Positions 1 through 64,000 of a stretch of 64,000 nucleotides of DNA are shown piece by piece. The stretch spans positions 1,440,440 to 1,504,439 of the forward strand of contig NZ_CP008874.1 of NCBI RefSeq assembly GCF_001011115.1. The letters are read 5' to 3'. Each line of letters begins with the position of its first letter. Within the stretch, counting starts at the first letter, position 1. The notes beneath the pieces were generated by a model that was given only the letters and a program-made list of their open reading frames with translations, had not been told where the DNA came from and made no database searches. The position numbers and the translations under genes are program-made. The DNA is from Halanaeroarchaeum sulfurireducens (GTDB taxonomy: Archaea; Halobacteriota; Halobacteria; Halobacteriales; Halobacteriaceae).

Positions 1-1
1 C

Positions 2-1264
2 GGACCAGCCCTGACCGCCGCGATGGAAGCGGGCCTCGAGAGTGCCGGCGCGGACGTACGGTCGCTCGGCGAGGTTCCGACGCCGACGGTCGCCTTCGCC
101 TCGCGCGATCGGCGCGGCGTGGTGATCACCGCCTCGCACAACCCACCTCACGACAACGGCATCAAGCTCTTCGTGGATGGCGTGGAGTACGACGCGGCGG
201 CAGAGCGCCGTATCGCAGAGCGCGTCGCGGACGAGCCGTCTCCGACCGCGTGGTCCGAGTGGGGCGAGCGCGAGTCACTCGACGTGCTGTCTGCCTATCG
301 CGACGCCGTGGAAACGTACGCCACGAAGCACGATCTCGCCCCCTCTCACCCGGCCGCTGACCCCGACGGGAGCCGTTCGAATCGACCGCTCGACGGGGTC
401 TCGATCGCCGTCGACTGTGGCAACGGTATGGCGAGTCTGGCGACGCCACAGGTGCTGGGCGCCCTCGGCGCCCGGGTCGTCACGCTCAACGGGTCGGTCG
501 ACGGGTTCTTCCCCGGTCGACCGAGCAAGCCAACCCCGGAGACGGTGGGCGACCTGCGATCGTTCGTCGCCGGCGGCGATTTTACACTCGGGATCGCGCA
601 CGACGGGGACGCCGATCGGATCGTCGTCGTTGCACCGGACGGCAGTATCGTCCACGAGGATACCGTCGTCGCGATCCTGGCAGAACACTACGTACGAAAG
701 GCCGAATCGCCCGATCCGGTGGTGGTGACCACGCCGAACGCTTCGGGCCGTATCGACGAGCGCGTCGACGTGGCTGGTGGGCGTACAGAACGGGTCCACC
801 TCGGTGGTCTCCACGAGGGGATCGAGCGCGTCCGCGCGGCATCAGGCTCGGTCGTCTTCGCCGCCGAACCCTGGAAGCACGTCCACCCCGACTTCGGGGA
901 CTGGATCGACGGCGTGGCGAGTGCAGCTGTCCTCTCCATGCTCGCCGCGTCGGCGGACGGTCTCGCCCCGCTTCGCGATCCGGTACCGGAGCGGCCATAT
1001 CGGAAGGTGAACGTGGAGTGTCCCGAGGAGCGCAAACGGGACGCGATGGCGACGATCGAGGTGACACTCCCAGAGAAGTTCCCCGACGCGGCCGTCGACA
1101 CCGAGTACGGCGTCAGACTCGACTTCGACGACGGTTCCTGGGTGCTGGTCCGACCGAGCGGGACCGAACCGTACCTCCGGATGTACGCGGAGAGCGACGA
1201 CGTAGAGGACTTCGTCGATCGCATCCACCCGGTGGTCGTTGCCGCCGTCGAGGGCGCCGAATAG
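2..1264 (+). CDS. Phosphohexomutase (phosphoglucosamine/phosphomannomutase family), 5' partial
   Basis: Alpha-D-phosphohexomutase superfamily enzyme, which moves phosphate between C6 and C1 of a hexose and feeds nucleotide-sugar synthesis. The frame is open to the window edge (it reads GPALTAA before the first ATG at 23), so the N-terminus lies outside. Seen: the phosphoserine loop TASHNPPHDNG, the metal loop HDGDADR, and near the C-terminus the phosphate-binding RPSGTEPYLRMYAES. The sugar-specificity loop reads AAEPWKHVHP instead of the usual GExSGH type, so the exact hexose cannot be inferred. It is followed by a cytidine deaminase gene 75 bp downstream on the same strand. Confidence 0.88.
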   Translation, partial: GPALTAAMEAGLESAGADVRSLGEVPTPTVAFASRDRRGVVITASHNPPHDNGIKLFVDGVEYDAAAERRIAERVADEPSPTAWSEWGERESLDVLSAYRDAVETYATKHDLAPSHPAADPDGSRSNRPLDGVSIAVDCGNGMASLATPQVLGALGARVVTLNGSVDGFFPGRPSKPTPETVGDLRSFVAGGDFTLGIAHDGDADRIVVVAPDGSIVHEDTVVAILAEHYVRKAESPDPVVVTTPNASGRIDERVDVAGGRTERVHLGGLHEGIERVRAASGSVVFAAEPWKHVHPDFGDWIDGVASAAVLSMLAASADGLAPLRDPVPERPYRKVNVECPEERKRDAMATIEVTLPEKFPDAAVDTEYGVRLDFDDGSWVLVRPSGTEPYLRMYAESDDVEDFVDRIHPVVVAAVEGAE

Positions 1265-1338
1265 GACTCGGCGTAGAAGTCCAGTCACCGCGGAACGGCC
1301 TCCGGGAGCTATTTTTCGAGCGCCCTCCTAGAGCGGTC

Positions 1339-1725
1339 ATGGACGATCTCATGCAAGCGGCCCGTGAGGCGATGGATCTGGCGTACGTGCCCTATTCGGA
1401 GTTCCCCGTCGGAGCGGCCATCGAAACGGCCGACGGCTCCGTCTTCGCGGGCACCAACATGGAGGTGGCCAACTTCTCGAACAGTCTCCACGCCGAGGAA
1501 GTCGCCATTGCCCGGGCCCGGATGGCCGGCCACGAGTCGTTCGCGCGCATCGCCGTCACGTCCGAGCGACGGAACGGCGTTACCCCCTGTGGCATGTGTC
1601 GGCAAACGCTCGCCGAGTTCGCCGGCGAGGACCTGATCGTCCTCACGGAAGACGAGGACGGGATCACGTCCCATACACTCGGTCACCTTCTGCCGCAGGC
1701 GTTCTCCGAGGAAATGATGGAGTGA
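1339..1725 (+). CDS. cdd: Cytidine deaminase
   Basis: Zinc-dependent deaminase converting cytidine to uridine in pyrimidine salvage; 128 aa, the usual size for the homotetrameric form. The zinc site is visible as the NSLHAEEVAIARA segment (His and catalytic Glu) and PCGMCRQ (two Cys). The ATG at 1339 is chosen because homology begins there (MDDLMQAAREAMDLAYVPYS) and the upstream in-frame stretch overlaps the previous gene in a wrong frame. The next gene, uridine phosphorylase, starts 34 bp later and would use the uridine made here, so the two form a likely salvage operon. Confidence 0.93.
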   Translation: MDDLMQAAREAMDLAYVPYSEFPVGAAIETADGSVFAGTNMEVANFSNSLHAEEVAIARARMAGHESFARIAVTSERRNGVTPCGMCRQTLAEFAGEDLIVLTEDEDGITSHTLGHLLPQAFSEEMME

Positions 1726-1759
1726 GCCCGGACGAAGGTTCTTTGCGGTGGGCAGGTGA

Positions 1760-2605
1760 ATGACGACTGTTCACATGCCCGCGGATAGCGAGGACCCAAG
1801 CGACGACACACAGTATCACCTCGACGTCGGCCCGGACGACGTGGCCGACGCCGTCCTGCTACCGGGCAATCCGGAGCGCGTAGAGCGGATCACGCAGTTC
1901 TGGGAGGACGCCGAGCAGCGCGGCGAACACCGCGAATATCGCACCGTCACCGGCACGTACGATGACGTTCCGATCTCGGTCACCTCGACGGGGATCGGGA
2001 GCCCCTCCGCGGCGATCGCTGTCGAGGAGCTGGCACGGATCGGTGCGGACACGCTCGTTCGCGTGGGATCGAGCGGCGGTATCCAACCCGGGATGAACGT
2101 CGGCGACCTCGTCATCACCAGTGGTGCGGTCCGTCAGGAGGGGACCAGCGACGAGTACGTTCGGGAAGATTACCCCGCGGTCGCCGATCGGGAGGTCGTC
2201 AGCGCGCTCGTCGCGGCGGCCGAACGGCTCGGGTACGAGTACCACGTCGGCCTCACCATGAGTGCCGACAGTTTTTACGCCGGGCAAGGGCGGCCTGGAT
2301 TCAACGGGTTCGAGGCCGCGGGAAGCGAGGGCCGTCTCGAGGCCCTCAGATCGGCGAACGTAAAAAACGTGGAAATGGAGGCGAGCGCCATCCTCACGCT
2401 CGCGAACCTCTACGGCCTCCGGGCCGGAGCCGTCTGTTCGGTCTATGCGAACCGGATCACCGGCGAGTTCCGCCAGGAGGGTGACGAACGGGCCGCCGAA
2501 GTTGCCAGCCTCGCTGTGTCGTTACTGGCCGCGATGGACGAGAAAAAACGGACAGCCGGCGTCGATCACTGGCACCCGGGCCTGGCGATCGAGCAATCGA
2601 ACTAG
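1760..2605 (+). CDS. udp: Uridine phosphorylase (PNP/UDP family)
   Basis: Splits uridine with phosphate into uracil and ribose-1-phosphate. Seen: the nucleoside phosphorylase opening ADAVLLPGNPERVERI, the phosphate-site region VRVGSSGGIQ and the substrate-binding segment VKNVEMEASAILTLA. It is 281 aa from the ATG at 1760; an in-frame ATG at 1775 (MPADSED) is an alternative start. It lies just downstream of cytidine deaminase, consistent with one pyrimidine salvage unit. Its stop overlaps by 4 bp the stop of the convergent HTH gene. Confidence 0.92.
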   Translation: MTTVHMPADSEDPSDDTQYHLDVGPDDVADAVLLPGNPERVERITQFWEDAEQRGEHREYRTVTGTYDDVPISVTSTGIGSPSAAIAVEELARIGADTLVRVGSSGGIQPGMNVGDLVITSGAVRQEGTSDEYVREDYPAVADREVVSALVAAAERLGYEYHVGLTMSADSFYAGQGRPGFNGFEAAGSEGRLEALRSANVKNVEMEASAILTLANLYGLRAGAVCSVYANRITGEFRQEGDERAAEVASLAVSLLAAMDEKKRTAGVDHWHPGLAIEQSN

Positions 2606-3135
2606 TGTTCGGGCTCCTCGGCCGGCGCTCGCATTTCGTCGATCTTGAGGATGACGATGTTGTGAGCGTCGTCCTTCCCGTCCACGGTTCCGTCGATGAC
2701 GAGCTTGGAGATCGGCGTCGGCCCCACCGAGACAGTATCTCCCTCGTGAAAATCGTTGACAGAACCGCGGAGCTGGATTTCCGCCCGGCAGAGTTCCGGG
2801 TGGTGGACGCTCGAGAGGTCGATTTCCTGGACGTTGGCGTCCTCGACGATGTCACCGTTGAGTTCCACGTCCACGTTCGCGGGGCGCTCCATCTGTTCGA
2901 TCTCCAGGGCCTCGAACGCGGTCGTCGTCGGTTTGTACCCCCCTTTCGGCCCGGGTACCCCCTCGACGAGCTGGAGTGCCTTGAGACTCTGCATCTGGTT
3001 GCGAATCGTCCCCGGATTTCGATCTACCTGATCGGCGATATCCTCACCCTTGACGGCGGTCTCCTGCTGCGTGTAAAGGTCGACCAGGGCCCGGAGAATC
3101 GTTCGCTGGCTGGCCGTTAGTTCGATTGACGACAT
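2602..3135 (-). CDS. Winged-helix transcriptional regulator with C-terminal beta-rich domain
   Basis: A 177-aa protein. Residues 1-70 form a winged helix (SQRTILRALVDLY, then GEDIADQVDRNPGTIRNQMQ as the recognition part, then a glycine-rich wing VPGPKGGYKPT). The C-terminal half is strand-rich (GDTVSVGPTPISKLVIDGTV) and may bind a ligand. Target and ligand are unknown. The gene is divergent from the epimerase gene and convergent with uridine phosphorylase. A TATA-like TTTATCTT lies about 28 nt upstream on the minus strand, and an imperfect inverted repeat sits between it and the start codon, so autoregulation is plausible. Confidence 0.75.
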   Translation of the reverse strand: MSSIELTASQRTILRALVDLYTQQETAVKGEDIADQVDRNPGTIRNQMQSLKALQLVEGVPGPKGGYKPTTTAFEALEIEQMERPANVDVELNGDIVEDANVQEIDLSSVHHPELCRAEIQLRGSVNDFHEGDTVSVGPTPISKLVIDGTVDGKDDAHNIVILKIDEMRAPAEEPEH

Positions 3136-3139
3136 AACC

Positions 3140-3157
3140 CGGTATAGGCTATAACCG
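3140..3157. promoter_or_regulatory. Imperfect inverted repeat at start of HTH gene
   Basis: CGGTATAG and CTATAACCG face each other with one mismatch or indel, 5 bp upstream of the minus-strand ATG at 3135 and downstream of its TATA-like box. The position fits a repressor site. ATAACC also recurs just beside it. Confidence 0.4.
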
Positions 3158-3266
3158 AAGATAAATCCCCCGACTGCCGGACCGAGGACGGCGTTTCGAC
3201 GGCTGCAACGGGCGGATCCGAATGCGATCCGAAGCGATTAACATCGCTTCGATGGCACGTTCCCCT

Positions 3267-4184
3267 ATGAACGGACAACGGGTACTCGTCACCGGCGGAG
3301 CCGGATTTATCGGGTCGAACCTCGCGAACGCGCTCGCCGCGGACAACGAGGTACTCGTCGTGGACGACCTCTTCCTGGGGACCGAGGAGAACCTCGTCGA
3401 CGACGTCGAGTTCCACGAACGCAGCGTCATCGAGGAGGACTTGCCGGCGGACGTGGACGTGCTCTTTCACCTCGCCGCCCTCTCCTCGATGGCAATGCAC
3501 GAGGACGACCCCCAGCGTGGCGCCAGGGTGAACGTCGAGGGATTCGTCAACACCGTCGAGCAGTTCCGACAACACGGCGGGGACACGGTCGTCTACGCGA
3601 CGACGTCCTCCATCTACGGCGACCGGACGGAACCGTCGCCCGAGTCGATGGACGTCGAGGTCCGCACCGGCTACGAGGCCTCGAAGCTCGCCCGTGAACG
3701 CTACGCGGAGTACTACGCCAACTATCACGACATGTCGATGGCAGGGCTACGATACTTCTCGGTGTACCAGGGCTACGACGGCGCCGAGGAACACAAAGGC
3801 GAATACGCCAACATCATCGCACAGTTCGCCGAGGACGTCGCGAACGGTCGGTCCCCCGAGATCTACGGCGACGGCACGCAGACGCGGGATTTCACCCACG
3901 TGGAGGACGTCGTCGAGGCGACGATTCAGGCCGCCGAAAACGAACTCACGGGCATCTACAACGTCGGAACGGGCGAACAGTACGACTTCGAGACGGTCGT
4001 CGAGATGATCAACGACGAACTTGGCACCGACGTCGAGCCGGCGTACGTCGAGAACCCGATTCCCGAGGACGTCTACGTCCACGACACGATGGCCGACGCC
4101 TCGAAGATCCGGTCTGTGACCGGATGGGAGCCCACCATCTCCTTCGAAGAGGGCATCCGCCGTGTCTGCGAACCGTATCGCTGA
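3267..4184 (+). CDS. NAD-dependent sugar epimerase/dehydratase (UDP-glucose 4-epimerase-like, SDR family)
   Basis: Extended short-chain dehydrogenase acting on nucleotide sugars, 305 aa. Seen: the Rossmann glycine motif VTGGAGFIGSNL at the N-terminus, a catalytic YxxxK as YEASKLARERY near residue 149, and late-domain segments IYGDGTQTRDFTHVEDVV and YNVGTGEQYDF typical of GalE/RmlB-like enzymes. The ATG at 3267 (MNGQRVLVTGG) is preferred over 3222, which adds a non-homologous lead. The substrate cannot be fixed; UDP-glucose/galactose is the likeliest. It may supply sugars to the surface glycan genes elsewhere in the window. Confidence 0.88.
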   Translation: MNGQRVLVTGGAGFIGSNLANALAADNEVLVVDDLFLGTEENLVDDVEFHERSVIEEDLPADVDVLFHLAALSSMAMHEDDPQRGARVNVEGFVNTVEQFRQHGGDTVVYATTSSIYGDRTEPSPESMDVEVRTGYEASKLARERYAEYYANYHDMSMAGLRYFSVYQGYDGAEEHKGEYANIIAQFAEDVANGRSPEIYGDGTQTRDFTHVEDVVEATIQAAENELTGIYNVGTGEQYDFETVVEMINDELGTDVEPAYVENPIPEDVYVHDTMADASKIRSVTGWEPTISFEEGIRRVCEPYR

Positions 4185-4364
4185 TTCATCGGGTAGCGGT
4201 GGAACTCCTCGAGATGAATCCCGTTCTCGACGAGCGCAATCGGTCCGCCACCATGGCCGCAGAACTCGCAGCCAGCGCAATCGTCACGACCGTACTGTGA
4301 GCGGTTTCCCCCGTTTTATGGGAGGACCCGAAACATCATTACCTCCGCCATCGAATTATTATTC

Positions 4365-4745
4365 ATGGAGTCGGATGGACCTACCCGCGTCGAGGACGTA
4401 ATGTCGACACCGCTCGAAATGATCGCGCCCGACGAATCGGTCCAGTCCGCCGCTGGACTGATGCGAGAGTACGACATCAACGCACTGGTCGTCACGGCCA
4501 GCCACCACGGTATCATTACCAGTACCGACATCATCGCCGCCGTCGCCGAGGGGAAGGAGATCAACGGACTCGTGGTCTCCGACCTGATGACCGCGAACGT
4601 CGAGACGGTCACGCCGGACCTCCACCTCGAGGAAGTCGCGACGTTGCTGTCCAAATACGAGATCAAACACCTCCCGGTCGTCGATCAGGAGGGAGACTTC
4701 GTCGGAATGGTGTCCTCGAGCGACGTCACCGCAAACCTTTCCTAA
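4365..4745 (+). CDS. CBS-domain pair protein
   Basis: A 126-aa cytoplasmic protein made almost wholly of two CBS motifs: VEDVMSTPLEMIAPDESV...ALVVTASHHGIITSTDI and VSDLMTANVETVTPDLHL...HLPVVDQEGDFVGMVSSSD. Such stand-alone Bateman modules bind adenine nucleotides and act as energy or redox sensors, but no partner is visible here. It is convergent with gyrA, 22 bp away. An AT-rich stretch (cgaattattatt) ending at the start codon could be a promoter element. Confidence 0.88.
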   Translation: MESDGPTRVEDVMSTPLEMIAPDESVQSAAGLMREYDINALVVTASHHGIITSTDIIAAVAEGKEINGLVVSDLMTANVETVTPDLHLEEVATLLSKYEIKHLPVVDQEGDFVGMVSSSDVTANLS

Positions 4746-4767
4746 CGCCACCTCGTCCGTTCCTCAA

Positions 4768-7223
4768 TCAGGACTCGGCGTCCGGTTCGGGAAAGACCGA
4801 AATGCCGGCGAGCTGGTCGTCGGCGTCGATGGCCATGACCCTGACGCCCTTGGTGTTCCGGCCGACGGTGGATATTTCGGCGACCGGCATTCGGATGATC
4901 TGCCCGTCGTCGGACATCGCGATGACGTGGTCGGTCTCCGCGACGGCTTCGATGGCGGCGACCCAGCCGTTGCGCTCATCGGTTTTGATGTCGACCAGCC
5001 CCTTTCCGTTGCGCGACTGGCGCCGATACTCGGAGAGCGGAGTCCGCTTGCCGAAGCCTCTCCGTGTGACCGTCAGCAGGGTCCGGTCGTCCGCCTCGCG
5101 GATCGCGCTCACGCCCGCCACCCTGTCGCCCTCCTCGAGTTCGATGCCCCAGACTCCTCTGGCGTTTCGCCCCATCGAGCGGACGTCGGTCTCGTCGAAG
5201 CGGATCGCCATTCCCTTCTCGGTGCCGAGGACCACGTCGGAGGCACCGTTCGTGACCTCGACGTCGACGAGTTCGTCCCCGTCCGCAAGCGAAATCGCGA
5301 TGATGCCCGTCGAGAGGATGTTCTCGAACTCCTCGGCACCGGTTCGCTTGACGTAGCCGTTCCGGGTCGCCATCGTGAGGTATTCGTCCTCCTCGAAGTC
5401 GTCGGTCGCGACGACGGCCGTGATCTCCTCCTCGTCGTCCAGATCCAGGAGGTTCACCGCCGACGTGCCCCGGGCGGTGCGTGACATCTCCGGGATCTGA
5501 TAGACCTTCAGCCGGTAGACCTGTCCCTGGTCGGTGAAACACAGCAGGTGATCGTGGGTCCGGGCGGTGAACACCGTCGCGATTCGATCTCCCTCCTTGA
5601 GGTCCGCGCCGATGATGCCCTTTCCGCCCCGGTGCTGGGCGGAGTACGTTTCGACGGGGACCCGCTTGATGTAATCCTGCTCGGAAAGGGAGACGACGAC
5701 TTCCTCGTTGGGTATCAGGTCCTCGTCGGTCACCGTCCCCGTGTCCTCGACGATGGTCGTGCGTCGTTCCTCGGCGTACTCGGCTTTGATCTCGCGGAGT
5801 TCCTCTTTGATGACCGACAGCAGCTCCGATTCGTCCGCCAGAATGGTCTCGAGGCGCTCGATAGTGGCCTGGACCTCCTCGTACTCGTCCTCGATCTCGG
5901 CCGCCTCGAGGGAGGTGAGACTGCCCAGTTGCATCCGGACGATGTGATCGGCCTGTTCCTGGGTGAACCCAAAGGCCTCTTTGAGTGCCTCTTTGGCCGC
6001 GTCGCGGTCCTCGGAGTTCCGAATGGTGTCCACGACCTCCTCGACGTTGTCCAGTGCCAACAGCCGTCCCTCGAGAATATGGGCGCGGTTTTCGGCCTCG
6101 TCGAGTTCGAACTGGGAACGTCGGCGCACGACCTCCTTCCGGTGGCGGAGGTACTCCCCGAGCAGCTCCTTGAGCGAGAGCACTTTCGGTTCGCCATCGA
6201 CGAGCGCCAGGTTGATGACGCCGAACGTCTGTTCGAGGACGCTCTCGAGCAGTTGGTTCTCCACGACGTCCGTGTTCGCGCCGCGTTTGAGTTCGATGAC
6301 GACACGGATGCCGTCGCGATCGGACTCGTCCCGGAGGTCACGGATCCCCTCGAGGTCCCCCTCGTTTGCCATCTCGGCGATGCGTTCGACCAGCTTCGAC
6401 TTGTTCTGCTGGTAGGGCAACTCGTCGAGAATGATGCGATCGGTGCCCGTCTCCGTTGTCTCCACGTGATAATCCGCGCGGACGGAAAGCCGGGCCCGGC
6501 CGGTCTGATAGGCCTTCCTGATGGCGTTTCGTCCGACGATGGTCGCGCCCGTCGGAAAATCGGGCCCCTCGACGTGCTCCATCAGGTCCGGAATCGTACA
6601 CTCGGGGTTGTCGATGAGGTGGAGCGTGGCGTCGATAACCTCGCCGAGGTTGTGGGGCGGGACGTTCGTGCTCATTCCCACTGCGATGCCCGAGGAGCCG
6701 TTCACCAGGAGGTTCGGGAACGCGGCGGGGAGGACGGTCGGTTCCTGGAGGCGGTCGTCGTAATTCGACTGGAAGTCGACGGTGTCCTTTTCGAGATCGG
6801 ACAGCAATTCCTCCGCGATGGGGGCCATCCGAACCTCGGTGTATCGCATCGCGGCCGCGGGGTCCCCGTCGACGGAGCCGAAGTTCCCCTGACCGTCGAC
6901 GAGGGGATGGCGCATCGAGAACTCCTGGGCCATCCGCACGAGCGTATCGTAGATGGCCTTGTCGCCGTGCGGGTGAAAGTTCCCCATCGTCTCGCCAACG
7001 ATCGAGGAGGACTTGCGATGGCTCGACCCACTCGAGATTCCCTCCTCGTGCATCGCGTAGAGGATGCGCCGGTGGACTGGCTTGAGGCCATCGCGGACGT
7101 CCGGGAGCGCACGGCCCGCGATGACGGACATCGCGTAGTCGATGTAGGACTGCTCCATCTCGTCTTCGACACGGACGGTTTCGATGCGTGCAGCAGCGTC
7201 GTCAGAGACGTCGGGTTCCGAGC

Positions 7224-7227
<4 letters not shown>
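4768..7227 (-). CDS. gyrA: DNA gyrase subunit A
   Basis: Breakage-reunion subunit of DNA gyrase, which introduces negative supercoils with GyrB; 819 aa from the ATG at 7227, which overlaps the gyrB stop by ATGA. Seen: the winged-helix/tower region with catalytic Tyr129 in [12 protein letters not shown], the quinolone-region [17 protein letters not shown], a coiled-coil tail around residues 400-500, and the six-bladed C-terminal wrapping domain with its GyrA box AQHRGGKG. The residue matching E. coli Ser83 is Lys90, while the Asp87 equivalent is kept. It is co-transcribed with gyrB. Confidence 0.97.
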
Positions 7228-9896
<2,669 letters not shown>

Positions 9897-10025
9897 GAAT
9901 GAGTTATGCACCGATAGGAGACTGATGCACATAAGAACGTTCATACGCGCGCGGTCGCGCGACCGACCACTTTCACCCCGCTTCCGGGAGCCTTTTGGTC
10001 GGGACCACGGTAGAACGGGTATCGA
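9897..10025. promoter_or_regulatory. Divergent gyrB / top6B promoter region
   Basis: The 129 bp between the divergent starts of gyrB and top6B must hold both promoters. On the minus strand a TTCTTATG stretch lies about 40 nt before the gyrB ATG. On the plus strand no clear TATA box is seen. Sharing the region would allow coordinated control of the two topoisomerases, but no operator is recognised. Confidence 0.4.
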
Positions 10026-12428
10026 ATGACGTCCTTCCAGTCGACGATCGGCGAGGAGGACATCGCCGAGGAGCTGGCAGCCGGCCAGCGCGAAATCTCC
10101 ATCGCCGAATTCTTCGAGAAGAACAAGCACATGCTGGGCTTCGACAGCGGCGCGAGGGGCCTGGTCACGGCCGTCAAGGAGGCCGTGGACAACGCCCTGG
10201 ACGCCGCCGAGGAGGGTGGCTTTCTCCCCGACATCTACGTCGAAATTCGGGAAAATGGGGACTACTACACCGTGGTCGTCGAGGACAACGGTCCAGGAAT
10301 CACCGAGGAGGAGATCCCCAAGGTCTTCGGAAAACTGCTGTACGGCTCCCGCTTTCATGTAAGAGAACAGTCACGTGGACAGCAGGGGATCGGAATCTCC
10401 GCGGCCGTCCTCTACTCGCAGTTGACCAGCGGCAAGCCCGCGAGGATCACGAGCCGGACCCCCAACCAGTCCTCGGCCCGATACTTCGAACTGGTCATCG
10501 ACACGGACACGAACGAACCCGAGATCCGGACGAAGGAGACGACCACGTGGGATCGGGGACACGGTACCCGCATCGAACTCGAGATGGAGGCCAACATGCG
10601 GGCTCGATCACAGCTTCACGATTACATCCGACACACCGCCGTCGTGAACCCGCACGCCCGCATCGAACTCCGGGAACCGGACGCACACCGAAAGTCCGAG
10701 CGGGTGGCGGACGCCGAACTGCCCGCGGAGACCGAGGAGATCCGGCCCCACCCCCACGGCGTGGAGCTTGGCACGCTCATCAAGATGCTCCAGTCGACGG
10801 ACTCACACTCCATCAGTGGGTTCCTCCAGGAGGAGTTCACCCGCGTGGGCCGAAAGACGGCCGACGACATCATCGCGGCGTTCCGTGATCGACACTTCGG
10901 CCGCGAACTCCGGTGGCCGGTCCCCCGCCAGCACGAAGACGTTGACCTGAAGCGCGCCATCGTGGCAGCGATCGCAAACAAGCGCACGGACGACAAACGC
11001 GCCTTCGCGGAACGGCTCGACGACGTTCTCGACAAGCGGTCGCCGCTCGGTCACGGCGAGGTCGCCGAGGCCGTCGCGGACGTCGCGGCGAACGTCGGGG
11101 AGGAGACCGGCACTACGTTCGGAAGCACGGTCCAGGAGAACGTCGTCGACGTGCTCTGGGAGGCACTGACGGCCGATCGGGTGTCCCCGCTGTACGACCA
11201 CGTGAACGCGGCGACGACCGACCAGAAAGACGACGCCACGGTCCACGGACTGGCCGAGCGCATCGCCACCCGTCTAGACGACTACCAGAACGACCGACTG
11301 ACGCGGTCCGAACTCGCCGACGTCGTCGAGCGAGCGGCCGAGATGACGGTCGAACGGGACGACGCCAGCGTCGGCGAGACGGCCCGCGAGAAGATAGTCG
11401 ACCGCCTCTGGTCGTCGATGGCCCGCGTCGACGGTGACGTGCCGAAGATCGATCGACTGGCGTCGGACCGGGACCTCGCGAGCAACCTCCTCGACGCGAT
11501 GACGGCCGTCTCCGTGATGTCACCGCCGACGAGCTGTCTGTCCCCGATCACCGAAGAGCTCGTCGAGGCGGGGCTTCGAAAGGAGTTCGACGCGGAGTTC
11601 TTCGCGGCGGCAACGCGGGACGCGTCGGTTCACGGCGGTGACCCCTTCATCGTCGAGGCGGGTATCGCGTACGGCGGTGACCTGCCCGATGACGGAAAAG
11701 CGGACCTCATGCGCTTTGCCAACCGCGTGCCCCTGGTCTACCAGCGCGGGGCGTGTGCGACGACCGACGTCGTAAAGGAGATCGGCTGGCGCAACTACGG
11801 CCTCGAACAGCCCGGCGGATCGGGCCTGCCGAATGGGCCGGTGGTGATCATGATCCACGTCGCCTCCACGAACGTCCCGTTCACGAGCGAGTCCAAGGAC
11901 GCCCTGGCGAACGTGCCCGAAATCGAGGACGAGATCGAACTCGCCGTCCGCGAGGCCGCCCGCGAGATGAAATCCTATCTCAACAAGCGCCGCTCGATGG
12001 AGAAGCGACGCAAGAAACAGACGGTCATCGCAGATATTCTGCCGAAGATGGCCGAGAAGGTCGCCGAGATGACCGGCAATCCATCCCTGGACGTCGACGA
12101 TTCGCTGGCCCGCATCATGAACAACGTCCTCGTCGAACGCGAACGCGAGGGCGAAACCGTGCGGCTCGTGGTGGAGAACAACGACTCGACGAACGAAACC
12201 CTGGAGATCACCGACATCGTCTCCACGGAGCCCGCCGAGGTCGCCGTCGAATCGGCCGACGAGTCCGACGCGACCGTCGTCGAGATGGACGACGAGTACT
12301 TCCTCAAGTGGAATCCGACGGTGGGGAGTGGCGAGGAGGCGACCCTCGAGTATCGCGTCGACGAGGAGGCCACCTTCGATCTCTCGGTGCAGGGCGTCGA
12401 GGACGCCAAACTCACGGTGACACAATGA
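10026..12428 (+). CDS. top6B: DNA topoisomerase VI subunit B
   Basis: ATP-binding subunit of the type IIB topoisomerase, which relaxes and decatenates DNA with Top6A. It is 800 aa, longer than crenarchaeal forms but usual for haloarchaea. Seen: the GHKL fold with the N box [14 protein letters not shown] (residues 50-63), [13 protein letters not shown] (about 85-97) and the lid [13 protein letters not shown] (115-126). A central H2TH-like part and a transducer follow, and a C-terminal beta-sandwich tail of about 100 residues rich in acidic strands ends the protein. Its stop overlaps the top6A start by ATGA, so the subunits are translationally coupled. Confidence 0.96.
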
Positions 12429-13504
12429 GCGACGACCCACGTGCTAGACTGATCGACCTCGCGGCGCAGTTCTACGACCAGTTCTCCCTCGGCGAGGTAC
12501 CCTCGATGGAGGTACCCACGCGCTCGAAGACCAACATCGAGTACGACGAGGAAAGCGACGTCTGGGTGTACGGCGACCGAACGAGCACGCGAAGCGCGAA
12601 CACCGTTGGCGGGGCCCGAAAGCTCCTCAAGGCGGTCTACACCATCGAATTCCTCGCCCAGCAACTCGACGAGGACCGCTCGTCGACGCTGCGGGAACTG
12701 TACTACCTCTCGGAGTCCTGGGACGAAGAGGAGGCGAAGTTCAGCGATCAGAGCCAGTCCGACAAACTCATCGAGGACCTCGAGATCGTCTCGGGTGTCA
12801 AACGCGAGGACTTCCACATGCGCCCGGAGGAGTCCGGCGCGACGCTCATGGGCCCGCTTCACCTCCGCGAACAGACCCGCCGGGGCGCACGCGAGATTCA
12901 CTGTCAACTCGACGTCGGCGAGGGGGGCTACCAGATCCCGAACAATCCGGACACGATCGAATTTCTCGACCACGACGCCGACTTCGTTCTGGCGGTCGAG
13001 ACCGGTGGTATGCGCGACCGTCTCGTCGAGAACGGGTTTGACGACGAGTACAACGTCATCATCGTCCACCTCAAGGGGCAGCCGGCACGGGCGACGCGTC
13101 GCATCACCAAACGCCTCCACGACGAACTCGGTTTGCCGGTGACGGTCTTCACTGACGGCGATCCGTGGTCGTATCGCATCTTCGGCTCGGTGGCCTACGG
13201 TTCCATCAAGAGCGCCCACCTCTCGAAGTATCTGGCCACGCCCGAGGCCCAGTTCATCGGCATCCGTCCGGAGGATATCGTCGAGTACGAACTGCCGACC
13301 GACCCGCTCTCGGATTCGGACATCAACGCCCTCGAGAGCGAACTCGAGGATCCCCGCTTCCAGACCGACTACTGGGAAGAGCAGATCGAAATCCAACTCG
13401 ACATCGACAAGAAGGCCGAACAGCAGGCGCTCGCGTCTCGCGGGCTCGATTTCGTGACGGACACCTACCTGCCCGAGCGGCTCGCCGCGATGGACGTCGT
13501 CTAA
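12425..13504 (+). CDS. top6A: DNA topoisomerase VI subunit A (Spo11-like)
   Basis: Catalytic cleaving subunit of topoisomerase VI, 359 aa. Seen: the winged-helix active-site segment [11 protein letters not shown] (Tyr93 or Tyr94 is the nucleophile) and TOPRIM acidic motifs [11 protein letters not shown] and [13 protein letters not shown]. The ATG at 12425 overlaps the top6B TGA. This is the archaeal relative of the eukaryotic meiotic double-strand-break enzyme. Both gyrase and Topo VI in one neighbourhood is the known haloarchaeal arrangement. Confidence 0.97.
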
Positions 13505-13527
13505 TCCGCCCCGTCACCTTTTTCGCC

Positions 13528-13552
13528 CGTGGTATTACTAGATAGTACCACG
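13528..13552. promoter_or_regulatory. Inverted repeat just upstream of thiE
   Basis: Perfect 7-bp arms, CGTGGTA and TACCACG, separated by 11 bp and ending 1 bp before the thiE ATG at 13554. In RNA it could form a hairpin at the 5' end of the message; in DNA it could be an operator for a thiamine-responsive repressor. No TPP riboswitch core was recognised. Confidence 0.5.
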
Positions 13553-13553
13553 A

Positions 13554-14210
13554 ATGAATACAGCATTGCGAACGTACCTCGTCACCCAGGCCGACCGATC
13601 CGGAGATCGATCGACGATCGACGTCGTCGAGGCCGCCATCGCGGGTGGCGTCGACGCCGTTCAGCTCCGCGAAAAGCATCTGAGTACCCGCGATCGCTAC
13701 CGACTCGGGCAGGCAGTACGCGATCGGACGCGGACGGCTGGCGTCCCATTTCTCGTGAACGACCGCGTGGATCTCGCCGCGGCGCTCGACGCCGACGGCG
13801 TCCACCTCGGCGACGACGACCTCCCCGTCGAAGCCGCTCGCGAGGTGCTCGGCCCGGACGCGATCGTGGGCCGATCAGTCTCGTCGCCGAAGGGCGCTCG
13901 CGAGGCCGAGCAGGCTGGCGCCGATTACCTCGGCGTCGGAGCCGTGTACGCGACCGACACGAAGGACGTGGATGCGGACGACGCGGAGATCGGCCCCGAA
14001 ACCGTCGCCGCGATCGACGAGGCCGTCGACCGGCCGCTCGTCGCCATCGGCGGCATCACACCCTCGAACGCCGGGGCCGTCGTGCGGGCGGGTGCGACGG
14101 GCGTCGCCGTCGTCTCCGCGATCACCGCAGCCGACGATCCCCAAGACGCGACCAGACGACTCCGGCGGTCAGTGGAGTCTGGCTCGAACGAACAGGAGGT
14201 GTCCCAATGA
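13554..14210 (+). CDS. thiE: Thiamine-phosphate synthase
   Basis: Joins HMP pyrophosphate and thiazole phosphate to give thiamine monophosphate. It is 218 aa, a TIM barrel. Seen: AVQLREKHLSTRD near the N-terminus (phosphate/pyrimidine site), HLGDDDLPVEAAR, the flexible loop VYATDTKDVDADDAEIG and the phosphate-binding AIGGITPSNAG. First gene of a thiE-thiM-thiD operon with 4-bp ATGA overlaps at both junctions, so the three salvage steps are made together. A perfect inverted repeat precedes the start codon. Confidence 0.95.
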   Translation: MNTALRTYLVTQADRSGDRSTIDVVEAAIAGGVDAVQLREKHLSTRDRYRLGQAVRDRTRTAGVPFLVNDRVDLAAALDADGVHLGDDDLPVEAAREVLGPDAIVGRSVSSPKGAREAEQAGADYLGVGAVYATDTKDVDADDAEIGPETVAAIDEAVDRPLVAIGGITPSNAGAVVRAGATGVAVVSAITAADDPQDATRRLRRSVESGSNEQEVSQ

Positions 14211-15043
14211 GCTCCCCTGACGACCTGGGAGCGCCGCTGGCAGCCGTCGAATCGGGATCGCCGCTGGTGAACGCTCTCACCAACGACGTCACCGTCAACG
14301 AGGTCGCCAACGTGATCCTCCACTGGGGCGGCCTGCCGGTGATGTCCGACGACGAGCGCGAACTCGACGAGATGATCGCCGCCTCGGAAGCGACACTGCT
14401 CAACATGGGGACCGTTAGCGCGACAGGCGAGGCGACGATGATGACTGCCGGCCAGGCCGCGGCGGCCCACGACGTCCCCATCGTCGTCGATCCGGTCGGG
14501 GCCGGCGCGACCACTACCCGCTCGCGGATCGCCGGACGTCTGGCCACCGAACTGTCCCCCGACATCGTCAAGGGCAACCGCGGGGAAATCGCCGCGCTGG
14601 CAGGCGACGACGCCGACGTTCGCGGCGTCGAATCCGTGGGCGAACACGACGACATTGCCGAGACGGCGATGGCGTTCGCGCGCCAGACGGACGCCGTTGT
14701 CGTCGCAACGGGGACCACCGACGTCGTCGCGACCGACGACGCGGTCTTCGAGGTCGGGGCCGGCCACTCGCTGATGGGCGACGTCGTCGGGACCGGGTGT
14801 ATGCTCGGTGGAACGCTCGCTGCGTTCGCCGGGGCCGTCGACGACCCGGTGACCGCCGCCCTGAGCGGAACACTCGCCCTCGGACTCGCCGGCGAAGCTG
14901 CTGCGGCCGGCGAGTACGGCGAGTACGCTGGTCCGGCAAGCTACGAGATCGCGTTCCTCGATGCGGTCGCCGGGCTCGAACCGGAGACGCTGTCGGCCGC
15001 CTCGGATCGCGTGTCCCGCGTTCTCGTGGGGGATAGCGGATGA
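14207..15043 (+). CDS. thiM: Hydroxyethylthiazole kinase
   Basis: Phosphorylates 4-methyl-5-(2-hydroxyethyl)thiazole for thiamine salvage; 278 aa, ribokinase-like fold. Seen: VNALTNDVTVNEVANVIL at the N-terminus, VVDPVGAGATTTR, the KGNRGEIAAL loop and the anion-hole GDVVGTGCMLGG with catalytic Cys. The start at 14207 overlaps the thiE stop and has an AGGAGGT-like Shine-Dalgarno stretch 6 nt upstream, unlike leaderless genes around it, as expected for an internal operon gene. Confidence 0.95.
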   Translation: MSSPDDLGAPLAAVESGSPLVNALTNDVTVNEVANVILHWGGLPVMSDDERELDEMIAASEATLLNMGTVSATGEATMMTAGQAAAAHDVPIVVDPVGAGATTTRSRIAGRLATELSPDIVKGNRGEIAALAGDDADVRGVESVGEHDDIAETAMAFARQTDAVVVATGTTDVVATDDAVFEVGAGHSLMGDVVGTGCMLGGTLAAFAGAVDDPVTAALSGTLALGLAGEAAAAGEYGEYAGPASYEIAFLDAVAGLEPETLSAASDRVSRVLVGDSG

Positions 15044-15882
15044 GGTCACCCAATTCCGAGCGCCCGCCCTACGCCCTCACGATCGCGTCCAGCGACTCAA
15101 GCGGCGGCGCGGGCATCCAGGCCGATCTGAAGACGATGACCCGGATGGGCGTCTACGGCGGGTCGGTGGTGGTGGCCGTCACCGCACAGAACACTCGCGG
15201 CGTCGAGTCGACGTACGTGCTGCCACCCGAGGAGATTCGCGCCCAGTTCGACGCGGTGACCGCGGACATCGACGTCGACGCGGTGAAACTCGGGATGCTC
15301 GCGACGGAAGCGGCCATCCGGACAGTCGACGACCGCCTGGCAGACTACGACGGTCCGGTCGTCGTCGATCCCGTCATGGTCGCCACCTCGGGCGATCGTC
15401 TCCTCGACGCCGACGCCGTCGACGCCTACACCGACCTCTTCGAACGGGCGACGCTACTCACGCCGAACGCGGACGAGACGGAAGCGCTGACCGGGGTGTG
15501 GCCGGACGGCCCGGATGCCAGGGAGCAGGCGGCCGATCAGTTCTTCGAGTGGGGCACCGATGCGGTGCTGTTCAAGGGCGGGCATCTCGCGTCCGATTCG
15601 GACACCGTTCGGGACGTACTCCTCACACCCTCGGATCGAACGACGGTGACCGCAGACCGCGTCGATACCGATCACACACACGGTTCCGGCTGTACGCTCG
15701 CCAGCGCCGTCGCTTCCGGACTCGCACAGGGAAACGATTTGCAGCGGGCGGTGGCCGACGGCGTCTCGTTCGTCCATTCGGCGCTCGCCCGCCCCGCAGA
15801 CGTCGGCGCGAACGGCAGCGTGAATCACCTCGTGGACGGGGAGGGTCCCCTCGACGCGGTCGATCGCGTGACGGAGCCCTGA
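15040..15882 (+). CDS. thiD: HMP / HMP-phosphate kinase, without a ThiN domain
   Basis: Phosphorylates hydroxymethylpyrimidine twice to give HMP-PP for ThiE. It is 280 aa, ribokinase fold. Seen: TIASSDSSGGAGIQADLKT, VVVDPVMVATSGDRLL and the anion hole DTDHTHGSGCTLASA. Many archaeal ThiD proteins carry a C-terminal ThiN domain with thiamine-phosphate synthase activity. Here the protein ends soon after the kinase domain, consistent with a separate ThiE at the head of this operon. The start overlaps the thiM stop by ATGA. Confidence 0.94.
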   Translation: MRSPNSERPPYALTIASSDSSGGAGIQADLKTMTRMGVYGGSVVVAVTAQNTRGVESTYVLPPEEIRAQFDAVTADIDVDAVKLGMLATEAAIRTVDDRLADYDGPVVVDPVMVATSGDRLLDADAVDAYTDLFERATLLTPNADETEALTGVWPDGPDAREQAADQFFEWGTDAVLFKGGHLASDSDTVRDVLLTPSDRTTVTADRVDTDHTHGSGCTLASAVASGLAQGNDLQRAVADGVSFVHSALARPADVGANGSVNHLVDGEGPLDAVDRVTEP

Positions 15883-15886
15883 GTAC

Positions 15887-17527
15887 TCAGGCGTCGACGA
15901 GGCGTTCGACGCGGTCGAGCGTGTCGGCGTCCTCGGCGTTCAGGTCCTCGCGCACGCCGATAAACCGCGGGAACCTGAGTGCGTACCCCGACGAATAGGT
16001 GGGCGAGTGCTGGATCTCCTCGTATCCCACCTCGAAGACGACCGACGGTTCGACGTCGACGGTCCGTCCGTCCTCAGATCGAATCTTCGGTTCGACGAGG
16101 GCGGAGAGTCGCTTCAGTTCCTCGTCGGTGATGCCCGTGGCAACCTTGCCGACGGTCTCAAACCCGTTCGGCGTGTGAACGGAGAGCTCGTACGATCCCA
16201 GGAAACTGGCCCGCCGTCCTTCACCCCACTCGGCGCCCGTCACGACGAGATCGAGGGTCTCGACGTCCGGTTTGCGCTTGAGCCAGTTTTTCCCGCGCCG
16301 GCCCGGGGTGTACGCGGAGTCCGGGTCCTTCAGCATGATCCCTTCGTGGCCCGCGTCGAGCGCCTCGTCCTCCAGGCGCGCGATCGTCTCCGGCTCAGCG
16401 GCGAGCGAGAAGTCGGCGAGGTGGCCGTCCCAGATCCGTTCCAGGCGGTCGCGTCGGTCGCACAGCGGCTCGTCGATGAGGTCGTCGCCATCGGCGTGGA
16501 GACAGTCGAACACCACCAGATCGAGGTCGACCGCCGCACTGGCCTGCTCGATGTCGTGTTTCCGCCGGAAGCGGCGCAAGACCTCCTGGAAGGGGAGGGG
16601 ATCGCCCGACTCGTCGATCGCCAGCACCTCGCCGTCGAGGATCGCGGGCACGTCGATGGCCTCCTCGACCGTCTCGACGACGTCGGGGAGCGGGTCTGTC
16701 ACGTCCTCCATGTTTCGGGAGTAGATATCGACCCCGTCGTCGACGTGGATCTGGACCCGTGCCCCGTCGTATTTCGTCTCGACGACCGTCTCGCCCCACG
16801 CCGAGAGCGCGTCCCCCGCGGTGCCCGCCTGCGCGAGCATCGCCTGGACGGGGCGTCCGATCTCCAGGGATATCTCGTCGAGGCGATCCGGGTCGTCTCG
16901 GGCCGTCTCGGCCACCAGACCGTAATCGTTCGAGACCTGGAGGGCGCGCTCGACGGCCTCGGCCGAGACGTCGAACGCTTCGATGATGGCGTCCCGGACG
17001 GTGCCCGCCCCGACCCCGATACGCATCTCGGAGAGGACGAGCCGGGCAAGATAGCGCGCCTCGGTCGACGAACACCGGTTGAACAGACCGAAGAGGATGG
17101 TCACCTTCTCGTCGGTGCTCCCCGGCCCGCTCGCGTTGGCGAGCGTCTCGAGTTCGGCGTGGACTCCGCCGACCGTCAACGACTCCTCGTCGCCTGTCCC
17201 GAACGCGGAGAGCCCTCGCTGGGTACCGAAGTCGTACGCAGCGGCGACGTCGCCGACGTCTCCCAGGTCGGCGACTGTCGCCTCCACGTCGTCGGCGTCG
17301 ACGTTCTGGCCGGCGGCGCGTGCGATCGCCGCATAGCAGTTGTTCGGGCCGACGTTCAGGGTCGTCTCGTCGTGTCCCGGTAACACGCGACCCTGAACGT
17401 ACCTGGCGACGATGGAGAGGTCGTCGTCGGCCGCCTCGAACAGGTCGGCCACCAGATGGGTGATCTCGGTGTCGGCAGAGGCGGCCTCGACGGCGGCCGC
17501 TCGGTCGGCGAATTCGCTGAACTCCAT
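15887..17527 (-). CDS. ligA: ATP-dependent DNA ligase
   Basis: Seals nicks in replication and repair; 546 aa. An N-terminal DNA-binding domain (residues about 1-215) precedes the nucleotidyltransferase core with the adenylated lysine in ETKYDGARVQIH. It is followed by YSRNMEDVT, ILDGEVLAI, DLVVFDCLHAD and motif V EGIMLKDPDSAYTPGRRGKNWLKRK, then an OB fold ending in YSSGYALRFPRFIGVRED. The ATG at 17527 (MEFSEFADRAA) is chosen; a TTTAA box about 25 nt upstream fits a leaderless start. It is divergent from the GCS2-type gene and convergent with thiD, 4 bp away. Confidence 0.95.
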   Translation of the reverse strand: MEFSEFADRAAAVEAASADTEITHLVADLFEAADDDLSIVARYVQGRVLPGHDETTLNVGPNNCYAAIARAAGQNVDADDVEATVADLGDVGDVAAAYDFGTQRGLSAFGTGDEESLTVGGVHAELETLANASGPGSTDEKVTILFGLFNRCSSTEARYLARLVLSEMRIGVGAGTVRDAIIEAFDVSAEAVERALQVSNDYGLVAETARDDPDRLDEISLEIGRPVQAMLAQAGTAGDALSAWGETVVETKYDGARVQIHVDDGVDIYSRNMEDVTDPLPDVVETVEEAIDVPAILDGEVLAIDESGDPLPFQEVLRRFRRKHDIEQASAAVDLDLVVFDCLHADGDDLIDEPLCDRRDRLERIWDGHLADFSLAAEPETIARLEDEALDAGHEGIMLKDPDSAYTPGRRGKNWLKRKPDVETLDLVVTGAEWGEGRRASFLGSYELSVHTPNGFETVGKVATGITDEELKRLSALVEPKIRSEDGRTVDVEPSVVFEVGYEEIQHSPTYSSGYALRFPRFIGVREDLNAEDADTLDRVERLVDA

Positions 17528-17576
17528 CGGGCGTGCTACCCGGGCGGCGATGTTAAACTGTGGGGCGGTCGCGACG

Positions 17577-17584
17577 TTTTTATA
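17577..17584 (+). promoter_or_regulatory. TATA box for the GCS2-type ligase gene
   Basis: TTTTTATA stands about 23-30 nt before the ATG at 17607, the spacing expected for a leaderless or near-leaderless haloarchaeal transcript. Confidence 0.55.
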
Positions 17585-17606
17585 CTGAGGCGCGTAATCG
17601 CCGGCC

Positions 17607-19130
17607 ATGTCGGGTTCCGATCTCACCGATCGCGTCACGGACGTTCTCGCGGTCGACGCCGAGACGTTCCAGGAGCGCGTCCACGACGACGCGTCGGTGA
17701 TCCGGGAGGAGATCGAGAAGGGGACCTTCGACAACCCGCAGGCCATCGTGGGCCTCGAATACGAGTTTTACGCCGTCAACGACGACGGCGCGCTGGCCCG
17801 CCTGCCGCGTCGGCTGCTCGAATACGTCGGGTTCGAGAAGGAACTCGGATTGCACAACGCCGAAATGACGACCACGCCGGATCCGCTCAATCGCGCGGGA
17901 ATCGCCGCCCAGGAGTCGAGCGTGGAATCGCGTCTCGAAGCCGCGAGGCGGACGATGGACGCCGAGGGCCTTCACCTCGTCAGCGACGGTATGTGGACGA
18001 TCCCGCCCGAGGGCGAGACGACGAGGGAGTACCTGACCGACAGCGTCCAGCAGGACGGTGTCAGACTCGCGACCAACATGTCCGCCTCGGCGCGCTACCA
18101 CGCCATGGCCAACGCCACCGACTCCGTGAGGGGGACCCTGGAGGCGCCGAACGTCTCCATGGTGGGCGACACGGTGATGCCCGAAAGTCTCATCACCTCG
18201 ATTCAACCCCACTACCAGGTGCCACAGGCAGTCGACCTGCCGGAGTACTTTCAGTACGCGGTTCGAATCGCCGGCCCCCTCCTGGCACTCGGAGTCAACT
18301 CGCCGTTTTTCCCGCCCGACCTGTACGACGACGTCGCTCCCGAGACGATCCTGGACGAGGGATGGATGGAACATCGGATCGCGGTCTTCGAGTCCGTATT
18401 GAACGAACCCGGCACCTACGACAAGGTCCGGTTCCCGGAGGACATTTCCACGGTCGACGACGCCATCGATGGCATCGTCGAGGACGACACACTGGTGCCG
18501 ATGCCAGTCGAGGAGGCGGGCCGGTTCGACGATTCGTTCGCGCACTTCCGGCGCAAACACGGAACCTACTGGCGATGGGTTCGGCCCGTTTTCGGTGGGT
18601 CCTCCCGCTCCGCGGCTAACGCGCGCATCGAGTTCCGTCCGCTTCCCGCTCAGCCCACGGTCAGGGACAGCATCGCATTCCTCGCCATGTACGCCGGTCT
18701 CCTCGAGCGGATGCGCCAGACCCGTCATCCCCTGTACTATCTGGACTGGCGGGAGGCGAAAGCCAACTTCTACGACGCCATGCGTGGGGGACTCGGTGCG
18801 GACTTGCAGTACATCACCGCCGATGACGAGAAGACGACCGACCGGGAGGAGACGTACATCGACCTCTTCGAAGAGGCCCGTGCCGGTCTCGTGAGTCGTG
18901 GCTTCACCGAGGACCAGGCCGCCGAGTACCTCTGGCCCCTGCGCCGCCGGGCGCGCCACGAAATCACCCCCGCGTCGTGGAAACGGGCACGCGTTCGCTC
19001 GAACATCGACGAGGGGATGGAGTTCGCCGCGGCCGTCGAGGAAATGCAACGAACGTACTTCGAAAAACAGCGCGAGACGCTTCTGACCGGCACCTTCGCC
19101 GACTGGGTGAAGGCACCGGGCAAACTGTAG
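17607..19130 (+). CDS. Glutamate-cysteine ligase family 2 (GCS2)-like carboxylate-amine ligase
   Basis: A 507-aa cytoplasmic protein of the GCS2/carboxylate-amine ligase type, which joins glutamate to an amine using ATP. Seen: the N-terminal GLEYEFYAVN, the MTTTPDPLN region, a mid-protein NMSASARYH and RIEFRPLPAQPTVRDSIAF with the conserved Arg-rich substrate site. Haloarchaea use gamma-glutamylcysteine as main thiol, so that product is plausible, but the substrate is inferred. A good TATA box precedes it. It is divergent from ligA. Confidence 0.72.
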   Translation: MSGSDLTDRVTDVLAVDAETFQERVHDDASVIREEIEKGTFDNPQAIVGLEYEFYAVNDDGALARLPRRLLEYVGFEKELGLHNAEMTTTPDPLNRAGIAAQESSVESRLEAARRTMDAEGLHLVSDGMWTIPPEGETTREYLTDSVQQDGVRLATNMSASARYHAMANATDSVRGTLEAPNVSMVGDTVMPESLITSIQPHYQVPQAVDLPEYFQYAVRIAGPLLALGVNSPFFPPDLYDDVAPETILDEGWMEHRIAVFESVLNEPGTYDKVRFPEDISTVDDAIDGIVEDDTLVPMPVEEAGRFDDSFAHFRRKHGTYWRWVRPVFGGSSRSAANARIEFRPLPAQPTVRDSIAFLAMYAGLLERMRQTRHPLYYLDWREAKANFYDAMRGGLGADLQYITADDEKTTDREETYIDLFEEARAGLVSRGFTEDQAAEYLWPLRRRARHEITPASWKRARVRSNIDEGMEFAAAVEEMQRTYFEKQRETLLTGTFADWVKAPGKL

Positions 19131-19134
19131 GGAG

Positions 19135-20139
19135 TTACGCGGCGGCCGCGGTCTCCTGGCCATCGTCGACGGCGAGCAGCTCCTGGTATCGGTTTCGAAT
19201 CGTAACCTCACTCACGTCAGCCGCGGCCGAGACGGTGCTCTGGGTCAGCTTCTCGCCGGTGAGCTGGCCGGCCGCGTAGATCGCGGCTGCCGCCAGGCCG
19301 ACCGGGCTCTTGCCGTTGAACACGCCAGTCCCGGACGCGGTCCGAAGCAGCTGGCGGGCGCGGCGATCGGTGTCGTCGTTCGCGTCTGCTTCGTCCACGA
19401 TGCGGGCGACGTACTGCTGGGGGTCCGCCGGCTTGACCGGCAACGAGAGTTCGCGGACGATGTACCGGTAGGTCCGCTTGAACTCCATGCGGTCGACGCG
19501 GCTGACCGCTGCGACCTCGTCGAGGCTTCGCGGGCGATCGGCCTGTCGGCCCGCCGCGTACAGCGCGGCAGTCGCCACGCCCTCGATGGTTCGTCCCGGC
19601 AGGAGGTCCTCCGAGAGCGCGCGCCGGTAGATCACCGAGGCGGTCTCGCGGACGTCCTTGGGGAGGCCGAGGGCGCTTCCCATGCGGTCGATCTCGCCGA
19701 GGGCCTGCTTGAGGTTGCGCTCCTTGTGGTTGCGGGTGCGAAAGCGCTCGTCCCAGGTCCGGAGTCGCTGCATCTTCCGGCGCTGTCGGTTCGAGAGTGT
19801 CCGACCGTTGGCGTCCTTGTTCTGCCAGCCGATGTTGGTCGAGAGCCCGTTGTCGTGGAGCATGTTGGTCGTCGGCGCGCCCACGCGGGACTTCTCGTCG
19901 CGCTCGGTGCTGTTGAAGGCCCGCCACTCGGGCCCGCGATCGATGCTCTCCTCGTCGACGACGAGGCCACACTCGCCACAGACGGTCTCGCCGTGTTCGG
20001 CGTCGCGTTCGAGGTGGCCGCTACATTCGGGACACGTATCGAGGTCCCGATTTTTCGTGTCCTCTGCCTCGGTCCGTTCGGTCGGTTTGCGGGTTCGGAC
20101 TCGTGTTCCGCTGTCCTCAGCCTGTGTGTTTGTACTCAT
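19135..20139 (-). CDS. tfb: Transcription initiation factor TFB
   Basis: Archaeal TFIIB homologue that bridges TBP-bound promoters and RNA polymerase; 334 aa. Seen: the N-terminal zinc ribbon CPECSGHLE...CGECGLVVDE, the B-reader/linker region WRAFNSTERDEKSRVG, then two cyclin repeats (RTIEGVATAALYAAGRQ and SPVGLAAAAIYAAGQL), the second ending in an HTH with STVSAAADVSEVTIRNRYQE. The ATG at 20139 (MSTNTQAEDSG) is chosen over an upstream ATG at 20238 that lies in the AT-rich promoter. Haloarchaea have several TFBs; which paralogue this is cannot be told. Confidence 0.95.
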   Translation of the reverse strand: MSTNTQAEDSGTRVRTRKPTERTEAEDTKNRDLDTCPECSGHLERDAEHGETVCGECGLVVDEESIDRGPEWRAFNSTERDEKSRVGAPTTNMLHDNGLSTNIGWQNKDANGRTLSNRQRRKMQRLRTWDERFRTRNHKERNLKQALGEIDRMGSALGLPKDVRETASVIYRRALSEDLLPGRTIEGVATAALYAAGRQADRPRSLDEVAAVSRVDRMEFKRTYRYIVRELSLPVKPADPQQYVARIVDEADANDDTDRRARQLLRTASGTGVFNGKSPVGLAAAAIYAAGQLTGEKLTQSTVSAAADVSEVTIRNRYQELLAVDDGQETAAAA

Positions 20140-20200
20140 GGTGATTGGTGTGGAGACGGGTCGTCTCCCCGTGTCGCTAACCATACGTAAGGGAGAGTGA

Positions 20201-20212
20201 CATATATATCTT
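20201..20212 (-). promoter_or_regulatory. TATA box upstream of tfb
   Basis: Read on the minus strand, AAAGATATATATG is the only strongly AT-rich stretch upstream of tfb. It lies about 62-73 nt before the ATG at 20139, which would leave a leader of about 35-45 nt. Confidence 0.5.
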
Positions 20213-20289
20213 TGCCGATAAATGCATAATTCTGTCACTGAAAGGAATGAGATAACGGAAAGAAGAGCGGTAGAGGGTGGCGAACCGGC

Positions 20290-21024
20290 TCAGAGGACGT
20301 CGTCGACGTCGGTGTGACCGACGATCTCGACCTCGTTTCGGGTGATCTTCGTGACGTGGATGCCGTTTCCGGAGGCCGTATCCCGCTCGGAGGCCGACTG
20401 GATGGCCTGCGCGCCAACCGTGACGGCTTCGTCCATCGTCAGGTCGTCGCCGTACTCCTGTTCGAGGACGCCGAGGGCGTAGGGCATGCCGCTGCCCTGG
20501 GCGGTGTAGTCGTCCGAGAGCGAACTCCCCGAGGGATCGAGACTGTAGACGTGGCCGCCCTCGTCGTCGACGCCCGCCAGGATGGGAACGACCATGAAGA
20601 AGGGGCCTCCGCGCAGGAGGTTGCTCGCCATCGTCGCCAGTGCGCTGATGGACATGTACTCCCCACGCCGCGCCTCGTAGAGGTTGGCCTCGGCGCGGAG
20701 GGTGCGGATGTACGACTGGGCACCGCCGACGGAGCCGGACATCGAGAGGGCCGCGTTGGGCTGGATCTCCTCGACCTTTTGTACATTTTTGTTCGAAACG
20801 ACCCGGCCAGCGAGACTCGCCCGCATATCGGAGGTCATCACGACCCCGTCCGGCGTGGTGATGCCGACGATGGTCGTGCCGGTCTTCGTCACGTTCTCGA
20901 GATCCGCATCGGAGAGGTCGTTTTCGGGGAGGGGCCCGACCTGGGGCTCGTAGGGACTCCCGACGGAGTCCTCCAGGCGCGGGGCGGTTCGGCCGAACTC
21001 GGAGCCGTCTCGTGGATCGAACAT
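20290..21024 (-). CDS. psmB: Proteasome beta subunit
   Basis: Proteolytic subunit of the 20S proteasome, 244 aa. A propeptide of about 48 residues ends at the predicted autocleavage NVTKTG|TTIVGITTPDG, exposing Thr as nucleophile. Also seen: the conserved DMRASLAGRVVSNKNVQKVE (active-site Lys), SGSVGGAQSY and SLDPSGSS...AQGSGMPYALGVLE. The ATG at 21024 (MFDPRDGSEFG) matches the usual haloarchaeal start. Upstream TTATCTGTT on the minus strand could be the promoter. The gene is not next to an alpha-subunit gene here. Confidence 0.95.
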   Translation of the reverse strand: MFDPRDGSEFGRTAPRLEDSVGSPYEPQVGPLPENDLSDADLENVTKTGTTIVGITTPDGVVMTSDMRASLAGRVVSNKNVQKVEEIQPNAALSMSGSVGGAQSYIRTLRAEANLYEARRGEYMSISALATMASNLLRGGPFFMVVPILAGVDDEGGHVYSLDPSGSSLSDDYTAQGSGMPYALGVLEQEYGDDLTMDEAVTVGAQAIQSASERDTASGNGIHVTKITRNEVEIVGHTDVDDVL

Positions 21025-21105
21025 TAGCGGATCGTAACGCTGGCGAACAGATAAAAGCATGCTTTCCGGGGTTTCGTGGCGGTCCGGGCGGTACGATCGG
21101 AAGAA

Positions 21106-21273
21106 CTAGCGCTCGTTCTGGTAGGCCGATTCGGTCCGCTCGATGAGCCGGTGGACGGGAAGGGTGACCCCGAGGCGCCTGGCCATGATGGCCACCGGGA
21201 GGAGCGCAATGCCGAGTGCGACGGTGGTCTGGAACGCGACGAACGTTGCGATGGAGGTGAGCCGGTCGATCAT
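21106..21273 (-). CDS. Small single-pass membrane protein
   Basis: A 55-aa ORF (MIDRLTSIATFVAFQ...) with one hydrophobic segment at residues 9-31, then a basic and polar tail ending RTESAYQNER. The end is 81 bp upstream of psmB on the same strand, so the two may share transcription. No family is recognised; the acidic, charge-balanced tail and normal haloarchaeal codon use support a real gene. Confidence 0.5.
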   Translation of the reverse strand: MIDRLTSIATFVAFQTTVALGIALLPVAIMARRLGVTLPVHRLIERTESAYQNER

Positions 21274-21534
21274 CGGATGTAGTTGCCTCCTCCACGATGC
21301 GGGTATAAATGTCTTGCCCCACGCCGCCCGAATCCACCCCGACGCTGTCTGGCGATTCGATGGTCTCTCGCTCGGAAGCGTCGGCTGCCGTCCTGAAATT
21401 CGCCACACGCGTAGGTGGGGCGGTGCATCCCGTGTGGCTTCGCATACCTTATGCCGATTATCCGCCGAAGGTCCGCGCATGCGGGTGATTTTCACGGTAA
21501 CGACTCCCAAAACCGCCCGTTCGGTGCTGTCGGA

Positions 21535-21633
21535 TTCAGACCACTCCGTTCGTTGTTCCCGATTCAGACCATACCGTTCACTATTCCCGACCCAAACCAC
21601 ACCGTTCGCTGTTCCCGATCCAAACCACAAACC
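21535..21633 (+). repeat. 28-bp tandem repeat, about 3.5 copies
   Basis: Three full units start at 21535, 21563 and 21591 and a partial one at 21619. The core is CCGTTCRYTRTTCCCGA preceded by YYCARACCAYA. A weaker half-copy (CCGTTCGGTGCTGTCGGA) lies just before. The unit is not a multiple of three and has no spacers, so it is neither coding nor a CRISPR. It fills the end of a 388-bp gap (21274-21661) directly upstream of the DUF555 gene; nothing else is recognised in that gap. Confidence 0.85.
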
Positions 21634-21661
21634 ACCTGTGCCCCCGTCCTGTAGAGGTGGT

Positions 21662-22024
21662 ATGCCCAACTACGTCGTGGCGATGGAAGCAGCGTGGCTC
21701 GTGCGAGACGTGGAAAACTCCGACGACGCCATCGGCGTCGCGGTGAGCGAGGCCGGGAAACGGCTCAACCAGAAGGACCTCGATTACGTCGAGGTCGAGG
21801 TCGGCGCCACCGGCTGTCCGGCCTGTGGCGAACCGCTCGACGCCGCCTTCCTCGCAGCCGACACCGCGCTCGTCGGTCTCGTCCTCGAACTCACCGTCTT
21901 CAACGCGGACAGCGAGGAGCACGCCACGCGCATCGCGAAGAGCGAGGTCGGCGGCGCGTTGCGTGACGTCCCCCTCAAGGTCATCGAGGTCGTCGAGGAA
22001 CCCGACGAGGACGAGGAAGCGTAG
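21662..22024 (+). CDS. DUF555 (UPF0212) family protein
   Basis: A 120-aa archaeal protein of unknown function, whole length matching the family: MPNYVVAMEAAWLVRDV, then VGATGCPACGEPLDAAF with a CPxCG knuckle that may bind zinc together with other residues, and an acidic tail EEPDEDEEA. The start is at 21662, 29 bp after the tandem repeat array. An HTH-CBS regulator follows 38 bp later on the same strand. Confidence 0.9.
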   Translation: MPNYVVAMEAAWLVRDVENSDDAIGVAVSEAGKRLNQKDLDYVEVEVGATGCPACGEPLDAAFLAADTALVGLVLELTVFNADSEEHATRIAKSEVGGALRDVPLKVIEVVEEPDEDEEA

Positions 22025-22062
22025 ACCGAAGATTTATTGATAACTTCTGGTAATTCCCGGGC

Positions 22063-22602
22063 ATGCACTTGCCCACCCCCCAGGACCTCCGGGAGCGACG
22101 GACCGAACTGGAGTTGACCCAGAGCGAGCTCGCGGACCGTGCGGGGGTCTCCCAGCCGCTCATCGCCCGGATCGAGGGCAGCGACGTGGATCCACGGCTC
22201 TCGACTCTGCGCCGGATCGTCGAGGCACTCGACGAGGCGGAGGGCGATGTCGTCCGCGCCCGAACACTCATGCACGAGTCGGTGGTGAGCGTCTCGCCCG
22301 ACGACAAGGTGCGCGTCGCTGTCGAGCGGATGCAAGAGGAGGGGTACTCCCAGTTGCCCGTCATCACGAACGGCGTGCCGGTCGGTTCCATCTCCGAGAG
22401 CGACGTCGTCAGCGCGGGCGAGGACGTCGGATCGAAGACGGTCCGTGACGTCATGAGCGAGAGTTTCCCGACCGTCTCCGAGGACGCCTCCCTCGAGGAA
22501 ATCTCGAGTCTACTCGATCACTACAAGGCCGTGATGGTCACCGAGGAGGGCGAGACGGTCGGCATCATCACGCAGGCCGACGTCGCTGCGCGCCTGAGCT
22601 GA
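22063..22602 (+). CDS. HTH (XRE-type) regulator with two CBS domains
   Basis: A 179-aa protein. Residues 5-55 are a Cro/CI-type helix-turn-helix (LTQSELADRAGVSQPLIARIE), followed by a CBS pair starting at ARTLMHESVVSVSPDDKV and RDVMSESFPTVSEDASL. CBS pairs bind AMP/ATP or SAM, so DNA binding is probably tuned by a nucleotide. A TATA-like TTTATTG lies about 27 nt before the ATG. Known archaeal homologues are conserved but poorly characterised. Convergent with purM with no gap. Confidence 0.9.
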   Translation: MHLPTPQDLRERRTELELTQSELADRAGVSQPLIARIEGSDVDPRLSTLRRIVEALDEAEGDVVRARTLMHESVVSVSPDDKVRVAVERMQEEGYSQLPVITNGVPVGSISESDVVSAGEDVGSKTVRDVMSESFPTVSEDASLEEISSLLDHYKAVMVTEEGETVGIITQADVAARLS

Positions 22603-23583
22603 TCAGGTAAGCGATAGCCCGCGGATCTCGACGCTCTCGCCCGCCTCGACACGGCCGATCACGCGTCCGCCCGCCTCGTCGGTGAAGGACGTCGCCTCGC
22701 CCTCCGGCAGGGCGACGACGAACCCGGTGCCCATGTTGAACGTCCGGTGCATTTCCTCGTCGCTCACGGCGCCCTCTTCCTGGACGAACGCGAAGACGTC
22801 CTGTGCCTCGAACGGATCGGTGATCTCGTAGCGGTACTCGCCCATCCGCAGGAGGTTGGTCCACCCGCCGCCGGTCACGTGTGCGGCGGCGTGGATGTCG
22901 TGGTCGTGGAGCGGATCGAGCACGTCGGCGTAGATTCGCGTCGGTTCGAGAAGGGCCTCGCCGACCGTTTTCGACCCGTCGTACGGGTACGGATCCGTGT
23001 ACGCGTGCTCTCTGGTCGCTGCCTGTCGCGCGAGCGTGAGCCCGTTGGAGTGGATCCCGCTCGAAGGGAGGCCAACGAGGACGTCGCCCTCTTCGGCCTC
23101 GCCCGGGAGGAGGTCGTCCTCGGTGGCGAGCCCGGCGGCCGTCCCCGCGAGGTCGAATCCCTCGATGACCTCTGGCATCACGGCCGTTTCGCCGCCGACG
23201 AGCGCCATCCCCGCCCGGCTGGCGCCCGCCGAAAGCCCCTCGCCGACCTGCTGGGAGAGGTCCTCGCTGGGTTCGTCGACCGCCAGGTAGTCGACGAACG
23301 CCACCGGCGTGACGCCGCTGGCCACGAGATCGTTGACGTTCATCGCCACGCAGTCGATGCCGACCGTGGAATAGTCCCCGATTGCGTCCGCGACGAGCAG
23401 TTTCGTTCCCACGCCGTCGGTCGCCAGACCGAGGTACCGATCGCCGATGTCGACCAGTCCGGCGTAGTCCGTCGTTCCCTCGAGGTCGCCGACGGCGTCG
23501 ACGAGGGCCGCGGTGGCCGCCTCGCTCTCGTCGATGTCGACGCCGGTCTCGGCGTAGGTCAGTTCGTCAGCGTCCTCGTTCAT
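22603..23583 (-). CDS. purM: Phosphoribosylformylglycinamidine cyclo-ligase (AIR synthetase)
   Basis: ATP-dependent ring closure of FGAM to AIR in purine synthesis; 326 aa. Seen: the N-terminal YAGLVDIGDRYLGLATDGVGTKL, IDCVAMNVNDLVASGVTPVAFVDYLA, the VGGETAVMPEV loop and AAHVTGGGWTNLLRM typical of the PurM/SelD/ThiL fold. The first residues MNEDADELTYAETGVDID match the family start. Its stop abuts the stop of the convergent HTH-CBS gene. Confidence 0.96.
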   Translation of the reverse strand: MNEDADELTYAETGVDIDESEAATAALVDAVGDLEGTTDYAGLVDIGDRYLGLATDGVGTKLLVADAIGDYSTVGIDCVAMNVNDLVASGVTPVAFVDYLAVDEPSEDLSQQVGEGLSAGASRAGMALVGGETAVMPEVIEGFDLAGTAAGLATEDDLLPGEAEEGDVLVGLPSSGIHSNGLTLARQAATREHAYTDPYPYDGSKTVGEALLEPTRIYADVLDPLHDHDIHAAAHVTGGGWTNLLRMGEYRYEITDPFEAQDVFAFVQEEGAVSDEEMHRTFNMGTGFVVALPEGEATSFTDEAGGRVIGRVEAGESVEIRGLSLT

Positions 23584-23631
23584 GGCCGAACACGCGCCGG
23601 CGCGGGCGTTAAGCCCTGCGGTCTCGGCGGG

Positions 23632-24219
23632 CTAGATGAAAATGGCCGAGATGGCGAGGAGCATGCTCGGGACGGCGACGGCCAGGTATACCGGAATCGA
23701 CCACCGTTTCACCGTCTTCCCGTCGAGGCCGCCGATGGGGAGCATGTTGAACCCCGCGAGGAGAAGGTTGATCTGAACCCCACGTTGGGCGAGGAGTGGT
23801 GTCACGAACCAGAGTGGGGCAAACGCCACGGCGAGCGCGAGGTTGGTCACCGGCCCCGCGAGGGCGATGTGGCCGTGCTGGGCGGCGGTGAGCCGGCCCC
23901 GGTGGTAGACCGCGCCCGGCGCGGCGAAGATGAACCCCGCCAGGCCGCCGGCGACCGCCAGCGCCAGGAACGTGTAATCCGCACGGAACTCGGCGTGCTG
24001 ACCGTACCGGACCGCCACCACTTTGTGCGCGAGTTCGTGGAGGAGAAAGCCCACGCCGACGGTCAGCAGGCTGAGAAGCATGGCGCCGACGAACGCCCGC
24101 GAGGTCAGGAAGGCGAGCAGATTTGCGGGGGACACCCGCTGGAAAAACAGGGCAAACGCGAGCCCCAGAGCCAGCCACGCCACCAGGAGGTCCCGGCGCT
24201 CGCGGTCGGAGAACCTCAC
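23632..24219 (-). CDS. M50-type membrane metalloprotease
   Basis: Site-2-protease-like protein of 195 aa with about five membrane segments. The zinc motif HELAH lies in LHELAHKVVAVRYGQHAEFRA, and the second metal-ligand region is NMLPIGGLDGKTV, both typical of peptidase family M50. It starts with GTG at 24219, overlapping the stop of the TraB-type gene by GTGA, so the two membrane proteins are translationally coupled. The substrate is unknown. Confidence 0.88.
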   Translation of the reverse strand: MRFSDRERRDLLVAWLALGLAFALFFQRVSPANLLAFLTSRAFVGAMLLSLLTVGVGFLLHELAHKVVAVRYGQHAEFRADYTFLALAVAGGLAGFIFAAPGAVYHRGRLTAAQHGHIALAGPVTNLALAVAFAPLWFVTPLLAQRGVQINLLLAGFNMLPIGGLDGKTVKRWSIPVYLAVAVPSMLLAISAIFI

Positions 24220-25508
24220 GTGAGCACCCTCCAGACGAGTTCCGCGCTGTTCGACGCGCCGGTCTGCATCGCGTTCGTCACCGCGCCGACGCTATCGAAG
24301 GGACCGCCCAGCAGGGGAAGCACGACCAGGGGGAAGAGGACGCTCGCGATCATGCTGCCGACGTTGGTCAGCGCCACGATGGCGATGAGTCGGAACAGCG
24401 GCACGTCGAGCATCTCACTCGCGAGTTCCCGAACCGGGCGTTCCTCGTCCGCCAGAATATCGTTCAACAGACCGATGTCGCCCACGTTCACCTCCGTGTA
24501 CCGCAACTCGACGAAGCCCGCGAACCACCCGGGGGCCAGAAGTGGGTTGATGCTCGTGAGCCAGGCGACCAGCCCGCCGACGGTGGCACTGGTCCAGTGG
24601 GCGCCGGCGATCATCGCCAGCGTGAATGCGAGGATGCCGTTGAAGAAAAACCACGCCGCGAAGACCCGCAAGAGGACCGCATTCCCCACACCGGCCATCG
24701 CGAGCAGGACGAAGAAGGCGAGAAACCCCAGGGTGAAGACGTATCCAAACAGCTTGTACCAGGGGAACCCACCCGAGACGCGACCGGTCAACTCCTCCAT
24801 CGGGGGCAGCCGGTTGGGGTGCACGAGGTACTCCTCGACCCCCTCGCGGTGTCCGGCACCGACGACGGCCACCACGTCCGCGCCCGCCTCGCGGAGCGAG
24901 ACGAGGTTGTGCGCCAGGTAGGCGTCGCGTTCGTCGATGAGCGCCTCGGCGCCCCGCGGACTGAATCGGCGGAACTCCTCCATCATCGCGGTGACGACGT
25001 CGGCGTCGGTCAGCGACTCGAGGTCGATTTCCTCCTCGTCGGTACCGCCGACTCCGGCGACGGCGAGGACGAGTTCCCAGACCATCCGGAGCTTCTCGCG
25101 CAGGCGCATCCGCGTCCAGAATCGCTGAATGGTGACCTGGATGTCGCGATCGACCAGGGCCACGTTGGCGCCGATCCGCTCGGCCGTGTCAACGCCCGCA
25201 CGCATGTCGGCCCCGGGTTCGACGTCGAAGTGATCGCCGAGGCGTGCCTGCACGTACGAGAGCATCCAGTAAGCGAGAAACTGGAAGGCGACGCTCCCGT
25301 GGAGTAGATCGCGAGCGTCGATGTCGTCGGGCGTCTCGCCTGTGAACTGCTTGTACCGCGATTCGTCGAGTTCGACCGCCACCACGTCCGGATCCCGCTC
25401 TTCGATTACCCGTTCGACCTCGTCGGCGCTCTCCTGTGAGACGTGTGCGGTCCCGACGACGTGGACCGACCCCTCCGACGTCTCCGCGCCGACGGTCCCC
25501 TCGTTCAT
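24216..25508 (-). CDS. TraB/PrgY/GumN family membrane protein
   Basis: A 430-aa protein. Residues 1-225 hold the TraB domain: SVHVVGTAHVSQESADEV with the conserved GTAH, VAVELDESRYKQF and VVAVVGAGHREGVEEYL with a second GxGH. The C-terminal half has about five hydrophobic segments (for example FGYVFTLGFLAFFVLLAMAG). PrgY blocks pheromone signalling in Enterococcus, and some family members are proposed metalloproteases; the archaeal role is unknown. The ATG at 25508 is chosen because homology starts at once. It overlaps the downstream M50 protease gene. Confidence 0.9.
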   Translation of the reverse strand: MNEGTVGAETSEGSVHVVGTAHVSQESADEVERVIEERDPDVVAVELDESRYKQFTGETPDDIDARDLLHGSVAFQFLAYWMLSYVQARLGDHFDVEPGADMRAGVDTAERIGANVALVDRDIQVTIQRFWTRMRLREKLRMVWELVLAVAGVGGTDEEEIDLESLTDADVVTAMMEEFRRFSPRGAEALIDERDAYLAHNLVSLREAGADVVAVVGAGHREGVEEYLVHPNRLPPMEELTGRVSGGFPWYKLFGYVFTLGFLAFFVLLAMAGVGNAVLLRVFAAWFFFNGILAFTLAMIAGAHWTSATVGGLVAWLTSINPLLAPGWFAGFVELRYTEVNVGDIGLLNDILADEERPVRELASEMLDVPLFRLIAIVALTNVGSMIASVLFPLVVLPLLGGPFDSVGAVTNAMQTGASNSAELVWRVLT

Positions 25509-25641
25509 TGTCGAATTGCACCCGCCGGCGGCCCTTACGTGTGTCGAATACGAAAGGAAACGCCCCGACAGCGCGGCGTCGGCGCGACCGGCACCGACGA
25601 CAGCGGTACAGCCAAGTGCCGCCACACGGGATTGTCGGACA

Positions 25642-27291
25642 ATGCAATCGCGGGCGGAGGTAGTGGTCGTCGGTGGTGGCGCGACCGGAACCGGCATCAC
25701 TCGCGACCTGGCGATGCGAGGGGTCGACGTGACGCTCGTCGAGCGGGATCGACTCGCGTTCGGTACCTCGGGGCGAATGCACGGGCTCCTCCACAGCGGC
25801 GCCCGGTACGCCGTCTCCGACCCGGACACCGCCAGGCACTGCCACGACGAGAACCGGACGCTTCGCGACATCGCCGCCCACTGTGTCGAGGACACGGGCG
25901 GGCTGTTCGTGCAATTGCCCGAGGACGATGCGGAGTACTTCGATCGAAAGCAGCGGGCCTGCCAGGAGGCGGGGATTCCAACAGCAGAGATCGATGCCGA
26001 CCGCGCCCGCCGCGAGGAGCCGTTGCTCTCCAGTGCGGTCGAACGGGCGCTCCGGGTTCCCGACGCCGCCATCGATCCGTTCGGACTCGTCGCCGCGAAC
26101 GCGGCGAGCGCGGCGGACCACGGAGCCACCATTCGAACTCACACCCCCGTGACCGACGTCCTCGTGGAGGGCGGGGCCGTGGTGGGCGTCGCGATCGACG
26201 ACGAATCTACGGCGGGCCGATCGACGATCCGGGCGGAGCAGGTCGTGAATGCCACGGGACCCTGGGCCGGCGACCTTGCGGCGATGGCCGGCGTCGACGT
26301 CCCGATGCGGCCGGCGAAGGGGGCGATGATGGTGACGAACGTCCGCCAGGTGGACACCGTGATCAACCGCTGTCGGCCACGGGCGGAGGGCGATATCCTC
26401 GTGCCCCACGGGACGACGGCAATACTGGGAACGACCGACCGGGAGATCGAGGATCCGGACGCCTACGAGGAGGAGTCCTCGGAGGTAACCCACCTCGTCG
26501 AGGAACTCTCCGAAATGGTGCCGGCGTTGGCCGAGGCGCGTCCGCTCCGGGCGTACTGGGGCGTGAGGCCACTGTTCGCTCCGGACGGTCAGGAAGACAC
26601 CACCGCCGATTCGCGGGACTTCGCCATTCTGGACCACCAGGAACGCGACGGCATTGGTGGCTTCACCACGGTCGTCGGCGGGAAACTGACGTTGTACCGC
26701 TTGATGGCAGAGCGCGTCGCGGACCTGATCGCCGGACGATTGGGGGTGGACGCCCCCTGTCGAACCGCGAGCGAGCCCCTCCCCGGCAGCGACGGGGCGG
26801 TCGACGTCCGCACTGTCATGCAGCGATTCGACCTCCGAAGCCAGGTGGCCCACCGGACGGCTGATCGCCTCGGTGACAGGACGGATCCAGTCCTCGAGGG
26901 CTCCGAGAGCGCGGACCGAAGGGTCCTCTGCGAGTGCGAGGCCGTCACGCGGGCGGAGGTCAGGGATGCCATCGAGGCCGTCGGCCCCGACATCGAGGCC
27001 ATCAGGAATCGCACTCGGGCGGCGATGGGGACGTGTCAGGGCACGCGCTGTGGGCATCGGCTCGCGAGCGAGATCGCCCACGTTCACGGTCCGGAGGCGG
27101 GTATGGACGCCCTCGACGACCTCACGGCCGAGCGATGGCAGGGCCAGCGCCACGTCGCCGAGGGACGGCTGGGCCAGCTCGCGCTCGCCTACTCGATTCA
27201 CGGCGGGACCTACAACCGCGCTCGCAACCCCGAGGCGTTCCGCGCGGTGGAATACGACGCGTTCGGGGGAGGTGACGGCGATGACACGTGA
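25642..27291 (+). CDS. glpA: Anaerobic glycerol-3-phosphate dehydrogenase subunit A
   Basis: FAD-binding catalytic subunit oxidising sn-glycerol-3-phosphate to DHAP; 549 aa. Seen: VVVVGGGATGTGITRDLAMRG (dinucleotide fold), GRMHGLLHSGARYAV, AVVNATGPWAG-like VVNATGPWAGDLA, and a C-terminal [2Fe-2S] BFD-like domain with CECEAVTRAE and GTCQGTRCGHR. First gene of glpABC with overlaps of 11 bp and 4 bp. Haloarchaea use this complex in glycerol catabolism, feeding electrons into the membrane. No glpK is in the window. Confidence 0.95.
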   Translation: MQSRAEVVVVGGGATGTGITRDLAMRGVDVTLVERDRLAFGTSGRMHGLLHSGARYAVSDPDTARHCHDENRTLRDIAAHCVEDTGGLFVQLPEDDAEYFDRKQRACQEAGIPTAEIDADRARREEPLLSSAVERALRVPDAAIDPFGLVAANAASAADHGATIRTHTPVTDVLVEGGAVVGVAIDDESTAGRSTIRAEQVVNATGPWAGDLAAMAGVDVPMRPAKGAMMVTNVRQVDTVINRCRPRAEGDILVPHGTTAILGTTDREIEDPDAYEEESSEVTHLVEELSEMVPALAEARPLRAYWGVRPLFAPDGQEDTTADSRDFAILDHQERDGIGGFTTVVGGKLTLYRLMAERVADLIAGRLGVDAPCRTASEPLPGSDGAVDVRTVMQRFDLRSQVAHRTADRLGDRTDPVLEGSESADRRVLCECEAVTRAEVRDAIEAVGPDIEAIRNRTRAAMGTCQGTRCGHRLASEIAHVHGPEAGMDALDDLTAERWQGQRHVAEGRLGQLALAYSIHGGTYNRARNPEAFRAVEYDAFGGGDGDDT

Positions 27292-28552
27292 CTGGGACGT
27301 GGTCGTCGTGGGGGGCGGTCTCGCCGGGCGGATGGCCGCGCTCGCAGCGAGTGACGCCGGGGCGTCGGTCCACGTCGTGTCGGCGGCCGAGGGAGAACTG
27401 CGTCACGGGAGTGCGATGGTCGACGTCCTGGGGTACGCCCCTGCATCCGGCGAGCCGATCGCCAGGCCGTTCGAACATCTCGCGGACCTCCCGCCGGCAC
27501 ATCCGTACTCCCTGCTCGGGGAGGGGACGATCCGACGGGCGATGGCGTTCCTCTGCGACCGGCTGGGCGATCGGTATCGCGGTCTCGATTCCGATCGGAA
27601 CACCCTCCTGTCGAGTCAGCTCGGGATACCGATCCCGGCGTTCGGGTATCCGACGACGGTCGAACTGGGATCGCTCTCCCGCCAGGGAGACGTCCTCCTG
27701 GTCGACGTCCGTCCGCTGCCCGATTTCGACGCCGCGATCGCCGCCCGGAACCTCGACCGCGCCGGCGTCCCCGCCACAGTGGACGCGGTATCGATCGATC
27801 TCACCGACGTCCTCGCGGGCGACGTCTCCCGTCTGCGCGTGGCCCAGCGACTCGACGTGGAGATGGGCCAGAAGCCCTCCGAGCGGGACCTGCTTCCGGC
27901 GCTCCACGAAGCGCTGCACGACCGCTCGATGGGATACGACCGCGTCGGACTTCCCGCGGTCCTCGGCATCGAACGCGCCGAGTGGGTCCGGAAGATGACC
28001 GCCGAACCGCTCGAGTCCGAGGTTTTCGAGATCCCGACCGGCCCACAGAGCGTCCTCGGGATACGGTTCGACCGCAAACTGGACGAGGCGCTCTCCCGGG
28101 CCGACGTCTATCAGACCCAGGGGCCACGGGTGGTGGATTACCGGGCATCCGACGGCCATGTCTCGGCGATTGCCATCGATCGGGAGGGTGCCACCGAGTG
28201 GATCCGAGGACAGCACTTCGTCCTGGCGACCGGTGGCCTCGTCGGCGGTGGCCTCGACCAGCGCGATGACGAACTCTTCGATCCGGTGTTCGACGTTCCG
28301 GTCGACGGGCCCGCGGGGGCGTGGACGGCCGCGGACCCGTTCCAGACGCAGCCATTCGCCAGGGTTGGCGTCCAGGTCGACGACGGCCTGAGACCCCTCG
28401 ATGCGAGCGGGGAACCCAGCCACGCGAATCTTCGAGCCGTGGGCGACGTCCTGGGTGGGTTCGATCCCGTCGCGGAGGGATCCGGCGCCGGGATCGCAGC
28501 CGCCACGGGCTACGCGGCCGGCCGGTGGGCGGCGACGGGGGGTCGGCCATGA
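27281..28552 (+). CDS. glpB: Anaerobic glycerol-3-phosphate dehydrogenase subunit B
   Basis: FMN/FAD subunit of the GlpABC complex, 423 aa. Seen: the N-terminal WDVVVVGGGLAGRMAALAA and the C-terminal FVLATGGLVGGGL...AVGDVLGGFDPVAEGSGAGIAAATGYAAG typical of GlpB. The ATG at 27281 lies inside the last codons of glpA (11-bp overlap). It passes electrons between GlpA and GlpC. Confidence 0.93.
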   Translation: MTRDWDVVVVGGGLAGRMAALAASDAGASVHVVSAAEGELRHGSAMVDVLGYAPASGEPIARPFEHLADLPPAHPYSLLGEGTIRRAMAFLCDRLGDRYRGLDSDRNTLLSSQLGIPIPAFGYPTTVELGSLSRQGDVLLVDVRPLPDFDAAIAARNLDRAGVPATVDAVSIDLTDVLAGDVSRLRVAQRLDVEMGQKPSERDLLPALHEALHDRSMGYDRVGLPAVLGIERAEWVRKMTAEPLESEVFEIPTGPQSVLGIRFDRKLDEALSRADVYQTQGPRVVDYRASDGHVSAIAIDREGATEWIRGQHFVLATGGLVGGGLDQRDDELFDPVFDVPVDGPAGAWTAADPFQTQPFARVGVQVDDGLRPLDASGEPSHANLRAVGDVLGGFDPVAEGSGAGIAAATGYAAGRWAATGGRP

Positions 28553-29784
28553 GCGACGACCGGGACCGCACGCTCTCCCTGCGGGTCGAAACGGACGCGT
28601 GCTATCAGTGTGCGACGTGCGACACCGTCTGTCCGATCGCGCCAGTAGAGGACTCGTTTCCCGGGCCGAAATTCGAGGGGCCCGAGCAGTGGCGTCTTCG
28701 CGGCGAGGACACGCCGATCGACCCCTCGATCGAGGCGTGTTCGAACTGCCTCCAGTGTGAGGCCGCGTGTCCCGAGGGCGTCTCGCTGGGTCGGCTGCTC
28801 AACGAGACGCGGGCCGAACACGTCCGAGAGCGCTCGTCCTTTTCCGCGAAACACGTTCGCGACCGGCTGCTCGCGAACTACGGTCGCCTGGCGGCCGTGG
28901 CGAGTCGAGTGCCACGCCTGACGAACGCGCTCGCGAACAGCCCCGTCGTCCGGGCGATCGCGGAGCGGACCCTCGGTATCGTGTCCACCCGCGAGGCCCC
29001 CGCATTCGCGACGGAGACGTTTCGCGAATGGTGGAACGAGCGCGGCGGGGCTCGGATATCGGATCCGGAACAGCGTGTGGCGTACTTCCACGGCGACTAC
29101 GCCAATTACCACACGCCCGCGGTCGGTCGGGCACTCGTTGAGGTCTACGAGCACTTCGGGTACGAGGTGGCGGTTCCCGAGCAGCGGTGTTCGGGCACGC
29201 CGATGTTCGCGAACGGCTTCCTCGACGACGCCGAGCGCGTGGCCTCGTTCAACGTGGACCGACTCGCCCCACTCGTGGCGGACGGCTACGACGTGGTCGC
29301 CAGTTGCACCTCCTGTTCGTACGCGATCCGCTCGGAATATCCCGACCTCTTCGACATGGAGGGCGTCGAGACCGTCTCGGAGAACACCTACGACGCCCTC
29401 GAGTATCTGCGGGCCAACGAGTCCCTCGAAGCGGCGCTCGCTGGAGCCTCCCTCGACCTCGGCACGCTCGCCTATCACGCACCGTGTCACGCCCGCAACC
29501 AGGGGCTGGCACAGCAGACGCCCGACACGTTCGATCGGGTTGCGAACGTCGACGTGGTCGACGTTGGCGACTCCTGCTCGGGGATGAGCGGGACCTACGG
29601 CTGGAAGGAAGAGCGCTACGAGACGTCGATGACCGTGGGCCAGGAGATGTTCGACGGAATCGAGACCGTCGACGCCGATACGGCGGTGACGGAGTGTCCC
29701 ACCTGTGCCATGCAGATGGAACACGGCAGCGGCGTAACGGTCTCGCACCCGCTGGAGCTGTTGTGTGAGGCACTCGACGTGTGA
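28549..29784 (+). CDS. glpC: Anaerobic glycerol-3-phosphate dehydrogenase subunit C
   Basis: Iron-sulfur membrane-facing subunit, 411 aa. Two 4Fe-4S motifs are seen, CYQCATCDTVCP (about residues 18-29) and CSNCLQCEAACP (about 65-76). Then come two CCG-type domains with RCSGTPMFANG, CTSCSYAIRSEYP, HAPCHARNQGL, DSCSGMSGTYGWKEE and CPTCAMQMEHGSG, the heterodisulfide-reductase-like quinone-linked part. The ATG overlaps the glpB stop by 4 bp. Last gene of the operon. Confidence 0.94.
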   Translation: MSDDRDRTLSLRVETDACYQCATCDTVCPIAPVEDSFPGPKFEGPEQWRLRGEDTPIDPSIEACSNCLQCEAACPEGVSLGRLLNETRAEHVRERSSFSAKHVRDRLLANYGRLAAVASRVPRLTNALANSPVVRAIAERTLGIVSTREAPAFATETFREWWNERGGARISDPEQRVAYFHGDYANYHTPAVGRALVEVYEHFGYEVAVPEQRCSGTPMFANGFLDDAERVASFNVDRLAPLVADGYDVVASCTSCSYAIRSEYPDLFDMEGVETVSENTYDALEYLRANESLEAALAGASLDLGTLAYHAPCHARNQGLAQQTPDTFDRVANVDVVDVGDSCSGMSGTYGWKEERYETSMTVGQEMFDGIETVDADTAVTECPTCAMQMEHGSGVTVSHPLELLCEALDV

Positions 29785-29875
29785 GGGTCCCAGGATCGCT
29801 TCTCATCGTTTTCCCTGTCGGTCGTAGTGGCCAGTGGGATCGCCCCTCTCGCCCATCAATGAAACTAGACTTGAA

Positions 29876-29894
29876 TTAGTTAAACTTATTTTTA
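29876..29894 (+). promoter_or_regulatory. AT-rich promoter with partial palindrome upstream of surface binding protein
   Basis: TTAGTTAAACTTA forms an imperfect dyad (TTAGTT against AACTTA) and runs into the TATA-like TTATTTTTA, which ends 21 nt before the ATG at 29916. A metal-dependent repressor of the DtxR type would be a reasonable candidate if the protein imports an iron or cobalt complex, but this is inference from position and symmetry only. Confidence 0.4.
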
Positions 29895-29915
29895 CCACGT
29901 CCCTCGGCCGGGACG

Positions 29916-32900
29916 ATGCGAACACAGCACGAACGCGGAATCGCGATCGGAATTGCCCTCCTGGTCGTCCTTGGAGGCCTCGTCGGCCCGGTCGGCGCGA
30001 CGGTCGTCGCGTCGGACCCCGCCGCGACGGCTCCGTCTGAGGACTGTGCGTTCCCGGTCGAGCGCACCGACGCGACCGGGGAACCGGTGACCGTCGAGGA
30101 GGAACCGGAGACGGTCGTGACACTCAATCCCAGCGCGGCACAGACGATGTGGGAGATCGGTGAGCGGGAGAAAGTGAATGGCGTCTCCGAGTACGCGACC
30201 TATCTCGAGGGTGCGGAGGACCTCACAACCGTCGGGGCGTGGTCGGTGGATGTCGAGACCGTCGTCAAGCTCGATCCGGACCTGGTGCTCGCGCCCAACA
30301 CCGTCCCGCCAGAGACGGTCGAGAAGCTTCGAGACAGCGGGCTCACGGTCTACAAGTTCGAGATGGCGACGTCGCTCGCGGACGTTCAGTCGAAGACCCG
30401 GCTGACCGGCGAGCTGGTGGGGGCCTGTGATGCCGCCGACCGGCGGGCCGACGAAATGGTGGACACGCTCGCCGACCTTGAGACAGCCGTCGAGGGTGAG
30501 GACCGTCCGCGAGTCCTCTATCACATGGGCGGCGGCTACACGGCCGGCGAGGGGACGTTCATCGACAGCATCATCGAGGCCGCGGGGGGCACGAACGTCG
30601 CCGCGCAGGCTGGAATCGACGGATATGCCGAGATCAGTGAGGAAATCGTCGTCGAACAGGATCCGCAGTGGATTTTCACGAACAGCGACATCGGATCCGT
30701 CCCCTCGTCGAGCGGATACGAGCAGACCACGGCCCTCGAGAAGAACCAGACGCTGGTCGTAAACGCTAATTACGTGAGCCAGCCGGCGCCGCGCACCGTG
30801 CGCCCAGTCGAGGAGATTACGCGGTTCCTGCATCCGACCGCGTATCACGGGGCGATGTCGGACGGGATCGATTTCGACGAATCTCTCGACAGTAACGCGA
30901 TTCACTGGCGCGGCCAGGAGATATTCGTCGCTGATACTACCGCGGACCGTGACACCCTGACGCTCCGTCAGGTCGATGCGGATGGGGAACTCGCGGGAAC
31001 GCTGGTGAAACAGTTCTCGTTCTCCGACGGATCGACACAGGTGCTGGATACGGCGGAATACGAACCCGGATCCTACGCCTTCACCGAGGACGGTGACGTG
31101 ATCACCGTCGAGGACGGTACTGTAACGGCGGTGACCGATAGCTCCTCGGATGCGGTCGCCGACGGATCCTTCGCGATCGTCGAACAGACGTTCGCGGCCT
31201 CGTTCGTCGACGAGAATGGGGACCCCGTCTCCGCTATTTCCGGTTCGGGGGCGGGTGCGACGACCCCCGTCCGGTTCGAATCCAACCGAGCGAGCTACGA
31301 TGTCGTCGTCTCCAGCGATGACTTCGAATACGACGATCCTGAACTCGCCCGGACGGTTCTTCGATCGAGTGCGTTCGGCCGCGAGGACGTCAGGCTGGAT
31401 CACGATGCCGAGGAGTTCATCCTCGAGGGGGTCAGGGACGGTGCATACACGGTCGACTTCACCGACAGGGATCCCGGCACCTACGACTTCGAGTTCGAGG
31501 TCGTGGATACCGCAGTTGCGGACAACGCGTCCATCGCCATCACCGAGGGTGAGCCAGCACTCGAACTCGACACCAACTCCGCGTCGGTCCATCGCGGGGA
31601 CGTCGCAGAGATTGACATCGATTTCATCAACGGTGCGACAGAAGGGACGCTACTCGTCGGCGATCCCTCGACGGACGGATACCGGGCGAACGTCTCCCTC
31701 GTCGATGACGGCGATGGATCGCTCACCGTCGCCGTCAACACGTATCTCGCCGGGACGAACCCGTCCAAGGCCGACCACGCCGCCGGGGATATCATCTGGG
31801 CCGAATCGAACGGCGATCGAGCGACACCCGAGAATGGTGCCGATCCCTCGCAGGAACTCGACGGCCTGCTGGATACCGGCCGCTACGAGGTCGCCGTCGC
31901 CACGGAGAACGACGTCGATCGCGCCGCCGCAACCTCAGACGACGTCGAAACGCTCGTTGTCGAACCTCGGAAGACGCACGCGCTTTCCACGTGGCGTGTC
32001 GGGCCCGGGAACGCGGGCCACCTGGACGCACCGAGCGACATCCCGCGGCTCACCCGAAACAAAATTTTGACGGAAACCGAATTGGTGACGCCCGGGGACT
32101 ACCTCGTTGCCGAGATTTCCGCGAGCGGTCTGGAAGGACTGCTCGGCAGGGAGGCAGACCTCGACGACGGGGCCATCACCGACGACTTCGAGGACGCCAT
32201 CTCCCCCGCGAACACCTCGGCTGAGACCTGGAAGGGGCCGCGGACGGAATCCTTTGGGCTCTTCCTCGAAGCGTCTGACCCGGCCAAGAATCGAGAGCCA
32301 CGCCGCGTCGACCTCCACGACCGGGAATTCGAGACGGTCCTCTACAACGGAACCCAGGACACCTACTACGCCGTCGTCGACCTCGACGAGGTCGTGGACG
32401 AAAAACCAGGCGCACTCGACGAGGACACGACCTACGACGTCGTCTTTTCGGTGATGGACTCGCGACTCCTCGGGTACGACGAGTCCGCCTGGGCCACCGA
32501 GGGAGACGACCTTCACGAGACCGTCTCTGCATCGATCGCCGTCGAGGAGGCCGACGCCACGTTCCGAACCAAGTCCGTCCCGGACGGTGAGGGCGTCGTC
32601 GTGGCGCCGGCAGACGAACAGACTATCACGGGCCAAACGACGCTTGCCCCGGGTAGCGAGGTACTCGTTTCCGTGCACACGGACGGCCCGGATCCATTCG
32701 TCAAATCCGACTCCGCCGTGGAGGTTCTGCCAAACGGTACCTTTGCCACCGAGTTCGACTTCAGCGACCGCGGAGCCAACGAACCGTTCGAGGTATCCGT
32801 GTCTTCGCCCCGGTTCGAAGAAGAGACGGTGACGACGGAGGGATTCGTGGTGTCACCGGCGACAACGACAGCGGTCCCGACGCCCACCCAGTCCCCCACG

Positions 32901-33071
32901 ACCGAGCGTTCAACCGTCGAATTGACGGTCGAATCGACGGAGTCGACGGCGGCCGGAACCACATCGGCTTCGCCGGTGAGCGAGACGTCCCAGACCAGCA
33001 CGCCGGGGTTCGGCGTTCCCGTGGCCCTAGGGGGACTTCTCCTCGCATTGGTATTTTCCGTTCGTCCCTGA
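29916..33071 (+). CDS. Surface-anchored BtuF-like substrate-binding protein fused to surface-glycoprotein repeat region, PGF-CTERM
   Basis: A 1051-aa secreted protein. Residues 1-29 are a signal peptide (GIAIGIALLVVLGGLVGPVGA). Residues about 45-300 are a BtuF/FhuD-type helical-backbone binding domain (ETVVTLNPSAAQTMWEIG...LDPDLVLAPNTV...VLYHMGGGYTAGEGTFIDSII). Residues about 330-910 resemble haloarchaeal surface-glycoprotein beta domains (IHWRGQEIFVADT..., HALSTWRVGPGNAGHLDAP...LVAEISASGLEGLL). A Thr/Ser-rich stalk leads to TPGFGVPVALGGLLLALVF, a PGF-CTERM signal for archaeosortase. Ligand unknown; cobamide, heme or siderophore are options. No permease or ATPase gene lies nearby. Confidence 0.85.
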   Translation: MRTQHERGIAIGIALLVVLGGLVGPVGATVVASDPAATAPSEDCAFPVERTDATGEPVTVEEEPETVVTLNPSAAQTMWEIGEREKVNGVSEYATYLEGAEDLTTVGAWSVDVETVVKLDPDLVLAPNTVPPETVEKLRDSGLTVYKFEMATSLADVQSKTRLTGELVGACDAADRRADEMVDTLADLETAVEGEDRPRVLYHMGGGYTAGEGTFIDSIIEAAGGTNVAAQAGIDGYAEISEEIVVEQDPQWIFTNSDIGSVPSSSGYEQTTALEKNQTLVVNANYVSQPAPRTVRPVEEITRFLHPTAYHGAMSDGIDFDESLDSNAIHWRGQEIFVADTTADRDTLTLRQVDADGELAGTLVKQFSFSDGSTQVLDTAEYEPGSYAFTEDGDVITVEDGTVTAVTDSSSDAVADGSFAIVEQTFAASFVDENGDPVSAISGSGAGATTPVRFESNRASYDVVVSSDDFEYDDPELARTVLRSSAFGREDVRLDHDAEEFILEGVRDGAYTVDFTDRDPGTYDFEFEVVDTAVADNASIAITEGEPALELDTNSASVHRGDVAEIDIDFINGATEGTLLVGDPSTDGYRANVSLVDDGDGSLTVAVNTYLAGTNPSKADHAAGDIIWAESNGDRATPENGADPSQELDGLLDTGRYEVAVATENDVDRAAATSDDVETLVVEPRKTHALSTWRVGPGNAGHLDAPSDIPRLTRNKILTETELVTPGDYLVAEISASGLEGLLGREADLDDGAITDDFEDAISPANTSAETWKGPRTESFGLFLEASDPAKNREPRRVDLHDREFETVLYNGTQDTYYAVVDLDEVVDEKPGALDEDTTYDVVFSVMDSRLLGYDESAWATEGDDLHETVSASIAVEEADATFRTKSVPDGEGVVVAPADEQTITGQTTLAPGSEVLVSVHTDGPDPFVKSDSAVEVLPNGTFATEFDFSDRGANEPFEVSVSSPRFEEETVTTEGFVVSPATTTAVPTPTQSPTTERSTVELTVESTESTAAGTTSASPVSETSQTSTPGFGVPVALGGLLLALVFSVRP

Positions 33072-33148
33072 CAATACCCGGTGAAGTCTCCATGGGACCG
33101 TCGACGTGAAGGTATCAGGGAGACGGTCTCGAGTCCGGGTCAGTTGGT

Positions 33149-33254
33149 GATCTCGTCGGTCATTGCATCCAGGGGGATCACGGCGACCGCGCCCAGCACC
33201 GCCCAGCCGACCAGCCCCCCCGGCCACGACCGGGGTCCACTCGGGCGTGGCGGC
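33149..33254 (-). pseudogene. Duplicated 3' end of the DUF368 gene
   Basis: About 105 bp nearly identical to the last 35 codons of the DUF368 gene (33679-33783), same strand, reading GGLVGWAVLGAVAV and DAMTDEIT. One inserted C in a run of Cs breaks the frame, and a few substitutions separate the copies. It is a remnant, not a gene. The two copies are direct repeats around about 420 bp. Confidence 0.85.
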
Positions 33255-33672
33255 GAAATCACGACCCCCAGGCCTACACAGTCCAGGTACGTGAGGAGCC
33301 AGTCACCGTCACGCTGCGTGTGTGGTTTCACGAAGTAACGGATCTGATCGATCCAGAGAACACCACCGTTGTGAGTGAACTATCGCGGCCTCTCGGTATC
33401 CCTGTAATTGGCTAAAACGCGACATCGACGGTGCAGAATTGGGTGGTCAGGCGTCGCCGTCGTCAGTAGCCCGTTCCAGAAGATCGCGCACTCGATCGAA
33501 GTGCTGGGCGATCCGCTCGGCCATCGACTCGAACTCGTCGTCGCTTACAGGTCGCTTTCGTCTCTCACTCCGTGCCATCTCTCGAATCTCTCAACGAGAC
33601 GTTCGGCGTTCTCGCGGAAATCGTCTTCGGCAGCGTCGGACCCAAGGTTCGCGGAAATTGGAGAGTGTATTA
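33255..33672. other. Insert-like stretch between the two DUF368 end copies
   Basis: Part of the 598-bp gap between the surface protein and DUF368. It holds two overlapping minus-strand ORFs: one without a visible start codon (about 33665-33545, with AERLVERFERWHG) and a 43-codon ORF at 33447-33578. The rest (33255-33446) shows nothing recognisable. Direct repeats on both sides suggest an old insertion. Confidence 0.45.
33447..33578 (-). CDS. Possible 43-aa ORF, unknown function
   Basis: ATG at 33578, stop at 33447; basic start MARSERRKRPVSDDEFE, then a helix-like SMAERIAQHFDRVRDLLER and acidic end. It overlaps by 34 bp an upstream ORF that has lost its start. The paired, overlapping small-ORF layout recalls toxin-antitoxin genes, but no family is recognised and it may be a relic. 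Confidence 0.25.
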   Translation of the reverse strand: MARSERRKRPVSDDEFESMAERIAQHFDRVRDLLERATDDGDA

Positions 33673-34605
33673 GTATGTGATTTCGTCGGTCATCGCGTCC
33701 AGGCCGAGTACGGCGACAGCGCCCAGCACCGCCCAGCCGACCAGCCCCCCGGCCACGACCGGGGTCCACTCGGGCGTGGCAGCGAGCACCCTGTCGCCCG
33801 GCGCGCGAAGCGCCCCCACCATGAGGGCGACGAGGAAGGTCATCGTCTGCACCCTGTGGTGGGTGAGCGCCCACGCGACGATCCGGGCGAACGAAAGGAT
33901 GCCGACGAGCGCGCCAGTCGCGAAAACGAGGAGCGTCGTCAGGGGCGCGACGGCGAGACCCGGATCGAGGGCGAACGCGGCAGCCGTGAGAGCGTCGACC
34001 GCCCCGACGATGGTCTCGTACTGGCCGAGCGTGAGCAGGATGAGCGAGCCCGAAATCCCGGGAAGAACCATCGCGGAGATGCCGATCACCCCCGAGAGAA
34101 AGAGGACGACCGGTCCCGACCCGATCGCCCCGCCGGAGAGCCCGCTCACGAGGTAGGCGAGCCCGAAGCCCACGAGAGCGACCGCCCAGCCGGCGGGCGA
34201 CGTCAATACTAACTCGCCCCGGAGGACGATCACGGAGGCGACGATCAGCCCGAAGAAAAAGGCGTAGGTCGGTCCGGCGTGGGCGCCGACGGCCCACTCG
34301 ATGACGTTCGCGGCGGTGAGCGCGGCGGTGACCACACCGACGCCCAGCACGATTAGAAACGGGAGATCCATGACGCTCGCCCGGCGGATCGCAGACCGGC
34401 GGGCCGCGGGATCGCGCGAGCCCACGACGTCGCGGAGGAGGCCCCGGGCGCCCGCCACGTCGAGGGCGGCGATCGCGCCGACAAGCCGATCGTAGATGCC
34501 CGTGATGAGCGCGATGGTGCCACCCGAGACGCCGGGGACCGCGTCGGCGGCGCCCATCGCGAACCCCTTCAGATAAACGGTCAGGAGTTCGCGGGCGTCA
34601 GTCAT
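33670..34605 (-). CDS. DUF368 membrane protein, candidate polyprenyl-phosphate transporter
   Basis: A 311-aa protein with about eight to ten hydrophobic segments. The family signature GFAMGAADAVPGVSGGT is at residues 14-30, and a second repeat-like segment is MVLPGISGSLILLTLGQY. DUF368 proteins (PopT) and DedA proteins have been reported as carriers that return undecaprenyl phosphate to the inner leaflet in bacteria. Here the start overlaps the aglB stop by 4 bp, so a role in recycling dolichyl phosphate released after N-glycosylation is a natural inference. The 3' end is partly duplicated downstream. Confidence 0.9.
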   Translation of the reverse strand: MTDARELLTVYLKGFAMGAADAVPGVSGGTIALITGIYDRLVGAIAALDVAGARGLLRDVVGSRDPAARRSAIRRASVMDLPFLIVLGVGVVTAALTAANVIEWAVGAHAGPTYAFFFGLIVASVIVLRGELVLTSPAGWAVALVGFGLAYLVSGLSGGAIGSGPVVLFLSGVIGISAMVLPGISGSLILLTLGQYETIVGAVDALTAAAFALDPGLAVAPLTTLLVFATGALVGILSFARIVAWALTHHRVQTMTFLVALMVGALRAPGDRVLAATPEWTPVVAGGLVGWAVLGAVAVLGLDAMTDEITY

Positions 34606-37600
34606 GCGGACGGGTCGATCGGGGCAACCGACTCGGTGCTCTCGGTGGTCGCCGTCTCGTTACCCGCCGTCGCGCCCTCGGGCTCCTGGAGAATCTCCTC
34701 TTCCAGCTCGACGGTCACGGTCGCATCGTCCTCGCCGACGACCTGACCCTCGGTCACGTGTTCGGTGCCGGTGTACGTGGAGATGGTGAGGTTCTCGTCG
34801 GCGCTGGGGGCCGTGCTGAACTGGTAGGGGCCGGTCGCTTCGACGTTGACGTCGGTGTACCCCTCCTCGGTGCCCCACTCGTCGTAGCCGGTCGAGGCGT
34901 AGGGAAGGGTCATCTCGAAGCTGCCATCCGCGTCAGTCTGGGCGTGCTGGGTGTAGGTGAACGAGGTGTTGCGGGAGGGAATCTCCAGTTCGACCTCCGC
35001 GGTGACCTCGCTATCGGCGGGGCCCTGTCCCGCGACGGTCGCACCCGGTACCCGTTCGAAGAGTTTGACGGCCCGCTCGTCGGGATTGTCCGGTCCCTCG
35101 TTGATCTTCACTAGCCGGTAGTGCTCGAGGGCCTCGACGCGCTCCTCGGGGATGTTCTGGAAGCCGCCGATCTGCGCGGACCCGTCCTCCTCGACGTACT
35201 GCTGGGCCTCCTCGAGGCTCTGGAAGTCCTGGTTCACCAGCTGGCCGTCCTCGGGGACGACGGGGATCCGGACCGGACCCTGGGCCGTCTCGACGGTGTC
35301 GGTATCCCAGTCGACGACCACCGGTGCCGGGTCAGCGGCGGAGCCGTGGAAGGCGTAGAGACGGACCATCTGGGACTCGTAGTAGCGTTGAGTGCGCAGG
35401 GTTGCAGCCCGCTGGACGCCCTCGGACTGCTCGCTCACCTGATAGATGGTGCGCTGGGTGTCCCGCTGTGAGAGATTGCCGTCGGTGTAGAAGGTGACGG
35501 GCGCGCCGAATTTGCCCTCGACCATCTGCCAGTCGACGGCGACGTATTGGACTTTCGCGTCGTCTTCCTCGACGACCTCGAGGGTGTCGGCAGCGGTCGC
35601 CTCGTCAGGGGCGAGCAGGTAGTTCGCAGCCTCGGTCGCGTGCTGCTGGAAGGGGTTGGCGACCGGGATCCGATGGCCGAGAACCGTGATCCAGTGGCCG
35701 TAGTCCCACCAGCTCATTACACCATAACTTCCCTCGGGGTAGTCGAAGTCGTCGGTGTGCTCGTAGGTGCCCTGGTACTCGAGCTGGTCGGCGTTGCCAG
35801 CCCCGGCGTAGTTCCCTTCCGCGGGGGTGTTGTCCTGCATCCAGTCGAGGGTGTCGTCCCACTGGGTCACCGATCCGGGGCCGGTGGCGTCGCCGACCTG
35901 CCAGGCGGGCTGTTTCTCCAGAGTCCGGCCCTGGTCGTTCGTCAGCCCGACCGGGACCGCGAGCGGGACGACCAGGAGAAGCAAAACGGTCGCGATGGCG
36001 AAGTAGGCGTTCCAGTCCGGCTCGGTCAGTTTCTCGAGGTCGATCGAGTAGTCGAACCACTGGAGGACGTAGACCGGGAGGTACGCCGAGAGGATCGCCA
36101 CGGGGACCGCGAGATAGTAGTTAAAGCGGACCTGGGTGAACGCGGCGGAGAGCATGAAGATGGTCCAGACCACGAGCAGCATGCGCTCGCCGTCGTAGGT
36201 TCCGACGACTGCGGTCATCGCCAAAAGGGCGCCGACGACCACGATGCCGGCGATGGTCGGATCGACGCCGAAGAGGCCGCCAAGGGCTTGGGGGATGGCC
36301 GGAATCCCGAGGAAGAGCCCCGTCACCGCTGGGACAGCGACCGCGAGGCCGAGTTCGCGGACGTCCCGCGTGCGGGTGAGCGGTTCGAGCAGCAGGATGG
36401 CGAGCATGCCGACCGCGAGGAAGAAGGCAAGGCCGTACTCGTGGAAGAGGACCTCAGGCTGGGTCAACCCGTACTGCTGGGCCATCGAGAGCGGGAACGG
36501 CTGGGCCTCCCCGATGGTACGCATTTCGGCGCCGGCGGAGAAGCCCACGAAACGGATGAGGTTGGAGGTTACGAGGGAGAAGAGACGGGGGAGCGCGACC
36601 GAGACCACGCCCGCACCCACCGCGAGGATTCCGAGGACGGCGCCCGGGTAGTACCAGGGATCGATGTCTCTCGTCTCCCAGACGCGGGCGAGCCACGCGA
36701 GGAAGGTCGCGCCGGCGGCGACGGCCAGCGGGAAGACGACCTGGGTGAGCGTAAAGCCGGAGACGCCGAAGCTGGCGTTCTCGAGGCGGGCGAGCATGAG
36801 GACGGCCGTGACGGTCATCGAGACGGCGGCGGCAATGCCGAGGTGTTCGGGGCTCGTGCCGTCGACCATCTCGCTGGTCATCTGGACGAGGACGAAGACG
36901 CCGAAGACGCCGACGAGGAGGATCCCCGGCGGCCAGACGTACATGTAGAGGGCCATGGCGACTCCGGCGAGGGTGGCGTAGCCGAGGACGCGCCGGAGTG
37001 AATCGTATTCGAGGCCGCGGAGTTGCTCCCAGACGGGTTTCTCGCGCTGGGCGACGCCGATGGCGACCAGCAGGGCAAAAATCGCGAGGGACATAAATAG
37101 CGGCTCGGCGATGTTGTGGTCGGCCGTGCCGACCAGCGAGCGCGAGAGGATCGTTCCCGGGAGGAGCGCCAGGACGGCCGCGGCGAGAAGGCCCGTGATG
37201 CGGCCGCCGAGGCGGGCGCCGATGAGGTAGGTGGGGAGGGCGACCAGGGCACCGAGAATCACGGGCGCGAAGGCGGTCACCGTGGCGATCTGCTGGGTTG
37301 ACGGGTCACCCAGGCCGACCACGAGGGCAGCGGTGGCGATCAGCTGGTCGAAGAGGGTGCCGAAGTGGCCGGCGTGGGTGCCCAGCGGGAAGTTCGTCCA
37401 GATATCGAAGGGGCTCGTCGCGGGGTAGTTCTGGACGGTGTAGGTGATCTGGCGGAGGTGGTACCACGGGTCGTTGCCGCCGAGGTACACCTCGCCGTCG
37501 ACCACGAAGTTCGACCACGACCGCTGTCTGACCCAGACCATGAAGGCGAAGATAAGCGTCAGGACGGGGAGGTGATACCAGTCCTCGAGGAGGGCGGTGA

Positions 37601-37655
37601 TTCTGTCGGTGTCGAGGCCGGCAGAATCGGCGTCTGTCTCGGCGTCGTCGCTCAT
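34602..37655 (-). CDS. aglB: Archaeal oligosaccharyltransferase AglB (STT3 family)
   Basis: Transfers lipid-linked glycans to Asn of secreted proteins such as the S-layer glycoprotein. It is 1017 aa: about 13 membrane segments up to residue about 580, then an extracytoplasmic domain. Seen: the first-loop acidic GGNDPWYHLRQ, the loop SLVGTADHNIAEPLF, and the hallmark SWWDYGHWITVLGHR at about residue 640. The C-terminal 200 residues form beta-rich modules ending in a Thr/Glu-rich tail. It is divergent from the GT2 gene at 37960, and its stop overlaps the DUF368 gene. Confidence 0.97.
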   Translation of the reverse strand: MSDDAETDADSAGLDTDRITALLEDWYHLPVLTLIFAFMVWVRQRSWSNFVVDGEVYLGGNDPWYHLRQITYTVQNYPATSPFDIWTNFPLGTHAGHFGTLFDQLIATAALVVGLGDPSTQQIATVTAFAPVILGALVALPTYLIGARLGGRITGLLAAAVLALLPGTILSRSLVGTADHNIAEPLFMSLAIFALLVAIGVAQREKPVWEQLRGLEYDSLRRVLGYATLAGVAMALYMYVWPPGILLVGVFGVFVLVQMTSEMVDGTSPEHLGIAAAVSMTVTAVLMLARLENASFGVSGFTLTQVVFPLAVAAGATFLAWLARVWETRDIDPWYYPGAVLGILAVGAGVVSVALPRLFSLVTSNLIRFVGFSAGAEMRTIGEAQPFPLSMAQQYGLTQPEVLFHEYGLAFFLAVGMLAILLLEPLTRTRDVRELGLAVAVPAVTGLFLGIPAIPQALGGLFGVDPTIAGIVVVGALLAMTAVVGTYDGERMLLVVWTIFMLSAAFTQVRFNYYLAVPVAILSAYLPVYVLQWFDYSIDLEKLTEPDWNAYFAIATVLLLLVVPLAVPVGLTNDQGRTLEKQPAWQVGDATGPGSVTQWDDTLDWMQDNTPAEGNYAGAGNADQLEYQGTYEHTDDFDYPEGSYGVMSWWDYGHWITVLGHRIPVANPFQQHATEAANYLLAPDEATAADTLEVVEEDDAKVQYVAVDWQMVEGKFGAPVTFYTDGNLSQRDTQRTIYQVSEQSEGVQRAATLRTQRYYESQMVRLYAFHGSAADPAPVVVDWDTDTVETAQGPVRIPVVPEDGQLVNQDFQSLEEAQQYVEEDGSAQIGGFQNIPEERVEALEHYRLVKINEGPDNPDERAVKLFERVPGATVAGQGPADSEVTAEVELEIPSRNTSFTYTQHAQTDADGSFEMTLPYASTGYDEWGTEEGYTDVNVEATGPYQFSTAPSADENLTISTYTGTEHVTEGQVVGEDDATVTVELEEEILQEPEGATAGNETATTESTESVAPIDPSA

Positions 37656-37761
37656 TGGTCGTAGGGACTTTTAGAACGTGAATAAGCCTTTTGAAGTTCT
37701 GAAGGACGTTCTTCTTTGGTTGGTTCGCGCTGATTAACTGCCTAACATGACAACACCACTT

Positions 37762-37863
37762 CCGAAAGCCCCCTCCCGCTCGCGCACGCTCGCCGGGATA
37801 TCCTTCGCTTCGCTCAGGATAGAGCCCGCCGAGACGCACGCGACCGGTCGGCCCCTTTCGTAG
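37762..37863 (-). repeat. Hairpin-rich repeat, short copy, left border of glycan locus
   Basis: On the minus strand it begins with CTACGAAAGGGGCCGACCGG (37844-37863) and ends with GCGGGAGGGGGCTTTCGG (37762-37779), both identical to the longer copy at 46650-46929. Inside is a hairpin with arms TATCCT and AGGATA (37799-37821). It fills most of the 304-bp gap between aglB and the GT2 gene. The copies are inverted with their CTACGAAAGG ends facing each other across the locus. Confidence 0.8.
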
Positions 37864-37959
37864 CCCCACCCACGTTGTTTGGTTCTCTGCTTCGGTCGGT
37901 GGTTCTCGTTCTCGTCTGAGAACGGAAATCTTATCGGCGGGGTAGCGGAACCCTCGTCC

Positions 37960-38895
37960 ATGGTCGATCTGGTCTCCGTGGTCATTTGCACCTACGACAT
38001 GGAGCGCTACCCCGTCTTCTCGGAGGCCATCGAGAGTGTTCGCGAGCAGACCTACGAGCCCATCGAGATCGTCCTCGTCATCGACGGGAACGAGGCGGTG
38101 TACGAGCGGACGGTCGAGGATTACGGGGACGTCGAGAATATCTCCATCTACAATAACGAGGAGAACAAGGGGATATCGTACAGTCGCACACGCGGAGGCG
38201 AGCTGGCCTCGGGGGACGTCGTCGCGTTCATCGACGACGACGCGGTGGCCGAACCGGACTGGATCGAGACGCTGGTCGATGTCTACGAGACGACCGACGC
38301 CATCGCGGCCGGGGGCGACGTCCGGCCGAACTGGCAGACCGAGAAGCCGGCCTGGTTCCCCGCGGAGTTCTACTGGCTCGTCGGTGTGGTCGAACCCGGG
38401 TTCGCCGAGGACGGCGAGGAGGTGCGCAACGTCTACGGGTCGAACATCTCGTATCGACGCGAGGCGTTCCTCGAAGTCGGCGGGTACGACCCCAAGACCG
38501 GCCGGAAGGGGGACAAGCACCTCCAGGCGCACGAGGCGCCGGTCGGGATTCGGCTACTGGAGGAGTACGGCAGGGGCATGGTGTTCGTCGAGGACGCGGT
38601 GGTCCACCACACGCTGTTCGACTACCGGGGGGACTTCGGGTGGCTGGTGTCGCGGTCGTTCTGGCAGGGGTACTCGAAGCGCGTGATGGACCTGCTGTAT
38701 CCCGACGCGCCGGACAGCAAGAGCGCGTACCTGGAGCAGTTACTGACGCACTTCGTGCCGAAGCGCGTGCAGGGGTTGGTGCGGCGGCCGTCCGTGGCGG
38801 CGGTGTTGCAGTTGGTGATGATCTTCGTGTTTACTGGTGCTGTCGGGTTGGGGTATCTTTATGCGGTGTTGCAGCCTAATCTTTTGGAAGGGTAA
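37960..38895 (+). CDS. Glycosyltransferase family 2 (AglG/AglE-like)
   Basis: A 311-aa enzyme that probably adds one sugar to a dolichol-linked glycan on the cytoplasmic face. Seen: the GT-A opening LVSVVICTYDMERYPVFSEAI, the DxD-type metal site VAFIDDDAVAEPDW, GSNISYRREAFLEVGGYD, and a C-terminal hydrophobic anchor VAAVLQLVMIFVFTGAVGLGYLYAVL. The ATG at 37960 (MVDLVSVVICTYD) is preferred to 37879. It is the gene next to aglB, outside the pair of IS6-like elements. Confidence 0.9.
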   Translation: MVDLVSVVICTYDMERYPVFSEAIESVREQTYEPIEIVLVIDGNEAVYERTVEDYGDVENISIYNNEENKGISYSRTRGGELASGDVVAFIDDDAVAEPDWIETLVDVYETTDAIAAGGDVRPNWQTEKPAWFPAEFYWLVGVVEPGFAEDGEEVRNVYGSNISYRREAFLEVGGYDPKTGRKGDKHLQAHEAPVGIRLLEEYGRGMVFVEDAVVHHTLFDYRGDFGWLVSRSFWQGYSKRVMDLLYPDAPDSKSAYLEQLLTHFVPKRVQGLVRRPSVAAVLQLVMIFVFTGAVGLGYLYAVLQPNLLEG

Positions 38896-38953
38896 ACACA
38901 TAGGTCCGAATTGATTGTGGAATCTGTATTTTAATCGAGTGTTTAGTTCATAC

Positions 38954-39670
38954 GGCACTGTTCAGATAAGCTGATTCTACGCCCAACACAACGCCTTCAG
39001 CCACTCTTCGGCTGATTCTGGAGTTGAGCGAGAAAATGTATTGTAGAATTGGCTGGTTCGACTTTTATCTCTTGAAAGATACGTTCTACAGGGTTACGCT
39101 CGCCGAAGGTTTCGTGATGAAAGTGCATGCCCAAATCGAAGAGGCTGGCATGCAGCCAGGGTGCGCCTTCCACGAGGAGTTCGGCAGCGTCGATGGCGTG
39201 TTTCTGCTTGAGTTCTCACAAGAACATCTTGGTTAATGCCGTATTTCTGGAGGGATCGAGCCGAAAGTGAAAGATTGAGTTGGTGTCCGGATCGACCGCA
39301 GCAACGAGCCAGTACCGTTCGCCGTTGACTTTGACGACCGTCTCGTCGAGGGCGATTTTCTTGAGATCTCCAACCGCCACGCGGTTCGAGATCCGTCTTC
39401 TACACCCAGTTGTGGACGGTCGACCTTGTACGAGACACGTCTAAACTATCAAGAACAGAACTGTGTCAGAGAGCGATAATCCACTATGATGAAGGTGCAT
39501 CGCCAGCTCTATCATTTCTTTCGGCGTGGCTCCACGTTCCACAAAATCTAGTTCGGTCGCGCCGCTATTACTGCTGAAGCGGTCGATTCCGGGCACGAAT
39601 CACTTGAAATTACCTGCCTCATATTCATAGTGATTCATCATTCTCATTCTGGGCTTATCTGAACAGCGCC
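38954..39670 (-). mobile_element. Decayed IS6-type element, left copy
   Basis: 717 bp with inverted ends GGCACTGTTCAGATAAG at the left and GGCGCTGTTCAGATAAG (read inward) at the right. The minus strand encodes broken transposase pieces like those of haloarchaeal IS6-family elements: ELDFVERGATPKEMIELAMH near 39500 and downstream parts in other frames. Several frameshifts make it inactive. Flanking 8-bp sequences do not match, so no target duplication remains. It starts 58 bp after the GT2 gene and ends 3 bp from the GT4 stop codon. The rest of the gap 38896-39673 shows nothing else. Confidence 0.88.
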
Positions 39671-39673
39671 CCA

Positions 39674-40738
39674 TCAATTACCTTCTCGACTGGTCCCCCG
39701 GTAGAGGCCTTCAATTCGTTGGGCAATGTCGTTCCATGCGTGGTCGATGCGGGCGGTTTCGCGGTTGCGCTCTCCCACTGCCCGCAGTTCGGAATCTGTC
39801 TTCGCGTCGGCCCTTCGGAGACCGGCCGGAAGGTCCTCGTAGACCACGTTCCCCGAAGGCAGGACCGATGGGATCGAGCCTTTCGATGGGGCAACCACCG
39901 GCCGACCGAGGCTCATCGCAAGGATGACGGACCCTGAGTTGTAGATATCGCGATAAGGAAAGACGGCCAAGTCAGCGGCCGCGAAGTATGTCGGCACCGA
40001 CTCGTCGGGAACGTAGCCCAGGTCTAGTCGCACATCATCCCGGCCGGCCGTAAGGGTTTTGAGTTCACGTTCCAATTTGCCGTACTTGGGGTTGCCCGCG
40101 ACTATGAGACGACCGTCGACGCCCTCGAATGCGCGAACGAGGTCAGCAACTCCCTTGTATGGTCGGATTACTCCGAAAGTGAGGTAGACGCGTTCATCGT
40201 CTTGCAGATCGAGCTCTTTCCGCGCCATCGTCCGATCCTCGGCTTCGTAACGCTCACAATAGTTGCCATGTGGAATCGCCACCACTTTCTCCTTTTCAAC
40301 GTCGAAACGGTCGCAGAGTTCCGTCCGCGTCCTGTCGTCCCAGACTTGCACGGCGTCGGCACGGCGAACGACTTGTCCGGTTACCCACCGGTCAATGCGT
40401 TCGTATCGACGTTCGTGATTCACGAGGTTGTGAGCGGTCCAGACGACATGCACATGACGCTCAGCGAGCGCCACTTGCCCGACGAACACGAGCGCTGCTA
40501 GCCAGCATATAAGCCAACTGAACGGAAGCCAATAGACCCACTCGATACTTCCGAACAAAAAGTACGGGTGGAGCCAGTGGAGATGGAGGGCGTCCGCGTC
40601 TCGCAGTCGGTGTGCGAACGGCGTGAAGGGCATCGCTTGGCGCTCCACCGTCGTTTCCACTCCCCGTTCCTGAAGCGCATCGAAGAGCAATTCTTGGAAG
40701 GCGTTAGCCTCAAAGACGGGTGCGTGGAACACGCGCAT
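39674..40738 (-). CDS. Glycosyltransferase family 4
   Basis: A 354-aa GT-B-fold transferase. Seen: HLHWLHPYFL and VWTAHNLVNHERRYERID in the acceptor half, an internal hydrophobic hairpin WLPFSWLICWLAALVFVGQVAL that may bind the membrane, then the donor half with VIRPYKGVADLVRAFEG, VAGNPKYGKLE and AVFPYRDIYNSGSVILAMSLGRPVV with the E/S-rich nucleotide site. Its stop lies 3 bp from the end of the left IS6-like element, so the 3' end could have been changed by the insertion. Divergent from the sulfatase-like gene. Confidence 0.88.
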   Translation of the reverse strand: MRVFHAPVFEANAFQELLFDALQERGVETTVERQAMPFTPFAHRLRDADALHLHWLHPYFLFGSIEWVYWLPFSWLICWLAALVFVGQVALAERHVHVVWTAHNLVNHERRYERIDRWVTGQVVRRADAVQVWDDRTRTELCDRFDVEKEKVVAIPHGNYCERYEAEDRTMARKELDLQDDERVYLTFGVIRPYKGVADLVRAFEGVDGRLIVAGNPKYGKLERELKTLTAGRDDVRLDLGYVPDESVPTYFAAADLAVFPYRDIYNSGSVILAMSLGRPVVAPSKGSIPSVLPSGNVVYEDLPAGLRRADAKTDSELRAVGERNRETARIDHAWNDIAQRIEGLYRGTSREGN

Positions 40739-40792
40739 TGCTACAGTCTGGACCTAGTCGCAACCTAATAGTTGTGATTGATTGCTTGAAGC

Positions 40793-40816
40793 CGGTAGGT
40801 TTTTAAAAGTCTACCG
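40793..40816. promoter_or_regulatory. Inverted repeat around TATA box of sulfatase-like gene
   Basis: Perfect 6-bp arms CGGTAG and CTACCG enclose the AT-rich centre GTTTTTAAAAGT, whose TATA-like part stands about 24 nt before the ATG at 40831. A protein bound here would block the promoter, so it may control the sulfatase-like and GT10 genes. Confidence 0.45.
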
Positions 40817-40830
40817 CAGCATTGATTTAC

Positions 40831-41754
40831 ATGTACTCCCTCGCCCAGGTAAAGCGAGGACTTTCTCATCCGAACTTGATCATCCGCGAATTCAATCGAC
40901 TCTACCACACGCGCCTCGATAGTCTACGATACAACGAGGCGGGGTTCGGCCTCATGGAAGCAGACTGGGATTTCTGCCATATCCTTGACGCCTGTCGCTA
41001 CGACATGTTCGCAGAGCACTCGTCACTCCCGGGTATGCTCTCGAAGCGCGTCTCCCGCGGGTCGAACACCGTCGAGTTCCTCCGCGGGAATTTTGAGACG
41101 GGGACATACCACGACACGGTGTATGTCACCGCCAATCCTCAGTACCGTCGGTATGAGAACCAGTTCGACGCCGAGTTCCATGATGTCGTTGATGTCTGGG
41201 CTAACGACGGCTGGGACGACACGTACAATACCGTTCTCCCCGAGACAACGACCGAGTACGCCCTTGAGGCCGCCGATCGGTACCCCCACAAGCGCCTCCT
41301 CGTACACTTCATCCAGCCCCACTACCCATTTCTTGTCCCCGACTCGACGTTCGACAAGACCCATCTTCACGACGAAGGCGCCGAGACAGACGACTTCTGG
41401 CATCGCATCTTCTATGGGGAACTGGACGTCGACCCCTCGTACGTTTGGTCCCTGTATCGTAAGTCACTCGACGAAGCGCTCCCCCACGTAGAGCGACTCC
41501 TGACATCGGTTGAGGGTAAACACGTCGTCACGGCCGACCACGGTAACATGGTCGGCGAACGCGCCGCGCCACTCCCCGTTCGAGAGTGGGGCCACCCCGA
41601 GGGGATTTACGTCCCCAAACTGGTCGAAGTGCCGTGGCTTGAGTACACGAACGGCGAGCGTCGGCGCGTGACCCCAACCCGACCCCGACAAGGGACAAGC
41701 GTCGATGACAACGCGGTACGGGAACGCTTACGGACGCTGGGATATCGGGAGTGA
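40831..41754 (+). CDS. Sulfatase/alkaline phosphatase-superfamily protein
   Basis: A 307-aa protein of the alkaline phosphatase-like fold common in haloarchaeal surface-glycan loci. Seen: WDFCHILDACRYDMFAEHSSL (metal-site Asp and the CR nucleophile region), HFIQPHYPFLVPD, and VTADHGNMVGER with the second metal site. No signal peptide, so it probably acts on cytoplasmic glycan intermediates, as a phosphate- or sulfate-ester transferase or hydrolase. The ATG at 40831 fits the TATA position; a TTG three codons upstream is an alternative. Its stop overlaps the GT10 start by GTGA. Confidence 0.8.
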   Translation: MYSLAQVKRGLSHPNLIIREFNRLYHTRLDSLRYNEAGFGLMEADWDFCHILDACRYDMFAEHSSLPGMLSKRVSRGSNTVEFLRGNFETGTYHDTVYVTANPQYRRYENQFDAEFHDVVDVWANDGWDDTYNTVLPETTTEYALEAADRYPHKRLLVHFIQPHYPFLVPDSTFDKTHLHDEGAETDDFWHRIFYGELDVDPSYVWSLYRKSLDEALPHVERLLTSVEGKHVVTADHGNMVGERAAPLPVREWGHPEGIYVPKLVEVPWLEYTNGERRRVTPTRPRQGTSVDDNAVRERLRTLGYRE

Positions 41755-42983
41755 CTCAAGATATGCAGGTAAGCGTCGTTCCCCAGTATCCATTGGCTCT
41801 AGGTGACGATGAACTATTCAATGCAGATGAATACGACCCGACGCGCGCCTATGGTACCGACCGGACTGGATTCGCGGCCGTCCACGAGCGGTTTGCAGCC
41901 GACGGTCACAATATTCACACGATGGACGTGTTATCGCCCACAGAGGCGGATGCCGTCATATTCGTAGACATGGACTTCGACGTCCTCGACCGGTTGCTAG
42001 ACCTCTCGCCCTCGCGTCGGCCAGCGTTTGTTTACCTCATGCGGGAACCGCCGTCAGTACGGTGGTACAACTCTGCAGCGGAACTGCCGCGGTTCGCCAC
42101 TGTTTTCGATGCCGTCGTCACGTGGAACGGCCGTCTAGCCGACGCACACGGCTTCTACGAGTACAACATCCCGCAGTATCTCGAGATTAATAAAGGGGAC
42201 CTCCCGTCGTTCGACGACAGGACTCTACTCACAAACGTCTCCAGTCGGAAATACTCCAAACACCCGGACGAACTCTACTCCGAACGTGAGCGTATCGCAA
42301 GGTTCTATGACGAATACCACTCTGAAAAATTCACGCTCCACGGGCGCTATTGGAACGACCCGCCGAGAAAGGAAGACATCTACCATCACATGAAACTCCG
42401 CCCCCATACCTACCGGACCTATGGTGGCGTCGTTGACGACAAGATCGCGGTCTACGGACATCACCGGTTCGCCCTCGCCTTCGAGAATATGACGGGCATA
42501 GAGGGCTACCTGACCGAGAAGCTATTCGACTGCCTGCGTGCGCGGACTGTCCCGGTGTACTGGGGCGCGAATGACGTGGAGCGGTATGTGCCCAGGGAAG
42601 CGTTCGTCGACTACCGGAAGTTCGGGACACCGGAGCGGCTACACGCGTTTCTCGATTCGATGGATGCAGAAATGCATAGGGCGTATCTCGAGGCGGCAAG
42701 CGCGTTTCTTAAATCGGGAACCGACCCCGTCGGGCCGTCGCAGTATGCGGAAACGTTGTACACAGCGACGAAGGAGGCTCAAGAGAGTGAGTGGTCGGCG
42801 CCATCCGCCTCTCTCCGTGAGGAGATACGGGCACGTGGATTGTTAAAGCGGCTCGAGAGCCGGCCGAAATCGCTATCAAAAATGGAGTGCGTGGCGGGCC
42901 TCCTGGGGGCGGTGAGAAAATACCCAGCAATGGTGCGTGAGCGACCGAGTGCGGTTCTCGAATCGCTGAAGTGCGTACTGTGA
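41751..42983 (+). CDS. GT10 (alpha-1,3/4-fucosyltransferase-like) glycosyltransferase
   Basis: A 410-aa protein whose centre carries the GT10 signature: FALAFENMTGIEGYLTEKLF (matching the family FxxxFENS...YxTEK) followed by VPVYWGANDVERYVPREAFVDYR. An N-terminal half with YLMREPPSVRW and VVTWNGRLAD fits the acceptor side. The GTG at 41751 overlaps the stop of the sulfatase-like gene; ATG at 41763 is possible. GT10 enzymes use GDP-fucose in animals and bacteria and are uncommon in archaea. No GDP-fucose genes are in the window, so the donor is open. It ends 9 bp before the right IS6-like element. Confidence 0.82.
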   Translation: MTQDMQVSVVPQYPLALGDDELFNADEYDPTRAYGTDRTGFAAVHERFAADGHNIHTMDVLSPTEADAVIFVDMDFDVLDRLLDLSPSRRPAFVYLMREPPSVRWYNSAAELPRFATVFDAVVTWNGRLADAHGFYEYNIPQYLEINKGDLPSFDDRTLLTNVSSRKYSKHPDELYSERERIARFYDEYHSEKFTLHGRYWNDPPRKEDIYHHMKLRPHTYRTYGGVVDDKIAVYGHHRFALAFENMTGIEGYLTEKLFDCLRARTVPVYWGANDVERYVPREAFVDYRKFGTPERLHAFLDSMDAEMHRAYLEAASAFLKSGTDPVGPSQYAETLYTATKEAQESEWSAPSASLREEIRARGLLKRLESRPKSLSKMECVAGLLGAVRKYPAMVRERPSAVLESLKCVL

Positions 42984-42992
42984 TCTGCCCTG

Positions 42993-43707
42993 GGCACTGT
43001 TCGGATAAGATGGTTCTCGGCCCAGCTTAATGCTTTCAACCACTCTTCTGCGGATTCGGGACTTAAACGCGAAAACGTATTATAGAACTGTTTGGTTCGA
43101 CGTTTTATCTCTTGAAAGACACGTTCGACGGGATTGCGTTCGCCGAAGGTTTCGTGGGGGAGTGCATGCTCAACTTGAAGAGGGCGCCCTGCAGCCAGGG
43201 GGCGCCATCGACGAAAAATTCGGCATCATCGACGGCGTGTTTTTCCTGAAGTTCGCGCAAAACTTCTTCGTGAGGGCCGTATTTCTGGAGGGATAGAGCC
43301 GCACGTGCAGGATTACGTTAGTGTCCGGATCGACCGCAGCAACGAACCAGAACCGTTCTACGTTGGCCTTGACGACCGTCTCATCGACCTCGATTTCTCG
43401 GGATCTCGACCACCGCGCGGTTCGAGATTCGCTTTCTGCGACCAGTTGTGCACGGTGGACCTTGCACGAGAAATGCCAAAAATGTTTAGAAAATGTACTG
43501 TATTAGAAAGCGATAAGCCGCCGAGATGAAGGTGAATCGCCAGCTCCATCATCTCTTTCGGCGTCGCTTTGCGTTCCACAAAATCTAACTCGATCGCGTC
43601 GTTACTGCCGTTGAGGCGGCTGATTTCTGGCATAGGACACTTGAAATCATCCGCCCCATATTTCTAGTAATTTACCATTCTAGCTCTGGGCTTATCTGAA
43701 CAGCGCC
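42993..43707 (-). mobile_element. Decayed IS6-type element, right copy
   Basis: 715 bp, same orientation as the left copy and clearly homologous along its whole length. Ends are GGCACTGTTCGGATAAG and GGCGCTGTTCAGATAAG. The minus-strand transposase begins in 43358-43633 and continues in other frames as ERVFQEIKRRTKQFYNTFS and WLKALSWAENHLIRT, so it is frameshifted and inactive. No matching 8-bp flanks are left. It fills the gap from the GT10 gene to the ABC exporter except 70 bp at the right, where nothing is seen. Confidence 0.88.
43358..43633 (-). pseudogene. IS6-family transposase, N-terminal fragment
   Basis: 91 codons starting MPEISRLNGSNDAIELDFVE, then ATPKEMMELAIHLHLGGLSL and the helix-turn-helix SRARSTVHNWSQKANL. 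The frame is lost before the DDE catalytic core. The equivalent start in the left copy has further lost its ATG. Confidence 0.85.
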
Positions 43708-43777
43708 CCCCGCTGACCCGAAGGATTATTAAATGAGTTACGGGCATTGTCACTGGACGTCTACTTCATGAGTGTGT

Positions 43778-45574
43778 TTATGCCTTCGACTGAATCTCGT
43801 ACAATTCCGCATACTCCCCACCCTTCTCCAACAACTTCTCATGCGTCCCCGCCTCGACGATCTCTCCACTATCGACCGTATAGATCACGTCAGCGTTCTG
43901 CACCGTCGACAGCCGGTGCGCGATAGCGACCATCCCGTACTCTCGATCCATCGACTCGATGGACGCCTGCACCTCCCTTTCCAGATTCGAGTCCAGATCG
44001 CTGGTCGCCTCGTCCAGCACCAGCAAATCGGCGTCCTTCAACAGGGCCCGCGCGAGCGCAATCCGCTGTCGCTGGCCACCCGAGAGCCGAACCCCGTCGT
44101 CACCCAACTGCGATTCGTAGCCGTTCGGCAATTCGTCGACGAATTCGTTCACCTTCGCGATCTCACAGACCTGCTCGACCTCACTACGCGTCGCGTCCCG
44201 CTTCCCGATGGTCACGTTGTTCTCGAGCGTGTCGTTGAAGATGAACGGCTGCTGGCGCACCACCGCAATCCGCTCGCGCCACTCCCGAAGACCGAATTCC
44301 CCGATCGAAGTCCCATTGGCTCGGATTTCCCCCGCGTCGGGCTCGTACATCCGCGCCAGCAGGGACACGATCGTCGACTTCCCCGCACCCGATTGCCCGA
44401 CGAACGCGATGAACTCCCCCTTCGAGACATCGAAGCTGATCCCGTTCAGAACGGTCTCATCCTCGGTGTAGGAGAACTCCACGTCGTCGAATTCCACGTC
44501 GCGAATCTCCTCGATCGACCGATCTCCGTTCGACTCGTTTCGAGAATCCAGATCGCGAACGAATCGTTGCGTTCGAACGAGATGCGAGAGGTTCCCCTCC
44601 AGACTGTACACCTGACTGTTCAGACGACTCGCCAGCGGCGAGAGCCTGAACATGGCGAAGAGGAAGATCCCGAGCGCTCCGAGGGAGAGGCCCGAATAGG
44701 TGAAGCCGACGTAAATCAACGCGAAGAGCGACACCGCGGCCGCCAGATCGTATCCATTCTGGAGCGCGGCCTTGTTGCGAGACAATTTGATCGAGGATTC
44801 CGTATACCGCGTGATCGCATCACGGAACTCCGCGAAAACCTCCCGAGAGAGGTTGAACAACTTCACGTCGCGAATCCCCTGGGTCCCCGCTTGCACAGAC
44901 TGCTGGACGGACTCGTTGGCCTGGGCGACCCGATTCCCGATCGTGTACCCCGGTTCGAGGACCTCTCGCAGGAGGTACGTGATCCCCCCGAGCAAAACGA
45001 TTGCATAGACCGTCATATCCGGAGCGATGTAGACCATGATGGCCAAATAGACGCTCACCAGCGCGAGCGTCTCCATAGCTTGCACGCCCAGTTGGATTAC
45101 CTTCCCCGAGTACCGCGTTTCGGTGATGATCGCGTTGAGGATGTCGTCGGAACCCTCGTCGTCGAAGTAGCCGATTCGGGCGTTGAGCGCGGCGCGGAAC
45201 GCCTCTGTCCGCAGGTACTGCTCGTAGTCCCGCTGGAGGATGGCCTTCATCCAGGCGACGGTGAACGAGGAGGAGAAACGCACCGTCATCACGATCGAGA
45301 TGCCGACGATGAGTGGCCCCAGTTCGAACGGAATCCCCAGAAATTCGTAGACCTGCAAAAAGAGCCCCATGATCGTGTCCTGCGGGGTGACCTCCCCTTC
45401 GGACTGTGCGACTTCCATAATCGGATAGATGAAACTCAGGCCGATCCCCTCGAGAAACGCGGTCAGGCCCCCCAGTGCGACGATCGGGAGCACGAACAGC
45501 GGTCGGTATTTCACGACCTGGACGACGGCATCGAGTTTCTCCCGCCAGGTGATTTCCTCGGAACTGTCGACCAT
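43778..45574 (-). CDS. ABC exporter, fused membrane and ATPase domains (PglK/MsbA-like)
   Basis: A 598-aa half-transporter. Residues about 25-320 contain six membrane segments; residues about 350-598 are the ATPase with Walker A GQSGAGKST, Q-loop VRQQPFIFNDTLENNV, signature LSGGQRQRIALARALL, Walker B LLVLDEATSDLD and switch His in AIAHRLSTV. The ATG at 45574 (MVDSSEEITWREKL) is chosen over 45691. In Campylobacter, PglK of this type flips lipid-linked oligosaccharide. Its place beside aglF and glycosyltransferases makes a similar flippase role plausible, but drug or lipid export cannot be excluded. Confidence 0.88.
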   Translation of the reverse strand: MVDSSEEITWREKLDAVVQVVKYRPLFVLPIVALGGLTAFLEGIGLSFIYPIMEVAQSEGEVTPQDTIMGLFLQVYEFLGIPFELGPLIVGISIVMTVRFSSSFTVAWMKAILQRDYEQYLRTEAFRAALNARIGYFDDEGSDDILNAIITETRYSGKVIQLGVQAMETLALVSVYLAIMVYIAPDMTVYAIVLLGGITYLLREVLEPGYTIGNRVAQANESVQQSVQAGTQGIRDVKLFNLSREVFAEFRDAITRYTESSIKLSRNKAALQNGYDLAAAVSLFALIYVGFTYSGLSLGALGIFLFAMFRLSPLASRLNSQVYSLEGNLSHLVRTQRFVRDLDSRNESNGDRSIEEIRDVEFDDVEFSYTEDETVLNGISFDVSKGEFIAFVGQSGAGKSTIVSLLARMYEPDAGEIRANGTSIGEFGLREWRERIAVVRQQPFIFNDTLENNVTIGKRDATRSEVEQVCEIAKVNEFVDELPNGYESQLGDDGVRLSGGQRQRIALARALLKDADLLVLDEATSDLDSNLEREVQASIESMDREYGMVAIAHRLSTVQNADVIYTVDSGEIVEAGTHEKLLEKGGEYAELYEIQSKA

Positions 45575-45806
45575 TGGAAGTTGCTTGTGCTTCCGTGCCT
45601 CCGTTGATAAGGATGCTGTTTCCGCGCATACCCTTTCGACTGGACAGTTTCGTGGCCCTTCCCCGACCCACGTTTCTCGAAGTCTGGCCAATCAACCGGG
45701 CGGGAATGAACGGGGCAGGGGCTTTCGCTGTATCAGTGCCAATCTCTTTGCAGTTCCAATCCGCCCAACACAACCTATTTCCCACCAAACCACTCACAAC
45801 GAACCA

Positions 45807-46535
45807 ATGCAAGCAGTCGTCCTCGCCGCCGGCAAGGGCACCCGCCTCCGCCCCCTGACGGAAGACAAACCCAAGGCGATGGTCGAAGTCGATGGCAAAC
45901 CCCTCGTCGCACACGTCTTCGACCGCCTAATCGAATTGGACGCCTCCGAACTGATCGCCGTCGTCGGCTATCAGAAAGAACAGATCATCGAGCACTTCGG
46001 CGACGAGTATCGCGACACGCCCATCACCTACGCCCACCAGCGCGAGCAGGCGGGCCTTGCCCACGCCCTCCTCACCGCCGAGGAGCACATCGACGACGAC
46101 TTCATGCTGATGCTCGGGGACAACATCTTCCAGGCCAACCTCGCGGACGTCGTCAACCGCCAGCGAGAGAACCGCACCGACGCAGCCTTCCTCGTCGAAG
46201 AGGTCCCCTACGAGGAGGCCTCCCGCTACGGCGTCTGTGACACCAACGAGTACGGCGAGATCGTCAACGTCGTCGAGAAACCCGAGGACCCGCCGTCGAA
46301 CCTCGTCATGACGGGCTTCTACACCTTCACGCCGGCCATCTTCCACGCGGCCCACCTGGTCCAGCCCTCCGACCGCGGCGAGTACGAACTCTCGGACGCC
46401 ATCGACCTGCTCATCGAGTCCGGGCGAACGATAGACGCCATTCGCATGGACGGCTGGCGAATCGACGTGGGCTATCCCGAGGATCGGGACGAAGCCGAGG
46501 AGCGACTGCAGGAGCTCGAGGCCTCTGCGAAATAA
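45807..46535 (+). CDS. aglF: Sugar-1-phosphate nucleotidylyltransferase, AglF-like
   Basis: Makes an NDP-sugar from a sugar-1-phosphate; 242 aa. Seen: the N-terminal MQAVVLAAGKGTRLRPLT with the nucleotide signature, KPKAMVEVDGKP, the metal site LMLGDNIF, VEKPEDPPSNLVMTGFY and GWRIDVGYPEDRDEA. The whole sequence follows the pattern of Haloferax volcanii AglF, a glucose-1-phosphate uridylyltransferase of N-glycosylation. UDP-glucose from it could feed the AglM-like dehydrogenase at 61.7 kb. It is divergent from the ABC exporter across 232 bp. Confidence 0.9.
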   Translation: MQAVVLAAGKGTRLRPLTEDKPKAMVEVDGKPLVAHVFDRLIELDASELIAVVGYQKEQIIEHFGDEYRDTPITYAHQREQAGLAHALLTAEEHIDDDFMLMLGDNIFQANLADVVNRQRENRTDAAFLVEEVPYEEASRYGVCDTNEYGEIVNVVEKPEDPPSNLVMTGFYTFTPAIFHAAHLVQPSDRGEYELSDAIDLLIESGRTIDAIRMDGWRIDVGYPEDRDEAEERLQELEASAK

Positions 46536-46649
46536 GGAAATCAGCCCATCATTCACCGCCGAATTTTAGTAGTCTCCGAACGTGGGCGCTTTCCAGATAA
46601 GATTAGCAACCGCATTTCGTGCCAGTGATCCAATTTTTGGAGTGGGACT

Positions 46650-46929
46650 ACGAAAGGGGCCGACCGGGTGGTCGGCAACGCCGACCACCTATAACGTGGC
46701 GGCTTTCGCCGCCACGAGGTCGGGGAAGGCGGACGCAGCAAGCACCGTCGCCCGAGAGAGCATGCTCTCTCGGGATCACGAAAATCTCCGATTTTCGAAC
46801 GACAACGAGCGAAGCGAGTGAGGAGCGCAGCAAGTGGGAGACGCGACCGAAGGGAGCGTCTCCGAAAGGCGAGCGGGGAACGAAGTGACCCGCGAGCATC
46901 CCCCGACCCGAGCGGGAGGGGGCTTTCGG
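46650..46929 (+). repeat. Hairpin-rich repeat, long copy, right border of glycan locus
   Basis: Starts with CTACGAAAGGGGCCGACCGG (46650-46669) and ends with GCGGGAGGGGGCTTTCGG (46912-46929), the same boxes as at 37762-37863. Inside are at least four near-perfect stems: GTGGCGGC/GCCGCCAC (46696-46715), a 24-bp palindrome centred on GAGCATGCTC (46751-46774), CGAAAATC/GATTTTCG (46779-46797) and GGAGACGC/GCGTCTCC (46837-46863). Small ORFs across it are codon-poor and not convincing. The flanks 46536-46649 and 46930-47017 show nothing recognisable. Confidence 0.82.
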
Positions 46930-47017
46930 GAGTAACTGTAACTCCCTACCACACTTTCCAACAGAACAAAACTCACCATAGCAAAAGATCTACTCCCTCG
47001 AACTCCAACAATCCCCG

Positions 47018-47092
47018 ATGTTGAGCTTCGAGGAACGGTTCGACGTGGATCTCGGGCCCGTCAAGGACGTGGCGAAGTTCCTGATGCGGTAA
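47018..47092 (+). pseudogene. 24-codon duplicated gene tail, left copy
   Basis: Reads MLSFEERFDVDLGPVKDVAK and four more residues, then stops. It is about 80 percent identical in DNA to 47926-48000. Both look like the end of the same unrecognised gene. The two copies lie on either side of the AbrB/PIN pair. Confidence 0.6.
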
Positions 47093-47144
47093 CGACCGAT
47101 GGATTCATGCATTTGCGTAAGGAATTCTTACGAGTGAGAATACG

Positions 47145-47408
47145 ATGAGCACGGACGAACCCGAAGTAACCACCGTGACCTCGAAGGGGCAGATCACGAT
47201 CCCGAGCCGCCTGCGAAAACAGTTCGGCCTCGAAAAAGGAACGAAACTGATGGTCGTTCCGACCGACTACGGGCTCGTCTTGAAAAAGCTCGAACTCCCG
47301 TCGGTCGAAGAGTTTCAAAAGCGGGTCGAGGAGCGAGCCGAGGCGGTCGATCTTTCGGCGGAAGAGGTCGACGAACTAGTACACAAAGCCCGGGGAACTG
47401 GTGAATGA
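47145..47408 (+). CDS. AbrB/SpoVT-type antitoxin
   Basis: An 87-aa DNA-binding antitoxin. Residues 7-50 form the swapped-hairpin AbrB fold (TVTSKGQITIPSRLRKQFGL then GTKLMVVPTDYGLVLKKL). The rest is an acidic helix that would wrap the toxin (EEVDELVHKARGTGE). The stop overlaps the PIN gene start by ATGA, typical of a toxin-antitoxin operon; the complex should repress its own promoter. Confidence 0.9.
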   Translation: MSTDEPEVTTVTSKGQITIPSRLRKQFGLEKGTKLMVVPTDYGLVLKKLELPSVEEFQKRVEERAEAVDLSAEEVDELVHKARGTGE

Positions 47409-47812
47409 AGGCGGTTCTCGATACGAACGTCCTCATCTCGAGTGTCATCGCGACCGGCGTCCCCCACGACGTCGTCGTCAAGGGTTTCAGCGGTGAATAT
47501 GGAATTATCGTCTCCGTCGCGACACTGACTGAATTTCGCGAGACGCTACTCAAATATCCCGACCGTTTCGGTATGGAGGAAGACGAAGTCCAGGAAGAGG
47601 TCGAAACGATTCGCTATTTCGCGGAATTCGTCGAGCCGGAAGATGACATCTCCGCTGTTGAAGCTGATCCGGACGATGACAAGTTTCTCGAAGCCGCTGT
47701 TGCCGGCAACGTAGATTATGTCGTATCCGGTGATCGGCACCTCCTCGATTTGGACTCGTTTCGGGACATCGAGGTCGTCACGCCGCGTACGTTTTACGAG
47801 ATGCTCGATTGA
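47405..47812 (+). CDS. PIN-domain toxin (VapC-like)
   Basis: A 135-aa PIN ribonuclease. Acidic active-site residues are seen in MKAVLDTNVLISSVI (Asp6), TLTEFRETL (Glu), and ADPDDDKFLEAAVAGNVDYVVSGDRHLL (two Asp). Translationally coupled to the AbrB-type antitoxin. VapC-type toxins cut tRNA or rRNA; the target here is unknown. The pair sits between two copies of a short gene tail. Confidence 0.9.
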   Translation: MKAVLDTNVLISSVIATGVPHDVVVKGFSGEYGIIVSVATLTEFRETLLKYPDRFGMEEDEVQEEVETIRYFAEFVEPEDDISAVEADPDDDKFLEAAVAGNVDYVVSGDRHLLDLDSFRDIEVVTPRTFYEMLD

Positions 47813-47925
47813 TTCGACCGTTTTCCCCACTCATGGTCCTTGATCGGCATGTTCACCGTCTTCTCAGTTTCTACGGTCCCGCCATCCTCCGATTCGGTGG
47901 GATCGAAGAAGAGGAGGTCATGCTC

Positions 47926-48000
47926 GTCTTGAGTTTCGAGGAGCGGTTTGACGTGAATCTCGGGCTGCTCAAGGACGTTGCGAAGTTATGGATGGGGTAG
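47926..48000 (+). pseudogene. 24-codon duplicated gene tail, right copy
   Basis: Reads VLSFEERFDVNLGLLKDVAK and four more residues, then stops. Upstream in frame it is longer than the left copy (RFGGIEEEEVM), running back toward the PIN stop, which suggests a decayed gene cut by an insertion. No family is recognised. Confidence 0.55.
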
Positions 48001-48138
48001 ATCCGCTCCAGACGGAGTCACGCCGGTCAACTTCTTCTCATGCCATTGAATCGAGACACATAGGGTGTGATACGGCGTCTAGGGAAATACTGGGGTATCA
48101 CCGCAAAGAAGTTACTCCCCACGCTCGAACGACAGAGT

Positions 48139-48432
48139 ATGGGAGACGCCGAAGCGATTCGAACCGAACTCGCCGCACTCAAATCGGAACTCGAGGGGGA
48201 GTACCCGATTCGGGATCTCGGCGTCTTCGGATCGTATGCCCGGGACGAACAGGGGCCCGAGAGTGATCTCGATGTCCTCGTCACGTTCGACCGGCCGGTC
48301 TCGCTCTTCGAACTCGTCCGACTGGAGAACGAAATTTCAGACCGACTCGACCGTGATGTCGACCTCGTCACTCGCGAGTCGCTCAAACCCCGAATCAGGT
48401 CGGCCGTCGACGAGGACGTCGTCTACGTATGA
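48139..48432 (+). CDS. MNT-domain nucleotidyltransferase (MntA-like antitoxin), unpaired
   Basis: A 97-aa minimal nucleotidyltransferase. The signature GVFGSYARDEQGPESDLDVLV gives the GSx10DxD motif, and the third acidic residue is in DVDLVTRESLKP. MntA proteins AMPylate and silence HEPN toxins (HepT) encoded beside them. No intact HEPN gene adjoins it, but HepT-like relics lie on the opposite strand at 49.0 and 50.1 kb. The ATG at 48139 (MGDAEAIRTEL) is chosen over 48067. Confidence 0.88.
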   Translation: MGDAEAIRTELAALKSELEGEYPIRDLGVFGSYARDEQGPESDLDVLVTFDRPVSLFELVRLENEISDRLDRDVDLVTRESLKPRIRSAVDEDVVYV

Positions 48433-48493
48433 GTGCAGCACGGAATTTCTGCACTCAATATTTTTACGTCTACACCGGGTATCACTATCCACG

Positions 48494-48739
48494 ATGAGTA
48501 CCGGTATCGAACCGACCATCACGCTCACCGAAGAGGAGGACTGGTGGGTCGCGCGTGACACCGAGACGGGCGTCGCCAGCCAGGGCCGGACGAAGACGGC
48601 TGCGCTGGACAATCTCGACGAAGCACTCGCAGGGTATCGGGGCGAGGGCCGCACACCGAGCGACGAGGAACTTCGGGAGGCCGGAATCGACCCCGAGCGG
48701 AACGTCTCGGACGCGTCGCTCCCTGAGGAACTCGAATAA
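48494..48739 (+). CDS. HicB-like antitoxin
   Basis: An 81-aa protein with the partial RNase H-like HicB fold: ITLTEEEDWWVARDTETGVASQG, TKTAALDNLDEAL and an acidic C-terminal arm. It precedes a HicA-like toxin by 14 bp on the same strand. An AT-rich AATATTTTTACG about 30 nt upstream is a fair promoter. No separate DNA-binding domain is seen, so autoregulation may be weak or rely on the tail. Confidence 0.85.
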   Translation: MSTGIEPTITLTEEEDWWVARDTETGVASQGRTKTAALDNLDEALAGYRGEGRTPSDEELREAGIDPERNVSDASLPEELE

Positions 48740-48753
48740 CTGGCGAGGATCGA

Positions 48754-49008
48754 ATGGGGCGCAGACGATACTCCGGTGAAGACGTTCGCAAAGTCCTGGT
48801 CAACCACGGACCATTCTACGTGGATCGGATCAGAGGTGACCATTACATTCTTCGATGGGAGCCGCCCGCAGACCACGATTCCTCGTCGAGAACGGTGCCA
48901 GTACCAGATCACGACGATCTCTCGACTGGAACGCTCCGGGCTATTGGCGAGCAGGCTGGGATGAAAGATTTTCAGGCGTTCCTGGATTGGCTCGACCGAA
49001 ACAGCTAA
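48754..49008 (+). CDS. HicA-like mRNA interferase toxin
   Basis: An 84-aa double-stranded-RNA-binding-like toxin. Seen: RYSGEDVRKVLVNHGPFYVD, then the catalytic-His stretch IRGDHYILRWEPP, VPVPDHDDLSTGTLRAIGEQAGM. This is the usual HicA layout; the order HicB then HicA is one of the two known arrangements. It should cleave mRNA when free of HicB. Confidence 0.87.
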   Translation: MGRRRYSGEDVRKVLVNHGPFYVDRIRGDHYILRWEPPADHDSSSRTVPVPDHDDLSTGTLRAIGEQAGMKDFQAFLDWLDRNS

Positions 49009-49030
49009 CCTGAATTTGGTGGGTTCCCGT

Positions 49031-49171
49031 TCAGATCGTCTTCGCGACGTTGACCGTCGCCGCAGTCAGCGTCTCGAAGTGTCGTTCGACCGCAGCTCTC
49101 GTCTGTCGATGGTCCGGGGACTGGTACTCCTCCAGCGTCAACGACTGAAACGAGCGAAGCTCACGGACGCT
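49031..49171 (-). pseudogene. HepT-like (HEPN, DUF86) relic, copy a
   Basis: Minus-strand frame VRELRSFQSLTLEEYQ then RQTRAAVERHFETLTAATVN and a stop. The pattern of an LxxEEY helix followed by AVERxFE fits the N-terminal third of HepT toxins. No start codon or active-site RxxxxH is left. The 49071-49150 part is about 78 percent identical to 50114-50193. Confidence 0.5.
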
Positions 49172-49225
49172 CCTCGGTATTCGATGCCGGAAATCCCAAC
49201 ATATGAGATGCTGCCGAACGCCGAC

Positions 49226-49654
49226 TCACGCGTCTTCAGGCTTGAACCGTTCGACCACACCGTCGAAGTCGTCGAAACTCAGTATCGAATCGATATCGTG
49301 AAAGCGCACCAGTACCACGCTCATCGCATCGGTGAAACTGAGTTCGTGGTCTGCGTACGCTTCGTACACCGAGACGGCGTCCGCAAACAGCGACGGAGAC
49401 GAGTGCAGCAACTCGATCGCATTCGGATACCCGTCTCCACGAATTCGGCGACCGACCGCGACCCCGTCAGCAACCCGACCGGTTCGTCGCTGCGTGAGCG
49501 TCACCACTTCGTCGTAGACGTAATCGCTCGTGTAGACCCGCCCATATTCTTGCGAGCGAAAAATTGCCTCGAGGGCGGAGACGGCACTCTCGTGCCGACT
49601 CGCATCGGTGTCATGGTGGGCATACAGGACGCCCGTGTCGACGAAGACGCTCAT
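49226..49654 (-). CDS. PIN-domain toxin (VapC-like)
   Basis: A 142-aa PIN ribonuclease. Active-site acids are seen in MSVFVDTGVLYAHHDTD (Asp6), DYVYDEVVTLTQRR (Glu), and LSFTDAMSVVLVRFHDIDSILSFDDFD (two Asp). Its ATG overlaps the stop of the upstream RHH antitoxin by 4 bp. The pair lies between two HepT-like relics on the same strand. Confidence 0.9.
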   Translation of the reverse strand: MSVFVDTGVLYAHHDTDASRHESAVSALEAIFRSQEYGRVYTSDYVYDEVVTLTQRRTGRVADGVAVGRRIRGDGYPNAIELLHSSPSLFADAVSVYEAYADHELSFTDAMSVVLVRFHDIDSILSFDDFDGVVERFKPEDA

Positions 49655-49926
49655 CCGTAGAGGATCTCGTCGATGTCCGCTTCGTCCGTTTCGATACCGG
49701 AGGCGATCATTCCCGCATTGAACCGTTCGATCTCGTCGTCATCGAGTGCCGTCTTCGCGTCCCGGAACGAATCGATGAACTCCGAACGCGACTCGAAGGC
49801 CGTATCGACGAGCCGGGCCAGTATCTCCTGTTGGGTGACCTTCGTTCCTGTTTTCAACTTGATCGCTGCCTGTAACTCCTCGAGCCGAGATTTCGTCTCC
49901 TCGTCCATTTTGACCGCTGTCGCCAT
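49651..49926 (-). CDS. Ribbon-helix-helix-type VapB-like antitoxin
   Basis: About 91 aa from the ATG at 49926 (MATAVKMDEETKSRLEEL); an ATG five codons upstream at 49941 is the alternative. The start is a short beta strand then two helices, as in RHH repressors (AVKMDEETKSRLEELQAAI...VTQQEILARLVDTAFES). The acidic C-terminus would bind the toxin. An AT-rich TTAATCCAG/AAAAGTTAAT region upstream on the minus strand is a likely promoter. Confidence 0.85.
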   Translation of the reverse strand: MATAVKMDEETKSRLEELQAAIKLKTGTKVTQQEILARLVDTAFESRSEFIDSFRDAKTALDDDEIERFNAGMIASGIETDEADIDEILYG

Positions 49927-49974
49927 AGTCGATTGTACCATTTACAACTGGATTAACTTTTCTACTATCTGAAG

Positions 49975-50220
49975 GCAGACGTGGTGGTTCCGATGTGCGA
50001 ATGGAGGATGGGTTGTCGAGCCTCTCCCGGAATTCTCGCGGGGAACGCGAGACCCGACAGTTGGAAGAGTCTCGGATATGTGAGCGGGGAGCCACGGGGA
50101 GTGGCGGATTACCGTCTCGAGCTGTCCTTCGACTGCAGCCCGCGTCTTGGGATGGGTAGGGGACTGACACTCCTCGAGCGTCAAACGAGATGGGGGCACG
50201 TTCCGCGCAAGCATCGAACG
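49975..50220 (-). pseudogene. HepT-like (HEPN, DUF86) relic, copy b
   Basis: Minus-strand stretch SRLTLEECQSPTHPKTRAAV then EGQLETVIRHS, in line with copy a at 49031-49171, continuing into a region where the frame wanders. It looks like a longer but broken version of the same gene. It fills part of the 533-bp gap 49927-50474; from 50221 to 50414 nothing is recognised. Confidence 0.45.
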
Positions 50221-50414
50221 ACGCGTTGTGGGCCGATCGCGACAGACCGCGAGAGACGGTGTCGCTCGGTGGACCGGCATCGGCGATACCAAACACAGCG
50301 ACGAAACTGGGACGCGATGAAAGCCGAAAAAGCTCTTCCCACCGGCTGAAACGCCTGTCCCTTCGTCGGCTACCTTCATTCCGCTTCCGCAACCGCCCGC
50401 CTTTCCCACACCAC

Positions 50415-50430
50415 TAATTATATATAATTA
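50415..50430. promoter_or_regulatory. 16-bp AT palindrome upstream of RHH gene
   Basis: TAATTATATATAATTA is a perfect palindrome 44 nt before the ATG at 50475. It contains the only plausible TATA box for the RHH gene, so it may be promoter and operator at once. It could serve the following DUF2061 gene as well. Confidence 0.5.
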
Positions 50431-50474
50431 CATCACATTACCCCACATGCAACGAGACACCCAACAGGCAGGCA

Positions 50475-50675
50475 ATGTCCGAGTACACAACCATATCGTT
50501 CAAGAAGGAGTTCGTCCGCGACGTCGAGGCGTACATCGAGGGGGAAAACTTCGGTTCCGTCAAGGAGTTCGTCAAACACCTCGTCCTCCGCGAGATGGAG
50601 TCCGACGACGAGATCACCGAAGAGGAGGCCCGACGCATCGGGCAGCGACTCAAGGATCTGGGGTACGTCGACTAA
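50475..50675 (+). CDS. Small ribbon-helix-helix protein
   Basis: A 66-aa protein: strand TTISFKKEFVRDVEAYI, helices ENFGSVKEFVKHLVLREM and an acidic tail EEARRIGQRLKDLGYVD. The form matches stand-alone RHH regulators. It is followed without any gap by a DUF2061 gene (its TAA is followed directly by ATG), so both are one operon. Whether it is an antitoxin without a partner or a repressor of this operon is open; the palindrome upstream favours the latter. Confidence 0.78.
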   Translation: MSEYTTISFKKEFVRDVEAYIEGENFGSVKEFVKHLVLREMESDDEITEEEARRIGQRLKDLGYVD

Positions 50676-50891
50676 ATGCAATCCCACCGTCGCTCCATCG
50701 CGAAAGCCGCGAGTTACCGGGTCTTCGCCACGGGCACGGTGTTCGCCATCGCCCTCATGTTCACCGGCAGCCTCGCCCCCGCGGCGAAGATCGGCCTGAC
50801 GGCCGCCGTCGCGAAGACGACGTTATACTACCTCTGGGAACGCGTCTGGAACCGCATCGCCTGGGGCCGCGCCGCCACAGAGTCGAACTGA
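50676..50891 (+). CDS. DUF2061 small membrane protein
   Basis: A 71-aa protein with the family opening SIAKAASYRVFATGTVFAIA and two hydrophobic segments (about residues 14-32 and 36-54), then LYYLWERVWNRIAWG. Function unknown. It is immediately downstream of the RHH gene and 51 bp before the PAPS-reductase-like gene, so a link with sulfur assimilation is possible. Confidence 0.85.
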   Translation: MQSHRRSIAKAASYRVFATGTVFAIALMFTGSLAPAAKIGLTAAVAKTTLYYLWERVWNRIAWGRAATESN

Positions 50892-50942
50892 CCGATTACT
50901 ATCGAAGAAACGACCGCTAACCAAGACACCATTCCACCAACA

Positions 50943-51926
50943 ATGACCGCAACTGACGCGTCCACGTTCCCCGATTACGTCGACGTGGACTACGACGACG
51001 GCACCGACCAATCGCCCGACGACTACCCCTCGCTCGAAGCGATGATCGAGAAGGCCCTCGAGGTCACACAGATCGGCCTCGAGCAGTACGACAACCCCGC
51101 AATCATGTGGACCGGCGGCAAGGACTCCACGCTCACCCTCTACTTCGTCAAGGAGGTCGCCGAAGAGTTCGGCTACGAGCTCCCACCCGCAGTCTTCATC
51201 GACCACTTCCAGCACTTCGACGAACTCGAAGGCTTCGTCGAACACTGGGCGGACGAGTGGGACCTGGACGTCATCTGGGCCCGCAACACGGACGTCGGCG
51301 ACTACGTCGACGAGAACGGCCTCGAGCCGGGCGACGACATCCCCATCGAATCCCTCTCCGAACACAACCAACAACACGTCCGGAACATCCTCGAGTACGA
51401 GGAGGACACCTTCCCCTTCCTGCTCGACACCTACGTCGGCAATCACCTGCTCAAGACGGTAGCGCTCAACGACGCCCTCGAGGAGTACGACATCGACGGG
51501 GTCATCTCCGGCGTCCGCTGGGACGAGCAGGAAGCCCGGGCCGACGAGACGTTCTTCAGCCCGCGTCACGATCCGGATATCTACCCCCCGCACGACCGCA
51601 TCCAGCCGATCCTGCAGTTCGCCGAACGCGACGTCTGGGACACCTTCTGGAACTACGTCGTCCCCGAAACGGTCCCCGAGTTCCCCGACGACGGCTACGT
51701 CCCGCAGAGCAACGACGACCTCCCGAACGGCCTCACTCACGAGGACGTTCCGATCTCGCCGAAGTACTTCGAGGGATTCCGCTCGCTCGGCAGCGAAGTG
51801 AGTACGGAAAAAGCGGACGAAGAACCGGCGTGGCTCCAGGATCTCGAAGACACGACAGAGCGCGCTGGCCGCGCCCAGGACAAAGAGGACCTGATGGAAC
51901 GCCTGCGCGATCTCGGCTACATGTGA
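50943..51926 (+). CDS. PAPS reductase / sulfate adenylyltransferase small subunit-like protein
   Basis: A 327-aa adenosine nucleotide alpha-hydrolase. Seen: the PP-loop AIMWTGGKDSTLTLYFVKE (residues about 53-71), HFQHFDELEGFVEHWADEW, and ISGVRWDEQEARADETFFSPRHD, similar to the CysD/CysH active region. The C-terminus is acidic with a helix TERAGRAQDKEDLMERLRDL. It could activate or reduce sulfate, or act in a thiolation pathway. No cysN is in the window, so the reaction is uncertain. The upstream DUF2061 gene is probably in the same operon. Confidence 0.8.
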   Translation: MTATDASTFPDYVDVDYDDGTDQSPDDYPSLEAMIEKALEVTQIGLEQYDNPAIMWTGGKDSTLTLYFVKEVAEEFGYELPPAVFIDHFQHFDELEGFVEHWADEWDLDVIWARNTDVGDYVDENGLEPGDDIPIESLSEHNQQHVRNILEYEEDTFPFLLDTYVGNHLLKTVALNDALEEYDIDGVISGVRWDEQEARADETFFSPRHDPDIYPPHDRIQPILQFAERDVWDTFWNYVVPETVPEFPDDGYVPQSNDDLPNGLTHEDVPISPKYFEGFRSLGSEVSTEKADEEPAWLQDLEDTTERAGRAQDKEDLMERLRDLGYM

Positions 51927-52182
51927 TCGGTCGGGCCGGGGGATACGTTTCGCGATGGTGAATCGAGACCGTTGCCGGTGAATCGCGGGACCGGCACGTC
52001 GATCGCGATGACGTGTACTGTCGCGTCGACAACTGCGAAATGTTCGACAACGGGACGGGACGGCTGTCACTGCTCTCGTAATTCCGGATGCAGTCTCCGA
52101 CAGCATCCATTTCCGAGTATGGCGGTACGTTGTGCCGGCTCCACACCGAAAATTTAGGGGCACTCCTCACACTATCTTCCGT

Positions 52183-52995
52183 ATGGCCGCCCTGAAAGCC
52201 CTCCCTCCAGCCGTCCGTGCACTGCTCAGTAATCCGATACTCGTGGTAGTGGTCGGCCTGTTCGGCCTGGTCCAGCTCCCACAACTCGCGTTCCAGCCGA
52301 CCCAGCCCATCCTGGCCGCGGTCGTCTCGCTCGTGCTGACTGCTGTCATGATTTTCGTGGTCCCCTTCTTCCAGGGCGGGCTCCTCGGGATGGCCGACGA
52401 AGCCCTCGCCGGGAGCACCGATCTTGGAACGCTCGTCGCAGCGGGAAAAGCGAACTACGTCACCCTCCTCCTGGCGTACCTGGCCGTCTTCGCGGTCAAC
52501 GTCGTCTTCGGCGTCGTCGTGATGTTCGCCGTGATCGTCGGCGGGATCGGCCTGTTCGGAGGGAATGGACAGCCCGGCATCGCCGCGCTCGGGGTCGTGG
52601 GCGTGGTCGGCGGGCTCATCGTCCTCGCGTACCTCCTGATTGGTTTCTTCATTCAGTTCTACGCTCACGCCATCGTGCTGAGCGATGGCGGCCTCGTTGG
52701 TGGCTTCACGCGGAGCATGGGGCTCGTTCGGAGTCATTTCCTGAGCGTGGTGGGCTACTCGCTCGTCATCATGGCCGGCAGTCTCGTCTTTGGCGGGGTC
52801 GCCGGCGTCGGGTCGATCATCCTGTCGCCACAGCCGACCGGTCTCCCCGTTCCCGATCTGTCCGCGGCCGTACTGACCGGTGCCGCGATCGTCTACGTTC
52901 TCGCGATCGCTGTCCTCGGTGCCTTCTACGGGACGTACTCGGTCGCGTTCTACCGGGCCATCGATTCAAATTCCGTGGACCGGGCAATCGAGTGA
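52183..52995 (+). CDS. Haloarchaeal multi-pass membrane protein (DUF7847-like)
   Basis: A 270-aa protein with six predicted membrane segments and a Gly/Ala/Val-rich composition. An amphipathic start MAALKALPPAVRALLSNP precedes the first segment. A loop GGLVGGFTRSMGLVRSHFLSVVGYS resembles proteins of the glycerophosphodiester-phosphodiesterase-associated membrane type. Function unknown. The ATG at 52183 fits a TATA-like AAAATTTA about 27-34 nt upstream; the frame extends to 52132 but without homology. The 256 bp before it hold nothing recognised. Confidence 0.7.
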   Translation: MAALKALPPAVRALLSNPILVVVVGLFGLVQLPQLAFQPTQPILAAVVSLVLTAVMIFVVPFFQGGLLGMADEALAGSTDLGTLVAAGKANYVTLLLAYLAVFAVNVVFGVVVMFAVIVGGIGLFGGNGQPGIAALGVVGVVGGLIVLAYLLIGFFIQFYAHAIVLSDGGLVGGFTRSMGLVRSHFLSVVGYSLVIMAGSLVFGGVAGVGSIILSPQPTGLPVPDLSAAVLTGAAIVYVLAIAVLGAFYGTYSVAFYRAIDSNSVDRAIE

Positions 52996-53092
52996 AATTC
53001 ATGGGTTCGGGACTCACGGAGCCGGGCCGACGATGACCTGATCCGTGCGACCGAAGGCAAATCTTTTCCACTCATCCGACCACACTTCCGGT

Positions 53093-54013
53093 ATGCCGGA
53101 TTACGAGGACGTCTGTGTACTCATTCCGACCCTCGACGAGGCGGCGACCATTGGCGACGTGGTCGACGGCCTCGAAGCTGAGGGCCTGGAGAACGTCCTC
53201 GTCGTCGACGGGCACTCCACGGATGGAACCCAGGACGTCGCCGCCGACCACGGCGCGCGCGTCATCGAACAGAGCGGGGAGGGAAAGGGCCAGGCCGTTC
53301 GCGAAGCCCTGGAGTACGTCGACGCCCCGTTCGTTCTCATGCTAGACGGGGACGGTACCTATCGGCCCGACGAGGCCCACCGATTGCTGGAACCACTTCT
53401 CGATGGCCAGGCCGAACACGTCATCGGCGACCGCTTCGCGAACATGGAGCCCGGAGCGATGACTCGGTTCAACAAAATCGGAAACCGTCTCTTCAACGGG
53501 ATATTTCGCCGAATCCACGGCGAGGACTTCGCGGACATCCTCTCGGGCTATCGGGCGTTCACACTCGAGTCTGTGGAGAAACTCTACCTCGGCGCCGAGG
53601 GCTTCGGCATCGAGACCGAGATGGCCGTCGAATGTGCCAAACACGACGTCCCCACGGCGGTCGTCCCCATCACCTACGGGGCGCGCCCCGAAGGGTCCGA
53701 TACGAACCTCCGTCCGATCGCGGACGGCGGGCGCATCCTGTACACCCTCTACTCGCTCGCGAAGACCTCGAATCCGCTGTTCTACTACGGGAGCGTCGGC
53801 GCGGTGTCGCTGTTCGTCGGGCTCCTGCTCGGGGCGTACGTCGGCTACGAGTGGTTCGTCTCGGGGGTCTCCCACGAAGTCATCGCAGTACTCGCGACGC
53901 TGGCCCTCCTCTTCGGAGGGATGCTCGTACTGTTCGGGTTCCTCTCGGACCTCATGGTGACGCTGCATCGGGAGCAACTCCGGCGCATCGATCGTCTGGA
54001 CGAAAAGCGGTGA
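53093..54013 (+). CDS. aglJ: Dolichyl-phosphate glycosyltransferase AglJ
   Basis: Adds the first hexose of the N-glycan to dolichol phosphate in Haloferax; 306 aa. Seen: a DPM1-like GT2 domain with VCVLIPTLDEAATIGDVVDG, VVDGHSTDGTQDVA, the metal site LMLDGDGTYRPDEA and DILSGYRAFTLESVEKLY, then two membrane segments (SVGAVSLFVGLLLGAYVGYEW and VIAVLATLALLFGGMLVLFGF). The ATG at 53093 (MPDYEDVCVLIPT) is chosen; a TTTTCC-flanked AAATCTTTT box lies about 28 nt upstream. It works with AglB although 15 kb apart. Confidence 0.9.
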   Translation: MPDYEDVCVLIPTLDEAATIGDVVDGLEAEGLENVLVVDGHSTDGTQDVAADHGARVIEQSGEGKGQAVREALEYVDAPFVLMLDGDGTYRPDEAHRLLEPLLDGQAEHVIGDRFANMEPGAMTRFNKIGNRLFNGIFRRIHGEDFADILSGYRAFTLESVEKLYLGAEGFGIETEMAVECAKHDVPTAVVPITYGARPEGSDTNLRPIADGGRILYTLYSLAKTSNPLFYYGSVGAVSLFVGLLLGAYVGYEWFVSGVSHEVIAVLATLALLFGGMLVLFGFLSDLMVTLHREQLRRIDRLDEKR

Positions 54014-54046
54014 ATCGGTCGGCGGATCGGGACGTTTTTTGCCCCC

Positions 54047-55759
54047 ATGGCGCGCAGGTTCGCACAGGTAGCGATGCGACTCCTCCCACCCACGATGCGA
54101 CCCGACCGGTTCACGCGCCGGAACCGCCTCGTCGTCTACTACCTGCTCGCGCTGGTCGGCGTCATCTCCCTCTACAGCGTCCTCTACAACGTGGGGATGG
54201 GCTACTTCGAAAACGACCACCGTCCGCTGTTTCATTCCCTGCAGATCGTCGTCGAGACCATGACGACCACGGGCTACGGCGCCGACTCGCCCTGGGACTC
54301 GGCCGTGATGAACCTCTTCGTCGTCTTCATGCAGCTCACCGGCATCGGGATCGGGTTTTTCACGCTCCGTCTCATCGTGATTCCGCTGTTCTCGAGCGCC
54401 GAGGTCGACCTCGACAGCCGGCTCACACCCAAGAGCGATCACGTCGTGATCTGCGAGTACCGCCGCGACTCCGCGATCCTCCTCGAAGAACTCGAGGACC
54501 TGGGCGTGGAGTACGTTCTCATCTCCTCGGACGAAGAGGAGGCCCGCGACCTCTCGAATGAGGGGTACTCCGTCATCGATGGCTCACCCCAGGAACGGTC
54601 CGCGTTCGAGCGGGCGAGCATCGAATCGGCCCGCGCGGTCATCACGGACGCCGGACCGGCGAACGTCGACACGATCCTGACCGTCCGCTCGATCCGCCCC
54701 GACGTCGAGATCATCGCGCTCACGGACGATAGCGACCTGCGGGAGGTCCTCCTCGATACCGGGGCCGACAGCGTTCTCTCCCCACACGGGGTGCTGGGCC
54801 ATCGCCTCGCCGAGAAGGCTGCCGCCTCCATCGACGCGGCGGTTCGCGACGCGGTCGAACTCGGCGAGGACGTCAACGTCTCGGAGGTCCCCATCGCACA
54901 CGACAGCGGGCTCGTGGGCCGACGGATCCGCGATTCACGGATTCGCGAGGAGACTGGCGCGAACGTCCTCGGAGCATGGATCGACGGCGAACTCCAGTTG
55001 CCGCCCGATCCGGACGCCGTCATCCAGCCCAATACGGTCCTGCTCGTCTCGGGGACGGACGACGCACTCGGACGCGATGAGCGAGTTCACCCGTCCGCCC
55101 CGCACCTTCCACGAACACGAACGCATCGTCGTGCTGGGACTCGGCGAGGTCGGGCGTGCCGCCCTCGCGGTGGTGAGGAGTCGGGCATCGACGTGGTGAC
55201 CGTCGACAGTGACGAGGGGGCGAACCCCGACGTGGTCGGTGACGCGAGTTCGCGGCCGATCCTCGAAGAGGCTGGCGTCGACGACGCCGGGGCGATCATC
55301 GTCGGATTACCCGACGATTCCGCGGCCCTGCTGGCCTCCGTGCTGGCGCGATCGGCGAACCCCGATGCGGAGATCCTCATGCGGGTGAACACCGACGACG
55401 ACACCCGGAAGGCGCTCAAGGCGGGGGCCGATTACGTCCTCTCGGTTCCCCAGATCAGCGCCCGAATGGTCGCGATGGAACTTCGCGGCGAAGCGGTGAT
55501 CGAACCCGCCAGCCAGGTGCGTCTCGTGCAGGTGGAGGCCAGCCCCTTCGCCGAATCCACTCTCGCCGAATCGGGTATCTACGAGGAGACCGGCTGCAGG
55601 GTCGTCGCCATCGAAGACGAGAACGGGGTATCCGGCGCGGTCGATCCACACCGCGAACTCGCGGCCGACGACCGACTGACCGTCGCGGGAACCGACGACG
55701 CCATCCACGAATTCCTGAAGCAGGTCGACGTCGCGCGCACCGACACGGACGAAACGTGA
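54047..55759 (+). CDS. Two-TM potassium channel with two RCK modules; apparent compensating frameshifts
   Basis: MthK-like K+ channel of about 570 aa. Pore: TM1 VVYYLLALVGVISLYSVLYNV, filter TMTTTGYGADS, TM2 LFVVFMQLTGIGIGFFTLRL. RCK1 starts at DHVVICEYRRDSAILLEEL and a TrkA-C part follows. RCK2 should start with a Rossmann glycine motif, but residues about 343-378 read as an Arg-rich nonsense stretch. In the +1 frame the same DNA (55070-55180) reads MSEFTRPPRTFHEHERIVVL then GLGEVGRAALAVV. So one extra base near 55070 and one missing base near 55176 disturb RCK2. Otherwise intact. Confidence 0.85.
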   Translation: MARRFAQVAMRLLPPTMRPDRFTRRNRLVVYYLLALVGVISLYSVLYNVGMGYFENDHRPLFHSLQIVVETMTTTGYGADSPWDSAVMNLFVVFMQLTGIGIGFFTLRLIVIPLFSSAEVDLDSRLTPKSDHVVICEYRRDSAILLEELEDLGVEYVLISSDEEEARDLSNEGYSVIDGSPQERSAFERASIESARAVITDAGPANVDTILTVRSIRPDVEIIALTDDSDLREVLLDTGADSVLSPHGVLGHRLAEKAAASIDAAVRDAVELGEDVNVSEVPIAHDSGLVGRRIRDSRIREETGANVLGAWIDGELQLPPDPDAVIQPNTVLLVSGTDDALGRDERVHPSAPHLPRTRTHRRAGTRRGRACRPRGGEESGIDVVTVDSDEGANPDVVGDASSRPILEEAGVDDAGAIIVGLPDDSAALLASVLARSANPDAEILMRVNTDDDTRKALKAGADYVLSVPQISARMVAMELRGEAVIEPASQVRLVQVEASPFAESTLAESGIYEETGCRVVAIEDENGVSGAVDPHRELAADDRLTVAGTDDAIHEFLKQVDVARTDTDET

Positions 55760-55772
55760 TTCCGGTCACCGG

Positions 55773-56075
55773 CTACAACCGGTCCGTGTCCACCTCGACG
55801 CCCGGCGGGGCGACGATCAGGAACTTGCGGAAGTGCATGAGCGTTCCGTCGGCCTCCGTGACGTCGCGGGCGAACCCCGAGGCGAGTTCGTTCAGATCTC
55901 CCTCGACGGCCAAAAAGAGAACGTTGTCGTCGGCTATTTCGCCGAGCCATTCCTCGTCCGACGTCTCGCCGTTCAGAACGCCGAGGGTGACGCCCACGTT
56001 CCGGGGGTCCCCGTTCTCGTCGTCGGCCTCGATGTGCTCTTCGGCGTTCCGCAGGTCGAGGCTGAAATCGTCCAT
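55773..56075 (-). CDS. Haloarchaeal DUF5779-like protein
   Basis: A 100-aa soluble acidic protein: MDDFSLDLRNAEEHIEADD, VGVTLGVLNGETSDEEWL, NVLFLAVEGDLNELASGF and RKFLIVAPPGVEVDTDRL. The alternating beta/helix pattern is like a small Rossmann-type fold. I match it to DUF5779 from memory of the family pattern; no function is known. It is in line with the DUF5799-like gene 38 bp upstream on the same strand. Confidence 0.7.
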   Translation of the reverse strand: MDDFSLDLRNAEEHIEADDENGDPRNVGVTLGVLNGETSDEEWLGEIADDNVLFLAVEGDLNELASGFARDVTEADGTLMHFRKFLIVAPPGVEVDTDRL

Positions 56076-56113
56076 TGAGACGTATTCGTGCTGCGTCCGG
56101 CAAAAACCTTCGC

Positions 56114-56569
56114 TCAGTTCTGTGTGGCAATCTCCCGGATCTCCTCCCAGCGATCCTGCTCCTCGAGATGTGTCTGGAGGGTGTCGGCGTACGCCTGGGT
56201 CAGCTCGACGGCCTCGGCGCGCTGGGTGTCGTCGACGCTCCCGTCGTCGCGCATCCCGAGGGCGCCCTTGATGCTGTCGACGAGACCGCCACCGGCGGAC
56301 CCTCCAACATCGCTTTCCGACCCGCCCATCGCGGCCATTCCCTGGTCGAGCGCGTCGAGTTCCGGGAGCACCGCGTCGAGTCCGTCGGTGTCGGCGACGA
56401 TGCGGGCCCTCTCTGGGTCCTCGGCATCGACGATCTCGAACTCGACCGCGGTCATCAGGAGGTTCCACTGTTGCCGGGAAAACGACGACGCGACGACCCG
56501 GTCCTCGAAGGTGTCGTCCACCGACATCCGTGCCCCAACTACGCGGTCATGCCAGGATTCGTCGGCCAT
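56114..56569 (-). CDS. Haloarchaeal DUF5799-like protein
   Basis: A 151-aa acidic protein: SWHDRVVGARMSVDDTFEDR, FSRQQWNLLMTAVEFEI and a Gly-rich hinge MGGSESDVGGSAGGG followed by LVDSIKGALGMRDDGS and helix VELTQAYADTLQTHLEEQD. It is found only in haloarchaea as far as I know; function unknown. Probable two-gene unit with the DUF5779-like gene. Confidence 0.65.
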   Translation of the reverse strand: MADESWHDRVVGARMSVDDTFEDRVVASSFSRQQWNLLMTAVEFEIVDAEDPERARIVADTDGLDAVLPELDALDQGMAAMGGSESDVGGSAGGGLVDSIKGALGMRDDGSVDDTQRAEAVELTQAYADTLQTHLEEQDRWEEIREIATQN

Positions 56570-56609
56570 AGACGTCTTTCGTGATGGCGGGTGTTGAGCC
56601 TTACCCAGT

Positions 56610-57338
56610 TCACTCCAGGCCGGCGCTCAGATCGAACGTCTCGTCGCCGTCGAGAAGGTGTACCTCGGCGTCACTGCCCGTCGCTTTGACCTCGCGCTCG
56701 AAGTCTGCAGGGTCCTGCTCGATCGGCGGGAACGTGTCGTAATGCATCGGTAGGACGTGATCCACGCCGAGCCAGTCGGTGGCGATCGCCGCCTGCCAGG
56801 GACCCATGGTGAAGTGATCCCCGATCGGGAGGGCGGCCGCGTCCGGCTCGAGGAACGTCCCGATGACGTCGCGCATCTCCGTCATGAGGCCCGTGTCGCC
56901 TGCGTGATAGAAGGACTCGTTCTCCTCGTCCGGCGACTGGGTCGGCCTGTTCGTGCTGACGAGGTACGCGCCCGGCACGTCGCCCGAGACCGCGTAGTCC
57001 GTCTCGAAGCCGTTGGTGTGGTCGGCCCTGTGCATCGTGACGAAGGCGTCGCCGAGTTCGACCGTCCCACCGTAGTTCATGCCGATCGTGTCCGCGACGC
57101 CGTACTCGTCCTCGACGTAGGCCGCGAGTTCGGGCGTCGCGACCACCGTGGCGTCCGGGAACTCGCCGACGTGGGCGATGTGGTCTGCGTGACCGTGTGT
57201 CAGCAGGACGTACTCCGGCGTGTCAACGTCCGCTGGCGACAGGGCCGTCTTCGGGTTGTCGAAGAAGGGGTCGATGAGCAGGTCGGTACCGTCGACCGAA
57301 ACGCGCCACGTCGAGTGTCCGTGCCAGGTGAGTTCCAT
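56610..57338 (-). CDS. UPF0173-type metallo-beta-lactamase-fold hydrolase
   Basis: A 242-aa metal-dependent hydrolase. Seen: [33 protein letters not shown], the metal motif [40 protein letters not shown] and the final His in [10 protein letters not shown]. This matches UPF0173, whose substrate is generally unknown. Its promoter region holds a short perfect dyad overlapping the TATA-like TTTATGG. Divergent from the FAH gene. Confidence 0.9.
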
Positions 57339-57363
57339 AGCAATCCCCGAATACGCTCGAATG

Positions 57364-57380
57364 CACCATAAATGATGGTG
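57364..57380. promoter_or_regulatory. Short perfect dyad in promoter of UPF0173 gene
   Basis: CACCAT and ATGGTG flank AAATG. The minus-strand TATA-like TTTATGG lies inside, about 30 nt before the ATG at 57338, so a bound factor would compete with TBP/TFB. Confidence 0.4.
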
Positions 57381-57441
57381 AACTATCGGGTCGGCCGATC
57401 GACACGGAAATCCTTAGGTGGGTGGCCGGGAACCGGGTGGC

Positions 57442-58173
57442 ATGCAACGCGTACGTTTTCGTGACCCCGCAGGCGCCGTCCGCACTGGCGCGTGGACCGA
57501 CGACGGCATCGAATTCGGTGGAGAAACCTACGACCGGGCCGACGTCGACGTCCTGGCACCAAGCGACCCCTCGAAGATCGTCTGTGTCGGCCTCAACTAC
57601 GCCGACCACGCCGACGAGCGGAACAAGGACGTTCCCGACCGCCCGCTGCTGTTCTTGAAGACGCCGAACACCGTCGCCACGCACGGCGCCACGATCACCC
57701 TTCCCGCCGGCAAGGAGCGCGTGGATCACGAGGCCGAACTCGGCGTGGTCATCGGCGAGCAGGCCCGAAACGTCGACGCCGCGGACGCGATGGAGTACGT
57801 CGCCGGATACACCATCGTCGACGACGTCTCCAACCGGGACGATCAGGACCGCGAGCAGAACTGGGTGCGAGGGAAGTCCTTCGACGGCGCCGCGCCGATG
57901 GGACCGGTTCTGGCGGATCCCGGGGACGTCCCGGCTGACGCCAATATCGAGCTTCGCGTGAACGGAGAGGTTCGACAGCGTTCGTCCATCGATCAGTTCA
58001 TCTTCTCCGTCCCCGAACTCATCGCGGAGATCACGACCTACATGACACTGGAACCGGGAGACGTCATCAGCACGGGCACGCCGAGTGGCGTCGGACGGCT
58101 CGCAGACGGGGATCACGTCAAGGTCGAGATCGAGGGCATCGGCGTCCTCGAACATGACGTGCGCGTGGCCTGA
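57442..58173 (+). CDS. Fumarylacetoacetate hydrolase (FAH) family protein
   Basis: A 243-aa enzyme of the FAH superfamily. Seen: KIVCVGLNYADHADERNKDV, PLLFLKTPNTV, RVDHEAELGVVIG with metal-binding Glu residues, GYTIVDDVSNRDDQ with metal Asp, KSFDGAAPMGPVL, and STGTPSGVGRL. Members include 2-hydroxyhepta-2,4-diene-1,7-dioate isomerase, acylpyruvase and oxaloacetate decarboxylase; the sequence alone does not choose. The ATG at 57442 (MQRVRFRDPAG) is preferred over 57418. Confidence 0.9.
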   Translation: MQRVRFRDPAGAVRTGAWTDDGIEFGGETYDRADVDVLAPSDPSKIVCVGLNYADHADERNKDVPDRPLLFLKTPNTVATHGATITLPAGKERVDHEAELGVVIGEQARNVDAADAMEYVAGYTIVDDVSNRDDQDREQNWVRGKSFDGAAPMGPVLADPGDVPADANIELRVNGEVRQRSSIDQFIFSVPELIAEITTYMTLEPGDVISTGTPSGVGRLADGDHVKVEIEGIGVLEHDVRVA

Positions 58174-58248
58174 CTACGCGCGGGCGACACTCACGTTCGG
58201 TGACCGCGTGTGTAAGCACTTTTACGATCAGCAGCCGACCGTTCGGGC

Positions 58249-59322
58249 ATGCAACCGCGGGACCTCTCCCAGCACGAGGAGTACGTCGCCGGACGCGGCA
58301 TCGAGGAGGTCGCCCGCGAACTCGGCCGGGATCCAGCGGAGTTCGTGAAACTGGCGTCCAACGAGAACCCGCTCGGCCCGAGTCCCGCCGCCGTCGGGGC
58401 GATTCGGGAGTCGGCCGACGACGTCCACCATTACCCGAAGGCAGTCCACGCTGACCTCGTGGCCGCGCTCGCCGAGCGGTGGGACGTGAGCCACGAGCAG
58501 ATCTGGCTGGCCAACGGCGGCGACGGTGTACTCGATTACCTCGGGCGCGCGATGCTCGATCCGGGCGACGCCGTGCTCGTTCCCGACCCCGGATTCGCCT
58601 ACTACGGTATGAGCGCCCGGTTCCACCACGGCCAGGTGAACACCTACCCGGTCGAGGAGGCCGACGACTTCGACCTTTCGCCCGCGAACGTCTTCGAGAC
58701 GTACGATGGGGAACGCATCGTCTACCTCACGAGCCCTCACAACCCGACCGGGAGCCGCTTTGCCCTCGAGCACGTGGCGACCATCGCCGAGCGAACCGAC
58801 GACGAGACCCTGGTGGTCGTCGACGAGGCCTACGGCGAATTCACGGACGGCCCGTCCGCAATCGGCCTTTTGGACGAGCGCGACGACGTCGCCGTCATCC
58901 GAACGTTCTCGAAAGCCTACGGCATCGCCGGACTCCGCCTCGGATACGGAGTGGTCCCCAAGTCGTGGGCGGACGCGTATGCGAAGGTGAATACCCCCTT
59001 CGCCGCGAGCGCGGTTGCCTGTGCCGCCGGGCTGGCCGCGCTGGAGGACGGCGATCACGTCGAGGAGACCACCGATCTGGTTCGATGGGCGCGTGAGTAC
59101 ATGTACGAGCACCTCGAGGCACCAACCTACGAGAGTCACGGCAACTTCGTGCTGGTCGAAGTGGGCGACGCGGGCGAGGTAAGCGAGACGCTCAAGCGAC
59201 GCGGCGTCATCGTCCGTGATTGTTCCTCGTTCGGCCTGCCGGAGCACGTCAGGATAACCTGTGGCACGCGGGAGGAGACCAGACGGGCCGTCTCCGAACT
59301 CAACGAGGTGCTGGCGGAGTGA
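58249..59322 (+). CDS. hisC: Histidinol-phosphate aminotransferase
   Basis: PLP enzyme making histidinol phosphate; 357 aa, fold type I. Seen: KLASNENPLGPSPAA, LANGGDGVLDYLGRAML, SPHNPTGSRF, VVDEAYGEF, the PLP lysine in RTFSKAYGIAGLRLGYG and the C-terminal RITCGTREE. Its stop overlaps the GTG start of the kinase gene by 4 bp, and that gene overlaps the CDP-alcohol transferase, so the three make one operon with unlike functions. Other class I aminotransferase roles are possible but the pattern favours HisC. Confidence 0.92.
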   Translation: MQPRDLSQHEEYVAGRGIEEVARELGRDPAEFVKLASNENPLGPSPAAVGAIRESADDVHHYPKAVHADLVAALAERWDVSHEQIWLANGGDGVLDYLGRAMLDPGDAVLVPDPGFAYYGMSARFHHGQVNTYPVEEADDFDLSPANVFETYDGERIVYLTSPHNPTGSRFALEHVATIAERTDDETLVVVDEAYGEFTDGPSAIGLLDERDDVAVIRTFSKAYGIAGLRLGYGVVPKSWADAYAKVNTPFAASAVACAAGLAALEDGDHVEETTDLVRWAREYMYEHLEAPTYESHGNFVLVEVGDAGEVSETLKRRGVIVRDCSSFGLPEHVRITCGTREETRRAVSELNEVLAE

Positions 59323-59825
59323 GACTGGGTGTCACCGGGACGCCCGGTACGGGCAAGACCACCGCGACGGACCTGGTCGAGAGCGATCTGGACGTCGTCC
59401 ACCTGAACGAGATGGTGCGGGAAGAGGGGCTCTACACCGAAGTCGACGAGGAACGCGACAGCGTCGTCGCGGACCTCGAGGCGGTGGCCACGCGATTGGA
59501 GGGACGGGACGACGTCATCCTCGAATCACATCTGGCCCACCACCTCGATCTGGACGCCGTCGTCGTGTTGCGCTGCGAGCCGACGGAACTGGAGGGACGG
59601 CTACGTGACCGGGGCGCGTCGGCGGCGAAGGCCGAGGAGAACGCCGAGAGCGAGGCGCTCGACGTCATCCTTTCGGAGGCCGTCGATCGCCACGGTCGGA
59701 ACAGCGTCTACGAGATCGACACCACCGATCGCCCCCCTGCGGCCGTGGCCGAGGAAATCGAGGCCGTCATCGCCGGCGAGCTCGAGCCGTCGGCAGGAAC
59801 GGTCGACTTCACCGACTACCTATGA
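59319..59825 (+). CDS. Fap7/AK6-like adenylate kinase
   Basis: A 168-aa P-loop kinase. GTG start at 59319 (MRLGVTGTPGTGKTTATDLV) coupled to the hisC stop. Seen: Walker A GTPGTGKTT, the NMP-binding HLNEMVREEGLY, ILESHLAHHLDLDAVVVLRC with catalytic-type residues, and LRDRGASAAKAEENAESEAL, typical of Fap7/hCINAP rather than bacterial Adk. Archaeal Fap7 helps 30S ribosome maturation with Rps11 and has adenylate kinase activity; that role is inferred. Confidence 0.88.
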   Translation: MRLGVTGTPGTGKTTATDLVESDLDVVHLNEMVREEGLYTEVDEERDSVVADLEAVATRLEGRDDVILESHLAHHLDLDAVVVLRCEPTELEGRLRDRGASAAKAEENAESEALDVILSEAVDRHGRNSVYEIDTTDRPPAAVAEEIEAVIAGELEPSAGTVDFTDYL

Positions 59826-60424
59826 CCCTCGATCGTCTCCGGCCGCTCGCCGATCGGGCGCTCCGCCCGTTCGTGGCCGGTTCCGTCCGCCTGGGCCTCA
59901 CGCCCGACGTCGTGAGCGTCATCGCCTTCGTCCTCGCCGTGGGCGCGGCGATCGGATTCTACCGCGCCACCCCGCTGGCCTACGTCGTCGGGGCGCTGCT
60001 CGTCTTTCTCAATGGCTGGCTCGACCTCCTCGACGGTGCCCTTGCTCGGCAACTGGCCGTCGATTCGCGGGCGGGGGACCTCCTCGATCACGTTCTCGAT
60101 CGGTACGCGGACGTGGTCATCGTGGGTGGGCTGGCCGCCGGTATCGAGGGATACGCACTCGGCTTTCTGTCGGTCACCGGCGTCCTTCTGACGTCGTACC
60201 TCGGGACGCAGGCCGAAGCCGTGGGTCTCACCCGGGAATACGGCGGCCTGCTGGGACGGGCCGATCGGCTCGCGCTCGTCGGGGTGACCGGGCTGGCAAT
60301 GGCCATCGTGCCGCGCGTCGCCGGTATGAGCCTCGTGGCCTGGTTGCTCGTCCTGTTCGCCGTCGTGGGCCATCTCACTGCGCTGCAACGGTTCTGGGGT
60401 GCCTGGCGGGACCTCTCGTCGTAG
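59822..60424 (+). CDS. CDP-alcohol phosphatidyltransferase family protein
   Basis: A 200-aa integral membrane enzyme with about five membrane segments. The family motif is complete: DGALARQ, eight residues on G-D-x-x-D and DRYAD (DG-x2-AR-x8-G-x3-D-x3-D), at residues about 70-96. In archaea such enzymes make archaetidyl-serine, -glycerol or -inositol phosphate from CDP-archaeol; which one is not clear. The start overlaps the upstream kinase stop by ATGA. Confidence 0.9.
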   Translation: MTLDRLRPLADRALRPFVAGSVRLGLTPDVVSVIAFVLAVGAAIGFYRATPLAYVVGALLVFLNGWLDLLDGALARQLAVDSRAGDLLDHVLDRYADVVIVGGLAAGIEGYALGFLSVTGVLLTSYLGTQAEAVGLTREYGGLLGRADRLALVGVTGLAMAIVPRVAGMSLVAWLLVLFAVVGHLTALQRFWGAWRDLSS

Positions 60425-60464
60425 CGGCGTACAATTTATAGGTGGTGGTCGGTAACCGTCTGTC

Positions 60465-60986
60465 ATGGTCCAGTGTGAGATGTGTGGCGCGGAGACCGCG
60501 AGCCCCAATACGGTCAAAATCGAGGGGGCAGAACTCCAGGTCTGCGATTCCTGTGCCGAGTTCGGCACCGAGGTCAAAACGGAGTCCTCGGGGAGTACCT
60601 CCACGAAGTACTCGACGAGTTCGTCGTCCGGGGGTTCCTCCTCGAGTACCTCCTCCCAGTCCGGGGGATCGTCCGATACTCGTCGCCGGGACATGTTCGA
60701 CGAGATGGACGAGGTCGTCGCGGATTACGACCAGCGCATCAGGAAGGCCCGTGAATCGGCGGAGTTGACACAGGAGGAACTTGCCAAACAGGTAAGCGAG
60801 AAGGCGAGTCTCGTCCGAAAACTCGAGCAGGGGGACATGTTGCCCAGCGACGACGTCCAGCGGAAACTCGAGAGCTTCCTCGACATCTCGCTCACCGAAT
60901 CGGCGGAGGGCGACGACGAGGAGTGGGAGTCCGGCGGCGACGGCCAGGGGCTCACGCTCGGCGACATGGTCAAGCGCAAGGATTGA
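60465..60986 (+). CDS. Multiprotein bridging factor MBF1 homologue
   Basis: A 173-aa protein. An N-terminal zinc ribbon ([29 protein letters not shown]) is joined by a Ser/Gly/Thr-rich linker to a Cro-like HTH ([51 protein letters not shown]), then an acidic tail and [11 protein letters not shown]. This is the archaeal MBF1 layout; the protein associates with ribosomes in some archaea. TATA-like ACAATTTATAGG lies about 30 nt before the ATG. Confidence 0.93.
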
Positions 60987-61035
60987 GCCGCATCAAAGAA
61001 CAACCTTTTTCGCTGCGCGCCAATCCCTCTGGGAT

Positions 61036-61680
61036 ATGTTCGTTCTCGTCAATCTCAAGGCGTACCCCGCCGACCCGGTGAGCGTCGCCGAGGCCGCAGC
61101 GACCGTCGACGGCACTGCCGGCGTCGATGTCGCCGTCGCCCCGCAGGCGGCCGACATTGCCCGTGTCGCACAAACGGGAGCTGAAACCTGGGCCCAACAC
61201 GTGAGCCCGGTCTCCCACGGCAGCCACACCGGCAGTACGCTCGCCGAGTCCGTCGCGGCCAATGGCGCGGTCGGCACGCTAATCAACCACTCCGAGCGCC
61301 GTCTGACCCTGGCCGATATCGACGACTCGATCGCCGCCGCCGACCGGGCCGGCCTCGAAACGGTGGTATGTGCCAATACCCCCGAGCAGATCGCCGCCGT
61401 GGCGGCGCTCGGCCCGGACGCCGTCGCCGTCGAACCCCCCGAACTCATCGGGACCGGGACACCGGTCAGCCAGGCCGATCCCGAGATCGTCGAAGACGCG
61501 GTCACGGCGGCCGAAGCCGTCGATCCTGCCGTTGACGTCTACTGTGGCGCGGGGATCAGTACCGGCGAGGATTTGGTTGCAGCAGAGGAACTCGGCGCCG
61601 ACGGCGTCCTTCTCGCCAGCGGCGTGGCGAAGGCCGACGATCCGCAGACAGCCCTCGAGGATCTGGTCGGTCAGTACTGA
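61036..61680 (+). CDS. tpiA: Triosephosphate isomerase
   Basis: Interconverts GAP and DHAP; 214 aa, the short archaeal tetrameric form. Seen: [11 protein letters not shown] (catalytic Lys), catalytic His and following [11 protein letters not shown], catalytic Glu in [12 protein letters not shown], phosphate-binding [12 protein letters not shown] and [16 protein letters not shown]-rich AACCTTTTTC just upstream lies between it and MBF1 and can serve as terminator or promoter element. It links with GlpABC through DHAP. Convergent with the sugar dehydrogenase gene. Confidence 0.96.
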
Positions 61681-61725
61681 TCAGGGACGTCCCGCCGAAT
61701 CGGAAGCGCTTCTTTCCCCAGGCGT

Positions 61726-63018
61726 TCACCAGGTGAGTCCTTCGTAGATCAGCCCGTCGCGGCGATCGACGACGCGCCGTCCGTCGACGACAACGGGCGT
61801 CCGCATCGCATCGAACTCCTCGTCGAGGTCCTCGAACTCGGGCCAGTCCGTAACGACCAGCGCGCCGTCGGCCCCGTCGAGTGCCCCCGCGGCCGACGCT
61901 GCGTAGCTGACACCCGGAAAGACCTCGCGCATCTCCTCTGCGGCGACGGGGTCGTAGGCCCAAACCGTGGCCCCACGCTCGGTCAGTCCACGGATGATGG
62001 GGATGGCCCGAGAGTTGCGAATGTCGTCGGTGTGGGGCTTGAAGGAGAGTCCGAGGACGGCGATCGTCGTGTCGTCGACGTCGACGTGCCGTTCCAGGAG
62101 GGCCAGCATCCGCTCGGGCTGTTCGTCGTTGACGGCCACGACGGCGTCCAGGAGTTCGGGCTCGTAGCCCACCTCGCGAGCCGCCGCGCGAAGCGCGTCG
62201 ACGTCCTTTGGAAAGCAAGAACCGCCCCAGCCTACCCCGCTCCTGAGGAAGTGTTCGCTGATCCGGTGATCGAGACCGATGGCGTCGGCCACCTCGTAGG
62301 AGTCGACGCCGAACTCCTTTGCGATGTTGCCGAGTTCGTTGATGAGACTGACTTTCGAGGCGAGAAAGGCGTTGTTGGCGTACTTGATGAACTCGGCCTC
62401 GCGGATGCCGGTGTCGACCACCACGGGGTCAGCCCGATCGACGAGCGGGTCGAAGACGGCGCGCATCGCCTCGCCGACCCAGTCGGTCTCCCAGCCCAGG
62501 ACGACCTTGTCGGGGTCAAGAAAGTCCTCGACGGCACTTCCCTCCCGGAGGAACTCGGGGTTCATGCCGATGCCCACGTTCTCGCCGAGGGTGTTTCCCT
62601 CGACCGCCTCGAGAGCCGTGCCGACGACCTCCTCCGTCGTGCCCGGAACCACCGTACTCTTGACGACGACTGTATGTCCCTCCGTCTTGGAGGAGAGCGC
62701 CGTGGCGAGCGATTCGGCCCCCGCCCGAATCGCTGAACGGTCGATGCTTCCATCGTCTCGGGACGGTGTGGGCAACGCGAGAAAGGTCACGTCGGTGTCC
62801 CGGACCGCCGAATACTCGGTCGTGGCGCGGAGGCCGTCGCCGGCGTTCTCCTCCACCAGTTCCGCGAGGCCGGGTTCGTGAATCGGTGCGTTGCCGTCGT
62901 TGATCGAGGCGACGACGTCCTCGTCGACGTCGACGTTGACGACGTCGTGTCCGAGGTCCGCGAAACACGCCGCGACGGTCGTCCCGACGTAGCCGCTCCC
63001 GACGATACTGACGTCCAT
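61726..63018 (-). CDS. aglM: UDP-glucose/UDP-sugar 6-dehydrogenase (AglM-like)
   Basis: NAD-dependent oxidation of a UDP-sugar to the UDP-uronic acid; 430 aa. Seen: SIVGSGYVGTTVAACFADLG (NAD fold), FLALPTPSRDDGSID, STVVPGTTEEVV, MNPEFLREGSAVEDFLDPDKVVLG (catalytic loop), IKYANNAFLASKVSLINELG with catalytic Lys, catalytic Cys in GVGWGGSCFPKDVDAL, and LGLSFKPHTDDIRNS. The pattern agrees with Haloferax AglM, which makes the glucuronic acid of the N-glycan. UDP-ManNAc/GlcNAc dehydrogenases are close relatives, so the donor is probable, not proven. Confidence 0.9.
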   Translation of the reverse strand: MDVSIVGSGYVGTTVAACFADLGHDVVNVDVDEDVVASINDGNAPIHEPGLAELVEENAGDGLRATTEYSAVRDTDVTFLALPTPSRDDGSIDRSAIRAGAESLATALSSKTEGHTVVVKSTVVPGTTEEVVGTALEAVEGNTLGENVGIGMNPEFLREGSAVEDFLDPDKVVLGWETDWVGEAMRAVFDPLVDRADPVVVDTGIREAEFIKYANNAFLASKVSLINELGNIAKEFGVDSYEVADAIGLDHRISEHFLRSGVGWGGSCFPKDVDALRAAAREVGYEPELLDAVVAVNDEQPERMLALLERHVDVDDTTIAVLGLSFKPHTDDIRNSRAIPIIRGLTERGATVWAYDPVAAEEMREVFPGVSYAASAAGALDGADGALVVTDWPEFEDLDEEFDAMRTPVVVDGRRVVDRRDGLIYEGLTW

Positions 63019-63085
63019 GGTTTGCCCGTCGGGTCTACCCCTCCATTACCATTTCCCTCCGGGCACAGTGCCCGTTCGCACTGTG

Positions 63086-64000
63086 TCATTCGTAGTCGAA
63101 CAGCCGGGCCTGGTCGTCGATGTGCCGGTCGGGTCGGTCACCCATACCGCCGTTTCCATTCTCGTTTCCGCTCCCCTCTCCCAGCTCTCCTCCGCCATCG
63201 TCCCAGCTCTGGAGGTCCGCCTGATCGCGCTCGGAGAAACTGAGGTTGGCCACCCGCACGCCAACCTTCCGGACCGACGCCCCGTCGAACTCCGCCAGCA
63301 GGTCGAGGGCCACGTCCTCGACGAGTTCGGGGTCGTCTACGGGACCCGAGAGCGAGCGAGCGCGCGTGTTGACATCGTATGGCGGTGTAACGACCTTGAT
63401 CCCGATGGTGCGGTAGAGTGCGCTCCGGCGCCTGGCGCGCTGGGCGACGGCGCTGGCAAGTCCCGTCGCCCGTTCTGTAACCTGATCGAAGTCGTCGACG
63501 GCACCGTCGAAGGCCGATTCCCTGGAGAGGCTCTTGGGCTTCCCGCGGGGTTCCACGGGTCGTGGATCCTCGCCCAGCGCCCGGCGGTAAAATTCCTCGC
63601 CACGGTCTCCGAACCGGTCCCGCAGCGCGGCCGGGTCCGCCTCGGCCAGGTCGCCCGCGGTGTCGATACCCATGTCGGAAAGCGCGTCGGCCGTCACCGG
63701 GCCGATACCGTGGATGTCCCCAACCGGGAGCGGAGCGAGAAACGCGGCGACCTCGCCCGGCGGAACGACCACGAGACCGTCCGGTTTGTCGTGGTCGCTG
63801 GCGATCTTGGCCGTGCTCATGTTCGGCGCGACGCCGACGCTGGCCGGGACTCCCACCTCCCTGTCGATACGCTGTTTGACGTGCCGGGCGAATCCCTCGG
63901 CAACAGGCCAGGCCGTCCGTTCGGTCACGTCGAGATAGGCCTCGTCGATGCTCACGACGCGACGGGTGTCGGACAGCTCCGCCAGAATCGAGCGTATCTC
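63086..64000 (-). CDS. dinB: DNA polymerase IV (Y family), 5' partial
   Basis: Translesion polymerase, cut by the right window edge; the frame is open to 64000 (EIRSILAELSDTRRV, then VSIDEAYLDVTER with the catalytic Asp-Glu). Also seen: VGVAPNMSTAKIASDHDKPDG, helix-hairpin-helix LPVGDIHGIGPVTADALSDMG, and the little-finger domain ending VRVANLSFSE. A Gly/Asn-rich tail leads to a C-terminal QARLFDYE, a likely PCNA-binding PIP box. 305 residues are in the window; about 100-120 N-terminal residues are missing. Confidence 0.93.
   Translation of the reverse strand, partial: EIRSILAELSDTRRVVSIDEAYLDVTERTAWPVAEGFARHVKQRIDREVGVPASVGVAPNMSTAKIASDHDKPDGLVVVPPGEVAAFLAPLPVGDIHGIGPVTADALSDMGIDTAGDLAEADPAALRDRFGDRGEEFYRRALGEDPRPVEPRGKPKSLSRESAFDGAVDDFDQVTERATGLASAVAQRARRRSALYRTIGIKVVTPPYDVNTRARSLSGPVDDPELVEDVALDLLAEFDGASVRKVGVRVANLSFSERDQADLQSWDDGGGELGEGSGNENGNGGMGDRPDRHIDDQARLFDYE

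Follow-up and report, generated by a model that had tools for sequence, protein, structure and literature searches.

The DUF368 protein encoded beside the oligosaccharyltransferase gene aglB in Halobacteria is probably the transporter that returns the used lipid carrier of N-glycosylation to the inner side of the membrane. To our knowledge, the return of dolichyl phosphate to the cytoplasmic leaflet after N-glycosylation has not been settled in archaea. Haloarchaeal AglB is understood to use a glycan linked to dolichyl monophosphate. AglJ carries out the first charging of dolichyl phosphate on the cytoplasmic side, and is hence a consumer of recycled carrier. In the cycle proposed here, cytoplasmic assembly of the glycan on dolichyl phosphate would be the work of AglJ and the other Agl transferases, after which a flippase would carry the dolichyl-linked glycan outward. 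AglB would move the glycan to asparagine, leaving dolichyl monophosphate on the outer leaflet. Because the AglB substrate is monophosphate linked, what is left outside would be dolichyl phosphate itself, with no dephosphorylation needed before its return. DUF368 would bring it back to the inner leaflet, where AglJ would recharge it. PopT/VCA0040 (DUF368, PF04018, COG2035) is the inward undecaprenyl-phosphate translocase of Staphylococcus aureus and Vibrio cholerae. A transporter of this type would be the expected step after AglB, with AglJ as the expected consumer. We infer that DUF368 moves dolichyl phosphate, that it does so inward, and that it mainly serves N-glycosylation.

We analyzed a 64,000-nucleotide stretch of Halanaeroarchaeum sulfurireducens DNA (the window), in which the two genes lie on the reverse strand (Table 1). 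A preliminary description of this DNA had reported that they overlap by 4 bp. The overlap is real: both open reading frames are present, and ATGA can be read directly, with the aglB stop TGA at 34604-34602 and the DUF368 start ATG at 34605-34603. This start is consistent with the N-termini of relatives. The gene identities given in that description were confirmed by the PF04018 and TIGR04154 matches, and from these sequence matches both family assignments are certain. AglB scored 896.3 bits against TIGR04154 (archaeal STT3/AglB, archaeosortase-A-associated oligosaccharyltransferase; cut-off 450). It has STT3, AglB_core-like, and AglB_L1 domains (Pfam PF02516, PF22627, and PF18079), the catalytic motif WWDYGH (as WWDYGHW) is found in its translation, and it matches the Archaeoglobus fulgidus AglB structure 3waj (E 1.2e-51). 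Right behind the DUF368 gene, at 33454-33670 on the same strand, are two short overlapping reading frames encoding similar charged, helical-looking peptides (MARSERRKRPVSDDEFESMAERIAQHFDRVRDLL... and ...DDFRENAERLVERFERWHGVRDESDL). They may represent a small gene or one disrupted by a frameshift.

Table 1. The aglB-DUF368 pair and associated glycosylation genes in the window
Feature	Position	Strand	Basis
DUF368/PopT-family membrane protein, 311 aa; predicted inward polyprenyl (dolichyl) phosphate transporter	33670-34605	-	PF04018, E 5.2e-61
Second conserved motif MVLPGISGSLILLTLGQY, DUF368 residues 179-196	34018-34071	-	Conservation; helix break in model
First conserved re-entrant-type motif DAVPGVSGGTIALITGI, DUF368 residues 21-37	34495-34545	-	Conservation; helix break in model
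ATGA overlap, aglB stop/DUF368 start	34602-34605	-	Direct sequence reading and ORF ends
aglB, archaeal oligosaccharyltransferase, 1017 aa	34602-37655	-	TIGR04154 and domain matches
AglG-type glucosyl-dolichyl phosphate glucuronosyltransferase, divergent from aglB	37879-38895	+	NF041394, 497 bits (cut-off 440)
ABC transporter, MsbA/HepA/PglK-like	43778-45691	-	All matches below cut-offs
AglF-type UTP--glucose-1-phosphate uridylyltransferase	45807-46535	+	NF041313, 434.8 bits (cut-off 400)
AglJ glycosyltransferase	53045-54013	+	TIGR04182, 444.7 bits (cut-off 325)

Membership of the DUF368 protein in a polyprenyl-phosphate transporter family, as the preliminary description had it, was borne out by PF04018 ("Undecaprenyl phosphate translocase-like"), which it matched at 206.8 bits (cut-off 26) over positions 1 to 227 of the 246-position profile. 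It scored 185.6 and 111.5 bits against the bacterial PopT equivalogs NF052564 and NF052563, both below the cut-off of 400. Therefore, it is a relative rather than a member of these equivalogs. It shares with PopT/VCA0040 the Pfam family, two PGxSG motifs, and a two-fold internal repeat. The motifs, of the re-entrant type, are at residues 24-28 and 182-186. P24, G25, S27, and G28 in the first, and P182, G183, S185, G186, and Y196 in the second, are kept in at least 90% of 130 relatives, bacteria included. About 50 positions are common to bacteria and haloarchaea at that level (at least 90%) in the same set, which contains Vibrio sequences. Residues 1-155 and 156-311 align with 98.2% probability and 27% identity; judged from this alignment, the two halves are homologous, as expected for the PopT type, for which a two-fold repeat with re-entrant loops has been described (PMC10216114). 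A confident AlphaFold2 model (pLDDT 87) has helices broken at both PGxSG motifs. No solved structure resembling the protein was found by sequence, or by fold at an E value under 0.001, and it had no match to PF09335, the VTT domain of DedA/UptA proteins. Unlike PopT, haloarchaeal DUF368 forms a separate branch, is linked to an oligosaccharyltransferase, and would be expected to act on dolichyl rather than undecaprenyl phosphate.

AglJ (at 53.0 kb), AglF (45.8 kb), and AglG (37.9 kb) are all encoded near AglB, as in a haloarchaeal agl cluster. They score above curated cut-offs, and the window also encodes further glycosyltransferases and an ABC transporter. Therefore, it is a haloarchaeal N-glycosylation island. 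AglJ, AglF, AglG, and AglB are shared with the Haloferax volcanii agl cluster, as is a DUF368 gene beside aglB or just past aglM, whereas the ABC transporter and the other glycosyltransferases set the window apart from it. This setting might also suit a DUF368 protein that is itself the lipid-linked oligosaccharide flippase, exporting the glycan-charged carrier instead of recycling the empty one, and knowledge of the outward flippase in haloarchaeal N-glycosylation is incomplete. We regard that role as extremely unlikely. Undecaprenyl phosphate is the substrate of the bacterial relatives, one of which the H. volcanii protein can partly replace (PMC9876793). The ABC transporter of the island, itself a candidate outward flippase for the lipid-linked glycan, would be a better choice for export.

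The island and its flank contain other genes of interest. At 40822-41754 (+), inside the island, is a gene for a 310-amino-acid protein that had no Pfam or NCBIfam match; it overlaps a GT10 fucosyltransferase-like gene by 4 nt. A lower-GC stretch that separates aglF and aglJ carries genes for small PIN-like (VapC-type) and nucleotidyltransferase-like proteins (47405-47812, +; 48067-48432, +; and 49226-49654, -), which by eye look like toxin-antitoxin modules. A 1,051-amino-acid protein encoded at 29916-33071 (+) has an N-terminal periplasmic-binding-protein domain (PF01497), DUF7827, and a long surface-protein-like tail.

DUF368 was present in 289 of 292 Halobacteria genomes. We took the 6-kb flanks of DUF368 from Halobacteria and other archaea, added 18 further genera, and located aglB by profile. 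Among 76 haloarchaeal genera, 50 carried DUF368 immediately after aglB in the same orientation, and 4 more had it within 2.5 kb. The linked genera cover nine of ten families (f1-f4 and f6-f10 in our numbering), with examples in Haloferax mucosum, Halorubrum coriense, Halolamina salifodinae, Natrinema ejinorense, Haladaptatus salinisoli, and Halorhabdus amylolytica. Because it recurs in so many genera, the pairing is not a matter of chance. The two genes were unlinked in the remaining 22 genera, many of which have a separate DUF368 lineage. Outside Halobacteria, aglB was not found within about 6 kb of DUF368 in the sampled loci, and the neighbors that we checked were unrelated (e.g., uracil permease, aquaporin-like, and helicase genes). 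The adjacency that the preliminary description had proposed to look for across archaea is therefore conserved in Halobacteria but absent from the sampled loci of other archaea.

The spacing of the pair is less constant than its order. Gaps in 66 linked loci ranged from -4 to 157 nt and were 8 nt or less in 31, with single values that may be off since start codons of relatives were chosen by rule. With spacing this variable, the ATGA overlap characterizes just one part of the class. An aglM-like UDP-glucose dehydrogenase gene intervenes between aglB and DUF368 in four loci (L092, L097, L108, and L109), three of which have it in the opposite orientation. Therefore, cotranscription of aglB and DUF368 is not required in those three, and the coupling by overlap described at first, which is present in H. 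sulfurireducens, is not general. It is doubtful that AglB works with DUF368 as one functional, perhaps physical, unit in haloarchaea, handing spent dolichyl phosphate to its own return transporter. If it does, DUF368 would be the first carrier recycler to be assigned specifically to N-glycosylation.

To place the linkage against local background synteny, we clustered the neighbors at 65 haloarchaeal DUF368 loci by similarity. That background is real, and the loci do not count as independent events. aglB was a neighbor in 51 loci. Next came a gene for a GlpB-like FAD protein (26 loci) and an AglG-like GT2 gene, divergently placed at the AglG-type position (23 loci). Within the linked DUF368 lineage, aglB was within 6 kb in 51 of 54 loci. 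It is the sole neighbor kept in nearly all loci of this lineage, well above the local background. Shared ancestry in a slowly rearranging region may explain part of the linkage. Taken to its extreme, this would make the pairing an old accident of gene order, with haloarchaeal DUF368 moving some other lipid or an ion. The counts are inflated by common descent, and the surroundings are partly conserved too, as the GlpB-like and AglG-like genes show. However, aglB is retained about twice as often as any other neighbor, polyprenyl-phosphate transport is the known activity of the family, and the core residues of DUF368 are conserved from bacteria to haloarchaea. An accident is thus very unlikely.

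A quick maximum-likelihood tree placed nearly all haloarchaeal DUF368 sequences in one group (SH-aLRT 99), which also took in two sequences on long branches that belong to other families of the phylum. The aglB-linked state occupies the basal branches and most of the others. Twenty-four unlinked sequences form one clade (SH-aLRT 99) that is scattered across four families and is never beside aglB (loci L062, L063, L064, L066, L075, L076, L079, L081-L083, L117, L163, L165-L175, and L196). It looks to have spread by transfer or old duplication, and in three genomes (G005, G044, and G131) it occurs alongside a second DUF368 copy. We found no conserved neighbor of this lineage in the loci examined. 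Six other unlinked sequences are scattered in the tree. In the unlinked genomes that were checked, aglB was elsewhere in the genome and had no DUF368 remnant behind it.

This unlinked lineage, with no aglB nearby, might point to a general haloarchaeal recycler of polyprenyl phosphate that serves all dolichyl-phosphate envelope pathways (N-glycans, exopolysaccharide, and Dol-P-hexose donors). It would be selected by high-sodium or alkaline conditions, and linkage to aglB would reflect an inherited cluster without dedicated coupling. DUF368 is near universal in Halobacteria even where unlinked, it adjoins unrelated genes in other archaea, and the bacterial protein is important when sodium and pH are high (PMC9876793). 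We consider a general recycler unlikely, since on its own it leaves unexplained why aglB is retained in the linked loci when other neighbors are lost.

Recycling of the N-glycosylation carrier by DUF368 would not extend to all archaea. The preliminary description had called DUF368 "the archaeal dolichyl-phosphate recycling carrier," which proved too broad. In a phylum-wide draw it was present in 52 of 53 Halobacteria genomes versus 37 of 242 others, so that about 85% of the latter lack it. It was not detected in the controls Methanocaldococcus jannaschii, Sulfolobus acidocaldarius, and Methanosarcina acetivorans, in which STT3/AglB-like and DedA matches were present. One haloarchaeal genome (G021, family f5, 98% complete) has aglB (C31:27971-30568, locus L283) and AglJ without DUF368; it has two DedA matches and is a natural test case for replacement of DUF368 by DedA. 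UptA/DedA (PF09335) is the other polyprenyl-phosphate-recycling family and is different from DUF368. H. sulfurireducens has four DedA proteins, none encoded near aglB and one weakly UptA-like (the best match to the UptA model was 58.9 bits, against a cut-off of 250), and these four could share the recycling job. With DUF368 missing from the controls and G021, and four DedA genes here, DUF368 is not a universal archaeal recycler and may be redundant in this organism. We also considered two genomes that lack both aglB and DUF368 (G186 and G205) as evidence of co-loss and rejected them. Both are fragmented drafts (160 to 180 contigs) that retain aglJ, and therefore an assembly gap is likelier.

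An existing experiment bears on the archaeal protein. The H. volcanii DUF368 protein HVO_RS12060 partly complements a V. cholerae Δvca0040 mutant (Sit et al., PMC9876793), and it was the sole functionally tested archaeal DUF368 that we found. H. volcanii aglB is HVO_RS12050 (PMC5131992, PMC7749143), and aglG, aglI, and aglF are HVO_RS12045, HVO_RS12040, and HVO_RS12035 (PMC7749143). By these locus tag numbers, from which alone the adjacency is read, HVO_RS12060 follows aglB by two tags and closes the agl cluster. The cluster has been published as aglJ to aglM, and DUF368 is not counted as a member (PMC5867893). Our literature search found no transport or glycosylation results on any archaeal DUF368 mutant and no earlier mention of DUF368 together with N-glycosylation. 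Roney and Rudner (2022-23), whose synteny analysis of PopT is known to us as cited by PMC10216114, may report the pairing.

The gene pair joins two lines of work, that on PopT, in which HVO_RS12060 appears and the text of PMC9876793 does not contain "aglB," and that on the Haloferax agl genes, in which the cluster ends at aglM. DUF368 is a strong candidate for the recycler in Halobacteria, and the pair singles out one candidate in a group amenable to genetics. Because the pairing persists across most haloarchaea, the missing carrier-recycling step of N-glycosylation is directly testable.
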